A DNA stretch of 64,000 nucleotides from an uncultured Prevotella sp. (GTDB lineage: Bacteria; Bacteroidota; Bacteroidia; Bacteroidales; Bacteroidaceae). Below are positions 1-64,000 of the stretch, piece after piece (position 1 is the stretch's first letter; every line of letters begins with the position of its first letter). The stretch lies in NCBI GenBank assembly GCA_945833995.1, contig CAMAGM010000001.1, positions 1 to 64,000 on the forward strand, in the 5' to 3' direction. The translations under genes were made by a program, and so were the position numbers. Below the pieces are notes generated by a model. It was not told where the DNA came from and ran no database searches. It was given only the letters and a program-made list of their open reading frames with translations.

Positions 1-85
1 CGTGGAACACGCCACCCAATGACGAGGCTCCAAACCCGAGGTTGGAGACTTTCATTCCCGTCTTTCCAATTTCATTATACTGCAT
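1..85 (-). CDS. Aldo/keto reductase, N-terminus only (partial, runs off the window start)
   Basis: Reverse-strand reading from ATG at 85 gives MQYNEIGKTGMKVSNLGFGASSLGGVFH, the typical aldo/keto reductase N-terminus; not in the ORF track because it is truncated. Confidence 0.8.
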   Translation of the reverse strand, partial: MQYNEIGKTGMKVSNLGFGASSLGGVFH

Positions 86-108
86 TCTTTTCGTTATTGA
101 TTTGGTTG

Positions 109-116
109 CAAAAGTA
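109..116 (-). promoter_or_regulatory. Putative -7 box (TACTTTTG on minus strand) for the aldo/keto reductase gene
   Basis: CAAAAGTA on + strand matches Bacteroidetes TAnnTTTG, 23 bp upstream of the start codon. Confidence 0.5.
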
Positions 117-149
117 ATAAAAATAGCAGCAACAGACGTTGTATAAAAA

Positions 150-247
150 CGACATTCGATTGTATTATATCGACAAAGTTTCAAAAATAGCGAATTAAAT
201 AAGGATTATCTTGCAAAAAAGCGACATTCCATTGTAATATATCGACA
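150..247. promoter_or_regulatory. Two copies (150-175, 222-247) of a 26-bp near-identical box, each with two CGACA half-sites 21 bp apart
   Basis: CGACATTCGATTGTATTATATCGACA and CGACATTCCATTGTAATATATCGACA differ at 2 positions; located between divergent genes. Confidence 0.65.
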
Positions 248-255
248 TTAATTTG

Positions 256-263
256 TAACTTTG
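256..263 (+). promoter_or_regulatory. Putative -7 box TAACTTTG of the AraC-family gene
   Basis: TAACTTTG with an upstream TTG at 232-234 (21-bp spacer), 4 bp before ATG. Confidence 0.6.
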
Positions 264-267
264 CACC

Positions 268-1128
268 ATGAACTATTCTATTGACAAACTCCACGTCTAT
301 ACTCTCAATGTGGGATATGCCGAACACAACGGCGACTGGAACTGGAAGAACGTGCGAAGTCCATTTGCACGGCTCTACCTCGTTGTGGAAGGACAGGCGA
401 AGGTTGAGATGCACTCAACCACCTACGACCTCACTCCAGGACATCTTTATTTCATTCCTGCTTTCACAACCCACAGCTATGTCTGCGACTCGCATTTCGT
501 ACATTATTATATTCACATCTACGAGGACAGCGAGACGGAGGAAAGCATACTCGACAAATGGGACTTCCCCTTTGAGGTTGATGCCAACGGCTACGACATT
601 GACTTGATGCAACAGCTTGCCTACATCAACCCATTCCTCAAGCTGCCCATGTCCAATCCCGATGTATATGACAATCACAAGACGCTTATGAGCAACATCG
701 ACATGAACTTCCGACGTCCTTTCTGCGACAAGGTGGAGTCACGCGGCATAATCTTCGTCCTGCTGTCGCGCTTCCTAAAGCACGCCACTCCCAAGGCCGA
801 CATTGCCGACAACCGCATAAGAACCATCATACGCCACATTCGCCAAAACCTATACAAGCCCATTGACGTGGAGGGACTGGCAGACATGGCGTGCATGTCG
901 AAAGACCACTTCATCCGCATCTTCAAGAAGGAGATTGGCGAGACTCCCAATGCCTACATAACCAAGAAGCGAATGGAAGCCGCCGAACTGCTGCTCATCA
1001 CCACCAACGACACGATAAAAGCCATATCAGCCCGAGTAGGCTACGATGACGACTCCTACTTCAACAAGACCTTCAAACGCTACTCTGGGATTTCACCGCA
1101 GAAATATCGGGTGGATGGTGGAAGGTAG
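268..1128 (+). CDS. AraC-family transcriptional regulator
   Basis: 286-aa ORF; N-terminal cupin-like segment and C-terminal double HTH (DVEGLADMACMSKDHFIRIFKKEIGETPNAYI...ISARVGYDDDSYFNKTFKRYSGISPQKYR). Confidence 0.9.
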   Translation: MNYSIDKLHVYTLNVGYAEHNGDWNWKNVRSPFARLYLVVEGQAKVEMHSTTYDLTPGHLYFIPAFTTHSYVCDSHFVHYYIHIYEDSETEESILDKWDFPFEVDANGYDIDLMQQLAYINPFLKLPMSNPDVYDNHKTLMSNIDMNFRRPFCDKVESRGIIFVLLSRFLKHATPKADIADNRIRTIIRHIRQNLYKPIDVEGLADMACMSKDHFIRIFKKEIGETPNAYITKKRMEAAELLLITTNDTIKAISARVGYDDDSYFNKTFKRYSGISPQKYRVDGGR

Positions 1129-1137
1129 AAGGTCTGC

Positions 1138-1171
1138 CATAACTTATGACTGCAATCAGTCATAAGTTATG
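1138..1171. terminator. Hairpin between convergent genes (possible bidirectional terminator)
   Basis: Perfect 15-bp inverted repeat CATAACTTATGACTG-CAAT-CAGTCATAAGTTATG between the AraC stop and the GH43 stop. Confidence 0.6.
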
Positions 1172-1184
1172 ACAGGCTTTGGAG

Positions 1185-2627
1185 TTAAGTTGTGATTATT
1201 TTATATCTCCCACTAAGGTGCATGAAAGCGAAGAGGCGGACGTGGCCATCGTAGTTGTTGTAGTCGGGATTGAGACCTGTCAAAGGGTGAACGCTCTTGT
1301 GGATGAGCATATCAAATCCAATATAGTCTATCTCAGCCATATTTCCCTTGGTTAATGTTACGTTGATGTCGTTCACTCCCTTTGGAGATTCCTTTACCCT
1401 CACTCTCACGTCGCGCCACACCGACGACTTGGGAATATCAACCCTCGCCACGGTCTTTCCGCCAGCCTTTATCTCTACACTTGCTGCGGAAGCCGACTTT
1501 GCCCTCACTACGACCTCGCCGACAGCCTCACTGCCAAAATCCACATTGGCATAGTCCACCGCCGCTCCCTTCTTCGGGAAAATGGTCTTCCAACCCTCAA
1601 AGCGGTTGCCCTCATCCACAAAGGCTATCGTTGCCCCGCCAGAGATGCTGCTGTAGCGGTCTATCTGCAGTCGGTTTCGCGCGCTGCTGATGCCCACTCC
1701 ACGCAGTGTGGGCGCAACTTGCCGAATAGTGCCGTCGGCATTGAAGTAGAGTTTATCGACACGCACAGAGCGCAGCTTGTCGAAGTCCGGCGAATAGTCG
1801 TTGTGGTGGTAGAAGAGATACCATTGCCCTTTGTACTCGACGATGGAATGATGGTTTGTCCAGCAAGCCACCGGCGACTCCTCCATAATCACGCCCTTGA
1901 ACTCGAAAGGTCCCATAGGCGAGTCGCCCATGGCATATGCAAGAGTCTCAGTCGAGTCGCGCACCCATGGGAAGGTATAATAGTATTTCCCTTTGCGTTC
2001 AAAGACAAATGGTCCTTCCTTGAATCCATCCGGCAGGTTTTTCACTGGTTCGGGTTTGGAGTCGAGTTCCACCATATTATCCTTCAGCCTTGCCATCCAC
2101 ATTCCCATGCCAGCCCAATAGATATAGCTCTTTCCGTCCTTCGGGTCAACGAGTACACAAGGGTCAATACCATTGATGCCTTCAATGGGTCGCCACATTG
2201 GCATGAAGGGACCTTCGGGTCTGTCGGCTACGGCAACTCCAATGGCGAAGCCGCGATGGGTAGTGTCGCGCGGAGCGGCAGGGAAATAGAAATAGTATCG
2301 CCCGTCCTTCTCCACACAGTCGGGAGCCCACATGGCATAGGAGTCGCGACGCACCCAAGGCACTTTGTTCTGCGTTACTATAACACCGTGGTCAGTCCAG
2401 TCGGTGAGATTCTCCGACGAAAAGACATGATAGTCCTCCATTGAGAACCATTTCTTCTCCGGCTCCACAGGACTTACAATGTCATGCGAAGGATAGACAT
2501 ACATCTTTCCGTTGAACACACGAGCCGTAGGGTCGGCACTGTATTGATCGCGTATTATGGGGTTTTGCGCCATCGCTACCGATACCACAATACTTGCCAT
2601 CGACAAAAGAACTGTTCTTCTTTTCAT
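1185..2627 (-). CDS. Glycoside hydrolase family 43 protein with C-terminal CBM6-like region (secreted)
   Basis: Start at MKRRTVLLSMASIVVSVAMAQNP (signal peptide); IIRDQYSADPTARVFNGKMYVYPSHD is the GH43 N-terminal motif. Confidence 0.85.
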   Translation of the reverse strand: MKRRTVLLSMASIVVSVAMAQNPIIRDQYSADPTARVFNGKMYVYPSHDIVSPVEPEKKWFSMEDYHVFSSENLTDWTDHGVIVTQNKVPWVRRDSYAMWAPDCVEKDGRYYFYFPAAPRDTTHRGFAIGVAVADRPEGPFMPMWRPIEGINGIDPCVLVDPKDGKSYIYWAGMGMWMARLKDNMVELDSKPEPVKNLPDGFKEGPFVFERKGKYYYTFPWVRDSTETLAYAMGDSPMGPFEFKGVIMEESPVACWTNHHSIVEYKGQWYLFYHHNDYSPDFDKLRSVRVDKLYFNADGTIRQVAPTLRGVGISSARNRLQIDRYSSISGGATIAFVDEGNRFEGWKTIFPKKGAAVDYANVDFGSEAVGEVVVRAKSASAASVEIKAGGKTVARVDIPKSSVWRDVRVRVKESPKGVNDINVTLTKGNMAEIDYIGFDMLIHKSVHPLTGLNPDYNNYDGHVRLFAFMHLSGRYKIITT

Positions 2628-2642
2628 ATTCAACCTATTTAT

Positions 2643-2724
2643 ATTGAAGATTGAATATTGAAGATTGAATTGCTGCGCTTTGCTATCAACCTTCAACCTT
2701 CAATCTTCAACCTTCAATCTTCAA
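2643..2724. repeat. Inverted-arm element with 7-mer arms (GAAGATT / CAACCTT)
   Basis: Left arm 2643-2672, right arm 2687-2724, separated by CTGCGCTTTGCTAT; lies between GH3 stop and GH43 start. Confidence 0.75.
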
Positions 2725-5354
2725 ATTTCTACCTCCAACTTCTGCAAGTCCTCAGGACGTGAACTGCTGCCTACGAATATCTCATACTTGCCGGGGACGG
2801 CACGCATAGTGTTGGTCGAAGGGTCGAAGAGAGTGAAAGCCTCCTCGTCGAGCTGGATTTCCACATTCTTTGTCTCGCCTGGCTTCAATGTCACACGCTC
2901 AAAGGCCTTGAGAGTCTTCAGCGGTCCATCGGCATCATCGCAGCGGCGAACATATACCTGAACGACCTCGGTGCCCTCGCACTTGCCGGTGTTTTTGATG
3001 ATTATAGAGGGTAGAAGGTAGAGGGTAGAGGGTAGAGATATGTTAGAGCCAGTTTTTGACGTGGATAGGTAATCTCTACCTTCTACCCTCTCACCTCTAC
3101 CTTCTATAACAATTTCAAACTTCGTGTAGCTCAACCCATAGCCGAAAGCATAGAGAGGGTCGGAGAAGTAGCGGTAGGTGCGGCCCTTCATCGAGTAGTC
3201 CTCGAAGTCTGGCAGCTGGCTGCTTGTCTTGTAGAACGTCACGGGGAGTTTGCCCTGTGGGTTGTAGTCGCCGAAGAGGACATCGGCAACGGCAGTGCCG
3301 CCTTCCTGTCCGGGATACCATGCCTGCACGATGGCAGCACAACGCTCTGCCTCGGGAGCAAGGGCTATGGCAGAGCCAGAACAGTTGACAAAGACAATCT
3401 TCTTGCCTGCCTCGGCAAGATGACGTATGAACTCACGCTGCACCTTAGGCAGTTCTATGTGTGTGCGGTCACCACCCTTGAATCCATCGATAGCCACTGG
3501 CATCTCCTCGCCTTCGAGTTGCGAGGATATACCGCCAACAAACACCACTGTCTCAATGCCCTTGAGCTTGCTTATAGTCTCTGCATAATCTATTGGCAGT
3601 TCCTCTCCGATATTCAGTTTCATATTGGCAGCCCATGTCTTCACAGTGTGATAAGCCAGTTCCACCTCATATTTCTTACCCTTCTCAACATCGAGTTCGA
3701 AGCGCATCGGTTGGTCGCGCCATGTACTGTCGGCAGCGAGAGTCTTGCCGTTCACCTTGAGCGAGAACGAACCCGTGTACTGCATACGTATAACAGCCTT
3801 GCACGACTTTTCGGGAACGAAGGTCGTTTCATAGAGAGCCGAGAAGTCTTCCATCTTCACACCGTCGGCAAAGGTATGCTGACCGTTGGTGGTCACTGCT
3901 ATCGGGTTGACATAATACTCCTTTGTGACAGGCTTTCCGCTGCGTGTGGTATTGTTCCAGAACGTTCCACGAATGCCTTTCTTGCCATCGACGGAGCACT
4001 GAGTCAGAAAACTGTTGACGACACACTCCTCAGTCAAGTCGCAACCCTTCAAATAAGTAACATTCTTCTTCCCCACTTTGGCACGAATGCCGTCGAGGAT
4101 AGTGACGGTAGAATTAGGAGTACCGTTATAATTTCCCCACATCATCGGGATATTGTCGGCGTTAGGACCGATGACGGCAATCTTCTGCTTCTTGGAAAGG
4201 GGAAGCAATTCTTCATTCTTTAGCAGCACAATGCTCTGTCTCGCCATGTCGAGTGAGAGCTGCCTGTGCTCCTTGCAGCTAAGGATAGAGGGAGAGATCT
4301 TCGACCACTCGCATGCCTCGTGAGCGTCCATCTCACCTAATTCAAAGCGGGCTTCGAGCAGGCGCACAACATGCTTGTCTATCTCCTTCTCGCTTATCAG
4401 TCCACGCTCCACAGCCTCAGGCAGTTTTGCGTAGGCATAGCCGAAACCGCACTCCACGTCGGTGCCGGCAATGACACCCTTGGCAGCTGAGTGATAGGGA
4501 GTTGACGAGGTCTTGTGGTTCATGTGGAAGTCGGCAATGGCACCACAGTCGCTCACCACCATATACTCAAATCCCCACTCGTCGCGCAGTATCTGCTGCA
4601 GCAGCTTGGTGCTTCCGCAGCAAGGCTCGTCGTCCCAACGCTGATAGGCACACATCACCTCCCTCACCTTTGCCTTCTGCACCAAGTCCTTGAAGGCGGG
4701 CATGTAGGTTTCCCAAAGGTCGCGTGGAGTTATGTCGTTGAGGTTTGCCGTATGGCGGCTCCACTCTGGTCCGCTGTGTATGGCATAGTGCTTGGCGCAA
4801 GCCAGCAGCTTCCGGTGTTTTGCCGACTCAGGTCCCTGCAGTCCGCGCACCACAGCCTGTCCCATCTGCGAAGTCAGATAAGGGTCCTCGCCGTAGGTCT
4901 CCTGTCCGCGTCCCCACCGTGGGTCGCGGAATATGTTAACGTTGGGAGTCCACACCGAGAGGCAGTGGAAACGCGTTGTGGGAACACCGTTCTGATATTG
5001 CTCGTTCCATTTCGCGCGGGTCTCGTCAGACGCTACGCTGAACACTCGCTCCACCAATGGCACGTTGAACGATGCTGCCATGCCAATAGGTTCTGGGAAG
5101 ACAGTCACGTTGCCCTGGTTGGCAAGTCCGTGCAGAGCCTCGCTCCACCAGCTGAACGGCTTTATGCCCAGTCGTGGCACGGCGGGCGACTCGTCGCACA
5201 TCAAGTCGGCCTTCTCCTGAAGAGTCAATCGACCAACAAGGTCAACTGCCCTTTCGTGGGCTGAGAGGTTGGGATTTTGGTATGGCAGTTGTTGTGCCAT
5301 CGCATAGTTTGCTGTCATCAGGACAGCAACAAAAATGGTTTTTCTAATATTCAT
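2721..5354 (-). CDS. Glycoside hydrolase family 3 (probable beta-xylosidase/beta-glucosidase)
   Basis: Start at MNIRKTIFVAVLMTANYAMAQ; VFPEPIGMAASFN, DPRWGRGQETYGEDPYL, VVSDCGAIADF, FGYGLSYT GH3 motifs. Confidence 0.92.
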   Translation of the reverse strand: MNIRKTIFVAVLMTANYAMAQQLPYQNPNLSAHERAVDLVGRLTLQEKADLMCDESPAVPRLGIKPFSWWSEALHGLANQGNVTVFPEPIGMAASFNVPLVERVFSVASDETRAKWNEQYQNGVPTTRFHCLSVWTPNVNIFRDPRWGRGQETYGEDPYLTSQMGQAVVRGLQGPESAKHRKLLACAKHYAIHSGPEWSRHTANLNDITPRDLWETYMPAFKDLVQKAKVREVMCAYQRWDDEPCCGSTKLLQQILRDEWGFEYMVVSDCGAIADFHMNHKTSSTPYHSAAKGVIAGTDVECGFGYAYAKLPEAVERGLISEKEIDKHVVRLLEARFELGEMDAHEACEWSKISPSILSCKEHRQLSLDMARQSIVLLKNEELLPLSKKQKIAVIGPNADNIPMMWGNYNGTPNSTVTILDGIRAKVGKKNVTYLKGCDLTEECVVNSFLTQCSVDGKKGIRGTFWNNTTRSGKPVTKEYYVNPIAVTTNGQHTFADGVKMEDFSALYETTFVPEKSCKAVIRMQYTGSFSLKVNGKTLAADSTWRDQPMRFELDVEKGKKYEVELAYHTVKTWAANMKLNIGEELPIDYAETISKLKGIETVVFVGGISSQLEGEEMPVAIDGFKGGDRTHIELPKVQREFIRHLAEAGKKIVFVNCSGSAIALAPEAERCAAIVQAWYPGQEGGTAVADVLFGDYNPQGKLPVTFYKTSSQLPDFEDYSMKGRTYRYFSDPLYAFGYGLSYTKFEIVIEGRGERVEGRDYLSTSKTGSNISLPSTLYLLPSIIIKNTGKCEGTEVVQVYVRRCDDADGPLKTLKAFERVTLKPGETKNVEIQLDEEAFTLFDPSTNTMRAVPGKYEIFVGSSSRPEDLQKLEVEI
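3004..3107. repeat. Inverted-arm element (GGTAGAG 7-mers) translated in frame inside GH3
   Basis: 35-bp arms 3004-3038 and 3073-3107; encodes IEGRGERVEGRDYLSTSKTGSNISLPSTLYLLPSI within the C-terminal domain. Confidence 0.8.
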
Positions 5355-5380
5355 AATGTTATAGCATTTAGTTATGGCGG

Positions 5381-5447
5381 CAAAGTTACTGCTTTTATTC
5401 CATACTGCCGATTCTAATTGTATCAAAAACCGCCAAATATGTTACAT
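5381..5447 (-). promoter_or_regulatory. GH3 operon promoter: -7 box plus paired 21-bp-spaced half-sites
   Basis: CAAAGTTA 5381-5388 (TAACTTTG), TGTATCAA 5419-5426, TGTTACAT 5440-5447. Confidence 0.7.
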
Positions 5448-5551
5448 TGGCATAAAAAGTATGTCAATACAGCTTCATTCGTCCCTATTGCACACTATTC
5501 GTACCAAGGCAAAAGCCATCTGTCCCATTTCTGCGCCTTCTGTCACACCAA

Positions 5552-5583
5552 TTTGTTTTGTTGAAGAAAAAGTCATAACTTTG
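5552..5583 (+). promoter_or_regulatory. Orphan promoter TTTG-N20-TAACTTTG followed by ATG
   Basis: TTTG 5552-5555, TAACTTTG 5576-5583; the 15-mer TAACTTTGCACCATG is identical to the one at 256-270. Confidence 0.5.
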
Positions 5584-5691
5584 CACCATGGAACAATTAT
5601 CCATCGTACATGGATACACTAATCTTTATTGTTATTTTGGTATTAGAAGTCAAAGACCAACAGCAGCCAGTCGTTGCGAAACGGCAGGCTG

Positions 5692-5876
5692 CTTAACCTG
5701 CATTATTCTTACTTGTTCCTACTGCAAGGTCTAACTGGCAGCACCTCAGCGTGGTGCTCGCTCTTCCTCTTGGAAAGTAGGATTTACTACATTCTGCATC
5801 GTCATCGCTGTGCTCACGCTGATGCACTACCATTTAGCCCTTTCGTGACGGAACAGTATGAATAATGCAGGTTAAG
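5692..5876. repeat. 185-bp element bounded by perfect 17-bp inverted repeats (MITE-like or structured RNA)
   Basis: CTTAACCTGCATTATTC 5692-5708 and GAATAATGCAGGTTAAG 5860-5876; three further internal inverted repeats. Confidence 0.7.
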
Positions 5877-5891
5877 TTTATCTCAAAGATG

Positions 5892-6167
5892 TTATTTATC
5901 ATTGTAATGCCCTTCTACCTCAAGCACAATGACAGTGACGACATCGTCGTAAATGTCATATATGATTCTGTCATGGGCAGAGATGTGTCGCGACCATGTA
6001 ACGCCATTTCCACCTTTTAGGGCTTCAGGATGACCTATTCCTGAGCGGGGATTCGAGACTATTGAGTCAAGCACTTCAGTAAGCTTATGGAATCTCACTG
6101 GATTAGACTTCGCCAATTTCTTTATTGCCTTTTGGGCTGACTTCGTAAAATCGATTCTATAACTCAT
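5892..6167 (-). CDS. Txe/YoeB-family toxin
   Basis: MSYRIDFTKSAQKAIKKLAKSNP...GIGHPEALKGGNGVTWSRHISAHDRIIYDIYDDVVTVIVLEVEGHY; start overlaps antitoxin stop (ATGA). Confidence 0.88.
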   Translation of the reverse strand: MSYRIDFTKSAQKAIKKLAKSNPVRFHKLTEVLDSIVSNPRSGIGHPEALKGGNGVTWSRHISAHDRIIYDIYDDVVTVIVLEVEGHYNDK

Positions 6168-6412
6168 AGAGATGCCAACCATTTATTCATTTCTTCTTTC
6201 GTTTCGAAATGTAAGGTCTCACCTCTCAGGTATTCCTTACGTCCCTTTTCTATCTTTGCCTGCAACTCCGGCGAAATAGTCTGCTCATCGTCCTCAACAG
6301 GGACAATGGCATAAAGGCGATGCTTACGACGAATTATCACTCTTTCGCCAGCATCAACATTGTCGAATGATGCAGCCATTCTGCTACGAAAATCTCTTAT
6401 TGACAGTGCCAT
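6164..6412 (-). CDS. Antitoxin of the toxin-antitoxin pair (YefM/Phd-like)
   Basis: MALSIRDFRSRMAASFDNVDAGERVIIRRKHRLYAIVPVEDDE..., directly upstream of the YoeB-like toxin. Confidence 0.75.
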   Translation of the reverse strand: MALSIRDFRSRMAASFDNVDAGERVIIRRKHRLYAIVPVEDDEQTISPELQAKIEKGRKEYLRGETLHFETKEEMNKWLASL

Positions 6413-6509
6413 AACATTAATTGATTTAAATTTTCTGTTGCGAAGATAACAACTTTTTCTGAAACCACCAAACATTATGGTGGTTTTTAACACTTGCAGA
6501 TAATAAAAA

Positions 6510-6538
6510 TTAGGCTCTGTCATCGCGACAGAGCCTAA
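6510..6538 (-). terminator. Strong hairpin terminator
   Basis: TTAGGCTCTGTC-ATCGC-GACAGAGCCTAA 12-bp stem; T-rich tract on the minus strand. Confidence 0.75.
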
Positions 6539-6570
6539 AAATAACTAACAATATTCCCTAAATGGGTACA

Positions 6571-6790
6571 CTAATTAAAATGAGCCTGCTTAGCCAACTG
6601 GATGTTCTCCTTGCTCTTTGCCTCGTTGCTCTCGTTTACACGAGCCTTGTAAGCCTTCCAGAGATAAGCCTCGCCAAGATAAGAGAGAGCCATACCCTTG
6701 GTACAACGGCCATACTCGTCACGGGTTAGCATCGGTATAGTCCATAGTAGGAGACATGGTAGCATAGTAACGCTGAATCCCTTACCAGGC
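6571..6790 (-). pseudogene. C-terminal remnant of a SusD/RagB-like gene
   Basis: DEYGRCTKGMALSYLGEAYLWKAYKARVNESNEAKS resembles SusD TPR helices; the preceding QRYYATMSPTMDYTDANP is in another frame. Confidence 0.6.
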
Positions 6791-6810
6791 TATGAAGCCA
6801 TTTTCATCAT

Positions 6811-6850
6811 TAAAAAAAATAGAGGGCGAACCTTTACGGCACACCCTCTA
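6811..6850 (-). terminator. Rho-independent terminator downstream of susD
   Basis: On minus strand TAGAGGG...CCCTCTATTTTTTTT. Confidence 0.75.
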
Positions 6851-6929
6851 CCAACTAAAGTTGATAAAAAACCACAGTGTATATTAAAATCAATACAGGT
6901 GATTTTATAACCAATATTCTTATTCAAGA

Positions 6930-8681
6930 CTAATTATTTGCCCAACCACGTACCTGATGCATCTGGTCGTTGACCTCGATTACAGTTTGTGGGATTGGCC
7001 AGTACTCGTTCTTGCCTTCTGTGAACGAAAGTGTGATGTTAGCCTCCTTATAAGGATGCCTTACCTCGTAAACGAGTTTATGAGGCTTTGTGCCACCTGA
7101 TGTCCAGTACTCATCAAACTGATAAGGTACGTTATCAAGAACCTTGTCCCAGCACTGCTTGGCAATACCCCAACGTACGATATCGAACCAACGGCAGCCT
7201 TCAAACCAAAGCTCATACTGCTTCTCATCCTGAATAGTCTGGAGATTTACAGAAGAAGAGATGGTCTTTGAACCGGCACGCTGCTGTATCTTATTGACAT
7301 ACTTGAGTGCCTCAGCTGTGTTACCTGACGCGAGACATGCCTCAGCATAGAGGAGGTAAGCCTCACCGAGACGTGCAAGGCAGAGGTTTGTATTGTTACA
7401 GTTATCACCAGCCACCTTGTTGGGGTCGCAATCATTAGGATGCATCATCATCTTAACCTCCATCACATCAGAGCGGGAGAATGAACCGGCATCCTTTTTG
7501 ATACCACGGTTTGGATCGAACTCCTTCTCCGCACGTGTCGAGAGAGTACCGCCTGCCTCTACATCGTTCTTCCATGGACAGAGAGTGGCGTCATAGAAGA
7601 ACTCATCGGATGTGAGGAAAGTAGCCTTACGGCGATATGAGTCACCATCGTTGGCAAGCATCTTGTGAGCAAACTCGTGGTTAATGGAGCCGCCACCCCA
7701 GCCGCCTGTTGAACAAATCTGAGGGTTCTTACCACCACCTACGATATCATCACCACGCCAGTTGAGAACGTTGGCAACCATCCAACGGCCACGTTTATTA
7801 CCGTATGCCCAGCCTGCACCAGTTGAAGCCGCAGAGTTGGCAGAAAAGTTGATTTCGAAAATCTTCTCCTCGCAGCCGTCACCCTCAACATGAAAGAGGT
7901 CGCGGAAGCGGTCACCGGGAACAAGAGCGTAGTTTGATGACTCAACGAGTGGCTTAAGCAGGCTTGCTGCCTTTGCGTTGTCGCCTGCGAAGAGAGCTGA
8001 CTTACCGGCGACAAACTGTGCGAAGCCCTTTGTTGCATACCATGCACCTTCCTGATCGCTCTGACCATTACGCTCAGGTATGTCGCTCATTGCCTCCTCA
8101 CACTCCTTTATACAGAAGTCGAAGATTGCCTTCTGTGACTCAGCATTAGTAGGTTTGTCATCAACAATGAGGTGGTCAACGATAGGCGGCTGATAGTAAA
8201 CCTGTGCGGCAAGCATGTGAGCCCATGCACGCATTACTCTTGCCTGGGCAACAGCCTCTTTCTTAACCTGTGAGTCAGCCTTGTCACCACCAAAGTAATT
8301 GATAACGAGGTTAGCTGAGTAGATTGACTTGTAAATATGGTTGTAAAGAGCACTTACAGGACCGAAGCTTGTGTCGTAGCGGAACTCACCGCACTCACGG
8401 AAACCTGAGTGGTCGGCAATATCGCCACCTGCGGGGAACACATCGTCAGAAGCGTAGTTAAGACCCATGATGTATGCATTCCAAATACCTTCATTACCAC
8501 TTATCTCTTCAGCGAATGTCGCATACATGGCAGTAACTGCAGACTTTGCATCTGCATCTGTCTTATAGAAGCTATCTGTACTGTTTGTTGCCTTCTGCTC
8601 GATTTCAAGCAAATCCTCTGAGCAAGATGTTAACGTTATTCCTGCTGAAAGTAAGGCAACAGAAAATATTATTTTTTTCAT
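6930..8681 (-). CDS. SusD/RagB-family outer-membrane lipoprotein
   Basis: MKKIIFSVALLSAGITLTSCSEDLLEIEQKATNSTDSFYKTDADAKSAVTAMYATF; lipobox and SusD architecture. Confidence 0.92.
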   Translation of the reverse strand: MKKIIFSVALLSAGITLTSCSEDLLEIEQKATNSTDSFYKTDADAKSAVTAMYATFAEEISGNEGIWNAYIMGLNYASDDVFPAGGDIADHSGFRECGEFRYDTSFGPVSALYNHIYKSIYSANLVINYFGGDKADSQVKKEAVAQARVMRAWAHMLAAQVYYQPPIVDHLIVDDKPTNAESQKAIFDFCIKECEEAMSDIPERNGQSDQEGAWYATKGFAQFVAGKSALFAGDNAKAASLLKPLVESSNYALVPGDRFRDLFHVEGDGCEEKIFEINFSANSAASTGAGWAYGNKRGRWMVANVLNWRGDDIVGGGKNPQICSTGGWGGGSINHEFAHKMLANDGDSYRRKATFLTSDEFFYDATLCPWKNDVEAGGTLSTRAEKEFDPNRGIKKDAGSFSRSDVMEVKMMMHPNDCDPNKVAGDNCNNTNLCLARLGEAYLLYAEACLASGNTAEALKYVNKIQQRAGSKTISSSVNLQTIQDEKQYELWFEGCRWFDIVRWGIAKQCWDKVLDNVPYQFDEYWTSGGTKPHKLVYEVRHPYKEANITLSFTEGKNEYWPIPQTVIEVNDQMHQVRGWANN

Positions 8682-8716
8682 TACTTTTTCTTTTTATAAT
8701 TTGGTATTATGATACA

Positions 8717-11700
8717 TTAGAATGTGACGCTCAAACCGAGGACGAGCTTCTTCATTGTAGGATAAACGCCCTTGTCAAGACCTGGGCAGTTATACTCCTG
8801 AGTACATGTCTCAGGATCAAGACCAGGATACTTTGTGAAGCAGAAGAAATCGTCAAGAGAGACATATGCACGTACATTCTCCATGAAAACCTTCTTTGTT
8901 ATGCTCTTGGGCAATGTGTAACCGAGCTGTATCTGCTTAATCTTGAAGAAAGCTCCGCTATATACCATTGCTGATGAGCTGTAGAACTTAAGGTCACCAT
9001 ACACACTCTTTGCCTCTGGGAACTTGCCAGACTTGAAGTCGTCATAAACACCTTTGGCTACGTTGTTGTAACCAGTACGATATAAACCGTAGTAAACATC
9101 GTTTCCTGCCTGACCTGTGCCGAATACAGTGAGGTCGAAGCCCTTATACTCTGCATTAAGAGTGATACCATATGTCACGTCAGGAATACCCGAGCCGATG
9201 TTTGTCATATCACCTTCCTGCGGGTCGTTTGTGATAGAGCCGTCTGCTGCACGATACAATGCAGTGCCATCATCCGCACGGCCTACGTAGTCATAACCAC
9301 GCATGTACCATATTGGCTCACCCTCCTCGAAGTAACAGCGGATAGCACCAGGGCTTGCACCCTCGACTGTCGCACCAGCAATACGCTCGATAGACGGGTC
9401 AAGATATGTACACTTGTTGCTGAGGAACGAAACGTTGCCGGCAATGCCATACTTGAAGTCACCGATATGATCCCTCCAAGAGAGTTCGATCTCAACACCG
9501 TTGTTCTTTACCTTGCCAGCGTTCTTTGTGATTGATGAAACACCTGACTCTGGCATGGCAGGAGCATTTACGAGAAGGTCCTTGGTTGTCTTTGTGTACC
9601 AGTCAATACCAAGAGTGAGACGGTCGTTGAGGAATCGCATGTCAAGACCGAGGTCAATCTGCTCAGATGTCTCCCATGTCAGGTTCGGGTTAGCGATACC
9701 GTTAGGCATTGAGCCGTATGTAGCTGTGTTGTCAGCGCCATACTGATACCACTGGCCATTAGTTGCGATGCCAGCAGTGTATGAGTAGTTGCTAAGCACG
9801 TTTACGTTACCATTCTGACCCCAAGAGGCACGAATCTTACCAAATGAGATGATGCTTGGGTCAATATTGTTCTTGAAGAATGATTCATTAGAGAATGTCC
9901 AGCCTGCAGATGCAGAGAAGAAATTACCCCAACGGTTGTATGAAGGAAGTTTCTCAGAAGAGAAAGCATCAGCACGGAAGTTACCCTGGAAGCTATAGCG
10001 GTTGTCATAGCTATAGGTGATACGTCCGAAGTAAGAGATTGCGCTGCTCTCACCTTTAATACCATTGATAGTCTTTGTTGTATTTGCGTTTCCGTTTACA
10101 CAATCAAGGAAACGGAAGTTAGGATCGTAAGCAGTAAGGATATCCGGACCGCTTGCTGCACCTTTGACATACTTTGACTGATAATGACGGTATGACATAC
10201 CTGCCATGGCACCAACATCATGCTTGCCGAAGCTCTGTGCATAGTTAACGAAGTTCTCCCACTGATACCAGATAGAGTTGCTGCTCTGAGCTGAGATTGA
10301 GTAGTTGTCACCCTTTGTCTGAGCATTGAGGTAATAAGGAGTGGCATAGTCCTCGTTGTTGGTGAATGAGAGACGGTAGCCGAGGCGGGAAGTGTATGTG
10401 ACATACTTAATTGGTGTGAAGTTAAGGTATGCTGTACCATTTATGTTCACACCGTCATTTGTAGCCTCTGAGCGGTCACGCTGTGAGAATGGGTTAGCAC
10501 CCGCAAGACGCTGATTGAAGTATGATGTCGCATAGTAACCGTTTGCATCACCAAAGAGAGCGTATCTTGAGTCGCCTGCCATTGCCTTGTCATAGTAAGA
10601 AGCATAATCGCCGAGCATCTGCGAGCGGTCTGTCCAATAGAGCGGAGTGAGAGGGTCGATGAGAAGAAGCATCTCGAATGAAGAGCCATAGCCGTTCTCA
10701 GAGATACTGCGTGTCTCCCACCTCTCGATAGAGTTGTTTGTACCAACTTTCAACCAGTCCTTAACCTTATAGTCTGCATTAATCTGGGCGCTGAGACGTG
10801 TGTACTTATCCTTGTCGCCCTTTACGATACCGTCCTGGTTAACATAGCTGCCACTTACGAAGTATGAACCACGGTCATTGGCACCCTCGAAGGTGATGGT
10901 ATGCTGCTGTGACCAAGAGTTCTCGAAATATGCGTCCATCCAGTCTGTATCTGTATTAGGATTCCAGTTGTACTGTTCCTTATACTGGTTCATATCTGCA
11001 TTAACCTGGTCGGTTCCGAGCTGCATGCCCATCCAGTCTTTGAACTCAGAAGCGTTGAGAAGCTTACCGACATGACCAAGTCCCTGATTTGTGAATTTGG
11101 CGGTGTAATTGATGCTGCTCTTACCCTTTTTGCCCGATTTTGTTGTAATGAGAACAACACCGTTACCAGCCTCAGCACCATAGATAGCAGCTGATGCGGC
11201 ATCCTTAAGAACCTCCATTGACTCAATCATTGAAGGATCGAGATACTGGATGCTTGATACCTGAAGACCATCGACAATGAGCAATGGACCAATATTACTT
11301 GAGTTAGATGAGTAACCGCGGACACGGATGGTAGCTCCCGAACCTGGTTTACCAGATGAGTTCAAAACCTGGACACCCGACGCCTTACCCTGAAGTGCTG
11401 AAGCGGCATCTGTTGTAGAAATACCCTTGATGTCATCGCCCTTTACCGATGCAACAGAACCGGTAAGGTCGGACTTCTTTTGGATACCGTAACCAATGAC
11501 AACAACATCATCAAGAGTTGTGTCCTCTGGCTTAAGAACAATAGTCAAATCCTTTGTCCCCTTAACACTCACTTTTTCCGTTCCATATCCTATATAAGAT
11601 ATAGACAACTGTGCATCTGGGGTTGCATTCACTTGAAAATGACCATTCAAGTCAGTTACTACACCAGTGTTTGTACCAAGTACTTTCACTGTAGCTCCAA

Positions 11701-11827
11701 TGACTGGGTCGCCATTCTCATCATTTACTGTTCCCTTTACTATGTTCTGAGCCAAAGCTCCCAAAGGAAGCAAACAGAACAGGAACAATAGCACTAGTGG
11801 CTTTTGTAACTTTTTCACAATTCTCAT
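8717..11827 (-). CDS. SusC/RagA-family TonB-linked outer-membrane transporter
   Basis: Carboxypeptidase-like domain VKGTVNDENGDPVIGATVKVLGT, plug SDLTGSVASVKGDDI, C-terminal beta strand. Confidence 0.93.
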   Translation of the reverse strand: MRIVKKLQKPLVLLFLFCLLPLGALAQNIVKGTVNDENGDPVIGATVKVLGTNTGVVTDLNGHFQVNATPDAQLSISYIGYGTEKVSVKGTKDLTIVLKPEDTTLDDVVVIGYGIQKKSDLTGSVASVKGDDIKGISTTDAASALQGKASGVQVLNSSGKPGSGATIRVRGYSSNSSNIGPLLIVDGLQVSSIQYLDPSMIESMEVLKDAASAAIYGAEAGNGVVLITTKSGKKGKSSINYTAKFTNQGLGHVGKLLNASEFKDWMGMQLGTDQVNADMNQYKEQYNWNPNTDTDWMDAYFENSWSQQHTITFEGANDRGSYFVSGSYVNQDGIVKGDKDKYTRLSAQINADYKVKDWLKVGTNNSIERWETRSISENGYGSSFEMLLLIDPLTPLYWTDRSQMLGDYASYYDKAMAGDSRYALFGDANGYYATSYFNQRLAGANPFSQRDRSEATNDGVNINGTAYLNFTPIKYVTYTSRLGYRLSFTNNEDYATPYYLNAQTKGDNYSISAQSSNSIWYQWENFVNYAQSFGKHDVGAMAGMSYRHYQSKYVKGAASGPDILTAYDPNFRFLDCVNGNANTTKTINGIKGESSAISYFGRITYSYDNRYSFQGNFRADAFSSEKLPSYNRWGNFFSASAGWTFSNESFFKNNIDPSIISFGKIRASWGQNGNVNVLSNYSYTAGIATNGQWYQYGADNTATYGSMPNGIANPNLTWETSEQIDLGLDMRFLNDRLTLGIDWYTKTTKDLLVNAPAMPESGVSSITKNAGKVKNNGVEIELSWRDHIGDFKYGIAGNVSFLSNKCTYLDPSIERIAGATVEGASPGAIRCYFEEGEPIWYMRGYDYVGRADDGTALYRAADGSITNDPQEGDMTNIGSGIPDVTYGITLNAEYKGFDLTVFGTGQAGNDVYYGLYRTGYNNVAKGVYDDFKSGKFPEAKSVYGDLKFYSSSAMVYSGAFFKIKQIQLGYTLPKSITKKVFMENVRAYVSLDDFFCFTKYPGLDPETCTQEYNCPGLDKGVYPTMKKLVLGLSVTF

Positions 11828-11891
11828 AGATTGTAGCAAATTATTAATAAATAGGTTTTAAACTTATCTGACTTTTCGTTAAAAATCTGTG

Positions 11892-11958
11892 CAAAGGTAA
11901 AACTATTTTAGACAATAGGATTATTATTTTGTTACATATTCTTTGCCTAATGTATCAT
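11892..11958 (-). promoter_or_regulatory. susC promoter: -7 box plus paired 21-bp-spaced half-sites
   Basis: CAAAGGTA 11892-11899 (TACCTTTG), TGTTACAT 11930-11937, TGTATCAT 11951-11958. Confidence 0.7.
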
Positions 11959-12004
11959 AAATAATAAAAATTAGGCCAAAATTACAAAACATTGGATATT
12001 TGTT

Positions 12005-12041
12005 ACAAAAAAAACAGCCGGGAATCATTAGTTCCCGACTG
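12005..12041 (-). terminator. Rho-independent terminator after the GH43-CE1 gene
   Basis: CAGCCGGGAA-TCATTAG-TTCCCGACTG with A8 on the + strand side (T-run on minus). Confidence 0.75.
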
Positions 12042-12062
12042 TAAATAAATGAAAAAATGTCT

Positions 12063-14594
<2,532 letters not shown>

Positions 14595-14618
14595 TTAATT
14601 TTTCAATATTTTAATTCT

Positions 14619-15983
14619 TTAATTTTTAATAGCTTCCCACCAGTCGAAGTTGAAGAGGTTCTTCTTCTGCATTGAAGTGCTCTTGAACACGAAATAGACA
14701 TCGTGCACACCTTTGCATTTTGTTAGCTCCGTGCGGAAGGTCTCGTATTTGAACTTCGTGTTTGGAACGTCGATTTCTCCTGCCTTCCAGCCATCGGGTG
14801 CGTCGAGACGTATTTCTATCTTTCCGCCAAGCAACAGGGAAGAGCAACTTGCCTTCAGTTCCTTGGCGCCACTGCCAAAGTCAACGCCCTTGACAAGGAT
14901 GTATTCGCCATCGTCGATATCCGTGACAAAGAGCGTGGGATTCCACGGACCTGAAGGATTCTCGCGTGTAGTCTTAAGTCCATATCCCCAAGCCATGGTC
15001 TCTGCCTCAACACGGCGGTATGGATTGAATGTTCCCACCTGCTCCATTTTGCAGTCGAGGAAATAAGGCAGTTCCTGTATTGTGCCATCAGCATTGTAGG
15101 TCATCTCGGCAGCCGACACTGAGCGGCGTTCGGCATGGCGGCTTGTCTCCAGTCGGAAGATGTCGTAGTTAAGTCCGAAGCAATACCATTTGCCCTTATA
15201 CTCGATGATACCGGGATGATTGCCTCGTGTGCGTGGAGTGTGGTCCATGATATGCCCCTTATGCTCCCACGGTCCGATGGGCGACTTGCTCATGGCATAG
15301 CCAATACCCTCGGGACAGCAAGTTGACGCGTAAGCGAGATAATACCATTTCTCGCCACGGGCATTCTTCCTCGACCAGAACCAAGGGCCTTCCTGATAGT
15401 CGCCTATGGGGTCCATCTGCATGATGTCGCCCTTGATGGAAATCATATCCTCGTTGAGTCGCACGCAATATGTGTGGGGATTGCCCCAATACATATAAGC
15501 CTGTCCGTCGTCGTCAATCCACACTGTCGGGTCGATGTCATACCAATGCTCCTGTCGCCACACGAGCGGTTTGCCAAGCGGGTCTTTGAATGGACCAAAG
15601 GGCGAGTCGGCAACGAGCACACCGATACCATTGCCGTGTATCGGGCAATACATATACCACTTGCCGTTGCGCTCAATCACCTGTTCTGCCCATGCTCCGT
15701 TGTTTCCCTTATACCAAGTGAAATCCTTAAGCGAAGCCACCGCTCCATGATCCTGCCAGTTGACCATGTCGGTAGAGGTATAGAGCAACCAGTCTTTCAT
15801 CTTGAATCCCTCAGAATCATCCTCGTCGTGGGTGGTATAGAGATATACGGTATCTCCATGCACATAGGGTGCTGGGTCTGCCGTGTATTTGGTTTGGATA
15901 ATCGGCAGATTGAAGTTTTGTTTCTGTTGTGCCGCTGCCGACATTGTGGCAGCAAGCATAATGCTTAATGTGAGTAGCCTCAT
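14619..15983 (-). CDS. GH43 arabinofuranosidase/xylosidase with CBM6-like C-terminus
   Basis: IIQTKYTADPAPYVHGDTVYLYTTHDEDDSEGF...[21 protein letters not shown]; start MRLLTLSIMLAATMSAAAQ. Confidence 0.88.
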   Translation of the reverse strand: MRLLTLSIMLAATMSAAAQQKQNFNLPIIQTKYTADPAPYVHGDTVYLYTTHDEDDSEGFKMKDWLLYTSTDMVNWQDHGAVASLKDFTWYKGNNGAWAEQVIERNGKWYMYCPIHGNGIGVLVADSPFGPFKDPLGKPLVWRQEHWYDIDPTVWIDDDGQAYMYWGNPHTYCVRLNEDMISIKGDIMQMDPIGDYQEGPWFWSRKNARGEKWYYLAYASTCCPEGIGYAMSKSPIGPWEHKGHIMDHTPRTRGNHPGIIEYKGKWYCFGLNYDIFRLETSRHAERRSVSAAEMTYNADGTIQELPYFLDCKMEQVGTFNPYRRVEAETMAWGYGLKTTRENPSGPWNPTLFVTDIDDGEYILVKGVDFGSGAKELKASCSSLLLGGKIEIRLDAPDGWKAGEIDVPNTKFKYETFRTELTKCKGVHDVYFVFKSTSMQKKNLFNFDWWEAIKN

Positions 15984-16010
15984 CTTTATTGTCGTTATTG
16001 ATTTCGTCTG

Positions 16011-16077
16011 CAAAATTACGGATTTTTTCCCATACATAACTTTAAAATCGTCTCATATACATTCGGAAATGTTACAT
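16011..16077 (-). promoter_or_regulatory. GH43 operon promoter: -7 box plus paired 21-bp-spaced half-sites
   Basis: CAAAATTA 16011-16018 (TAATTTTG), CGTCTCAT 16049-16056 (6/8 match), TGTTACAT 16070-16077. Confidence 0.6.
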
Positions 16078-16232
16078 TACTGATTTTTCCACCTTTTATT
16101 ATAAACGAATGGGAAAATGCAAAAAATATTCAGGGACTGGCACATTGACACTCAGTAGAGAATCAATATACCACTCCCTGTTGTTTACCAACCCCCAGTG
16201 GCTTATTGGCGTTGGATATTAGCGTCAGAAGC

Positions 16233-18938
16233 CTAAGGGAGTTTTGTCTCTGGCATGCCTGCCTCCTTCTGGAAGAAGTTGACCATTCGCTGGAACGTGT
16301 TGTCGTTGAAGGTCACGGGACCATGGTTGCCACCAGGCACGGTGATGAAGTCCTCAAGCACACCTTTGTCCTTCAAGGCCTTGGCAAAGAACTCGCTCTG
16401 GCAATAAGGCACCACGGAGTCGGCATCGCCATGGATGACAAGGACCTTTGGGTCTTTCTTGTCGATATACGACATTGGGCTCAGCGACTTTGTCAGGTCG
16501 GGATTCTTCGACGGACTGCATCCCAACAGTACAGCCTCTGGAGAGTTGTCGTCCTTGTAAGTCTCGCAACGCTCCATGCGGCTCATGTCGATAGGTCCGA
16601 AGAAGTCAACCACGGCATCCACCTTGCTGCTCTCCTTGGTATAGTCGCCAAGCGAGCCCTCGATATCCACCTCCACCTTGCCAAACTTCTTGGTCTTCAC
16701 GCCATTGGTCGTACCGGCAAGTGAGGACAGATGACCGCCGGATGAAAAGCCGGTGATTCCCACAAACGAAGTGTCAAAACCATACTTGGCTGCGTTGCCG
16801 CGAACAAAACGTATTGCTGCCTTCACGTCGTTAATCTGCGAGGGGAACTTAGCTTCGGTGCTTGCCCTGTGGTTGATGCTCACCACGGCGAAGCCTCCGT
16901 CGAGCAACTGCTTGCCGTAAGACTGGAACGCTATTGCCTTGGCGTTGTTGCTAAACCATGCACTGCCATAGATGAGTACTATCACCTTATGGCTGTCCTT
17001 GCCGTCGTCTGGCACGTGAATGTCCATCTTGTGCCCCTCAATGCCGTCGCCAACATAGTCAACGTCCGTCCATGTCTTTTCTGTCTTTGCGGAAGCCGCC
17101 AAAGGCTTCTTTACGCCAAGGATATTGAGCATTGTCTCTGCATAGCGCTTTCCGAGGATGCGATAACCCTCTGCAGAGAAATGGAACTTGTCGATGCCAT
17201 TGCCTGGGCATCCCTCTGACGATATCACATGGGCATTGGGGATGATGTTTGGCAGTGTGGCGATGTTGCTGTTCTGTCCCCAGCACGCTCCTCCGTTCTC
17301 CTCTCTCAGCATCTCGCCCACCAACAGGGGAACATCTTCGGGAGAAAGGTTAAGCTCATTGAGAATACGCTCATAAACCGTCTTCACCATTACAGGCCAC
17401 TGCGGATTGCCGTTGTCGGTCTCGCCTTGGTGCATCAGTATTCCCTTTATGACACCATGCATCTGAGCCTTCTTTGCCACCTCCACAAGGCGACGGAACG
17501 GATTGTTGTCGTAGTTTGCCATAATGTTCTTGAACCAGTCCGCCTCGCCTGCAATATAGACTTCACAGGAATCCTCCATAAAGCCCTTTATGCTCGTGCC
17601 GCCAATGGCGACATGCACAACGCCAACCTTCACGTTCTCGGGCAGGTTCTCACACATGGTGCGACCGAAATAGTCGGCTGGTGTCAGTCCCGTGCCCTGA
17701 CGGCAGATTGGTGGAACGGCAGTGTACCACTTGCCCGTCTCGCGCTTTGGGTTGCTGTAGTTCACGGCAGCCATCACCTTGAATCTCTCAGGCACATTCT
17801 CATAGTCCTGAGCCTCTGCCCTTGCATTGCCTTCCATGTTCGACTGTCCGAAGCATAGGTAAATGTGGAAGTTTGGGTCGGCAGTCTCTGGCACACCAAT
17901 CCACTGCGACAGTGCTGCGGTGATGTTCTTCAGCTTTTCTGTCTCGGCTGGATAGGCATCGGCATTAACCGTTGTGAGAGCCTCGGCGGCAGCCACTGCT
18001 TCCTTTAAGGCGATGCGTGCTGTCAACGCCTCATTGCGTGTGACATCTTTGGCAGCCTCAAGTGTCTCCTTGGCGTCCTTTATAGCCATGAGGAAGTTGT
18101 CCTTATAGATCTTGCTCTTCTCAGGCAAGGAGTATTTGCTTACAAACGCCCATATTTCCTCGCTCGTCATCACTCCTGCGGGGTCGTTGCTGTGGAAGTG
18201 TCCCTTTGCGTCGAGAGTGTTCAGCACCACCTCCACACCGCCGTCTCCTGCCTCCCAAGTAGTGCGCGAGCACTTTGAGTCGGGCTTGTCCGTTGGCCAC
18301 GGCGTTACTGTGGTGGAAGAGCTCTTGCATCTATTATGCGCTGCCCATGCCCCTACTGTTGACATGACATTATCGTATTTCACCACGTCATCCACATTTC
18401 CGTGAGTATGTATAAGAGGTATGGGACGCGAGCTGCACAATGGGTCGCCCCACATCAGATAGCCGCTGACAGGAGCGAAGGCAGCAAACTTGTCGTCCAT
18501 GTAGTTGGCGCAGAAGTATGTCATCATGCCACCCATGGAGAATCCGGAGAGATAGACCCTCTTGGTGTCTATCTTGTATCGTGCCGCCATAGCGTCGATT
18601 ATCGCGCTTAGGAATTGCATGTCCTTGTTGTCAGGAAGTGAAGTGTTTCTGATATCCCAAAACTTGTTGATGCCGTTAGGATAGACAACAACGAATTTTT
18701 CCCTTTTTGCGATGGCTTCCCAATTTGCCATCCCCTGCTGATAGGGTGCATCCTGGTTCATGCCGTGCATCGAAATGAGCAGAGGCGCGTTCTTCGGCAG
18801 GTTTGAAGGGGCATAGACAAGCATGTTTCTTTGCGTACCGCCAACAGAGAGGTCTTCCGATATCGCCTTGTCTAATGCGTTCACTCTAAAGAGTACGCCA
18901 CACAGAAGTGTAAATATAATGATTAGTCGATTTTTCAT
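16233..18938 (-). CDS. Three-domain esterase: CE1-like, SGNH/acetylxylan-esterase-like, alpha/beta hydrolase
   Basis: LLISMHGMNQD...GFSMGGMMTYF; YLCFGQSNMEGNARAEAQD; VIVLIYGSAWFSNNAKAI...GITGFSSGGHLSS. Confidence 0.85.
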   Translation of the reverse strand: MKNRLIIIFTLLCGVLFRVNALDKAISEDLSVGGTQRNMLVYAPSNLPKNAPLLISMHGMNQDAPYQQGMANWEAIAKREKFVVVYPNGINKFWDIRNTSLPDNKDMQFLSAIIDAMAARYKIDTKRVYLSGFSMGGMMTYFCANYMDDKFAAFAPVSGYLMWGDPLCSSRPIPLIHTHGNVDDVVKYDNVMSTVGAWAAHNRCKSSSTTVTPWPTDKPDSKCSRTTWEAGDGGVEVVLNTLDAKGHFHSNDPAGVMTSEEIWAFVSKYSLPEKSKIYKDNFLMAIKDAKETLEAAKDVTRNEALTARIALKEAVAAAEALTTVNADAYPAETEKLKNITAALSQWIGVPETADPNFHIYLCFGQSNMEGNARAEAQDYENVPERFKVMAAVNYSNPKRETGKWYTAVPPICRQGTGLTPADYFGRTMCENLPENVKVGVVHVAIGGTSIKGFMEDSCEVYIAGEADWFKNIMANYDNNPFRRLVEVAKKAQMHGVIKGILMHQGETDNGNPQWPVMVKTVYERILNELNLSPEDVPLLVGEMLREENGGACWGQNSNIATLPNIIPNAHVISSEGCPGNGIDKFHFSAEGYRILGKRYAETMLNILGVKKPLAASAKTEKTWTDVDYVGDGIEGHKMDIHVPDDGKDSHKVIVLIYGSAWFSNNAKAIAFQSYGKQLLDGGFAVVSINHRASTEAKFPSQINDVKAAIRFVRGNAAKYGFDTSFVGITGFSSGGHLSSLAGTTNGVKTKKFGKVEVDIEGSLGDYTKESSKVDAVVDFFGPIDMSRMERCETYKDDNSPEAVLLGCSPSKNPDLTKSLSPMSYIDKKDPKVLVIHGDADSVVPYCQSEFFAKALKDKGVLEDFITVPGGNHGPVTFNDNTFQRMVNFFQKEAGMPETKLP

Positions 18939-18952
18939 ATTAATATTTTTTT

Positions 18953-19064
18953 AGTTGACAAGTTTACGAGTTGACAAGTAAACAAGTTGTTTGTTATGCC
19001 ATTTTGACTATAGCACTATCAACTCGTCAACTTGTCAACTCCTATACTTGTCACCTCGTCAACT
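18953..19064. repeat. Inverted-arm element with 8-mer arms (GTTGACAA / TTGTCAAC)
   Basis: Left 18953-18989, right 19020-19064; between GH10-CE1 stop and the esterase start. Confidence 0.75.
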
Positions 19065-19074
19065 GAGCAATAAA

Positions 19075-21396
<2,322 letters not shown>

Positions 21397-21570
21397 TGTG
21401 ACGAAAAACAAAGGTAATGGTATAATTAGCACCGCCTGAAATTACAAACTCTACCTCTGAGAATACAATGAAAACGTTGTCGGAAGGAAGCAACAACAAG
21501 CAAAATGGCGGTGAAAGAATGGAAATAATAGACAAATTAACACAAAATGTGCAAAAAAAACGTTTTTCTA

Positions 21571-21600
21571 TTGTTAATACGAGAAAAAATGCTATCTTTG
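21571..21600 (+). promoter_or_regulatory. Canonical Bacteroidetes promoter of the iorA operon
   Basis: TTG 21571-21573, 19-bp spacer, TATCTTTG 21593-21600. Confidence 0.75.
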
Positions 21601-21648
21601 CAGCCAATTCCAAAAAAATACATTTTTATAAACTAAATAACACGATAG

Positions 21649-23268
21649 ATGGAAAAGAAACTTCTTCTTGGAGACGAAGCGATTGCACTCGGAGCCATAC
21701 ACGCCGGACTGAGCGGAGTGTATGCCTATCCTGGCACTCCTTCGACAGAGATTACCGAGTTCATCCAAAACAACCCGTTAGCCAAAGAGCGCGGAATACA
21801 CTCGCGCTGGTGTACCAATGAAAAGACAGCAATGGAAGCGGCACTTGGAATGTCGTATGCAGGAAAGCGTGCCTTGGTGTGCATGAAGCATGTGGGCATG
21901 AACGTCTGCGCCGACGCTTTCATCAACAGTGCCATCACTGGAGTGCAGGGCGGACTGGTGGTGCTTGCCGCCGACGACCCTTCGATGCACTCAAGCCAGA
22001 ACGAGCAGGACTCGCGCTTCTATGGCAAGTTTGCACTGATTCCTATTTTCGAGCCATCGAACCAGCAAGAGGCTTACGACATGATGAGCGTTGCCTTCGA
22101 CTACTCTGAGGCAATAAAGGAACCAGTACTGCTGCGCGTAGTGACACGCCTCGCCCACTCCCGTGCAGGTGTTGTGGTGAAGGAGCCACGCGAGGAGAAC
22201 GGCATCAACATCTCCACCGACGCTTGGGTGCTGCTGCCAGGAATAGCACGAAAGAAATACGACGCGCTGATTGGCAAGCAGGACGAAATGCTGATGGCAA
22301 GCAACAAGTCGGCTTTCAACAAGAGCGAATATACCGAACTTGACAAGAAAGAGGAAAAGACCGGAATAGTGGCTTGTGGCATCGGCTACAACTACGTGAA
22401 GGAAGCCATAGCGCAGCTGCCTGAGGAGAAGCGCGCCCTATATAATATAGAAAAGGTGTCACAGTACCCACTGCCTGAGCAGCGCATACAGATGCTGGCT
22501 CGCGAGAGCGGCAAGCTGCTTGTGGTGGAGGACGGACAGCCTGTAGTGGAGGAAGCTGTGAGGGGTATACTCGGAACGGGCTACACCGTGACGGGACGAC
22601 TGACCGGCGCACTGCCACGCACAGGCGAGCTGACACCAGACTCTGTAGCTGCAGCCATTGGCGTGGAACTGCCTGAGACACTGCCCGCAGCAAAGAACCT
22701 TGCGGCACGTCCGCCACAGCTCTGCCAGGGTTGCGGACATCGCGACGTTTATGCCGCCCTGAACAAGGTGGCAGAGGAATATCCCGACCACCGCATCTTC
22801 GGCGACATAGGTTGCTACACGCTCGGCGCACTGCCTCCATTCAAGGCATTGTCGAGCTGCGTTGATATGGGCGCATCGATAACCATGGCAAAGGGAGCCG
22901 CCGACGCAGGTCTGTTCCCAGCCATAGCCGTGATAGGCGACTCGACCTTCACCCACTCGGGAATGACAGGTCTGCTGGACGCCGTGAACGACAAGTCGAA
23001 TATCACGGTGATTATCTCCGACAACCTCACCACCGGAATGACAGGCGGTCAGGACTCTGCCGGCACAAACAAGTTTGAGGCAATCTGCATCGGACTTGGC
23101 GTAGAGCCAGATCACGTACGCGTGGTTGTTCCCCTGCCAAAGAACATGGAGGAGATTACACGCACCATAAAAGAGGAGATAGAGTACAACGGAGTATCAG
23201 TAATCATTCCTCGTCGCGAGTGCATCCAGACAGCGGCAAGGCACGCGAGGGAAAGGAGAAAGAATTAG
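21649..23268 (+). CDS. iorA: Indolepyruvate:ferredoxin oxidoreductase alpha subunit (TPP-dependent)
   Basis: LLLGDEAIALGAIHAGLSGVYAYPGTPSTEITE; LCQGCGHRDVYAALNK; GDIGCYTLGALPP; IGDSTFTHSGMTGLLDAVND. Confidence 0.92.
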   Translation: MEKKLLLGDEAIALGAIHAGLSGVYAYPGTPSTEITEFIQNNPLAKERGIHSRWCTNEKTAMEAALGMSYAGKRALVCMKHVGMNVCADAFINSAITGVQGGLVVLAADDPSMHSSQNEQDSRFYGKFALIPIFEPSNQQEAYDMMSVAFDYSEAIKEPVLLRVVTRLAHSRAGVVVKEPREENGINISTDAWVLLPGIARKKYDALIGKQDEMLMASNKSAFNKSEYTELDKKEEKTGIVACGIGYNYVKEAIAQLPEEKRALYNIEKVSQYPLPEQRIQMLARESGKLLVVEDGQPVVEEAVRGILGTGYTVTGRLTGALPRTGELTPDSVAAAIGVELPETLPAAKNLAARPPQLCQGCGHRDVYAALNKVAEEYPDHRIFGDIGCYTLGALPPFKALSSCVDMGASITMAKGAADAGLFPAIAVIGDSTFTHSGMTGLLDAVNDKSNITVIISDNLTTGMTGGQDSAGTNKFEAICIGLGVEPDHVRVVVPLPKNMEEITRTIKEEIEYNGVSVIIPRRECIQTAARHARERRKN

Positions 23269-23273
23269 TATTA

Positions 23274-23379
23274 GAGGTGATAAGTGAGAGGTGAGAAGTG
23301 AGAGGTGAGAGATTACCTCATAGGCAAAAAGCAAGGAGAGCTATTCTCTCACCCCTTACCTCTCACCCCTCACCACTCA
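23274..23379. repeat. Inverted-arm element with 7-mer arms (GTGAGAG / CTCTCAC)
   Basis: Left 23274-23311 (5 heptads), right 23345-23379; between iorA and iorB. Confidence 0.8.
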
Positions 23380-23392
23380 AAAAGAGAAGAAA

Positions 23393-23965
23393 ATGAAGAA
23401 AGATATTATCTTATGTGGTGTGGGAGGACAAGGAATCCTCTCCATCGCAACAATCATAGGCGAGGCAGCAACAAAGGCAAACATCAACCTGAAGCAGGCT
23501 GAGGTACACGGAATGAGCCAAAGAGGTGGCGACGTGCAGTCGAACCTCCGCCTCTCGACAGAGACCATCTACAGCGACCTTATTCAGAAAGGCGGAGCCG
23601 AAGTGATAATCTCCATGGAACCGATGGAGGCATTGCGCTACTTGCCTTATCTGGCAAAGGACGGAGTGATAGTGACAAGCAACAAGCCTTTCGTCAACAT
23701 TCCCAACTACCCTGAGGAGCAAGACCTGTTCGGCGAGCTGAACGCACTGCCCAACAAGGTGGTGATGCTCGACATCGAGAACGTGGCAAAGGAGGCTGGC
23801 TCAGCCCGCTCTGCCAACGTGGTACTGCTCGGAATGGCTGCGAAATATATCGAGATAGTTTCATCGGAAGCCCTCCGCAACGCCGTTGCCACAATATTTG
23901 CCCGAAAAGGCGAAGCCATTGTGGAAGCAAACCTCAAGGCGTTTGATATGGGGGCAAGTAATTAA
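23393..23965 (+). CDS. iorB: Indolepyruvate:ferredoxin oxidoreductase beta subunit
   Basis: KDIILCGVGGQGILSIATIIGEAATKANINLKQAEVHGMSQRGGDVQSNLRLS. Confidence 0.92.
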   Translation: MKKDIILCGVGGQGILSIATIIGEAATKANINLKQAEVHGMSQRGGDVQSNLRLSTETIYSDLIQKGGAEVIISMEPMEALRYLPYLAKDGVIVTSNKPFVNIPNYPEEQDLFGELNALPNKVVMLDIENVAKEAGSARSANVVLLGMAAKYIEIVSSEALRNAVATIFARKGEAIVEANLKAFDMGASN

Positions 23966-23966
23966 A

Positions 23967-24073
23967 GAGGTGAGAAGTGAGAGATATGTTAAAGGTTGAA
24001 TATTGAAGGTTGAATTGCTGCGCAGTGCAGTATTCTCTCACCTCTCACCCCTCACCCCTCACCTCTCACCCCT
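23967..24073. repeat. Inverted-arm element with 7-mer arms containing a nested half-element
   Basis: Left GAGGTGAGAAGTGAGAGAT, right (CTCTCAC/CCCTCAC)x5 24033-24073, core TTGAATATTGAAGGTTGAATTGCTGCGC. Confidence 0.78.
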
Positions 24074-24087
24074 AAATAACAAAATAT

Positions 24088-25422
24088 ATGTACAGAAGAC
24101 CACTACCTGACTGGAAGTCAGAATACCTCGACCCTGAGTTGGAAACCATGTCGAGGGAGGAGATTGAGGCATTGCAGGTGAAGCGACTGAAAGCTACTGT
24201 CGAGCACTGCATGAACAATCCCGTTTACAAGGAACGATTGGAGAAGGCTGGCGTGACGGCAGAGAGCATTACAAGCGTTGACGACATTCGCCGCATCCCA
24301 TTCACCACAAAGCAAGACCTGCGCGACACCTATCCCTTCGGACTCGCATCAGTGCCACTGACAGAGTGCGTGCGACTGCACTCATCGTCGGGAACTACTG
24401 GCAATCCTACCGTCATCCTTCACACACAGAAGGACCTCGACGAATGGGCAAACCAAGTGGCACGCAACCTATGGATGGTTGGCTTGCGCCCCGACGACGT
24501 GTTTCAGAACTCCTCTGGCTACGGAATGTTTACTGGTGGACTGGGCTTCCAATATGGAGCCGAGCGCATCGGTATGCTCACTATTCCAGCCGCTGCGGGC
24601 AACTCGCTCAGACAGATAAAATTCATGACCGACTTCGGCACTACTGCTGTCCACGCCGTTCCTTCCTACGTAACACGCCTGCACGAAGTGATGGTGGAAC
24701 AGGGCATCGACCCTCGTCGCGACACCAAGCTACGCGTGCTTGCCATTGGTGCCGAGCCACACTCCGAGGAACAGCGTAAGCGCATTGAGGAGATGATGGG
24801 TGTGAAGGCTTACAACTCCTTCGGAATGTCGGAGATGTGCGGTCCTGGTGTGGGCTTCGAGTGCAAGGAACAAAACGGACTCCACTTCTGGGAGGACTAC
24901 TACATAGTTGAGATTGTTGACCCAGAGACTCTTGAGCCAGTGCCCGACGGTGAGATAGGCGAACTTGTGCTGACAACGCTCAACCGCGAGGCAATGCCTC
25001 TGCTACGCTATCGCACACGCGACCTGACGAGGGTACTCGGACGCTCCTGTCCGTGTGGCAGAAACCACGTAAGGCTCGATCGCATGCGCGGACGCTCTGA
25101 CGACATGATGGTGCTGCGCGGCGTGAACATCTTCCCAATACAGATTGAGAAGATTCTGATGCAGTTCAAGGAGCTGGCAAATAACTATCTCATCACACTA
25201 ACCACCGACGAGAACAACGACAACATGACCGTGGAGGTGGAACTGGAACAGCTCTTCACCGACGATTTCCAACGCCTTACAGCCCTGCAGAAGAAGATAA
25301 CCCGCGCCCTAAAGGACGAAATTCTGCTTACTCCTATCGTAAAACTCGTGCCAAAGGGAACTTTGCCAGTGAGCGATGGCAAGGCAGTGAGAGTGGTTGA
25401 CAAGAGAACGGTGTATAAATAA
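24088..25422 (+). CDS. paaK: Phenylacetate-CoA ligase family protein
   Basis: LHSSSGTTGNPTVILHTQKDLDEW; YNSFGMSEMCGPGVGFEC; YRTRDLTRVLGRSCPCGRNHVRLDRMRGRSDDMMVLRGVNIFP. Confidence 0.92.
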   Translation: MYRRPLPDWKSEYLDPELETMSREEIEALQVKRLKATVEHCMNNPVYKERLEKAGVTAESITSVDDIRRIPFTTKQDLRDTYPFGLASVPLTECVRLHSSSGTTGNPTVILHTQKDLDEWANQVARNLWMVGLRPDDVFQNSSGYGMFTGGLGFQYGAERIGMLTIPAAAGNSLRQIKFMTDFGTTAVHAVPSYVTRLHEVMVEQGIDPRRDTKLRVLAIGAEPHSEEQRKRIEEMMGVKAYNSFGMSEMCGPGVGFECKEQNGLHFWEDYYIVEIVDPETLEPVPDGEIGELVLTTLNREAMPLLRYRTRDLTRVLGRSCPCGRNHVRLDRMRGRSDDMMVLRGVNIFPIQIEKILMQFKELANNYLITLTTDENNDNMTVEVELEQLFTDDFQRLTALQKKITRALKDEILLTPIVKLVPKGTLPVSDGKAVRVVDKRTVYK

Positions 25423-25569
25423 GGCCCACCCCCTGCCCCTCCCTGGGGAGGGGAGTCCAATGCGGATGATGTAGGGCTACTGTAGAGAAATAATTAAACC
25501 AATTAACAATAAAGGCCTCCGCCAATGCGCAGCCTTCTCCCCTCCCCAGGGAGGGGCAGGGGGTGGGCC
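25423..25569. repeat. GC-rich inverted-arm element (perfect 33-bp arms)
   Basis: GGCCCACCCCCTGCCCCTCCCTGGGGAGGGGAG 25423-25455 and its exact reverse complement 25537-25569. Confidence 0.88.
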
Positions 25570-25588
25570 TCAAATAAAAAATATAACT

Positions 25589-26011
25589 ATGACAATAAAA
25601 CAGCTATCAATATTCATGGAGAACCGTAGCGGTGCGCTGCTACGAGTTCTTGAGATGCTGCGCGACAACGGCATCAGCATCGTAGTGAGCACACTGGGCG
25701 ACACCGACGGATTCGGCATCTACCGCGTAATCTGCAACGACACCGAAAAGGCATTCAAGCTGCTGCGCGACAAGAACATCTCAGCCACAATAACCAACGT
25801 CTATGCCATCCGCCTTGCCACCAACCAACCTGGTGCAGCGGCGGAAATAGTGGAGAAGTTGACAAAGGCTAGAGTGACCATAAAATACATGTACTCTTTC
25901 ATGTATGGCGGCAACGGCATCGTCGTGCTGAAAGTCGATGACAACGACAAGGCAGAAGAAACGGTAATGCTGAACAAACTGGACTATATAACAGAAGAAG
26001 AACTAAAATAA
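25589..26011 (+). CDS. Tandem ACT-domain protein
   Basis: 140 aa: MTIKQLSIFMENRSGALLRVLEMLRDNGISIVVSTLGDTDGFGIYRVI...TKARVTIKYMYSFMYGGNGIVVLKVDD. Confidence 0.85.
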   Translation: MTIKQLSIFMENRSGALLRVLEMLRDNGISIVVSTLGDTDGFGIYRVICNDTEKAFKLLRDKNISATITNVYAIRLATNQPGAAAEIVEKLTKARVTIKYMYSFMYGGNGIVVLKVDDNDKAEETVMLNKLDYITEEELK

Positions 26012-26034
26012 CATCCACAAAAAATCAAACACAA

Positions 26035-27129
26035 ATGAAAAAAACTACGACAATCGTTGCGGCTCTGATGATGTGCGCAACAATGACCTGGGCGGAGACT
26101 ACCAGTCCGCCAGAGACAAACGAGGAGAAAGACCTAAAGTATTGGGCAGAAGCCGTGGCTTCGAGAGTAAAAGTCACTGGCTACGCACAGGCTGGCTACA
26201 CAGCCACGATGCCCGAAGAAGGACAGAACACAAACACATTCGACATGAAACGCGCCATACTGATGGTGGCTGCCAACGTCACACCACAGTTCTACGCTTT
26301 CTTCATGCACGACTTCAAGAGCAAGGACATGCAAGAGTACTACCTTGAGTACCGACCATCAAAGGCGTTCAACCTGCGCTTCGGACAGTCAAAAATTGAG
26401 CTATCGATGGAGAACCCAATGTCGCCAACGGTATTGGAGAGCATCGGACCAATGTCGCAAAGTGTATTTTGGCTTTGCGGTGCCGACCCGCTGATGGGCA
26501 ATCCTGCTGGTCGAGACCTCGGGCTTATGGCATACGGTGACCTGTTCAAGGGCAAACTACGGTACGTGCTTGAGGTGGTGAACGGCGGACAGACAAACAC
26601 TGCCGACAAGGACAACAGAAAGAACATAATAGGGAAACTGGAATACAGACCCGACCCACGCTTCCGCGCCTCAGTGTCGGGACAACTCGGCTATGGTTGC
26701 GCCGTGAAGGCTTCGGAGTATAACCTCACGGTGATGGAGGGCGAGACATACCGCCAAAACCGCTATGCCGTGGGAATGGAATGGAAATCGAAGATTACAG
26801 GCAACGACTACCACAAGAATCGCTGCATGATGGTGCGCACAGAGGTGCTCGGAGGCAAGGATGGCGACTGCGGCAGCTTCGGTGCCTACGTCTCCACTGC
26901 CATTCCGGTGTATAAGGGACTCGACGTGGTGGCAATGGCAGACTACATGAACTACAACACAGATGCCAAAATAAAGAAGACAAACCTCATGGCAGGACTC
27001 CAGTATTGGATATTCAAGAAATGTCGTCTGCAAGCACAATACACCTACAGTCTCCGCAGCGATGCAATGAAAATGCTGCAAGGCGAAAACCAAAGCATCA
27101 TTCAAACACAAATACAAGTAGCGTTCTGA
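26035..27129 (+). CDS. Outer-membrane porin (phosphate-selective porin O/P-like)
   Basis: Signal peptide then VKVTGYAQAGYTATMPEEGQNTNTFDMKRAILMVAANVTPQFYAFFMHDF...FNLRFGQSKIELSMENPMSP. Confidence 0.75.
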   Translation: MKKTTTIVAALMMCATMTWAETTSPPETNEEKDLKYWAEAVASRVKVTGYAQAGYTATMPEEGQNTNTFDMKRAILMVAANVTPQFYAFFMHDFKSKDMQEYYLEYRPSKAFNLRFGQSKIELSMENPMSPTVLESIGPMSQSVFWLCGADPLMGNPAGRDLGLMAYGDLFKGKLRYVLEVVNGGQTNTADKDNRKNIIGKLEYRPDPRFRASVSGQLGYGCAVKASEYNLTVMEGETYRQNRYAVGMEWKSKITGNDYHKNRCMMVRTEVLGGKDGDCGSFGAYVSTAIPVYKGLDVVAMADYMNYNTDAKIKKTNLMAGLQYWIFKKCRLQAQYTYSLRSDAMKMLQGENQSIIQTQIQVAF

Positions 27130-27147
27130 AGAATTAAGAGTTACAAA

Positions 27148-27248
27148 TTAAAGGAGTTCAAGGAGTTAAAGACGTATGTCTGTGGCTTGCTAACTCCCTA
27201 ACCCCAAAGCGAAATCACTATTGTCTTTAACTCCCTGAACTCCTTTAA
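27148..27248. repeat. Inverted-arm element with 9-mer arms (AAGGAGTTM)
   Basis: TTAAAGGAGTTCAAGGAGTTAAAGAC 27148-27173 and reverse complement with 1 mismatch 27223-27248. Confidence 0.8.
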
Positions 27249-27269
27249 CTCTCCTAAAAAAATATAGTT

Positions 27270-28829
27270 ATGTTTATAAAGATATTACTTACGATAGTTT
27301 TCCTCTGCGTCACGGTGGCAGTAGGAGTGTATTCAAGAAAGCAGGCGAAGTCGGTTGACGGCTTTGTGCTTGGCGGACGTTCGGTAGGTCCTTGGCTCAC
27401 AGCCTTCGCCTACGGCACGTCGTATTTCTCTGCCGTGGTTTTCGTTGGCTATGCAGGACAGTTCGGTTGGAAATACGGAATGTCGGCATCGTGGATTGGC
27501 GTGGGCAACGCCATCATCGGCTCACTGTTGGCGTGGCTCGTTCTGGGCAAGCGTACGAAACTGATGACACAACACATACAGAGCCGCACCATGCCCGACT
27601 TTTTCGGCACACGATATGCCGACGAGGGATTGCGCGTGGCGGCTTCCATAATAGCCTTCATATTCCTCATTCCCTACACAGCCGGCGTGTATATGGGCAT
27701 CTCTAAACTCTTTGAGATGGGATTTGGAATACCTTATACCTACTGCGCCATAATCATGGCTCTGCTAACCGCCATCTACGTCATTCTCGGCGGTTACAAG
27801 GCAACAGCTATCAACGATTTCATTCAGGGCATCATAATGCTCTTCGGCATAACGACGGTCATTGCCGTGGTGCTCCACAACCAGGGCGGACTTACGGAAG
27901 CCGTGGCGAAGATGTGCGATGCAGTGCCTACTGCCCACGACCTTGAGGACAAGTCGGGACTGTTTGCCAACTTCCAGGCGGGTGAATTCGCCTCGTGGTT
28001 CGGCCCAGCACCTTTGAGCCTGCTCGGTGTTGTAGTCCTGACATCGCTCGGCACATGGGGACTGCCACAGATGGTGGGCAAGTTCTACTCCATCACCGAT
28101 GAGTCGGCAATACGCCGCGGTACGATTATCTCTACTATTTTCGCCCTTGTTGTGTCGGGTGGCTGCTACTTCCTCGGAGGTTTCGGACGACTGTTCCCTG
28201 AGCCAGCCTTCAGTCTCGAAAAGCACAAGTATGCCTACGATAGCATCGTGCCCTCCATGCTTGAGACATTGCCCGACGTGCTCATAGCCCTCGTGGTGCT
28301 CCTCGTCCTCTCAGCCTCCATGTCAACCCTCGCCTCACTGGTACTCACATCATCTTCTACAATGACCCTCGACCTTATCTATCGCGACAAGAAATCGCAG
28401 GAGGGCGAAGTGGAAGGTGGCGAGATTGACGACATCGTGGCAGAAAAGATAGAGCGTCGCAAGGTACTCGTGATGCGAGTGCTGATAGTGTTCTTCATAG
28501 TGCTCTCGCTGATGATAGCTCTCAACCCGCCGCAGTTCATTGCACAGTTGATGGGCATCTCGTGGGGAGCCCTTGCCGGTGCCTTCCTTGCCCCATTCCT
28601 CTTGGGACTCTACTGGAAGGGCGTTACCCGCATCGCCGTATGGGCATGCTTCGTCTGGGGCGTTGGACTCACGGTAGTAAACATGATGCTTGGCAACGCC
28701 ATCCTCAACCCCATCGACTGCGGTGCGGTGGCAATGGTGGGAGGCTTCGCCGTGGTCTGGATAGTCAGCCTCTTCACACCGAAGATGAAACAGGCAACTG
28801 TAGAAAACATATTTAAATGCTATGAATAA
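27270..28829 (+). CDS. Sodium:solute symporter (SSS family)
   Basis: 519 aa, multiple TM helices; VDGFVLGGRSVGPWLTAFAYGTSYFSAVVFVGYAGQFGWKYG; LGTWGLPQMVGKFYSI. Confidence 0.88.
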   Translation: MFIKILLTIVFLCVTVAVGVYSRKQAKSVDGFVLGGRSVGPWLTAFAYGTSYFSAVVFVGYAGQFGWKYGMSASWIGVGNAIIGSLLAWLVLGKRTKLMTQHIQSRTMPDFFGTRYADEGLRVAASIIAFIFLIPYTAGVYMGISKLFEMGFGIPYTYCAIIMALLTAIYVILGGYKATAINDFIQGIIMLFGITTVIAVVLHNQGGLTEAVAKMCDAVPTAHDLEDKSGLFANFQAGEFASWFGPAPLSLLGVVVLTSLGTWGLPQMVGKFYSITDESAIRRGTIISTIFALVVSGGCYFLGGFGRLFPEPAFSLEKHKYAYDSIVPSMLETLPDVLIALVVLLVLSASMSTLASLVLTSSSTMTLDLIYRDKKSQEGEVEGGEIDDIVAEKIERRKVLVMRVLIVFFIVLSLMIALNPPQFIAQLMGISWGALAGAFLAPFLLGLYWKGVTRIAVWACFVWGVGLTVVNMMLGNAILNPIDCGAVAMVGGFAVVWIVSLFTPKMKQATVENIFKCYE

Positions 28830-29220
28830 TCTAAAGGATTTCCTCAACGAGGGCGACCGCTTTGCCGCAACAAACGGGATGCAGCTCACCGAGATTCGTG
28901 AAGGCTATGCACGCGCCGAGATGACGGTAGAGAAGCGACACCTCAATGGCGCCAACGTCTGCCAAGGTGGAGCCTACTTCACCCTCGCCGACCTTGCCTT
29001 TGCCGCCGTGACCAACTCGCACGGCAACATCACCCTCGGCATACAGAACAGCATCACCTTCCTGCAGTCGGCACACGAGGGCGACACCCTCATTGCCGAG
29101 GCATACGAGACCTTCAACCACCATCGCCTACCCTTCTGCGAAATGCGCATCACCAACCAAAAGGGTGAACTTCTGTGCGTAGTTACTGGGTCGGCGTATA
29201 GGACGAGTAAGGAATGGTAG
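28822..29220 (+). CDS. PaaI-like hotdog-fold acyl-CoA thioesterase
   Basis: GYARAEMTVEKRHLNGANVCQGGAYFTLADLAFAAVTNSHG; start overlaps the symporter stop by 8 bp. Confidence 0.85.
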   Translation: MNNLKDFLNEGDRFAATNGMQLTEIREGYARAEMTVEKRHLNGANVCQGGAYFTLADLAFAAVTNSHGNITLGIQNSITFLQSAHEGDTLIAEAYETFNHHRLPFCEMRITNQKGELLCVVTGSAYRTSKEW

Positions 29221-29370
29221 GCCCACCCCTACCCCTCCCTGGGGAGGGGAGTACATTACGGATGATATAGGGGATTTTTTAGTGATATTTTTAAACAATT
29301 AATAACAATTGGTCACCCACCAGCGCGCAGCCCACCCCCCTCCCCAGGGAGGGGACGGGGGTAGGTCTCT
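29221..29370. repeat. GC-rich inverted-arm element, second copy
   Basis: CCCACCCCTACCCCTCCCTGGGGAGGGGAGTACATTACGGATGATATAGGG ... CAGCGCGCAGCCCACCCCCCTCCCCAGGGAGGGGACGGGGGTAGG; homologous to 25423-25569. Confidence 0.82.
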
Positions 29371-29373
29371 GGA

Positions 29374-30705
29374 GTGAACCTCAAAAACAATAAAACTATG
29401 ATTTTAAACAGAGCAATGGAATGTATGGATCGTGAGTCCATGCGCAAACTACAGACCGAACGTCTTATCAAGACAGTTAAGACATGTTATGAAAAGGTGC
29501 CCTTCTATCGCCGTAAGATGGACAAGATGGGCATCAAGCCAGAAGACATAAAGTCTATCGACGACATCCACCGTCTGCCATTCACCACAAAGCACGACCT
29601 GCGCGACGAATATCCTTTCGGTCTGCAGGCCGTTCCCCAGAGCGAGGTGGTCAGAATTCACGCCTCATCGGGAACAACAGGAAAGCCCGTAGTTGGAACA
29701 TACACGAAGAACGACCTCGCTATGTGGGCTGAAGGCGCAGCACGCGTCATGGCAGCCGGTGGCGTGACGAAGGGCGACATCGTGCAGGTGAGCTACGGCT
29801 ACGGACTGTTCACCGGCGGACTTGGCGCACACGACGCTGCAGGACTGCTCGGTGCCGTTCAGCTGCCTACATCTGCAGGCAACTCCGAGAAGCAGATAAT
29901 GCTGATGAAGGACTTCGGTTCTTCCGTTCTCTGCTGCACGCCATCATACGCACTGCATCTTGCAGAAGTGATAGAAAAGAGCGACAGCGTGAAGAAGGAA
30001 GACCTAAAGCTGCGCGTCGGCTTCTTCGGTGCAGAGCCATGGACAGAGGGCATGCGCAAGGAACTGCAGGAGCGACTGGGCATCAAGGCTATCGACATCT
30101 ACGGACTCACCGAGATGTGCGGTCCTGGTGTTGGCGGCGAGTGCGAATATCAGAACGGAACACACCTCTGGGAAGACATGTTCTTTCCTGAAATCATCAA
30201 TCCCGACACACTGGAGCCATGCGAGCCAGGAGAGTTTGGTGAGCTTGTGTTCACGTCGCTCTGCAAGGAGGCGATGCCAATCATACGCTACCGCACACGC
30301 GACCTCACACGCCTCATCTACGACAAGTGCGAGTGTGGACGTACGGCAGTGCGCATGGACCGCATTCTCGGACGTTCCGACGACATGATGATCATACGCG
30401 GCGTGAACGTTTTCCCAAGTCAGATAGAGACCTGTCTCACCGAGTTCCCAGCCTTCACGGCACAGTATTTCATCACCGTCGATCGCAAGAACAACGAGGA
30501 CACCTTCGACCTCGACGTGGAGCTCCGCAGCGAGTTCTTCTCGCCCAACCCATCGAAGCAGATGCCATACATCAAACCTCTCTACGACCGCATCGTGTCG
30601 ATGGTTGGCATCAAGCCAAACATCCACATCAAGGAGCCAGGACAAATCCAGCGCTCAATAGGAAAGGCAAAGCACGTTAACGACAAGAGAAACTTTAAGA
30701 ATTAA
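29374..30705 (+). CDS. Phenylacetate-CoA ligase family protein (second paralogue)
   Basis: IHASSGTTGKPVVGTYTKNDLAMW; DIYGLTEMCGPGVGGEC; RLIYDKCECGRTAVRMDRILGRSDDMMIIRGVNVFPSQIE. ORF opens at 29374; MILNRAMECMDRESMRKLQ at 29398 is an alternative start. Confidence 0.92.
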   Translation: MNLKNNKTMILNRAMECMDRESMRKLQTERLIKTVKTCYEKVPFYRRKMDKMGIKPEDIKSIDDIHRLPFTTKHDLRDEYPFGLQAVPQSEVVRIHASSGTTGKPVVGTYTKNDLAMWAEGAARVMAAGGVTKGDIVQVSYGYGLFTGGLGAHDAAGLLGAVQLPTSAGNSEKQIMLMKDFGSSVLCCTPSYALHLAEVIEKSDSVKKEDLKLRVGFFGAEPWTEGMRKELQERLGIKAIDIYGLTEMCGPGVGGECEYQNGTHLWEDMFFPEIINPDTLEPCEPGEFGELVFTSLCKEAMPIIRYRTRDLTRLIYDKCECGRTAVRMDRILGRSDDMMIIRGVNVFPSQIETCLTEFPAFTAQYFITVDRKNNEDTFDLDVELRSEFFSPNPSKQMPYIKPLYDRIVSMVGIKPNIHIKEPGQIQRSIGKAKHVNDKRNFKN

Positions 30706-30706
30706 C

Positions 30707-32026
30707 ATGAATACACCTTTAAATTACGACATCGTCACTGAGGCCATCGAGCAGATGGGTCTCGGCGACTTTTCACAAGCTACTATCAGAGACATACAAA
30801 GCCTATCGAGAACCCTTGAGGAAAAGACAGGTGAGACAGTCATTCACCTTGAGATGGGCGTACCGGGACTGAAGCCTTCGGAGATAGCCCTCCGTGCTGA
30901 GCAAGAAGCCCTTGCCAACGGCTGCGCCACAATCTATCCACCTAACGGAGGAATCCCAAGGATAAAGAACGCCACATCGCAGTTCGTCAAGGCTTTCATC
31001 GGCATTGACATCGACCCGCTCTGCTGCATACCTACCACAGGCTCCATGCAAGGCACCTTCGCAACGTTCACTATTTGGAAACACTCGTCGGTGGCAAACG
31101 AGAAAGGCGAGCCTACGGTACTTTTCATCGACCCCGGCTTCCCAGTGCAGACAACGCAGTGTGACGTCATTGGAATAAAACACATCGGACTCGACATTCA
31201 CGACTACCGCGGCAAGGATCTCATTGCAAAGCTCGAAGAGATAATCGCCCAGCACAACATCTGCGGCATCGTATATTCCAACCCGAACAACCCATCGTGG
31301 GTTTGCTTCAACGAAGAGGAATTGGAAGGAATAGGCAAGTTGGCAACGAAATATGACTTCATCGTGCTTGAAGACCTTGCATATTTCGCCATGGACTTCC
31401 GCCGCGACCTCTCCCACCCCTTCGAGGCACCATATCAGGCAACAGTGGCACGCTACACCGACAACTACATGCTGTCAGTCTCTGGTTCAAAGGCTTTCTC
31501 CTACGCAGGTCAGCGCATCGGCGTCTGCTGCATAAGCAACAAGCTCTACCACCGCGTCTATCCTTCGCTGCAGGAAAACTTCGGCGTAGGCGAGTTCGGC
31601 AATTTCTTCGCCAACCGTCTGATGTACACCTTCTCAAGTGGCACCACGCATAGCGTCCAGCACGCCATGGCAGCACTTATGGAAGCTGCATGCAATGGTT
31701 CCTACTGCTTCCTCGACGACGTGAGGGAATATGGCAGACGTGCAAAATACATGAAGGAAGTACTTCTCGCCAACGGCTTTTACCTTGTTTATGACAACGA
31801 CCTCGGAGCACCCCTCGCTGACGGTTTCTACTTCACCGTACAATATCCCGGAATGAACGACCTGCAACTCACCCGTGAGCTGATGTACTACGGCATCGCC
31901 GTCTATCCGCTCGACACCATGGGCTCGACACAACAAGGTGTCCGCATCTGCACCTCGTTCTTCTCCGACAACCTTCAGCCACTGTTCAAGGAAAGGATAG
32001 AGGCGTTTAAGAGGAACATGAATTAA
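30707..32026 (+). CDS. Pyridoxal-phosphate aminotransferase (class I/II)
   Basis: GIVYSNPNNPSWVCFNEEELEGIGKLATKYDFIVLEDLAYFAMDFR; SGSKAFSYAGQRIGVCCIS. Confidence 0.9.
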   Translation: MNTPLNYDIVTEAIEQMGLGDFSQATIRDIQSLSRTLEEKTGETVIHLEMGVPGLKPSEIALRAEQEALANGCATIYPPNGGIPRIKNATSQFVKAFIGIDIDPLCCIPTTGSMQGTFATFTIWKHSSVANEKGEPTVLFIDPGFPVQTTQCDVIGIKHIGLDIHDYRGKDLIAKLEEIIAQHNICGIVYSNPNNPSWVCFNEEELEGIGKLATKYDFIVLEDLAYFAMDFRRDLSHPFEAPYQATVARYTDNYMLSVSGSKAFSYAGQRIGVCCISNKLYHRVYPSLQENFGVGEFGNFFANRLMYTFSSGTTHSVQHAMAALMEAACNGSYCFLDDVREYGRRAKYMKEVLLANGFYLVYDNDLGAPLADGFYFTVQYPGMNDLQLTRELMYYGIAVYPLDTMGSTQQGVRICTSFFSDNLQPLFKERIEAFKRNMN

Positions 32027-32030
32027 GAAA

Positions 32031-32172
32031 GGAGGAGAGAGGAGTGAGGAGAGAGGAGTGAGAAGAGAGGAGTGAGAATACTTCACTGCGCAGCTAACAC
32101 CTAAAATTCAAGCTTCGCTAATCTCACTCCTCTCACCTCACTCCTCTCACCTCTTACCTCTCACATCTCACC
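32031..32172. repeat. Inverted-arm element with 7-mer arms (GAGGAGT/GAGGAGA)
   Basis: Left 32031-32079, right 32121-32172, core CTTCACTGCGCAGC; right arm overlaps the GH2 C-terminus. Confidence 0.78.
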
Positions 32173-34544
32173 CTAATCTTCTTCGTCTTATACTTATCAC
32201 TCGTAACCTCCAACACTACATCAGAGGGGGTAGTGCCGGCACGCAGAATTACCAACGCCGTTCCCATGAAGAGGTTGCGCTCGTTGCCTACGGCAAGCTC
32301 GTCGGACTGAATGTTTCCGTTGTCAACGGCAACAATCTCGGCATCGCCACTGACTTTGAACGTCAGTTTCTCACCAGCATTGAGCACACGGCGACCTTTC
32401 TTATCTACGGCAATTATGCGGACGTGCTGCAGATCCTTGCCATCGGCGTGCCATGTCTGCTTGTCGGCAACGAGTTGCAAGGCAACTGCCTCGCCTGTGG
32501 TCTCAAGGCTATGACGCGCTATTTCCTTTCCGTCCTTGCGTGCAACGGCAGTTATAGTACCTGGCTGATATACGATTCCGTCCCAACGTATGCGGTTGCG
32601 TACCTTCGGGTCACGCTCGTTCTTCTTCGTGCCGAGGCTCTTGCCGTTCATCAGCAGCTCCACCTCGTCGCCGTTGGTATAGGTGTAGAGAGAGACTTTC
32701 TCACCTGCCGTACGGTTCCAGTTCTCAGAGAATTTTCCCACTGAAATGTCAACGCCATTCCACATCATCTTTCCCTTGCCCTCCTCAATTACTGCGATGT
32801 GCGCCGTAGGCTCATCAGAGAAGAAACTCTTGAGGAAATACGCATCGGGCTTAGGCTGCAGCGAGATGTCGAAAACACCTTGGTTCCAGCCTTTCACGGG
32901 CCAACCCATGCTCTCGCCAAGATAGTCTATTGCTCCCCAATAGGCAAGACCCACCACGCGGTCGAGATCCATTTCAAAATAGTTTGGTCCCATAGCCGAC
33001 GTGCTTGCCTCACTCTGGTAGAAAATCTTCTCAGGATAGCGTCGTCCATCACCGGGGAAGTACATGTAGCGGTAGTTATAGGAAGCGATGTCGGTCTCCA
33101 AGGCAAGCGGTGCGGGAATGGAGTCGGTCTCAATGCTGCGGTAACGAGGGTGCATGGCAACGGTAACAAGGCGAGTGTCGTCATAACGGCGCAGCAGCTC
33201 GCGTTGCAGTTTGTAAGCTGTCACGCCCCAATCGTTGAACGGCAAGTTGGCATACTGCTGAAGCTCATTGCCAAGACTCCAGAGTACTACAGACGGATGG
33301 TTGCGGTCGCGCTTAATGAACTCTGGCACGTCTTTCTGCCAAAGGCTCTCCCACTCCACTCGTCCACCGGCATACTGCGTGAGCCATTTGTCATAAAGCT
33401 CGTCAACCACTAGCAATCCGAGGCGGTCGCAAAGGTGGAGGAAGTCCTCGCTGTATGGGTTGTGCGACGTGCGAACATGATTATAGCCAAAGTCCTTCAT
33501 CAGCTTCAGTCGCTTCTCTATGGCACGCGGATAGGCAGCGGCACCAAGTGCGCCAAGCGTATGGTGGTTAGCCCAACCTTTCAGCAGCACCTTCTTACCA
33601 TTGAGCAGCAAACCACGCTCTGGAGTGAACTCCACTGTGCGCACGCCAAAAGGCTCGCTCACGCGGTCGATGGCGTTGCCCTCTGCATCGAATATCGTCA
33701 CCTCTGCCGTATAAAGATATGGCGACTCGCACGACCACAGCCTTGCATTGTCGAGTGTCAATGGAGCAAGCTCATACTCGCGCTGTCTCCACTTTGGCGA
33801 ATAAGCCACGTCCTCACGCTGCTGTGCCACCACATTTCCCTCTGCATCGAGAATCCTTACCTCTACAGGCAAGCGCTCTGCCTTGCCCATGCAAGCTATC
33901 TCTGCCTTTATGCGCACTTCCTTATTATCCACGGTGCGGATAAAGAGCGGATGGCGTGGGAAGAATGTCTTAGAGTCGGTTACTATCACGTTCACGTCAC
34001 GATAGAGTCCACCTCCAGTGTACCAACGTGAGTTGTTTGGCTGCTGTGTGTTTGCCTTTACTACAATCTCGTTTGCCTCGCCATATTTGAGCAGTTTCGA
34101 TACGTCTATGTCGAAACCAAGATAGCCATAGTCAATACCGCCTACATGCTGTCCGTTCACCCATACGTCGCCCACGAGCATTATGCCCTGGAAGTCGAGC
34201 AGCACACGCCGTCCTTGCCACTCCACAGGTGCCATCAGCTCACGACGATACCAACCTACGTTCATCTCCTTGAAGCCGCGCGGACTCAGTCGGCTGCGCA
34301 CATTGCTGCCCGCATCGCTATTGTCGGGACGCTCAGATGCATCCGGCTCAACCCACGGCTGACCAATAAGGAAATCGTGCGGCAGGCAGACTGTCTCACA
34401 ACTTGCGTTCTTCACAGCCTCAACTCCCGACAATTCGCCAAGATGGAACTGCCAACCACGGTCAAGACTTATAGTATCTCTCTCGGCTGCAGCCGCCCTG
34501 CCAACAAGCAAAGCCATAGCTGCCATTATAACTATTTTTTTCAT
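32154..34544 (-). CDS. Glycoside hydrolase family 2 (beta-galactosidase-like)
   Basis: ISLDRGWQFHLGELSG; VRTSHNPYSEDFLHLCDRLGLLVVDELYDKW; VVLWSLGNELQQ. Confidence 0.9.
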   Translation of the reverse strand: MKKIVIMAAMALLVGRAAAAERDTISLDRGWQFHLGELSGVEAVKNASCETVCLPHDFLIGQPWVEPDASERPDNSDAGSNVRSRLSPRGFKEMNVGWYRRELMAPVEWQGRRVLLDFQGIMLVGDVWVNGQHVGGIDYGYLGFDIDVSKLLKYGEANEIVVKANTQQPNNSRWYTGGGLYRDVNVIVTDSKTFFPRHPLFIRTVDNKEVRIKAEIACMGKAERLPVEVRILDAEGNVVAQQREDVAYSPKWRQREYELAPLTLDNARLWSCESPYLYTAEVTIFDAEGNAIDRVSEPFGVRTVEFTPERGLLLNGKKVLLKGWANHHTLGALGAAAYPRAIEKRLKLMKDFGYNHVRTSHNPYSEDFLHLCDRLGLLVVDELYDKWLTQYAGGRVEWESLWQKDVPEFIKRDRNHPSVVLWSLGNELQQYANLPFNDWGVTAYKLQRELLRRYDDTRLVTVAMHPRYRSIETDSIPAPLALETDIASYNYRYMYFPGDGRRYPEKIFYQSEASTSAMGPNYFEMDLDRVVGLAYWGAIDYLGESMGWPVKGWNQGVFDISLQPKPDAYFLKSFFSDEPTAHIAVIEEGKGKMMWNGVDISVGKFSENWNRTAGEKVSLYTYTNGDEVELLMNGKSLGTKKNERDPKVRNRIRWDGIVYQPGTITAVARKDGKEIARHSLETTGEAVALQLVADKQTWHADGKDLQHVRIIAVDKKGRRVLNAGEKLTFKVSGDAEIVAVDNGNIQSDELAVGNERNLFMGTALVILRAGTTPSDVVLEVTSDKYKTKKIRVRCER

Positions 34545-34602
34545 ATTTATGCTTATAAAGTTAAAGATTTGTGTTCAGCCCTCATCAATTTCTTGGGAAA
34601 TT

Positions 34603-34638
34603 CTTCTCCCCCCCCCAGGGGGAGTAGGAGGGGGCCTC
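34603..34638. repeat. Single GC-rich arm related to the 25423/29221 elements
   Basis: TTCTTCTCCCCCCCCCAGGGGGAGTAGGAGGGGGCCTC between GH2 and CE12 genes. Confidence 0.55.
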
Positions 34639-34643
34639 AACTT

Positions 34644-37400
34644 TTAGTTCCCATACGGCTTAGTAGTGTCGATGTCCTGTGCCGGATACCACACAAAGGC
34701 ATCGGGATCGTCAGGCTGCGCTGGCGAATAGTCCTTCCATTCGGGGCGCAACGACTTCACTATAGGCAGGTTGAGTTGCTTCATTCCCATAATTGCCATC
34801 TTTGCCACCTCGTATGCCCCGTAAGGGTTGAAGTGGGTGTTGTCGGCAAGAGGCTTGGTCTGTCCGGGGAAGGTGTTGGCAGGATAGTGTACGAGCGAGC
34901 GCTTGCTACCCTCATAGCCGAGAGTCTCGAAGAAGGTGCGCGTCATGTCGTGCAGTTCTATCACCGGCACGTTCTCACGGCGTGCAACCTCACGCATTGC
35001 GTCAGGATAGTCGCCATGCGTCTCCTGTATCTTTGTCTGCATGGCTTCGTCGAACGAGCGTCGTTGGGTTGGTGTGACGAAAACCATCGTTCCACCCTTT
35101 GCTCTCACCCTATCAATAAAAATCTTCAGGTTGTGGGCAAAGTTATACCATGCTCCGCTGCCTGGCTTGCGCTCTTTCTGGTCGTTGTGTCCAAACTCGC
35201 ATAACACATAGTCGCCAGGCCTCATCATCTCCACAACTTGGTCAAGTCGGTTTGAGGCAATGAACGAGCTTGTTGCCAGTCCGCTCTCGGCATGGTTTGC
35301 AATGGCCACGTCGGTGTTGAACCATCGTGTCACCATCTGTCCCCAGCTTGCGTATGGCTCGCCAGTCTGGTCAACCACGGTTGAGTTGCCGCAAAGGAAA
35401 ATGGTAGTAGCCGTTGTGTCGCGCTCTATTCTCACCTCCTTCACTGTCGGAGCAGCACCTGTGAACTCCAGGGTAAGCAGGTCGTCCCATGTTCTTGTTC
35501 CTATCTCGCGTGGATGGCGCGAAACGTTCTTTCCGTCGGCAACAAATGGCGTGCGCTTGTTCACGATGAACTCCACCGTCTTGAACTCACCCTTTTTCGT
35601 TGCTGTTTCCTCTACCATCAGTCGGCGGCTCTCAGCGCGCACCACTGTCTTTCCTGCCTTTTTCTTCGAGCCAAGCACCACCGTCACCTTATAGTTGCCA
35701 TCGGGCACCTCTGCTGAGAAGCTGAATGGGGCGTTGTCCATTGTTGACTTTCCGCTTAGGTCAGCCACAACTGGTTGCGTCATCAGCAGACAACGTGCGA
35801 GGCTACCGCCATTGCGTGCCAGTCCCTTTGCCACGCTCTTGGCATTGAGTCGTGCGCCGAGCAATGAGGTGTGTGTATGGTCGTGGTTGAAATAATCCTT
35901 GGCTTTCTCCTTGCCTATCTCGTCGAGGAAGTCTGCCGAAATGTTGTGGACATCCACAAGCTCCACACCAGTTTCCTTCACCACCTCACGATACCACTTC
36001 CCATAGGTGTCGTTGCGTCGCTCTATTTTTCCTCCAGGCCACTCGTTGCGTGGAGTGAGCGACACGAGTATAGGTGTCGCACCCTTCTCGCGCACGTCCT
36101 GAATGAACTTCTTCAGATACCAACCGAAGGAATATACCACCTCGTATTTCCCACTGTCGGCGAGTCTATACACATGGCTCGTATCCTTCGTGCAGGCTAT
36201 CGTTCCGCGCTGCTTCTGGTTGTCAATAGGACCAATGTCGTTGTGCCCGAACTGAATCAGCACATAGTCGCCAGGCTGCAGGCTGTTATACACCTTGTCC
36301 CAACGTCCCTCGTTGAGGAATGTACGAGTGCTGCGTCCAGCCTTTGCACAGTTCACGCAGGTCACGAGATTCTTGTCGAACACGGTATAGGCCTGCGAGC
36401 CCCAACCCCACATTCCGTTCTCGTCCTTGTCCTCGTTCTTCACTGTGCTGTCGCCCGTGATGAACACCACAGGCTTCCCTGCCTCGCGCACAAAGTTTTC
36501 TGTTGGAAGTGCCACGTTCTGCATCATAGCCTGCAGCGGAGCCAGTTTCGGGTCGTTGCTCTCGGCAATGCCCTCAGCAGCCGACCTTGCGTTCATCATA
36601 GCACCGAAATGGCTTGTGTGTATGTGGTCGCCATAGAAATGGTATTTCTCCTTCCAAGGACCATATTTGTCGAGCTTTGCAGCCGAGCGTTCGTTGAGGT
36701 CAATGTATGGCACACCCTCCTGCTCCGCCACTTGGCTTGCCCACAGTCCGAAGGTCTTTGCCACACGCACTATCTTTCCCTGCTCGTCGTATGCGTCGCG
36801 CGGAGTGAGCGACATCAGTATTGGGTTTGCTCCCACGGCACGGCAGTCGCGGATATATTTCCGCAAATATTCCCCATAGGTATAAACCGTTTCCTTCACT
36901 CCAGTCTCCTTTATGGTCACGTTGAGCGTGTCGTTTCCAATGCCGGGAATGCTCGCCCTTGCCCTTCCGCTGTCGTAAGGGCCATTGTCGTTGTGTCCGA
37001 TGGAAATAATCACCCAGTCGCCCTTCCTTATGCCTTTTCTTACATCGGGCCACAGGCGTGTATAGAACGTGCGGCTACTCATGCCGCCAAGAGCCTGATT
37101 CTCCACCGTTATCTTGTTCTCGTCGAAGAACTCCTGTGCATAGTAGCCCCACCCCCACTGTCCGTTGTTGCCGTTGCCCAAAGTGCCGTTTCTCATAGTC
37201 GAGTTTCCTATCAGGAATAGCACAGGGTTGGTTCCCTTGCGGCTCGTGCCTGCGGGAATTCGTGCTGTCTTTGCCTTGTTAAGGCTGTCCAGGGTGTTAT
37301 CGACAACCTTGTTCACGTCCTCCATTGGTTTTGCCACTTGCGCAGAGGCAAAAGCGGCAGAGAACAACAAAGTTGCTCCAAACAAAAGTCTTGTTTTCAT
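34644..37400 (-). CDS. Protein with three SGNH rhamnogalacturonan-acetylesterase-like (CE12) domains
   Basis: Start MKTRLLFGATLLFSAAFASAQ; repeated motifs FLIGNSTMRN / FITGDSTVKN / FLCGNSTVVD and SIGHNDN / QFGHNDI / EFGHNDQ. Confidence 0.88.
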   Translation of the reverse strand: MKTRLLFGATLLFSAAFASAQVAKPMEDVNKVVDNTLDSLNKAKTARIPAGTSRKGTNPVLFLIGNSTMRNGTLGNGNNGQWGWGYYAQEFFDENKITVENQALGGMSSRTFYTRLWPDVRKGIRKGDWVIISIGHNDNGPYDSGRARASIPGIGNDTLNVTIKETGVKETVYTYGEYLRKYIRDCRAVGANPILMSLTPRDAYDEQGKIVRVAKTFGLWASQVAEQEGVPYIDLNERSAAKLDKYGPWKEKYHFYGDHIHTSHFGAMMNARSAAEGIAESNDPKLAPLQAMMQNVALPTENFVREAGKPVVFITGDSTVKNEDKDENGMWGWGSQAYTVFDKNLVTCVNCAKAGRSTRTFLNEGRWDKVYNSLQPGDYVLIQFGHNDIGPIDNQKQRGTIACTKDTSHVYRLADSGKYEVVYSFGWYLKKFIQDVREKGATPILVSLTPRNEWPGGKIERRNDTYGKWYREVVKETGVELVDVHNISADFLDEIGKEKAKDYFNHDHTHTSLLGARLNAKSVAKGLARNGGSLARCLLMTQPVVADLSGKSTMDNAPFSFSAEVPDGNYKVTVVLGSKKKAGKTVVRAESRRLMVEETATKKGEFKTVEFIVNKRTPFVADGKNVSRHPREIGTRTWDDLLTLEFTGAAPTVKEVRIERDTTATTIFLCGNSTVVDQTGEPYASWGQMVTRWFNTDVAIANHAESGLATSSFIASNRLDQVVEMMRPGDYVLCEFGHNDQKERKPGSGAWYNFAHNLKIFIDRVRAKGGTMVFVTPTQRRSFDEAMQTKIQETHGDYPDAMREVARRENVPVIELHDMTRTFFETLGYEGSKRSLVHYPANTFPGQTKPLADNTHFNPYGAYEVAKMAIMGMKQLNLPIVKSLRPEWKDYSPAQPDDPDAFVWYPAQDIDTTKPYGN

Positions 37401-37444
37401 CTCCGTTATACAGTTTTTAGTTTCATTGCTTGTTATTTTTGGTG

Positions 37445-37452
37445 CAAAGTTA
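37445..37452 (-). promoter_or_regulatory. Putative -7 box of the CE12/GH2 operon
   Basis: CAAAGTTA (TAACTTTG on minus) 45 bp upstream of the start. Confidence 0.5.
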
Positions 37453-37516
37453 CAAAACATTCCCCTCAAATGCCCATAATATTTGATTTTTTTCTTTTGA
37501 TTTTTGTTCGCCAAAC

Positions 37517-37590
37517 ATCGACAAGTCGATTAGGCAATATCGACAAGTCGATTTCCGCATATCGACAAGTCGATTCCTAATGATCGAAAG
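37517..37590. promoter_or_regulatory. Array of palindromes ATCGACAAGTCGAT(T) with 22-bp period (three intact copies plus one degenerate)
   Basis: Copies start at 37517, 37539, 37561; degenerate ATCGAAAGG at 37583. Confidence 0.8.
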
Positions 37591-37621
37591 GTGGGGTTGA
37601 CACATACCATAAACGGCTAAA

Positions 37622-37755
37622 TGCCCACGTTGCCTACGTTGGACACTTTCCTCACGCACATTATAAATATATATACATAATTATTTTTTCTTTTTATTCT
37701 TCATATAATATAAAAAGTTTATTTTATTGATGTCCAACGTGGGCAAACGTGGGCA
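37622..37755. repeat. Inverted-arm element (CCCACGTTG / CAACGTGGG) with AT-rich core
   Basis: TGCCCACGTTGCCTACGTTGGACA 37622-37645 versus TGTCCAACGTGGGCAAACGTGGGCA 37731-37755. Confidence 0.78.
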
Positions 37756-38119
37756 AATGGCAAAAAACGACCTCGTTTTTGGAGCGCAGGCATCAAACAA
37801 TCATCAAGACAAAAGTTAAATATGGTTGCAATTTGAAATGGCTGGAGGTGTGGGCATCTCGCCCGCATCTTGCGCACCATCCAGAAAAAATCTCTTGTGA
37901 TTATTACCTCGTAGGCGAGGTGCGAATTAACGTCTTTTCTGCCTCAAGTACGGACTTACATAAAGTAAAGTCCCTACAGGCGGATGGATATTTAACTACA
38001 TTAAAGGGAGGAAAACTTCTATATATTAATGGAGGGCTGGTACCGGAAAATCATTCCACCCAGCCCTCACGGAGGTTTAAATCAAATGAATATTGTTATG
38101 AGTTGATTACTGTTTTTGT

Positions 38120-39082
38120 TTATCGTGCTTCTCCTTCTACAGGATTCTCCGTTCCTGATTGCCAACTTTTAATAGTTATTTCGGAAAGAGAGAATCCCTC
38201 TTTTTTAAGGGTCAATTTGTATATATACTCATATCCACCTTTAAACTCTACACCACCAGATGGGACGGTATACTTATATCCATTATCGACATCAACATAT
38301 ACACCTATCATTTTTGTTCCACCAGACACTGTTTGAGGTGGAATGATACAAGACACTCCCGATGTGCATAGTGCCTCTACTGCATCAGATTCACACACAT
38401 ATACATAGCCTGTACTACCCGTACCAGTTGCTTTTAATTCCGCACCAGTAGCTGATATTGTCGCATTTCTCATAATGCCATACAAATATAAATTTGAAAA
38501 ACCAGTTTTAAAATCAGCTAAATCATAAGCTTCTGATGGATCTTCTACTATTACAGTAATCTTAGACATGCAATGATTGAATTCCAGCGGAATTGGGTTT
38601 GCAGGATCCACATTGGTTGTAAAAGCATACATCAAATCACTCTTTCTATAGTTTGCATCTGTACTCTGATCTTGCTGAACTGCAAATGATGTTGCATCCC
38701 AAGTCATTTGATTTCCACTTGCGTCTTTGGCTGGATAAACTGCACGAGCCTCTAACTGATCACCAGAACCCAATACATACAAATCAGCGTCTGTTGTCCA
38801 ACCGACAGGAGTCTTGGTATATGTCACATAGCCATTTTCTGGCAAGCCCTCTATCATAGTACAATGAACACCGTCAGGAAAAACGCTAATTGCCTCTCCA
38901 TCTAAGAAATCTGTATTTTGGAGTTGAGATTCATTACCACTTGAACGGGTTTGCATTCCTTTTATTCCTACAGTGATTTGAAGTGGATGTTTGGTAGATT
39001 CAATAGAGTAGTCATCCCTACTACTACAAGCCGCGAACATTGTGCCAATGCAGACGGCGATTAAAAACTGTTTAATTTGCAT
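38120..39082 (-). CDS. Fimbrillin-family (Mfa-like) lipoprotein
   Basis: MQIKQFLIAVCIGTMFAACSSRDD lipobox; ITVGIKGMQTRSSG, DGEAISVF, PIPLEFNHCMSKITVIVEDP typical of fimbrillin-like proteins. Confidence 0.75.
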   Translation of the reverse strand: MQIKQFLIAVCIGTMFAACSSRDDYSIESTKHPLQITVGIKGMQTRSSGNESQLQNTDFLDGEAISVFPDGVHCTMIEGLPENGYVTYTKTPVGWTTDADLYVLGSGDQLEARAVYPAKDASGNQMTWDATSFAVQQDQSTDANYRKSDLMYAFTTNVDPANPIPLEFNHCMSKITVIVEDPSEAYDLADFKTGFSNLYLYGIMRNATISATGAELKATGTGSTGYVYVCESDAVEALCTSGVSCIIPPQTVSGGTKMIGVYVDVDNGYKYTVPSGGVEFKGGYEYIYKLTLKKEGFSLSEITIKSWQSGTENPVEGEAR

Positions 39083-39493
39083 AGATTTTTGTTTTAAGTT
39101 TGCCTATAGGTTCTCGGAGTCGGCGTTAAAAAATTAATTGTATTATACCTATAAACGAAAATGCGTGGAACCTGGCATTGCCTGTTCCATTTGTCGAGGT
39201 TCTGGACTACCCTACAATGTAGAACGGCAACGCAGAACCCACGCAGTGGAGTTTATATAATTATCCATAACACATAAATGCAGACAAAAGAAAGTCCACG
39301 TTATGCGTACAGAATCATGTATAAACTGCTACATGAGCATCTATCGTTGCTAAGTCCTGACATTGTATGAAATTGTCCAGATTTCGACAAATCAGAAACG
39401 AAGCGCATGATAAACGCCTTCTCATAAATAGTAACCCCCGAAACACCGAACACTTTCGATGCTCGCTTTGCAGCGACTAACGGAAGTCGGGGG
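39083..39493 (-). ncRNA. Predicted structured 5' leader RNA of the fimbrillin-like gene
   Basis: Promoter at 39494-39525; three-way junction 39435-39493; long hairpin 39162-39245; no plausible CDS. Confidence 0.6.
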
Positions 39494-39525
39494 CAAAAGT
39501 AAGAATTTAAATCGAAACTTCCAAA
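39494..39525 (-). promoter_or_regulatory. Promoter of the fimbrillin leader
   Basis: On minus: TTTG (39525-39522), 20-bp spacer, TACTTTTG (39501-39494). Confidence 0.65.
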
Positions 39526-39637
39526 TTTTCAGAAAGAAAAATGCAAAAGCATCGTCATTTTCTTTAAAATGGAACAAAAAACGAGCGGCAAAGCAAAGCT
39601 TCACCGCTTTTTTTGTTAAAGAGATAATAGATAAATT

Positions 39638-39737
39638 GATTTTCGCCCAAATGTGGGGTAAAAAGGGTAGATTTGGGCAAAAGCTGATGGATTTTCGCCC
39701 AAATGTGGGGTAAAAAGGGTGGATTTGGGCGAAAATC
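39638..39737. repeat. 52-bp tandem duplication of a hairpin (GATTTTCGCCCAAAT...ATTTGGGCGAAAATC)
   Basis: Copies start at 39638 and 39690; the second has perfect 15-bp arms 39690-39704/39723-39737. Confidence 0.8.
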
Positions 39738-39790
39738 AAAAAACATAGGGAAAAGTCAGAAAACATAGGTGAGGTGTGGTTTTTTATTTG

Positions 39791-39798
39791 TAACTTTG
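39791..39798 (+). promoter_or_regulatory. Putative -7 box of the PL11 fusion gene
   Basis: TAACTTTG 23 bp before ATG at 39822; no clear -33 element. Confidence 0.5.
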
Positions 39799-39821
39799 CC
39801 CACATAAAACTAAAAACGATT

Positions 39822-42800
39822 ATGAGCAAACTAACTTACATTCTGTCAGCAATGCTGGCTTGCGGCATTTCCTTGACATCGCCAGCCTTTGGCGGCAATG
39901 TGCGGAATGTCAACTTAGAGAAACTTGACAGGGGCGTGGTGGCTTTGCCTGCACAAGGGAAAGGCGTGTTCGTCAGTTGGAGACTACTGGCTGACGACGA
40001 CTCCAATGCGACATTCATGGTGGTGAGGGACGGAACGGTGATAGCCCGCAACATCGACGTGACGAACTTCACCGACAAGGACGGAAAGGCTACGAGCCGC
40101 TACCGCATCGTGACCCAACAGCGGGGACGCGAGGAGGTATCGGAAGAGGCAACGCCTTGGAACGACATCTATCACAGGATGGCAGTCAACCGACCGGACG
40201 GTGGGACGACACCCGACGGCAAGCCCTACCACTACACGCCAAACGACTGCAGCGTGGGCGATGTTGACGGCGACGGGAAGTATGAGCTGATATTGAAGTG
40301 GGACCCATCGAACGCACACGACAACGCACACGACGGATATACCGGCAACGTGATTCTCGACTGCTACAGGCTTGACGGACAACAGCTGTGGCGCATCGAC
40401 CTCGGAAGGAACATACGCGCTGGGGCACACTACACGCAGTTCCTCGTCTATGACTTCGACGGCGACGGCAAGGCAGAGATGATCTGCAAGACCGCACCAG
40501 GAGCCATCGACGGCAAGGGACGATTCGTGACAGAGGCTGCCACCGACGAGGGAATACGACGTGCAGACAACCAAGCCGACCACCGCAACGCGAAGGGCAG
40601 AATACTGACCGGCGAGGAGATGCTGACCGTGTTCAACGGAATGACTGGCGAGGCAATGCATACCATATGGTACAATCCCAACCGTGGCTACGGACTGGGC
40701 GGCAGTGCCGAATATGCGGGTTGGGGCGACAAGACGACGCTTGGCAACCGTGGCGAGCGCTTCCTTGCCTGCGTGGCATTCCTCGACGGAATGGACAAGA
40801 AGCCAAGCGCAGTGATGTGCCGCGGCTACTACACGCGGTCTTACCTCTGGGCAGTGGACTTCGACGGCAAGCGGTTGCAGACGAAGTGGCTGCACGCATC
40901 ACTATCGGACAGCGAGTGGCAAGTGACCGACGGAGGCGGAAACATAACGAGCCAAAAGAAGGGACTGAAAGCCACCGCTTTCGGACAAGGAGCGCACAGC
41001 ATTGCCGTGGCAGACGTTGACGGCGACGGCTGCGACGAGATAACCTACGGCTCGGCGGCAATAGACCACGACGGCTCGCTGCTCTACTCCACCGGACTTG
41101 GACACGGCGACGCGCAACACCTTGGCGACCTCGTGCCAAGCCGTCCGGGACTGGAATACTATATGGTGCATGAGGCACGACCATACGGTGCCGACCTGCG
41201 CGACGCACGCACTGGAGAAATACTTTGGAGCGAGACCGCCGACGAGGACACAGGAAGGGGAATGGCAGCCGACATAGACGCTGCACACGAGGGCAGCGAG
41301 ATGTGGCACATCTGCCGCAACGCCATTCTCGACAGCAAGGGGAACATGATTTCAGAGGCAATGCCACCGATGAACTTCCGCATCTATTGGGACGGCGACC
41401 TCCAGGACGAGCTTCTGGGCAACCTGAAGACCCGTCCGCACTTCCCACCATGCCTCTACAAATGGAACGGCAGTGACGTGGAGCCACTACCACTGAGCAA
41501 CGGCAAGATGCTGCACGAGATGGGCAACTCGGCAAGCTGCAACTGGACCAAGGCAACACCAAACCTCCAGGCAGACATCTTCGGCGACTGGCGCGAGGAA
41601 CTGATATTCTGGGACTCATCAGACGCGTCACACCTCAACATATTCACAACAAACACTCCGACAGAGCACCGCATACCCACACTGATGCACGACCATGTGT
41701 ATAGAATGGGAGTGGCATGGCAAAACGTGACATACAACCAGCCGCCACACCTCGGACGCACTCCTGACGACTACGAGAAAGCGGCAAGGGGCGACGTGGG
41801 ACAACAGGAAAGGAAGCGCAACTACTACGCAGAAGGCAGGGAACTCGTGTGCCACAATGGCAACAACCGCTACACACGGGCACTCTATGGGACACACGAC
41901 CCTTTCAGACTTGAGACCTCCGACCGACCATTGTTCGCCACATTCAAGAAAGGGGAGTGCCGCAACCTCAGCATCTATGCCATCATAGGCAATGAGAGGG
42001 TTGCGCTCGACTCGACATATTTCGACTGCGAGGCACGCTATCTCGGCGGACGACGCACCTACACGCTGCGCCATGGGCAGCTGCAAATAGACATCACGGC
42101 AATGGCTTCGTTCATAGGCGACGAGGACGCAATATGGCAATTCAAGACCACAGGGCAAGACATCGAGCTGGAGGCTGTGCTTGCCGAAACGCGAAGCAGC
42201 AAGTTCCAACGCAACGGCGACCTCGGAGTGGACGACCTATCGAAGTTTGAGGCGAAGACCGGCACTCCGCCCATTGCCACAGCGAGATGGGACGGACACG
42301 GCGAGACCTATCTCCTTATGAAAGGGAACAAAGAACTGAGGGCCACCCCCAGCCCCTCCCTGGGGAGGGGGGAAGGATATGCGGGAGTCAAGGATAGGTT
42401 TGCTGAGGAGGAAAAATTGAGGACTGAAATAATGTCGAGGGTGGAGATAACCACCCCCGACTCTTTGTTTAATACCCTCGGCAGTGTGCTTATGGCTGCT
42501 GCCGACGGACTATGGGACGGCGAGACATGGCAGCACGGCTGCATCGGTTGGCGAATGCCATTGGCTGGCTGGCGAGGCTGCTATGTTGGCGACGCAGTGG
42601 GCTGGGGCGACCGTTCCTACCGCCACTTCCAAGCCTACGCACGCAGCCAGGTGAGGAACGTGCCACCTACCCTACCCCACCCCACACAAGACAGCACGCA
42701 GAACATGGCAAGGGCAGAGAAACGTTGGGGAACGCAGATGTATAGCAACGGCTACATCTGCCGCTATCCCGACCGCACCGACGTGATGCACCACTACGAC

Positions 42801-44753
42801 ATGAACCTCAACTACATCGACGGACTGCTCTGGCACCTCTCCTACGATGCCGACCGCCGCAAGCTTGAGGAGTTCTTCCCCGTGCTCAAGAGCCACCTCG
42901 AATGGGAGAAACGCAACTTCGACCCCGACGGCGACCACCTCTACGACGCCTACTGCTGCATCTGGGCATCAGACGCACTCTACTACAACGGTGGAGCAGT
43001 GACCCACTCGTCGGCATACAACTACCGCGGCAACCTGCTCGCCTCACGCATTGCCGAACTGTTGGGACTCGACGGCAAGCCATACCGCGACGAGGCAGAC
43101 GCAATACTCAAAGCCATGAACCAGCGACTCTGGCTCAGCGACCGCGGACACTGGGCGGAATACCAAGACCTCATGGGACTGAAACGCCTGCACAAGAGCG
43201 CGGCACTATGGAGCATCTACACACCCATCGACTGCGGGGCATGCACCGCCGAGCAAGCCTACCAGGCAACAAAATATGTTGACCGCGACATTCCCCACAT
43301 CCCGATAGACGTAGAGGGCGAGGGAACCATTGGCTACACCATATCCACAACCGACTGGATGCCATACGCATGGAGCACCAACAACGTGGCACACGAGGAA
43401 GTGGCAAACATGGCGCTGGCTTATCTCCAGGCAGGACGTGCCGACGAGGGATTCCGCCTCTTGAAAAGCGACCTTACGGACGAGATGCTGCTGGGCAAGT
43501 CGCCAGGCAACTTCGGACAGATAAGCCACTACGACCGTGAGCGCAACGAGGCTTACCGCGACTTCGGCGACAACGTGGGCATAACGAGCCGCGCCATAAT
43601 AAACGGACTCTTCGGCATTACGCCCGACGCACTCAACGGGCAGTGCATCATAAAGCCCGCCTTCCCCGACCACTGGAACGAGGCAAGCATACGCACGCCC
43701 TATCTGAGCTACACCTTCCGCCGCAAAGGCAACAAGGACATCTACACCATTGAGCACCATTTCCCACAGCCGCTGAGAATCATCATAAGGACAAATGCCG
43801 GCAACGGCGCATACATGGACACTCAAGGAAACTCAAACACGAGGCAGACCATAGTGGTTGACCGCCGAAAGCTGCCAAAGCCAAACGCCTTCGCCGAGAT
43901 AGCAGCAGCAAAGGCAAACGTGGCATCGGAGGAATACCTTCGACGCATGGGGCTCGACAACATAACGCCAAACGCAGAGGACAGGCACGACCACATCGAC
44001 CTCTCAGCACACTACAACGCCAGCGTGACCGACATCTTCCGCAACAGCTACGTCAGTCCACGACCGCCCTACACCACGCTGCAAATCCCAACGCAGGGCA
44101 TAGGTGAATGGTGTCACCCAAAGCTGACGGCGGAGATTGACGACACCGGACTGCGCAACAGCCTAAAGCCCATTGCAGCCGACAGCCGTCTCGGCACGTT
44201 CGACACCCACAAGGGACTCAGCTTCACGCTGCCCAAAGAAGGACGAAACATCATCTTCACATCTCTTTGGGACAACTATCCCAATGATATCACAATTCCC
44301 ATCGGCTCAAAGCCATACCACGCAGCCTACCTGATGATGGCTGGCACCACGAACAACATGCAGAGCCGAATAGACAACGCCCTCGTCATAGCCACCTACA
44401 CGGACAACTCGTGCGACACGCTTCATCTTGAGAACCCCATCAACTGGCAAACCATCAACGAGGAGTTTGTCTTCGATGGCAAGGCGTTCTGGTCGGCACC
44501 CGTAAAGCCCCTCCGCTTCCGATTTGACAACGGCGCAGTAAGCCGCAACATCAACGTTTCCGGCGCAGCACCCCTCCCCAGGGAGGGGATGGGGGTGGGT
44601 CAAGCTCCCTCACCCTACGCCATCCACCACGGCGCAGGCGTGATACTGAAAATGCCTCTCAACTCCTCGAAGCCTCTCAAGTCCCTACGCCTCGTCACCC
44701 TCTCGAACGACGTAGTTGTAGGACTAATGGGATTGACATTGGAAAAACTTTAA
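39822..44753 (+). CDS. PL11-like rhamnogalacturonan lyase fused to a C-terminal (alpha/alpha)6-type glycosidase-like region
   Basis: Start MSKLTYILSAMLACGISLTSPAFG; N-terminal NVNLEKLDRGVVALPAQGKGVFVSWRLLADD..CSVGDVDGDGKYELILKWDPSN (PL11); C-terminal half with GLWDGETWQHGCIGWRMPLAGWRGCYVGDAVGW and GNFGQISHYDRERNEAYRDFGDNVGITSRAIINGLFGI. Confidence 0.85.
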   Translation: MSKLTYILSAMLACGISLTSPAFGGNVRNVNLEKLDRGVVALPAQGKGVFVSWRLLADDDSNATFMVVRDGTVIARNIDVTNFTDKDGKATSRYRIVTQQRGREEVSEEATPWNDIYHRMAVNRPDGGTTPDGKPYHYTPNDCSVGDVDGDGKYELILKWDPSNAHDNAHDGYTGNVILDCYRLDGQQLWRIDLGRNIRAGAHYTQFLVYDFDGDGKAEMICKTAPGAIDGKGRFVTEAATDEGIRRADNQADHRNAKGRILTGEEMLTVFNGMTGEAMHTIWYNPNRGYGLGGSAEYAGWGDKTTLGNRGERFLACVAFLDGMDKKPSAVMCRGYYTRSYLWAVDFDGKRLQTKWLHASLSDSEWQVTDGGGNITSQKKGLKATAFGQGAHSIAVADVDGDGCDEITYGSAAIDHDGSLLYSTGLGHGDAQHLGDLVPSRPGLEYYMVHEARPYGADLRDARTGEILWSETADEDTGRGMAADIDAAHEGSEMWHICRNAILDSKGNMISEAMPPMNFRIYWDGDLQDELLGNLKTRPHFPPCLYKWNGSDVEPLPLSNGKMLHEMGNSASCNWTKATPNLQADIFGDWREELIFWDSSDASHLNIFTTNTPTEHRIPTLMHDHVYRMGVAWQNVTYNQPPHLGRTPDDYEKAARGDVGQQERKRNYYAEGRELVCHNGNNRYTRALYGTHDPFRLETSDRPLFATFKKGECRNLSIYAIIGNERVALDSTYFDCEARYLGGRRTYTLRHGQLQIDITAMASFIGDEDAIWQFKTTGQDIELEAVLAETRSSKFQRNGDLGVDDLSKFEAKTGTPPIATARWDGHGETYLLMKGNKELRATPSPSLGRGEGYAGVKDRFAEEEKLRTEIMSRVEITTPDSLFNTLGSVLMAAADGLWDGETWQHGCIGWRMPLAGWRGCYVGDAVGWGDRSYRHFQAYARSQVRNVPPTLPHPTQDSTQNMARAEKRWGTQMYSNGYICRYPDRTDVMHHYDMNLNYIDGLLWHLSYDADRRKLEEFFPVLKSHLEWEKRNFDPDGDHLYDAYCCIWASDALYYNGGAVTHSSAYNYRGNLLASRIAELLGLDGKPYRDEADAILKAMNQRLWLSDRGHWAEYQDLMGLKRLHKSAALWSIYTPIDCGACTAEQAYQATKYVDRDIPHIPIDVEGEGTIGYTISTTDWMPYAWSTNNVAHEEVANMALAYLQAGRADEGFRLLKSDLTDEMLLGKSPGNFGQISHYDRERNEAYRDFGDNVGITSRAIINGLFGITPDALNGQCIIKPAFPDHWNEASIRTPYLSYTFRRKGNKDIYTIEHHFPQPLRIIIRTNAGNGAYMDTQGNSNTRQTIVVDRRKLPKPNAFAEIAAAKANVASEEYLRRMGLDNITPNAEDRHDHIDLSAHYNASVTDIFRNSYVSPRPPYTTLQIPTQGIGEWCHPKLTAEIDDTGLRNSLKPIAADSRLGTFDTHKGLSFTLPKEGRNIIFTSLWDNYPNDITIPIGSKPYHAAYLMMAGTTNNMQSRIDNALVIATYTDNSCDTLHLENPINWQTINEEFVFDGKAFWSAPVKPLRFRFDNGAVSRNINVSGAAPLPREGMGVGQAPSPYAIHHGAGVILKMPLNSSKPLKSLRLVTLSNDVVVGLMGLTLEKL
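42341..42374. repeat. GC-rich arm in frame within the PL11 fusion
   Basis: GGCCACCCCCAGCCCCTCCCTGGGGAGGGG encodes ATPSPSLGRGEG. Confidence 0.75.
44563..44602. repeat. GC-rich opposite arm in frame within the PL11 fusion
   Basis: GGCGCAGCACCCCTCCCCAGGGAGGGGATGGGGGTGGGT encodes GAAPLPREGMGVG. Confidence 0.75.
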
Positions 44754-44767
44754 CCTGCATTACTGTT

Positions 44768-47593
44768 TTACCGCCTTGCGAATATCACAAACGAGCCGCT
44801 ATAGGTAGAGTCAGATGTAATATGGTAACGCTTATCGTTCAGGCGTCCTTTCTCCGAGCGTCCCTGCACATGTGGCACTATGCGCACCCACTTGCTGTCT
44901 GGGGCATCGCGGTCGATGTAGCCATAGTCGCCCACGCTTGGTTTCAACACGATGCGCCCCATTGCTGTGTCAATCCAGCGTGCTGCCCTTGTTCCGCTCC
45001 ACTGCCTTGCGTCGTAGAGTCCCAATATTGGTGCCGACTTCTTGTTGGGATAGGCATCCTCCGGACCAAGTCCGAACCACTGCTTTGGCTGTGTCTCGAC
45101 AGCGGTTCCTACGAGAGGCAGGAAGCGTACGGCAACTTGTGGTGTCATAGAGTAGCTGACTGTCATGTTGCCCTGCGGCGTGATGCAGAAAGTGTATGTT
45201 CCGTCAATGCGGTTGCTGTCGTCTATCACCCATGTTGCCTCGGTGGTGACGACGACGTTCTCCGCCTTCCTGTCACACGTCATCTGCTTGACCAGTGTTG
45301 AGTATTCCTCACCGTTGATGCGTGTCTTGCCCGTGATGTCGCCCTCGTTCAGTTTGTGCCAAAACGTGGGTCTCATGCCCTGTGGCATTCCGCTCTTGCG
45401 GCTGAACACAAAGCGGCGGCTGCCTGCCGACACCGTTATCGACTCGTCACTCTCGGCAACAGCCAATACCCCACCCTTTTGAGGCGAATCTTTCAGTGCG
45501 TAATTTGCCTCTGAAAGGACGATGCTTTTCTGTCCCATCTCATGTCCATCGCCATTTTGGATGCTCATCTGCAGGTAGGCAGTCTGCCCGGGCTTTAGTT
45601 GCCGCAAACCAGTCTTGCCAATGTGCATGGTTCCCTTGCCGTGGGGCTGCGCGTCAAGCGTTCCCTTGCCTTTTCCCACCTGCTTGCCATCAACAAACAC
45701 CTTATAATATATTAATATGTCATCGGCATTGAGGAAATCGTAGTCGTTGCGCAGGACAACATCGGCATTTGAATGGTCCTCAGACAAACTGGCGCTGACA
45801 GGATAAATGGGGCAATAGACCGACTTCACCTCCCAAAAGTCGCGTGTAGGGTGGCGATAGGAGTCGGTTATTCCGTCCCAGCCCTGTGCATCAATACGCG
45901 AGTAAAGGCTATCCTTCTCAATGCTGTTATATCGCTTCGTGTCTTTTGGCACTGGGGTGTATATGCCCTGGTCTGCCCACATCCACACGGCACCGCCCGC
46001 ACCGGCAGGATGGCGTGTCAATGCGCGGAAACAATCCTCCAACCCTCCAAAGCGCATCTCCCCATAGGCATGGACGTATTCCGTGGTTATTATGGGTCGC
46101 TTGCTCTGAGCGGCTATTGAGTCGTATTCATGGGCTGTCCAATAGTGCGGGGCAAGGATATCAACCTCTTCGGGCAGTGTCTCATGGGCATTCCAAGGCA
46201 TACAGACTGGACGTGTGGGATCCAGTGCCTTTACAGTCTTCACCGCCTGCAGATGGAGGTCTGTCAGAGGATCTTCGTTGCCCACCGACCAATAGATTAC
46301 GGAAGGGTTGTTGAGGTCGCGCATCACTGTCTCATAAGCACGCAGCATGACGGGAGCGACGAACGACTGGTCGTACATCAGTTTTCCCGCACCGCCGAGC
46401 GACACCTCCGCGCCAACATACATGCCTATGGAGTCGCACATATCGATAAATCCCTTTGCGTGCTGATAGTGGGCGGCTCGGACGTAGTTGACGTTGGCTT
46501 GTTTCATCAGCTTCAGGTCCTTGAGCCAGTGCTCACGCGTGGTTGCCCTGCCGACGGTGGGCCATTCGTCGTGGCGGTTTACTCCTCGTAGCTTTATGGC
46601 TTGTCCGTTTAGTGTCAATACGCCATCCTTTATCTCAATCTGTCGCAGACCGATGCGCTCCTCAAAAGTCTGTGTTATAATTCCCTCTTCCATCAGCTCT
46701 ATGCTCAAGCTGTAAAGACGTGGAGTCTCGGCTGTCCATTTCTCGGCATTGCGCACGGTCAGTGTTTTCTTCTGCTCACAATAGCTGGCTGTGTGCGAAG
46801 CACATTCGTAAGTCTCGTCCGACACGGTTTCCCCATCAGGTGCTGTCAGCCTGACGTGCAACTTATATGGTTTCCCCGGCGAGCGGTAGTTGCCAGGCAG
46901 CGTTGACTTATGGTCGTCAGCCACCATCATCTTCAATTGCAGTTTGGCGTCACGGTAATGACTATCAAATGTCGTGACTGCCGTTACCCTGTCTATCCAA
47001 CGGAGTTTAGGCATAGCCTCAACCGTAACATCGCGGTATATTCCGCCTAAGGTCCAGTCGTCATAAGTGTCGGTCTTATATCCGTGATATACTTGTCTGA
47101 CACGCACTGCCAACGTGTTTTCTCCCTCATGGGCAATGCCTGTGACATCCATGGAGAACGAGGTATAGCCACTGTCATGCCGCCCTACACGTTGTCCGTT
47201 AAGCCACACCTCGGCAGAGTTCCACACTCCACCAAAATGAAGTAGCACACGCTTGTCGGCAAACGTGTCTGGCAATAAGAACCGCTTGATGTAAAGTCCC
47301 TCGGAAGCTTTGTCGTCCTGACAACTGCCAGTGCGCGACTTGTCGGAGAACCCACGATAGACGGGTTCCTCAAACCCAAGGACAGCCCAATTTGAAGGCA
47401 CGTGGACGTGCGTGAAACCAGAGGCACGGAAAGAAGGCTCATAGAAGCCTACCCTTACCAACGAGTCAGCCTCCTCGCTTCCCGTTGCCAAACGGAAAAG
47501 CCAATCGTTTTGCCCGCTAATAGTCACGACATTCCTTGCCATACAAACAAGTAGTTGGCAGAAAAGAATAGAAAGAATAAATGTTCGTTTCAT
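44768..47593 (-). CDS. Glycoside hydrolase family 2
   Basis: VTISGQNDWLFRLATG; LRGVNRHDEWPTVGRATTREHWLKDLKLMKQANVNYVRAAHYQHAKGFIDMCDSIGMYVGAEVSL; VIYWSVGNEDPLT. Confidence 0.9.
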   Translation of the reverse strand: MKRTFILSILFCQLLVCMARNVVTISGQNDWLFRLATGSEEADSLVRVGFYEPSFRASGFTHVHVPSNWAVLGFEEPVYRGFSDKSRTGSCQDDKASEGLYIKRFLLPDTFADKRVLLHFGGVWNSAEVWLNGQRVGRHDSGYTSFSMDVTGIAHEGENTLAVRVRQVYHGYKTDTYDDWTLGGIYRDVTVEAMPKLRWIDRVTAVTTFDSHYRDAKLQLKMMVADDHKSTLPGNYRSPGKPYKLHVRLTAPDGETVSDETYECASHTASYCEQKKTLTVRNAEKWTAETPRLYSLSIELMEEGIITQTFEERIGLRQIEIKDGVLTLNGQAIKLRGVNRHDEWPTVGRATTREHWLKDLKLMKQANVNYVRAAHYQHAKGFIDMCDSIGMYVGAEVSLGGAGKLMYDQSFVAPVMLRAYETVMRDLNNPSVIYWSVGNEDPLTDLHLQAVKTVKALDPTRPVCMPWNAHETLPEEVDILAPHYWTAHEYDSIAAQSKRPIITTEYVHAYGEMRFGGLEDCFRALTRHPAGAGGAVWMWADQGIYTPVPKDTKRYNSIEKDSLYSRIDAQGWDGITDSYRHPTRDFWEVKSVYCPIYPVSASLSEDHSNADVVLRNDYDFLNADDILIYYKVFVDGKQVGKGKGTLDAQPHGKGTMHIGKTGLRQLKPGQTAYLQMSIQNGDGHEMGQKSIVLSEANYALKDSPQKGGVLAVAESDESITVSAGSRRFVFSRKSGMPQGMRPTFWHKLNEGDITGKTRINGEEYSTLVKQMTCDRKAENVVVTTEATWVIDDSNRIDGTYTFCITPQGNMTVSYSMTPQVAVRFLPLVGTAVETQPKQWFGLGPEDAYPNKKSAPILGLYDARQWSGTRAARWIDTAMGRIVLKPSVGDYGYIDRDAPDSKWVRIVPHVQGRSEKGRLNDKRYHITSDSTYSGSFVIFARR

Positions 47594-47690
47594 GATGTAG
47601 TTCATTTTTTTGCAAATGTACTAAAGTCCGACAAGTTACGGCTTTAAAAATTGACACATCTACTATAATAATTGTAACGAGAGGAATGGA

Positions 47691-47732
47691 AAAACTAAGG
47701 CGACACGCCCTTTCGCAGGGAATGTCGCCTTT
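47691..47732 (-). terminator. Rho-independent-like terminator after susD
   Basis: AAGGCGACA 47698-47706 / TGTCGCCTT 47723-47731 with T-rich tail on minus strand. Confidence 0.7.
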
Positions 47733-47789
47733 CGTTACAATTAATAAACCTAACTTATTTAAACAAATATTACTCAAGTACGGAACTTC

Positions 47790-49925
47790 TTAGTAACCGG
47801 GGTTCTGCCATGCAGCCTTTTCTGAATCAGAAAGGTTCGTACCATCAGCATTCTGCATCTGGTCGAGGAAGCTCTGTGGAATAGGGCGTACATAGTGTTT
47901 GTTCTTGTCGAAAGAGTTCACATCCTTGTTGAACTTCACTGCGCGGGTCTCAAGAGTCTTTGTGCGTGAGAGATGTTCCCAACGAACAAATTCTCCTACA
48001 AGCTCACGTGTATGCTCGTTAAGAATGAAGTTGAGGGCACGGTCGAACTTTCCGCTAACACCAAGCTTTTTGAGAATAGCCTCATCTTCAGCAGGCAGGT
48101 TATCCCAGTCCCAACTAGTCATTTCGCTCTCTGTAGATTCGTAGCTCACTTCCAATCCTGGGTTAGACAGATAATAGGTGTTCATACCGAGATTCCAACC
48201 GTTGTTTGCCTTGACGCGTGCGTCATTGTTGAGCTGTGTACTCTTTATTGCTGCTTCGTAGCACCCATCAACATAGAAGCTGCGGTTCTCACCCTTATGC
48301 CATGCACCACGACGACGGAGAGCGTTTATGTCCTGCTTTGCTCCATCGTAATCGTCGAGACGGATCTTTATCTCAGCACGAATGAGGTATGTCTCACCAA
48401 GACGTGCAAGAATAATGTCACGTGAGCCAGAGTCACCTGCATATGCATTCAAGTATCCACATGTGTGCTTGCTTACACCCGGGAACATATTTGATCCCCA
48501 TGAGCCATAGGTGGAAGTAAGAGTGTTGCCAAACTGGTCACCAACGAACTGACCGTCCTTATAGAGAATCCAAGAGTTGAGCACTGGCTGGTTTGGCTGA
48601 CCGGAGAAGGTTGACTCGCCCGTGCGTGTCTGAGAGCGACCGCCCTTTGGCAAGCGTCCTGCCTCGTCAACGAAGTTGGCGTCAACCTGATAACGCTTTG
48701 CGCCAAAGTTGAACTTGTCATAAGCGTGTTCGTCTTTCTTGTTGATGATGAATACAGTTGATGGCTCACCGATTTTTACAGGAGCAGCACCTGTTTTCTC
48801 GTCGCCTTTATAATCAACGGCAGTTCCGTAAACAGTTGCAAACGACTTCCAGAGGCGTGCGTCATTTACGTTGTCAAATGCAGACAGAGTGTATTCTGTT
48901 GGACGGAAGCGCTGAAAGTCCTTACCGCCTGAAATGACTCCACGCTCTTTGCCAAGAGTGGTATTGGCGAAGTTGGAGAACTGTGGGTTGAAGAACGCGC
49001 CTGCGTTGCGGTTTGTAGTACGTCCACCAAAATTCTCGTCTTGAGGAGCCACCATAAGAACCTCATCGCTCTTCTCAATGTCGCAGTTTGGACCAGTCCA
49101 GTTGCCGTAGAGGTCGATAACGTCGCTCTCCAGCTTGCGAGCCTGGATTGCATAGTTGGCAGCCTCGAGGCCTTTTCTCAAGAAGCCTTCCTTCAATGAA
49201 GAATTCCAGTCGGCATTACGCTCCGAAGCAGCGAAAAGACAAGCCTTTGCAAGGAAATGGGCTGCTGTAGCTTTTGTCCAGCTCTCACCCTTGCCAACGA
49301 TGTCGTTGGTCTCGCCGTCGAAAAGGTTGTAGGCTTGTTCAAGGTCGGAGATCACCTGTTCCCAGCACTGCTGTGGTGTTGTGTTCTCAAACGAGCGAAT
49401 GATGCCATCTGCTGGCTTAAGCTGCAGCACGCAGTGACCAAACTGCGTGGTGAGAAGATAATAGCTGAAGCCACGATAGAGATAAGCCTGTGCAAGACAA
49501 GCGTTGCGTATTGCCTCATCTTCAACAAGATCGGCACTGGCTATAATCTGATTGCATGACGCAATGCCATAATATGACGTATCCCAAATGTTGTTGTTAG
49601 TACCAGTGTTACCGTTTACTGTAACCCATTGAGGAGCCATACGGATGTCGTATGTCTGCCACATTTCGTTTGCCATATCAGTTCCGATGGCAAACTCGTC
49701 AGTGCCACCCATCATGGCATTGTAACCTTGACTCTCATAGCCTCCAATCCAACGGATGGAGCCGTAGAGGGATTTAGTAAGAGACTGTAGACCCTCTGCT
49801 GTCTTGAAATATTCTGTCGAATAGCCAGTGGTATAATTCTCCTCAAGGAAATCACTGGAACATGATGCCAATCCCTGCACCATGGATGCCAGAATACCGA
49901 CTTTTATATAATTATTGATTTTCAT
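47790..49925 (-). CDS. SusD/RagB-family outer-membrane lipoprotein
   Basis: MKINNYIKVGILASMVQGLASCSSDFLEENYTTGYSTEYFKTAEGLQSLTKSLYGSIRW; adjacent to SusC. Confidence 0.92.
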   Translation of the reverse strand: MKINNYIKVGILASMVQGLASCSSDFLEENYTTGYSTEYFKTAEGLQSLTKSLYGSIRWIGGYESQGYNAMMGGTDEFAIGTDMANEMWQTYDIRMAPQWVTVNGNTGTNNNIWDTSYYGIASCNQIIASADLVEDEAIRNACLAQAYLYRGFSYYLLTTQFGHCVLQLKPADGIIRSFENTTPQQCWEQVISDLEQAYNLFDGETNDIVGKGESWTKATAAHFLAKACLFAASERNADWNSSLKEGFLRKGLEAANYAIQARKLESDVIDLYGNWTGPNCDIEKSDEVLMVAPQDENFGGRTTNRNAGAFFNPQFSNFANTTLGKERGVISGGKDFQRFRPTEYTLSAFDNVNDARLWKSFATVYGTAVDYKGDEKTGAAPVKIGEPSTVFIINKKDEHAYDKFNFGAKRYQVDANFVDEAGRLPKGGRSQTRTGESTFSGQPNQPVLNSWILYKDGQFVGDQFGNTLTSTYGSWGSNMFPGVSKHTCGYLNAYAGDSGSRDIILARLGETYLIRAEIKIRLDDYDGAKQDINALRRRGAWHKGENRSFYVDGCYEAAIKSTQLNNDARVKANNGWNLGMNTYYLSNPGLEVSYESTESEMTSWDWDNLPAEDEAILKKLGVSGKFDRALNFILNEHTRELVGEFVRWEHLSRTKTLETRAVKFNKDVNSFDKNKHYVRPIPQSFLDQMQNADGTNLSDSEKAAWQNPGY

Positions 49926-49957
49926 TGTATGTTCTGTTTAAATGTTTTACTAAGAAA

Positions 49958-52900
49958 TTAGAAACCAATCTCAAGACCAACTACCCAACTGCGGTTGTAG
50001 TACTGCTGGCCTGTGTCGAGGTCGAGACCATCTATCGACTGCAGCAAATCGAATGGGTTGATGACCTGGGCGTATACCTTCAGGTTCTTTGCAAAGCTCT
50101 TGACAATGTTCTTTGGCAACTGATAACCAATCGAAATGTTACGCATACGGATAAAGTTTGCCTTCTTATAGGTCAGAGCACCAGAATAAGGATCGGCATC
50201 ACCCGTCTGAACGGTCGTAAGGATTGGTTTCTGATAAGATGCGCCTGGATTGTCTGGTGTCCAGTAGTCTACACATTCACCAAGGGTGCCATATCCGAAG
50301 AGGCTTTGCACAGGACGTTGAGCCCAGTAGCCGAAACGGCCGTAGAGTTGGAAGCTAAGCTCGATTCCCTTGTAGTTGAATGTGTTCATCCAGCCTGCTG
50401 TTACATTTGGTCTGCGGTTACCGATTATCACACGGTCGGCATCGGTCATCTTGTAGTCGCCGTCAACGTCGTATGGGCGAACCTTACCAGGTGAGAAGTT
50501 CTCGCCGTTGGCATTCCATTTCTCCATTTCGGCACGGTCTTCAGGAGTGTCTTGCCAAATGCCGGCAGCCGAGTAGCCATAGTAAACACTGAGTTGCTCA
50601 CCAATGAACCATTTGTTGGTGACATCGTCTTCCTTACCGTTTGAGAGTTCCTCAATCTTGTCTTTCTGCCAGCTGAGGTTCAACGATGAGTTCCATGTGA
50701 AGTCCTTCGTCTCTACTGGTATGGCATTGAGGGTAAGCTCAACACCCTTGTTTGATGTCTTTCCAATGTTGGCGATGGTAGAACCATAACCGGTTACAGT
50801 AGGAATAGACATATTGAGGAGGAGGTCATTTGTCTTTGATGTGTAGAACTCAAGACTACCGCTGATACGGTTTCTCAAGAAGCCGAAGTCGATACCTACG
50901 TTCCACTGTGTCGTCTTTTCCCAACCCACTTCAGTATTTGACATCACAAGGACATTCTTCACATAAGCAGGATCATTCATGAGGTATGCTTTCTCTTGAC
51001 CGTCTGCGGTAGGCACGAAAATTGACTGTATGAGACCGAGAGTGGAGTATGGATCTATGGCCGAGTTACCTGTCGTACCCACACCGGCACGGATCTTCAA
51101 GTTTGAAAGCCAGTTGACGTCGCGGAGGAAGCTTTCCTGCTGGATTCTCCAACCGAGAGAAACTGATGGGAAGAAAGCCCACTTGCGACCCTTTGAAAGC
51201 TGAGAGGCACCGTCCCAACGTGCTGAGGCAGTAAGAAGATAACGGTCGTCAAAACCATAGTTGAGACGTATCATGTAAGACTCAAGCTGGCGGTCGTTGA
51301 TGCCTGTGCTCATGCTTGCGCCATTGGTTGAGTCGGTGATGTCGAGTGAGCCCATGGCGTTCCACTTGTACATGTTCTGCTCAAGACCAGAAAGTGCCAT
51401 GCTTGCTGTCTCGTAGTTCCATTTCGATGCCGACTGGAGCAAGGTTACACCCACGTTGTGCTTCTTGGCAAATGTGTTGTTGTAGGTAATCATGTTGTCG
51501 AGAGTCCATGAGAAGTCGCGGCGCTGTGACCAGCTTGCCTGATTTTTACCACCGTTCATCCACTTGTATGCCGACTCTGTATCGATAAAGTCACCCTTGC
51601 GATAGTGACGATAGTCAGGACCGAAGGTGATTTTATACTCCAAGCCCTTGAGAGGAGCGTAAATCTCACCAAGATGCATTGTTGCAGAGAACGAACCTAA
51701 AACACGATAGGTCTCACGGTTAGACATATTGTGCTCCCACTCGTTAATGGGGTTGTATGACTGGTTGTCACCACCTGGATATTTGATTCGATCACCATTA
51801 GCGTCATAAGGCTGTGCCCAACTGTATGACTTCTTATAGAGGTAATAGATGCCGCTTGCAGAGTTCGTAGAAGAAGGAGCATAGGAGCTTGACATTCCAT
51901 AATCCTGATCCTCGCGCGACGCATTTATCGACATGTTGATGGTCATCCAATCTACAGGCTTAACGTTTACACCCATACGTGCCGTATAACGCTGATACTC
52001 CTGTCCCTTCTGCGTACCACGGTTGCTCAGATAACCGAATGAGCCAAAGGCGTTGAGTTTGTCACTACCGCCAGATGCACTAAGAGTATGCTCATGAATG
52101 AAACCTGTACGGACAGCCTGTCCAAGCCAGTCGTATTCCTTAATTCTTGAAGGATCCCATGTGCCGCCGTCCCATGCGCTCAGAATGTTTTCCACAGCTG
52201 TTGGGTCGTCAAGTATGCCGAAGATGGCCTCATCATTCTCACGAGAATTGCCTGTTCGAGGGTCAGCATACTTGGTCGGGTCAGAATTGTAGGCCGCCCA
52301 ACGACGATAAGTTACATAATCGGCAGCACCTACGTTTTCGTTTCTGTCAACAATTTCCTGCCATGTTACAGAACCTGAGTAGTTTAGTGAGAATTGTCCT
52401 GGTTTTCCGCCCTTTGTCGTGATAATAACGACGCCATTTGCACCACGTGAACCATAGATAGCAGTAGCCGAAGCATCCTTAAGGATGTCGATAGACTCAA
52501 TGTCGCGTGGGTTCAAGGTCTCAATGCCGGAACCTGACATCAAAGGCACACCATCGACAACATAAAGTGGAGAATTTGATGCTTTCAGAGAACGCTCACC
52601 ACGAATGCGAATGTCTCCTACAGTACCTGGACGCTCGTTTGTGGTAATGTCCACACCGGCTGCCTTTCCCTGCAATGCCTCAAAGGCATTATTTACAGGA
52701 CGGCTTTCCAACTCCTTTGAACCAACATGGCTCAAGGCACCCGTCACGTCGCTCTTGCGCTGCACACCATAACCAACGACAACAACCTCTTCCAAGGCTT
52801 TGCTGTCTTCCTTCAGTACGACCTTAATGGTCTCACCCGTAACCTTAACGCGCTGCGAAACAAATCCTATGTAGGAAATCTCGAGCGTGGCACCACGCTG

Positions 52901-53152
52901 CACGTTGGCAATCTTGAAGTTACCGTCGAAGTCAGTAACGCTACCGTTGCTCGTGCCAACGATTTTCACACTTGCACCGATGATTGGCTCGCCGTTGGCA
53001 TCAACGACAACACCGTTCACGGCACCTGCCTGTTGCATTGAGTTTGTTGATGCGGCAGCTGGCATCACTCCACACAGTGGGTTGAATGTCAGGGCTGTGC
53101 ATGCCAATGCAAATGGCAACACTGTCTGCTTAATCAGTTTTGTTTGTTTCAT
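49958..53152 (-). CDS. SusC/RagA-family TonB-linked outer-membrane transporter
   Basis: VNGVVVDANGEPIIGASVKIVGTSNGSVTDFDGNFKI; VVVGYGVQRKSDVTGALSHVGSKEL. Confidence 0.93.
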   Translation of the reverse strand: MKQTKLIKQTVLPFALACTALTFNPLCGVMPAAASTNSMQQAGAVNGVVVDANGEPIIGASVKIVGTSNGSVTDFDGNFKIANVQRGATLEISYIGFVSQRVKVTGETIKVVLKEDSKALEEVVVVGYGVQRKSDVTGALSHVGSKELESRPVNNAFEALQGKAAGVDITTNERPGTVGDIRIRGERSLKASNSPLYVVDGVPLMSGSGIETLNPRDIESIDILKDASATAIYGSRGANGVVIITTKGGKPGQFSLNYSGSVTWQEIVDRNENVGAADYVTYRRWAAYNSDPTKYADPRTGNSRENDEAIFGILDDPTAVENILSAWDGGTWDPSRIKEYDWLGQAVRTGFIHEHTLSASGGSDKLNAFGSFGYLSNRGTQKGQEYQRYTARMGVNVKPVDWMTINMSINASREDQDYGMSSSYAPSSTNSASGIYYLYKKSYSWAQPYDANGDRIKYPGGDNQSYNPINEWEHNMSNRETYRVLGSFSATMHLGEIYAPLKGLEYKITFGPDYRHYRKGDFIDTESAYKWMNGGKNQASWSQRRDFSWTLDNMITYNNTFAKKHNVGVTLLQSASKWNYETASMALSGLEQNMYKWNAMGSLDITDSTNGASMSTGINDRQLESYMIRLNYGFDDRYLLTASARWDGASQLSKGRKWAFFPSVSLGWRIQQESFLRDVNWLSNLKIRAGVGTTGNSAIDPYSTLGLIQSIFVPTADGQEKAYLMNDPAYVKNVLVMSNTEVGWEKTTQWNVGIDFGFLRNRISGSLEFYTSKTNDLLLNMSIPTVTGYGSTIANIGKTSNKGVELTLNAIPVETKDFTWNSSLNLSWQKDKIEELSNGKEDDVTNKWFIGEQLSVYYGYSAAGIWQDTPEDRAEMEKWNANGENFSPGKVRPYDVDGDYKMTDADRVIIGNRRPNVTAGWMNTFNYKGIELSFQLYGRFGYWAQRPVQSLFGYGTLGECVDYWTPDNPGASYQKPILTTVQTGDADPYSGALTYKKANFIRMRNISIGYQLPKNIVKSFAKNLKVYAQVINPFDLLQSIDGLDLDTGQQYYNRSWVVGLEIGF

Positions 53153-53450
53153 CTTATATTATATTTTATTAGGTATTGCAAAGATGTTAGTAACCATAAA
53201 TTTACTTTTCGAGTGCAAAATTACTGTAAAATTATACTCCAAAACTACATTTTTTGGCAGTTCAACTAAAAGTTTTGTTAAATTCCGTGTTTTGTCACCA
53301 TATTTTTAGCAAGGAGAGTGAGATAGACTCATATATTTACGGCTTATCAACCTCCACTACATCATTGTCTGATAGTTTCTTGATTTTGAAATTAACAATG
53401 TGTCTATCCTACACCATATTTTGTCAAATGCCGACAAAGGGCGAGCATTG

Positions 53451-53484
53451 AATTGTTAAACGACAAAGTTACAATTGTTAAACG
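53451..53484. promoter_or_regulatory. 12-bp direct repeat AATTGTTAAACG, 22-bp period, flanking a TAACTTTG box on the minus strand
   Basis: Copies 53451-53462 and 53473-53484; CAAAGTTA 53464-53471 between them. Confidence 0.6.
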
Positions 53485-53520
53485 TTAATTGCCGTTTTGT
53501 GTTGTTTTGCCTCCCAGCTT

Positions 53521-53564
53521 CCTTCGAGATGGTCTCGGGATGCCTTCGAGACGATATCGGGATG
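53521..53564. repeat. 22-bp tandem repeat CCTTCGAGAYGRTMTCGGGATG x2
   Basis: 53521-53542 and 53543-53564, followed by CCTTG. Confidence 0.7.
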
Positions 53565-53660
53565 CCTTGTATTCTTTCCCACGCTCCGAAACAACTGAAA
53601 TAGTTACAAATATGCAACTATCCGAACTTCAGCCTAAGCCTCGCTATACTCATAAATGAA

Positions 53661-53710
53661 ACGAAATGAGGACTGGGTGGAGGGATTTCCAATACCAGTC
53701 CTCATTTCGT
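53661..53710. terminator. 16-bp perfect inverted repeat just downstream of the putative glycosidase gene
   Basis: ACGAAATGAGGACTGG ... CCAGTCCTCATTTCGT. Confidence 0.65.
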
Positions 53711-53717
53711 GATTAGG

Positions 53718-55880
53718 CTACTGCATCTTCTGCAATCCCTCCCAACGCACGTTCCATTTCCCGTTTTGTGGGAAACCGGGGTTGGCGGTGGCGGGGGATC
53801 CGTCCCATCCTGCGCACATCATTGCCACGGCACAGAGCAGCGCTCCGTTGCCCGGGAGATAGATGCGTAGGCGCTTGGGCTCTTGGAAGTTGTGACCGTT
53901 GACGAGATAGGTGTTCTTCTGCTTCGGGGTGAGCAGGGCATCAACGGCTGCCTCGCCATTGCCAAGGCGTGCGGCGCACATGGCAATCATGCCATAGTCC
54001 CATCCCCACGTCGTCTCCCAGTTCCAATTGGCGTTCACCCAGTCGAGGGTGGCGAGCATGGTGGAGGTGTCGTATAGAGGTGAGAGATTACTTTGGGGTG
54101 AGGAGGGTAGTAAGCCACAGGCTCCCAATACGGCGGGGTGGTCGTTTGTGACAAGCGTGGAAAGGGGAGTTTGGAGTGAGGACTGAGGAACTGGCAGTGC
54201 AGAGACATAGATGCCTTCTGACTCTGCCAATGGTGCTATGCGGCTGATGATATCGTCCCACTCTGCATTGCGCGGCTTCCCCATGCGTTCGCGCCACTGT
54301 TGCGCCACGGTCAGTCCATAACGCCAGTATGCCTGCTCAAAGGGTTGGTGATAGGAGTTCTTCCATGTCATGCACTCCTGCATGGCAGTCTGTCCAAACA
54401 AGACTATTGGCTTACCCTCGCCTTTGTCGCACGACTTGGCGAAGTCTGCCATGAACTCTGCCGTAGCCTCAACAGCCTCGGCGTGTGCCTCCAGCGTGGC
54501 TTTGTCGGGATGACGTCGATAGGCTTCCTCTGCCATGTAGATGTAGTGTGGCTGTTGCCAGGTGAGGAACGAGCCTGTGTTTGACGGTGCCTCACCAGCC
54601 CATGGGTCGGTCATCTTCATCCATCGCGCACCTTTGAAGCCCTGTCGGCGTGCTATCTCGCGTGAGGGGGCAAGGGCAACGGTGTCATACCATGTCAGTG
54701 TGCGGTCAATCACCTCTGGGCGGTTCCATAGGGAGAAATGAACGGCATGCCACCATGTCATCTCAAGGTGCGGGCGACCAAACCATGAGTTGTAGGTCAG
54801 ACCTGTCTCCTGTGGAGGCACGCCGCCATTGCCGCAGTTGACGTAGGTGACATACTGCGACAGCACCGTGCGGCGCTCAAGTTCCTTAGCCCTTGGGTCG
54901 GTGCATAGGGAGAAATCGACGAATGCTCCGCTCTGCCAGAAAGTCTCCATCCGCTTGCGGCACGCCTGCAGCTCACTGTCAATCCTCAACTCGCTTGCAG
55001 GACAGGCATTCTGACTGCCACTGTATGTCACGGCAACATCGATGGTGTTGTCGAGAGGCGTGAGCGTGAATACGTGTGGCTCGGTGTTGGAGAGCTTTGC
55101 CCTGCCTTGCCATCGCAGACTAATATAATAATGTGTATCGTCTATCTGATGTTCTATCAATGCGCTCTGCTTTGTGGAGGAGAGAATCCTCGACGTGTGT
55201 CGGTCGGTGCTCGCCCAGTCGGCGGCATCGTCGGAGTGCTTGCCAGTGGGATATGGAAGGCGCAATGCGAGTTTGGCTTGGCGCTTGCCGAAGAGCGGTG
55301 TGGCGATATGTGCGAACATCTCGTCGCCATTGGCTCCAGTGACAACCTCAACGGGAGAGCCGGCAACCTTATAGCCCGACTCCACGGTGCCTTCCCATAG
55401 CTTCAACTCTTGTCGGATGTCGCTGATGGCGGTCAAAGGCAGCGTGTTGCCCTTATCATCGCTGAAGACAAAACCGAGACAGCCAAGATTGAGGCGGTGG
55501 GGATTGACGCGGAAATACTCCGTGGCATCCTTGTTTCGTCCGTCCGTCTTGTACTCCACGGCATATATTTCCTTGTGTCCATGCCCAGCGTCAACACTTT
55601 TCTGCGACTCCTGTTCGGTGAGTCTTTTGGTGTTGGGAAACGAGTGCCAACCCCACGTCGTCATCGTGGTGAGTGGCACTCCCTCGGCATACTGTTCTGG
55701 GAAACTCTGCAGTCCTGTAACGTCGATGGTGGCGGCAAACGCCCCATTGCCCACTGTGAGCGACGACAGAGGGTCGGCAGCCTCCACCTTGGGATTGTTG
55801 CGCTCAAGCACTGCCTTGCGGTCTATTTTGGCAGTTTGCGTAACTGTCAGCACTGCCAGCAGAATCGATAGTATTGTCAT
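53718..55880 (-). CDS. Secreted protein, probable six-hairpin ((alpha/alpha)6) glycosidase-like; family not assigned
   Basis: NPKVEAADPLSSLTVGNGAFAATIDVTGLQSFPEQY...WWHAVHFSLWNRPEVI...WNWETTWGWDYGMIAMCAARLGN. Confidence 0.6.
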   Translation of the reverse strand: MTILSILLAVLTVTQTAKIDRKAVLERNNPKVEAADPLSSLTVGNGAFAATIDVTGLQSFPEQYAEGVPLTTMTTWGWHSFPNTKRLTEQESQKSVDAGHGHKEIYAVEYKTDGRNKDATEYFRVNPHRLNLGCLGFVFSDDKGNTLPLTAISDIRQELKLWEGTVESGYKVAGSPVEVVTGANGDEMFAHIATPLFGKRQAKLALRLPYPTGKHSDDAADWASTDRHTSRILSSTKQSALIEHQIDDTHYYISLRWQGRAKLSNTEPHVFTLTPLDNTIDVAVTYSGSQNACPASELRIDSELQACRKRMETFWQSGAFVDFSLCTDPRAKELERRTVLSQYVTYVNCGNGGVPPQETGLTYNSWFGRPHLEMTWWHAVHFSLWNRPEVIDRTLTWYDTVALAPSREIARRQGFKGARWMKMTDPWAGEAPSNTGSFLTWQQPHYIYMAEEAYRRHPDKATLEAHAEAVEATAEFMADFAKSCDKGEGKPIVLFGQTAMQECMTWKNSYHQPFEQAYWRYGLTVAQQWRERMGKPRNAEWDDIISRIAPLAESEGIYVSALPVPQSSLQTPLSTLVTNDHPAVLGACGLLPSSPQSNLSPLYDTSTMLATLDWVNANWNWETTWGWDYGMIAMCAARLGNGEAAVDALLTPKQKNTYLVNGHNFQEPKRLRIYLPGNGALLCAVAMMCAGWDGSPATANPGFPQNGKWNVRWEGLQKMQ

Positions 55881-56690
55881 TTATCTCGGCAAATTGAAAG
55901 CTCTCGTCATTTCTGCCATTTCCTCCTGACTCATGCCGTCAGGCTCGAATCCCATGCACTTGGCGTTGATGTATATCTTCGCACTCTTGGAGAGAACGTC
56001 GATTTGGTCGAAAGCGTCCATCACGTCGAGACCTTTGGCAAACACGCCATGCTTCTCCCACATCACCACGTCGTAGTCCTCAAGCTCTCTCAGTGTGCCA
56101 TCGGCAAGCTCCAGGCTTCCAGGCAGAGTGTAAGGAACAATGCCGAGACCTAATGGGCAGAAAGCCTTTGTCTCAGGAATCATGCTCCACAGCAAGTTGC
56201 TGAGCACGTCCTTGCCCATCATCTTCTTGTTGTGGCTCATAGCGATGAGCTCTATTGGGTGGGTGTGTACCGTAGCCCTGTAGTTTGAGCCCTTCTCAAT
56301 CATTCGGGCATGGACAGAGAGGTGGCTTGGCAGCTCCGATGTTGGCATCACGGCATTGTCGGCTATGATGACATAGCTCGCACAGTCGTCGAGAATGCGT
56401 ATTATCGAGCCATTGTCCATAGGCCAGCGTGCGAGGTCGCGCATACGCTTTCCCGTTCCCTTGCAGAAGAAATAGGCTCCCTTTAGAGCGGGCAATGCCG
56501 TTCCGATCTGGATAGTGTCGCTGATGGCAGGCATCTGGCGTATGTCGTCATCGACGAGGTCGGTGATGTTTACTGTTATGTTTCCTCCGTTGCGCTCAGC
56601 CCATCCGTTCTGCCAGAGATAGCCAGCGACTTCTGCTATTTTGTCGATTTCCTTTTTTAGTTCCAATCGACCTTCCAAAATACTGCTCAT
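55881..56690 (-). CDS. rhaD: Class II aldolase, rhamnulose-1-phosphate aldolase-like
   Basis: GWAERNGGNITVNITDLV; HLSVHARMIEKGSNYRATVHTHPIELIAMSH; DYDVVMWEKHGVFAKGLDVMDAFDQIDVLSKSAKIY. Confidence 0.85.
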   Translation of the reverse strand: MSSILEGRLELKKEIDKIAEVAGYLWQNGWAERNGGNITVNITDLVDDDIRQMPAISDTIQIGTALPALKGAYFFCKGTGKRMRDLARWPMDNGSIIRILDDCASYVIIADNAVMPTSELPSHLSVHARMIEKGSNYRATVHTHPIELIAMSHNKKMMGKDVLSNLLWSMIPETKAFCPLGLGIVPYTLPGSLELADGTLRELEDYDVVMWEKHGVFAKGLDVMDAFDQIDVLSKSAKIYINAKCMGFEPDGMSQEEMAEMTRAFNLPR

Positions 56691-56738
56691 AGTTTTATAT
56701 GTTTTAAAAGTTATAATCTTTCATATCACCTCTAACTC

Positions 56739-57614
56739 TCACCTATTCATCGCCCTAAAGTCGGAGGGTTTCATTCCCGTCTTCGCCTTGAATTTCGAGG
56801 AGAAATAGTCGGGCGACTCGAAATTGAGGCGGTAGGCTATTTCCTTTATGCTGTCGTCGGTGGTGGAGAGCAGCTCCTTGGCGCGTTGCAGTCTCAGGTC
56901 GTGCTGATATTGCGCTGGGGCGATGCCCGTATATTCCTTGAACAGCTTGCGGAAACTGGAGTATCCCATGCCAAACTCTTGTGCTACGCCCTGAATGGTA
57001 AGGTCCTGTTCCAATGCCTCACGTATTCTCAGTCGTGCCTTGTTGATGATATCGACCTGTTGTGAGTTCTTGTTAAGTATGATGTTTCGTTCAAGCGAGT
57101 ACATCAGTCCTATGAGATAGTTCACCATTCCCGCCAAGGTCTGCTGAACGTAAGCCGACTCCTCTTGAGCAATGTCGTATGCCTTCTCGTATGTAGCCTT
57201 TATCTCGTGACTGAATCCAACACGATATATTGGTTTCTCCGGTGAGAGGAATCCTGCTTTCACTCGCTCGTCGATGTTCTTTCCCTTAAAGCCAATCCAA
57301 TATTGTTTCCAACCCGTTGTCTCAAGTGGGTGATAGGTGTGCCACTCGCCTGGGAAAAGCAGGAACATATCGCCAGGCTTTATAGCCTGTTTCTTAACGT
57401 GTGCCGAGCTGAATACTCCCTCGCCCTCCATGTTGTAGAGCAGTTGGTATTCGTCGAGCGTACGTCCTCTGTCGAGGTAAAAATAGTAGCCGTAGGCATG
57501 TCCCTTCGTTGGATAGGGTTCTCCAGGCTCGATTTGCTCCTTACCTATGGTGCTCACGGTGAGTCCCCATTCGGCGTCGCGTTCACTCGCCAGCAGATAC
57601 TTACTTGTTTGCAT
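56739..57614 (-). CDS. AraC-family transcriptional regulator
   Basis: 291 aa; TIQGVAQEFGMGYSSFRKLFKEYTGIAPAQYQHDLRLQRAKELLSTTDDSIKEIAYRLNFESPDYFSSKFKAKTGMKPSDFR. Confidence 0.9.
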   Translation of the reverse strand: MQTSKYLLASERDAEWGLTVSTIGKEQIEPGEPYPTKGHAYGYYFYLDRGRTLDEYQLLYNMEGEGVFSSAHVKKQAIKPGDMFLLFPGEWHTYHPLETTGWKQYWIGFKGKNIDERVKAGFLSPEKPIYRVGFSHEIKATYEKAYDIAQEESAYVQQTLAGMVNYLIGLMYSLERNIILNKNSQQVDIINKARLRIREALEQDLTIQGVAQEFGMGYSSFRKLFKEYTGIAPAQYQHDLRLQRAKELLSTTDDSIKEIAYRLNFESPDYFSSKFKAKTGMKPSDFRAMNR

Positions 57615-57660
57615 TTTAAATAAGAATAGGTCGTAATTGTTTTTTTGTTTTATTTGCGTG

Positions 57661-57691
57661 CAAAGATAATGTAAATCTTTGAAACGTGCAA
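57661..57691 (-). promoter_or_regulatory. Promoter of the second AraC-family gene
   Basis: On minus: TTG (57691-57689), 20-bp spacer, TATCTTTG (57668-57661). Confidence 0.65.
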
Positions 57692-57990
57692 GTTTTTGTC
57701 AAATTTTGATGCCGTTCGGTCAAAAGTTATAGAAAGTTTTTCGACTATTGCGATTGAAAAGCCAACTGCCAAGGGCATCAACCTTTTACATCCCAGCGAT
57801 GCGGAGAGAGGAATTTAACATGCAGGCTCATGATTTTGGCAGTTTTAAACTTTCCTTGACTTTTTCTACACATGCGACTTCTTTTGTACATACAACTTAA
57901 CAGCCATTGTGTTTTATGGCTAAATTTTAAGGATTGCAAAGTTAAAATAAACTACAAAATGTATGGATTGCAAAAAAACAGCGGGGCAAG

Positions 57991-58068
57991 TTATTGCCAA
58001 AAATCCCAAATAATAGGGTATTATCGCCAAAAATTATAGTTTGATTACGTGATTTTTCAATACCTTTG
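57991..58068 (+). promoter_or_regulatory. susC promoter region with direct repeats TTATYGCCAAAAAT
   Basis: 57991-58004 and 58021-58034 (1 mismatch); -7 box TACCTTTG 58061-58068. Confidence 0.65.
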
Positions 58069-58116
58069 CACACAAATAAACTAACGTTTGCAAATATTTA
58101 AATAACTATAAATAAC

Positions 58117-61100
58117 ATGAACAAACAAGGCAAGTTAATTACCAAGTCAGTCTTGCCGTTCGCGCTATCTTGTATGGTTATGACTTTTTCGCCCAATATA
58201 GGTGTCCAAAAGGTTATGGCCGACATTCATGAAGTGCAACAGGCTGGGACGATCAAAGGCACTGTCGTCGATGAAAACGGTGAGCCAGTTATTGGTGCAA
58301 CGGTCCTTGTCGTAGGCGGCAAGACTACGCAGGGTACAGTTACCGACTTTGACGGAAATTTTAGTATTAATGTAAAACCTGGTCAAAAACTCAAGATTAC
58401 CTACATCGGCTACGACGAGGCTTTGGTTTCTGCCAAGCAAGGTATGAAGGTGCAGATGAAGTCCTCCACAGGTTTTGAGCTTCAAGGTGTAGAGGTTGTC
58501 GCTTACGGTGTGCAGAAGAAGGTGACCGTCACAGGTGCGATCTCCAGTGTGAAGAGCGAGGATTTGGTGCGCACTTCTGTCGGATCTGTGAACAATATTC
58601 TCGGAGGTCAGCTTTCGGGTGTGACCACGGTGCAGTATTCTGGTGAGCCAGGTTCGGACGCTGCTGAGATTTTCATTCGTGGTAAGGCGACGTTCGGCGA
58701 TGCCACCCCACTCATTCAGGTTGACGGTGTGGAGCGTTCGATGGCCGACATCGACCCCAATGAAATAGAGAGCATTACCGTGCTCAAGGATGCCTCCGCC
58801 ACTGCCGTGTTTGGTGTGCGCGGAGCAAATGGTGTTGTGCTCATAACCACAAAGCGAGGAACGGAAGGCAAGGCGAAAATCAGCGTATCTACCTCATGGA
58901 CAGCCCTCTCTCCCACCAAGATGATTGAGCAGGCAAACTCTTTCGAATATGCCAATTTCTATAATCAGATGTCCTACAACGACTATCTGCAGAGAGCCAA
59001 TGTGGCAGTAGCGAATGGCAAATATGGCAATATAAATGACTACATGGCAGAGAACGCCTTTGCTCCAAGCTTCTCACAGGCAATAATACAGAAGTTCAAG
59101 GACGGCAGCGACCCAATACGCTTCCCAAGCACCAGTTGGGCAGACTATATAATGAAGGATGTCACCCTTCAGCAACAGCACAACTTGAACATATCGGGTG
59201 GAACCGACCGAGTCAAATACTTCATCTCAGCCGGATACTATTCGCAGGGCGGTCTGTTCAACGAGTTTGACCGAGGCTATAACTATGGCTACCAGTATCA
59301 GCGCTTCAACTATCGTGGAAACCTCGACCTCAAGGCAACGAAGACAACGACACTGTCGTTCAATGTGGCAGGTAACGTGAACGATGCCGACAAGCCATAC
59401 ACAGGTCAAGGGTCGGCTGGTATGATAAAGAATATCTACTATGCTACACCGTTCTCAAGCCCTGGTATAGTGGATGGCAAGATGGTTTATTGCACCACTG
59501 ACTACACCGACGGTCTCAATCTTCCGTTCCTTGGTGGAACAGGTATGGCATACTATGGCAACGGATTCATGCAGACCAATATCAACAAGATACAGATGGA
59601 CCTCGTGCTCGACCAGAAGCTTGATGCCATCACGAAGGGTCTCTCACTGAAATTGAAGGGAGCATACAACTCTGCCTACACCGTCAACAAGCAAGGTAAC
59701 TGCGGCGTGGCTTCATACAATCCTCTCGTACAGTATGACGAGGCTGGCAACGTGATGTACAATGCCGACGGTACACCTTATATATTATATCGCCAGAACG
59801 GAAATGACACAGACCCTTCCTATTCCTATAACCAAGGAAAAGGTCGTGACTGGTATTTGGAGGGAAGCCTCAACTACTCGCGCGTGTTCGGCAACCACAC
59901 CTTCAACGCTCTTGTACTCTACAACCAATCAAAGCAGTATTACTACTCCGGTACATCCTATCCTGACGTGCCACGTTCGTATGTGGGACTCGTAGGACGT
60001 GTGACCTACGACTATGCCAACAAGTACATGGCAGAATTCAATGTCGGCTACAACGGCTCGGAGAACTTCGCCCCAGACAGGCGCTTCGGTACGTTCCCCG
60101 CTGGTTCGGTAGGATGGATTGTAAGCCAGGAGAAATTCTGGAAACCTCTTGCAAAGGTTGTCAGTTTCATGAAACTGCGTGCCTCTGTGGGACTCGTTGG
60201 TAATGACAAGACTGTGGAGGCAATACGATTCATGTATCTCGCCGACCCATACGGCACTGGCTCCGACGGACTTATGACCAACTGTCTGACATCTCCATAT
60301 ATTAACACATACGCCTACCTCTTCGGTAACGCCCAGTCGGGTACGGTGTCGGGAACGTCAGGCATCGCCGGAGCTTACGAGTATCTGAAGAACAATCCTG
60401 ACGTGGGTTGGGAGAAGGCTCTGAAACAGGACTACGGAATTGACATCAACTTCCTCGGTGACCGTTTGAGAGCTACGTTCGACTACTACCGTGAGCATCG
60501 TACAGACATTCTTCTGCGTGACCAGACAGTACCTTCAACCATCGGTTTCACCATGCCTTACACAAACATGGGTGTGACAGATTCTTGGGGTTGGGAATTC
60601 TCTTTGGGATTCAACGACAAAATAGGCAAGGACTTCCGTTTCTGGAGCAAGCTTAACCTCAGCTACAACCAAAACGAGGTGGTGGAGATGAAAGAGACTC
60701 CACAAAAGAACGAATATATGTTCCAGCGCGGACACCGCATCGGCTCCCGACTGATGTACCAGTTCTGGAAGTACTATGAGGGAGAACAGACAAAGGCAGA
60801 ATACCAGCAGGTTTTCGGCACTCCGTTCCCAGAGCAGCTTGTAGCCAACCTCCAGCCAGGCGACTGTGTTTACGTTGACCTTGACAAGGATGGAAGAATT
60901 GACGAGAACGACATGAGCCGCGAGCTTGGCTATACAGACGACCCAGAGTATATGGCAGGTCTGACGTTTGGATTCAACTATAAGAGACTGACCTTCAATG
61001 CCCAGCTGACTGGTGCATGGAACGTGTCGCGCTACATCACCGACGTTTTCCGTCAGCCGTTCTTCTGCTCGTCGAACACCACACAGGGAGGTCTTCTCTC

Positions 61101-61440
61101 ATACCATGTGGACAACACATGGACTCCAGGAGTATATGAGTCGCAGGACGCACTCTATCCACGTGCAACATGGACGAATGCCGTACAGAACTATGCAGCG
61201 TCAGACCTGTGGGAGAAAGATGCCAAGTATCTTCGTCTGAAGACTATATCGCTCTCCTACGATTTTATCAACCCGACATTCAAGAAGATCGGAATGACGA
61301 AATGCGAGGTGACTCTCTCTGGTTACAACCTCTTTACCATCACTCCATACAAGTGGGGTGACCCTGAGACAAGGGCGTCTAGCGCACCTTCCTACCCACT
61401 TCAGCGCACTTATACAGTCAGTCTGAACATAGGCTTCTAA
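58117..61440 (+). CDS. SusC/RagA-family TonB-linked outer-membrane transporter
   Basis: IKGTVVDENGEPVIGATVLVVGGKTTQGTVTDFDGNFSINVKPGQ; VEVVAYGVQKKVTVTGAISSVKSEDL. Confidence 0.93.
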   Translation: MNKQGKLITKSVLPFALSCMVMTFSPNIGVQKVMADIHEVQQAGTIKGTVVDENGEPVIGATVLVVGGKTTQGTVTDFDGNFSINVKPGQKLKITYIGYDEALVSAKQGMKVQMKSSTGFELQGVEVVAYGVQKKVTVTGAISSVKSEDLVRTSVGSVNNILGGQLSGVTTVQYSGEPGSDAAEIFIRGKATFGDATPLIQVDGVERSMADIDPNEIESITVLKDASATAVFGVRGANGVVLITTKRGTEGKAKISVSTSWTALSPTKMIEQANSFEYANFYNQMSYNDYLQRANVAVANGKYGNINDYMAENAFAPSFSQAIIQKFKDGSDPIRFPSTSWADYIMKDVTLQQQHNLNISGGTDRVKYFISAGYYSQGGLFNEFDRGYNYGYQYQRFNYRGNLDLKATKTTTLSFNVAGNVNDADKPYTGQGSAGMIKNIYYATPFSSPGIVDGKMVYCTTDYTDGLNLPFLGGTGMAYYGNGFMQTNINKIQMDLVLDQKLDAITKGLSLKLKGAYNSAYTVNKQGNCGVASYNPLVQYDEAGNVMYNADGTPYILYRQNGNDTDPSYSYNQGKGRDWYLEGSLNYSRVFGNHTFNALVLYNQSKQYYYSGTSYPDVPRSYVGLVGRVTYDYANKYMAEFNVGYNGSENFAPDRRFGTFPAGSVGWIVSQEKFWKPLAKVVSFMKLRASVGLVGNDKTVEAIRFMYLADPYGTGSDGLMTNCLTSPYINTYAYLFGNAQSGTVSGTSGIAGAYEYLKNNPDVGWEKALKQDYGIDINFLGDRLRATFDYYREHRTDILLRDQTVPSTIGFTMPYTNMGVTDSWGWEFSLGFNDKIGKDFRFWSKLNLSYNQNEVVEMKETPQKNEYMFQRGHRIGSRLMYQFWKYYEGEQTKAEYQQVFGTPFPEQLVANLQPGDCVYVDLDKDGRIDENDMSRELGYTDDPEYMAGLTFGFNYKRLTFNAQLTGAWNVSRYITDVFRQPFFCSSNTTQGGLLSYHVDNTWTPGVYESQDALYPRATWTNAVQNYAASDLWEKDAKYLRLKTISLSYDFINPTFKKIGMTKCEVTLSGYNLFTITPYKWGDPETRASSAPSYPLQRTYTVSLNIGF

Positions 61441-61476
61441 TAATGTAACAAGGTATAATGTAAAGAAAAGAACGAA

Positions 61477-63771
61477 ATGAAACACAATATATTATTACGT
61501 AGTGCAGTAGCCATGCTTGCGGCAAGTGCGACGGTAATGTCGTGCACCGATGAGATTGCCCTTGGCAACGCTTCCATTGACGAAGTGGTAAGCTCCACTG
61601 CCACTATCGACACCGTGTTCAACAATGCTGAATATACTCGTCAGTTTCTTGTCGGAATATATTCCAAACAGTATTACGGACTTCCCTACGCCAATGGAGG
61701 CGACAAGATGCCCCATTCCGGCAATCCCTATACTGGAAAGTTTGACGGTCTGACAGACTGTTGGCATCTGTTTTGGAATGGAGCCGCAGTGTATGGACAG
61801 TACTATACTGGTGCGATGACAGCCACCGTCAACCGCTCTGACGGACTCGATGGACCTCTCTATTCATACGACAAGGAGTACCAATGGTATATGATACGCG
61901 CTTCCCACATCTTCCTCAACAATGTGGATAGGGCACCAGAGGTGGACATGGCTCAAGAGGAGAAGAACCGTCTGAAGGCTGAGGCGCGCTGCCTTATGGT
62001 TGATGCCTTCTTCAATACTTTCCAGCACTTCGGAGGCATACCAATCATGGACCATGTGCTTGAGACAAGCGAGACTTCAGGACAATTCCCACGCAATTCC
62101 GTGGAGGAATGTGTTGATTGGATGGTGTGCCAGATAGACAGCGCAATCAACGAGAGCGCATTCCCATGGATTACTTCTAATCCAGCAACAATGAACGGTA
62201 GATGGACAAAGGCCGGTGCCATGGCATTGAAATGCAAGATTCTGCAGTTCGCAGCCTCGCCCCTGCTCAATCCAAAGGACGGAAAGCCATATTACTCTGC
62301 AGCTTCTGAGGAGGTTAGACCATACATCATGTACACCGATGCCTCGAAGTATCAGGAGCGTTGGGACAAGTTTGCAAAGGCCTGCGACGATTTCTACAAT
62401 ATGCTGCAGAGCAATGGACAGTATGAGCTTGTTCAGGCTGTGATACCAACCACGGCTAAGACTCCTACATCCAAGCTGCCATACTACCGCCTCGCTTACA
62501 GACAGGGATATTTCCTCAACGCCTCTACCGAGATTCTCCACTCTGTCCGCGTCTATGGCAACGACCCGATGCAGACAGCCAGATATGGTTGGCACCAATG
62601 GTATTCAAAGGATGTTCCACGTAACTCCTATTGCCCAACACATGAGTATGTAGAGAAGTTCTCGTGGTATGACGGCGAACCGTTCAACTGGGAGAATGCG
62701 GCAAAGAAGACCTATAAGGACAATGCCACAGAGCCAGAGGTGACAGAGCAAGCCAATGCCGACGGATCAGTGACTTATGTAGTATCAAACTTCGTAACCA
62801 ATAAGCTGACAGGTGCCATCACGCGTAACGCAAAGTCGCTCCACACCATGTTTGTCAGCGGTGACGTGCCAGCAGGAGGTCGACAGATAAACACTTCTCT
62901 CACCCGCGACCCTCGTCTCTATGAGGAGTGCATTGTCAATGGTCAGAACACTAACCTCGACTGGACAACAGCCTCTATGACAGGTTATCCATGGGAGATA
63001 TGGTATAACGGCAACGATGGTGGTACGGGTGTCTTGACACAGCAAAACACAATGTTCGGTTCGGGATACGGATTCAACAAATACTATCTCGGAACAGGTT
63101 CATATACCGCCGACCAGAGTGCAGACTCTTACCGCTTCCCAACACAGTGGGTTGCCCTGTCACTGCCAGAATTCTATCTGCAATACGCAGAGGCTCTCGT
63201 GATGCGCTCTAACCCCGATGTCACGAAAGCTGTTCAGATGGTAGATAAGGTACGTTCTCGCGTAGGACTTCCAACCATGGCTAAGGTATGGACAAGCTCC
63301 ACTTGGCGTGCGGCAAAGGGCTACTCTGCCACAACGGCAGCAGCAGCGGCATCGGCTACAGTAAGTCTCGACAATGGAGAGACATCTACCGAGTTTATGG
63401 AGGAACTGCTCGACGAGCGTGTTCGCGAGCTTGGACTCACCAATGCCCGCTGGTTCGACATGGTTCGCCTGAAACGAACTGACTGGATGACCAAGCAACT
63501 GCATGGACTTATGCAGTATCGTATGATACAGAAGGGTAACGTGTTTGAGAGCCGCAACGTGGCATGGGTAGGTTCCGATAGAGAGAACGACGCATCGTCA
63601 ACCCAGCCTCTGTTCTTCTTGAACACCATAAAGACCATTACGGGCAACAGCCGCTATCTTTGGGACAAGAACCCCAAAAGCGACGAAGTGAGGAAATGGT
63701 TGCTTGACCCACTGCCACAGGCAGAAATCAACAAGAATTATGGTCTTGTCCAAAATCCTGGATGGGAATAA
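61477..63771 (+). CDS. SusD/RagB-family outer-membrane lipoprotein
   Basis: LLRSAVAMLAASATVMSCTDEIALGNASIDEVVSS lipobox; VRELGLTNARWFDMVRLKRTDW. Confidence 0.9.
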   Translation: MKHNILLRSAVAMLAASATVMSCTDEIALGNASIDEVVSSTATIDTVFNNAEYTRQFLVGIYSKQYYGLPYANGGDKMPHSGNPYTGKFDGLTDCWHLFWNGAAVYGQYYTGAMTATVNRSDGLDGPLYSYDKEYQWYMIRASHIFLNNVDRAPEVDMAQEEKNRLKAEARCLMVDAFFNTFQHFGGIPIMDHVLETSETSGQFPRNSVEECVDWMVCQIDSAINESAFPWITSNPATMNGRWTKAGAMALKCKILQFAASPLLNPKDGKPYYSAASEEVRPYIMYTDASKYQERWDKFAKACDDFYNMLQSNGQYELVQAVIPTTAKTPTSKLPYYRLAYRQGYFLNASTEILHSVRVYGNDPMQTARYGWHQWYSKDVPRNSYCPTHEYVEKFSWYDGEPFNWENAAKKTYKDNATEPEVTEQANADGSVTYVVSNFVTNKLTGAITRNAKSLHTMFVSGDVPAGGRQINTSLTRDPRLYEECIVNGQNTNLDWTTASMTGYPWEIWYNGNDGGTGVLTQQNTMFGSGYGFNKYYLGTGSYTADQSADSYRFPTQWVALSLPEFYLQYAEALVMRSNPDVTKAVQMVDKVRSRVGLPTMAKVWTSSTWRAAKGYSATTAAAAASATVSLDNGETSTEFMEELLDERVRELGLTNARWFDMVRLKRTDWMTKQLHGLMQYRMIQKGNVFESRNVAWVGSDRENDASSTQPLFFLNTIKTITGNSRYLWDKNPKSDEVRKWLLDPLPQAEINKNYGLVQNPGWE

Positions 63772-63781
63772 CAATATAAAA

Positions 63782-64000
63782 ATGAACTCGTATATGAAAA
63801 CAAAGAACATATTTATGTTGACATTGCTCGCAGGTACTTGCCTGCCTGCAATGGCACAGTCGGACATCATAGATTCCGTGGCATATAAGGACCAGACCGT
63901 TGATATCGGTGCCAACCGCCAGTTCACACGCGAGCAATCAACGGCTTCCGTAAATGTCATTACAAGAAAGGATGTCAACAAGCGTGGAGCACGCAACATC
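63782..64000 (+). CDS. TonB-dependent receptor / SusC-like plug, N-terminus only (partial, runs off window end)
   Basis: MNSYMKTKNIFMLTLLAGTCLPAMAQSDIIDSVAYKDQTVDIGANRQFTREQSTASVNVITRKDVNKRGARNI. Confidence 0.7.
   Translation, partial: MNSYMKTKNIFMLTLLAGTCLPAMAQSDIIDSVAYKDQTVDIGANRQFTREQSTASVNVITRKDVNKRGARNI

Follow-up and report, generated by a model that had tools for sequence, protein, structure and literature searches.

A large pseudoknotted leader RNA upstream of accessory surface and defence genes in Bacteroidales, a candidate transcription attenuator

Structured RNAs that likewise emerged from comparative genomics in the phylum of the organism studied here include Bacteroid-trp, Bacteroidales-1 and Bacteroides-1 (RF01692-RF01694; portion of PMC2864571 covered here), and a collection of candidate RNAs from the human microbiome, which draws on a similar sequence source, contains some Bacteroidetes-specific motifs (portion of PMC8040213 covered here). 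Riboswitches with terminator platforms have in common with the leader described below a long structured 5' leader whose unpaired core bases are conserved, a terminator strand with mutually exclusive pairings, and many genes per genome. Second-messenger riboswitches, for example the c-di-GMP types, have similarly mixed regulons. The put/EAR RNAs and the UpxY-dependent capsule leaders of Bacteroides lie before surface-polysaccharide operons, and some copies of the present leader stand directly before UpxY-like genes. The leader was found in a 64,000-nucleotide stretch of an uncultured Prevotella sp. (the window) and differs from each of these systems. The Rfam models of Bacteroid-trp, Bacteroidales-1 and Bacteroides-1 match neither the window nor 20 homologous loci. 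The microbiome motifs, as described in the covered portion of PMC8040213, measure 38-132 nt, and none resembles the leader. Two mutually complementary loops, kissing hairpins and a pseudoknot distinguish it from any Rfam model; compared with put/EAR and UpxY capsule leaders it is far larger, mostly precedes other genes and has its own terminator-like hairpin. The window copy is about 410 nt long and the class about 350-450 nt, which is exceptional because the median 5' UTR of B. thetaiotaomicron is 32 nt (portion of PMC7366714 covered here).

No Rfam 15 family matches the leader, which agrees with an earlier interpretation of the window (the sequence-only reading) that could match its 5' end to no known riboswitch. 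A cmscan of the window yielded no match at the gathering threshold and nothing plausible around the leader at E<=5, and a scan of the 20 homologous loci found no family apart from two tRNAs; among all these sequences no known riboswitch family was matched. Group I introns and other Rfam ribozymes were absent at the gathering threshold, with no relevant match in the window at E<=5. An analogy to group I introns, based on a strand order resembling P3/P7, was dropped because of the lack of an Rfam match. No earlier description of the leader was found in searches of openly available papers, nor in the covered portions of PMC2864571, PMC8040213, PMC7366714 and PMC10994844. The existence of a leader RNA class is well supported by the comparison of sequences among the copies described below.

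Table 1. Positions of the leader elements and neighbouring features in the window.
Feature	Position	Strand	Remarks
Promoter	39494..39525	(-)	TTTG 39525-39522, N20, TACTTTTG 39501-39494; sequence motif
5' domain	39435..39493	(-)	P1 closing hairpins a and b
P1 strands	39493-39487 with 39441-39435	(-)	CCCCCGA/UCGGGGG
Hairpin a	39463..39476	(-)	UCGCU-GCAA-AGCGA, within P1
Hairpin b	39443..39462	(-)	GCAUCGAA-AGUG-UUCGGUGU, within P1
Helix HA	39401..39420	(-)	AAGGCG..CGCUU; 97% of cells paired
Big loop I	39354..39398	(-)	Helix I, 39397-39392 with 39360-39355
H5'	39392-39384	(-)	Inside loop I
hp1	39385-39369	(-)	Inside loop I
hp1 kissing loop	39381-39375	(-)	UCUGGAC
G5'	39367-39360	(-)	Inside loop I
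E5' element	39337..39350	(-)	E5' GCAACG 39350-39345, then conserved AUAGAUGC
Hairpin C	39245..39336	(-)	Variable length; R2-R1 spacing
D5'	39238..39244	(-)	GCGUGGG; partner D3'
E3'	39227..39232	(-)	CGUUGC; partner E5'; pseudoknotted with D
Big loop F	39180..39228	(-)	F5' 39228-39222, F3' 39187-39180
G3'	39220-39213	(-)	Inside loop F
hp2	39211-39198	(-)	Inside loop F
hp2 kissing loop	39207-39201	(-)	GUCCAGA
H3'	39197-39189	(-)	Inside loop F
T5'	39184..39189	(-)	UGGAAC; 5' half of local terminator hairpin; overlaps H3', F3'
D3'/T3'	39151..39171	(-)	GUUCCACGC, then U-rich tract AUUUUCGUUUAU
Element J	39102..39125	(-)	CGCCGACUCCGAGAACCUAUAGGC; near start codon; subset of family
Fimbrillin-like gene	38120..39082	(-)	Mfa_like_1 lipoprotein, downstream of leader

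The sequence-only reading had proposed a three-way-junction RNA at 39435-39493, directly behind a TTTG-N20-TACTTTTG promoter. The promoter motif is present as described immediately before P1, and so is the exact sequence of the junction, which RNAfold returns as both the MFE and the centroid structure of the 5' domain (-28.7 kcal/mol vs. -18.3 on average for shuffles; z -3.37; as good in 0/200 dinucleotide shuffles). Because the -7 box ends at 39494 and adjoins P1, the transcript may lack the initial C's of the P1 5' strand. The closing bases seen here are confined to the window copy and L009, and the remaining copies in the same genome form the same two-hairpin junction with other closing bases, GAC(A)..UGC/GCA..(U)GUC. 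In the wider family, P1 closes the 5' domain in 93 of 101 copies; 31 copies have a three-way junction and 51 a plain hairpin. The P1 helix covaries (permutation z -12.8), in support of the sequence-only reading. Its "compact fold", however, turned out to be one domain of a much longer leader: the stretch through the fimbrillin start (39495-39060) folds at -143.8 kcal/mol compared to -102.5 by chance (z -8.0), and the three-way junction, at its very 5' end, varies more than any other domain of this RNA. Just upstream of the promoter, between it and a divergent gene, positions 39635-39769 contain direct and inverted repeats, with a 48-nt unit present twice and ATTTGGGCGAAAATC arms.

In its own assembly, a blastn search with promoter and leader retrieved 21 matches, about 11 of them long, at 69-84% identity. 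Most of the long matches stand before genes for fimbrillin-like lipoproteins, and the unit conserved among these paralogues (alignment A1) consists of promoter, leader and first codons. A conserved ATG follows P1 in the own-genome alignment without a frame-conserved ORF, and a leader-peptide attenuator was rejected since indels shift the frame among the paralogues. The same search over relatives gave two weak foreign matches and no more. As the sequence alone is too diverged, covariance models were required, and these were built from separate parts of the leader, the 3' domain (R1) and the 5' core (R2). According to R2 the genome contains 17-18 leader copies; two of this genome's copies, L022 and L025, have diverged strongly, and the former stands before a helicase/PLD-like gene. 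Matches to R2 occur in 114 of 174 genomes of the genus (E<=0.01), in 146 of 251 family genomes, which represent 22 of 30 genera (E<=0.001), and in 25 of 247 genomes of the order. R3, a related model applied with stricter filters, had no match in a phylum-wide sample of 347 other genomes; this null result acts as a control for false positives and points to a restriction of the leader to Bacteroidales. An R1 match follows the R2 match on the same strand at a distance of 37-121 nt in 74 of 77 copies, and 124 paired copies, order-level loci included, were gathered. Many gut Bacteroidales carry 1-18 copies per genome. Among the carriers are Prevotella sp. P5-92, P2-180 and P5-50, and also plasmids of Phocaeicola dorei, P. 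vulgatus and Bacteroides finegoldii, with the P. dorei and B. finegoldii plasmid copies matching both models. One culturable carrier is P. dorei CL06T03C03, whose plasmid pBdorCL06T03-4 has the leader ~60 nt ahead of INE79_RS23945. In a sequence-pattern search of genome contigs, 9 of 13 matches were discarded as chance on the basis of their sequence or of a non-Bacteroidales organism.

From 5' to 3' the leader comprises the P1 domain, HA, helix I with H5', hp1 and G5', then E5', C, D5', E3', F5', G3', hp2, H3', F3', D3' and a U-run. Helices H and G, which are hypervariable in sequence, link the big loops I and F, the loops of hp1 and hp2 kiss, and D crosses E to form a pseudoknot. The kissing loops are copy-specific pairs, UCUGGAC/GUCCAGA in the window, UCUCGCA/UGCGAGA in L018 and UCUGGUA/UACCAGA in L009. 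Loops I and F of the same copy pair with a mean of -35.4 kcal/mol vs. -15.6 when swapped between copies, a comparison in which phylogeny is not modelled explicitly, and in 64 of 69 copies no other copy's loop pairs better than the own partner. Runs of at least seven pairs are found in 66/69 copies for H, 67/69 for the kissing loops and 63/69 for G, as opposed to 35%, 24% and 17% in the swaps, which likewise leave phylogeny implicit. D covaries with a permutation z of -6.6, and E reaches only -2.7 because it is highly conserved and varies little; an alternative pairing of E3' with an extension of F3' was dropped (z -0.4). For HA, I and hp1 together, 90.9% of cells are paired in 76 distinct rows, compared to 29-50% in slid alignments, and two-sided changes number 46 vs. 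18.6 +- 4.5 after shuffling. Hairpin C sets the distance between the R2 and R1 matches, which ranged over 37-121 nt among the first 74 copies; short variants come down to about 7 nt. Several natural variants were observed. L204 (1396-1777) is a tandem pair of leader copies with nearly no C hairpin ahead of one gene, CCGGGG replaces GCGUGG as D5' in L111, L114 and L149, which are followed by LytTR-like genes, and L049, L056 and L059 (Prevotella sp. P5-92 and P5-50) are natural deletions of D5', E, C, F5' and G that retain the P1 domain, HA, H as a hairpin, T, the U-tract and the gene.

The 3' end of the leader offers two competing structures. D3' is followed by a T-rich tract with at least six T in nine positions in 69 of 73 copies (background 2.7%), which is weak in the window copy and some others (AUUUUCGUUU). 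The D3' strand has an alternative partner, T5', a segment at the H3'/F3' boundary with which it forms a local hairpin abutting the U-run; T5' was assigned by covariation analysis for the family and by eye for the window copy. This terminator hairpin is present in 108 of 122 copies, and its dG is <= -5 in 82 of 122 vs. 13.7% of shuffled controls. The T hairpin of the window ends 4 nt short of the U-run and was left out of the 122-copy scoring. D3' can pair either with D5', in the pseudoknotted fold, or with T5', in an ordinary terminator hairpin, and the two are mutually exclusive. Both alternatives covary (D5'/D3' z -10.5; T5'/D3' z -10.1), and clear cases are L228 (CGUGAAGC/GCUUCACG) and L200 (GCGUGAAGCG/UGCUUCACGC).

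Start codons cluster 56-84 nt past the 3' model match. In 67 of 74 copies the core is preceded, at a distance of 42-181 nt, by a promoter box (TAnnTTTG). More broadly, a promoter motif precedes the core in 104 of 118 copies and occurs between U-run and start codon in only 1 of 92 copies with a start codon at most 130 nt away. The sequence-only reading had left open whether the element is a cis-regulatory RNA or an sRNA; these counts speak for a cis-acting leader and disfavour the sRNA. Its specific link to a fimbrillin transcript did not hold, as the leader stands before many unrelated genes across Bacteroidales. The 109 downstream proteins represent 77 Pfam families, among them BspA-type LRR (16) and Mfa_like_1 (7), restriction/SNF2/DEAD helicases, NusG (UpxY-like), LytTR, PLD and others, and a simple pattern finds signal-peptide-like starts in 68 of 119 downstream proteins. 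The PADLOC models HKD+Snf2, BrxP, mad6 and PD-T4-6 are each represented by one to few members. In Bacteroides-like genomes, UpxY-like and methyltransferase-like genes are also found downstream. What unites the targets is that they are accessory genes for surface and defence functions; they do not form a pathway. In L010, L014, L020 and L053 a peptide gene (about 45-47 codons, KKxKKxYESPTMKVYEIGxSQILAGS-type) separates the leader from a fimbrillin-like gene of 510-530 aa. Small proteins encoded downstream of L165 and L175 resemble RiPP precursors, with a twin-arginine-like stretch at the N-terminus and a C-terminus rich in Cys and Gly.

The arrangement of these elements suggests that the leader is probably a cis-acting transcription attenuator, of the terminator/antiterminator kind, which acts on accessory genes for surface and defence functions. 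With the large fold stable, F and H would sequester T5', D would sequester the 3' strand, and RNA polymerase would read into the gene. When the large fold is unstable, T would form and transcription would stop about 60-80 nt ahead of the start codon. We infer this polarity, with the pseudoknotted fold as the antiterminated and T as the terminated state, because the fold holds both strands of T. However, D likewise abuts the U-run, which makes the polarity assigned here tentative, and the variants in P5-92 and P5-50 keep T without its competitors, which would not be expected of a strong terminator.

That the leader precedes long surface genes and, in L121, L123, L124, L142, L150 and L223, UpxY-like first genes could also indicate a processive antitermination or loading element. 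Acting by itself (put/EAR-like) or together with a NusG/UpxY-type protein, such an element would modify RNA polymerase to pass later terminators, and the U-run would be a pause site. This is unlikely, however, because many target genes are short, most targets are not themselves UpxY-like, and the covariation of hairpin T with the U-run strand would be superfluous. About equally improbable is a leader whose fold governs ribosome access or mRNA decay, for example via element J (GCC..GGGAG..GGC). The fairly constant distance from leader to start codon and the location of J near the start codon in 20 of 118 copies would fit this function, but most copies lack J, and the best-conserved 3' feature is the U-run 60-80 nt before the start codon and not a structure over the start.

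A free-standing sRNA that merely neighbours the genes would account for a promoter motif and a terminator-like end; it is very unlikely given that a same-strand start codon usually follows closely and that an intervening promoter motif is so rare. Still less credible is a DNA-level element, such as a mobile element or recombination cassette with palindromes acting as DNA. The multiple copies and the conservation of leader plus signal-peptide start among the own-genome paralogues would be in line with such an element, yet the position between promoter and gene is fixed, the covariation is copy-specific and tolerates G-U pairs, and the targets are unrelated.

Beyond attenuation as such, a single undescribed class of signal-sensing RNA might act as a common on/off switch of the accessory genome in gut Bacteroidales (surface proteins, pili, capsule and defence), with copy-specific self-complementary loops letting many copies fold in one cell without mispairing; we hold this broader idea tentatively, at somewhat less than even confidence. 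With about 350 nt, several pseudoknotted contacts and no entry in Rfam 15, the leader would be among the larger unassigned classes of cis-regulatory RNA in the human and animal gut. One leader ties together genes that face the host, phages and competitors, including pili, BspA-like repeats, capsule starters, and restriction and BREX-like genes. The coordination of surface and defence loci in Bacteroidales thereby becomes directly testable, and a ligand or protein partner, if found, would point to a new signal.
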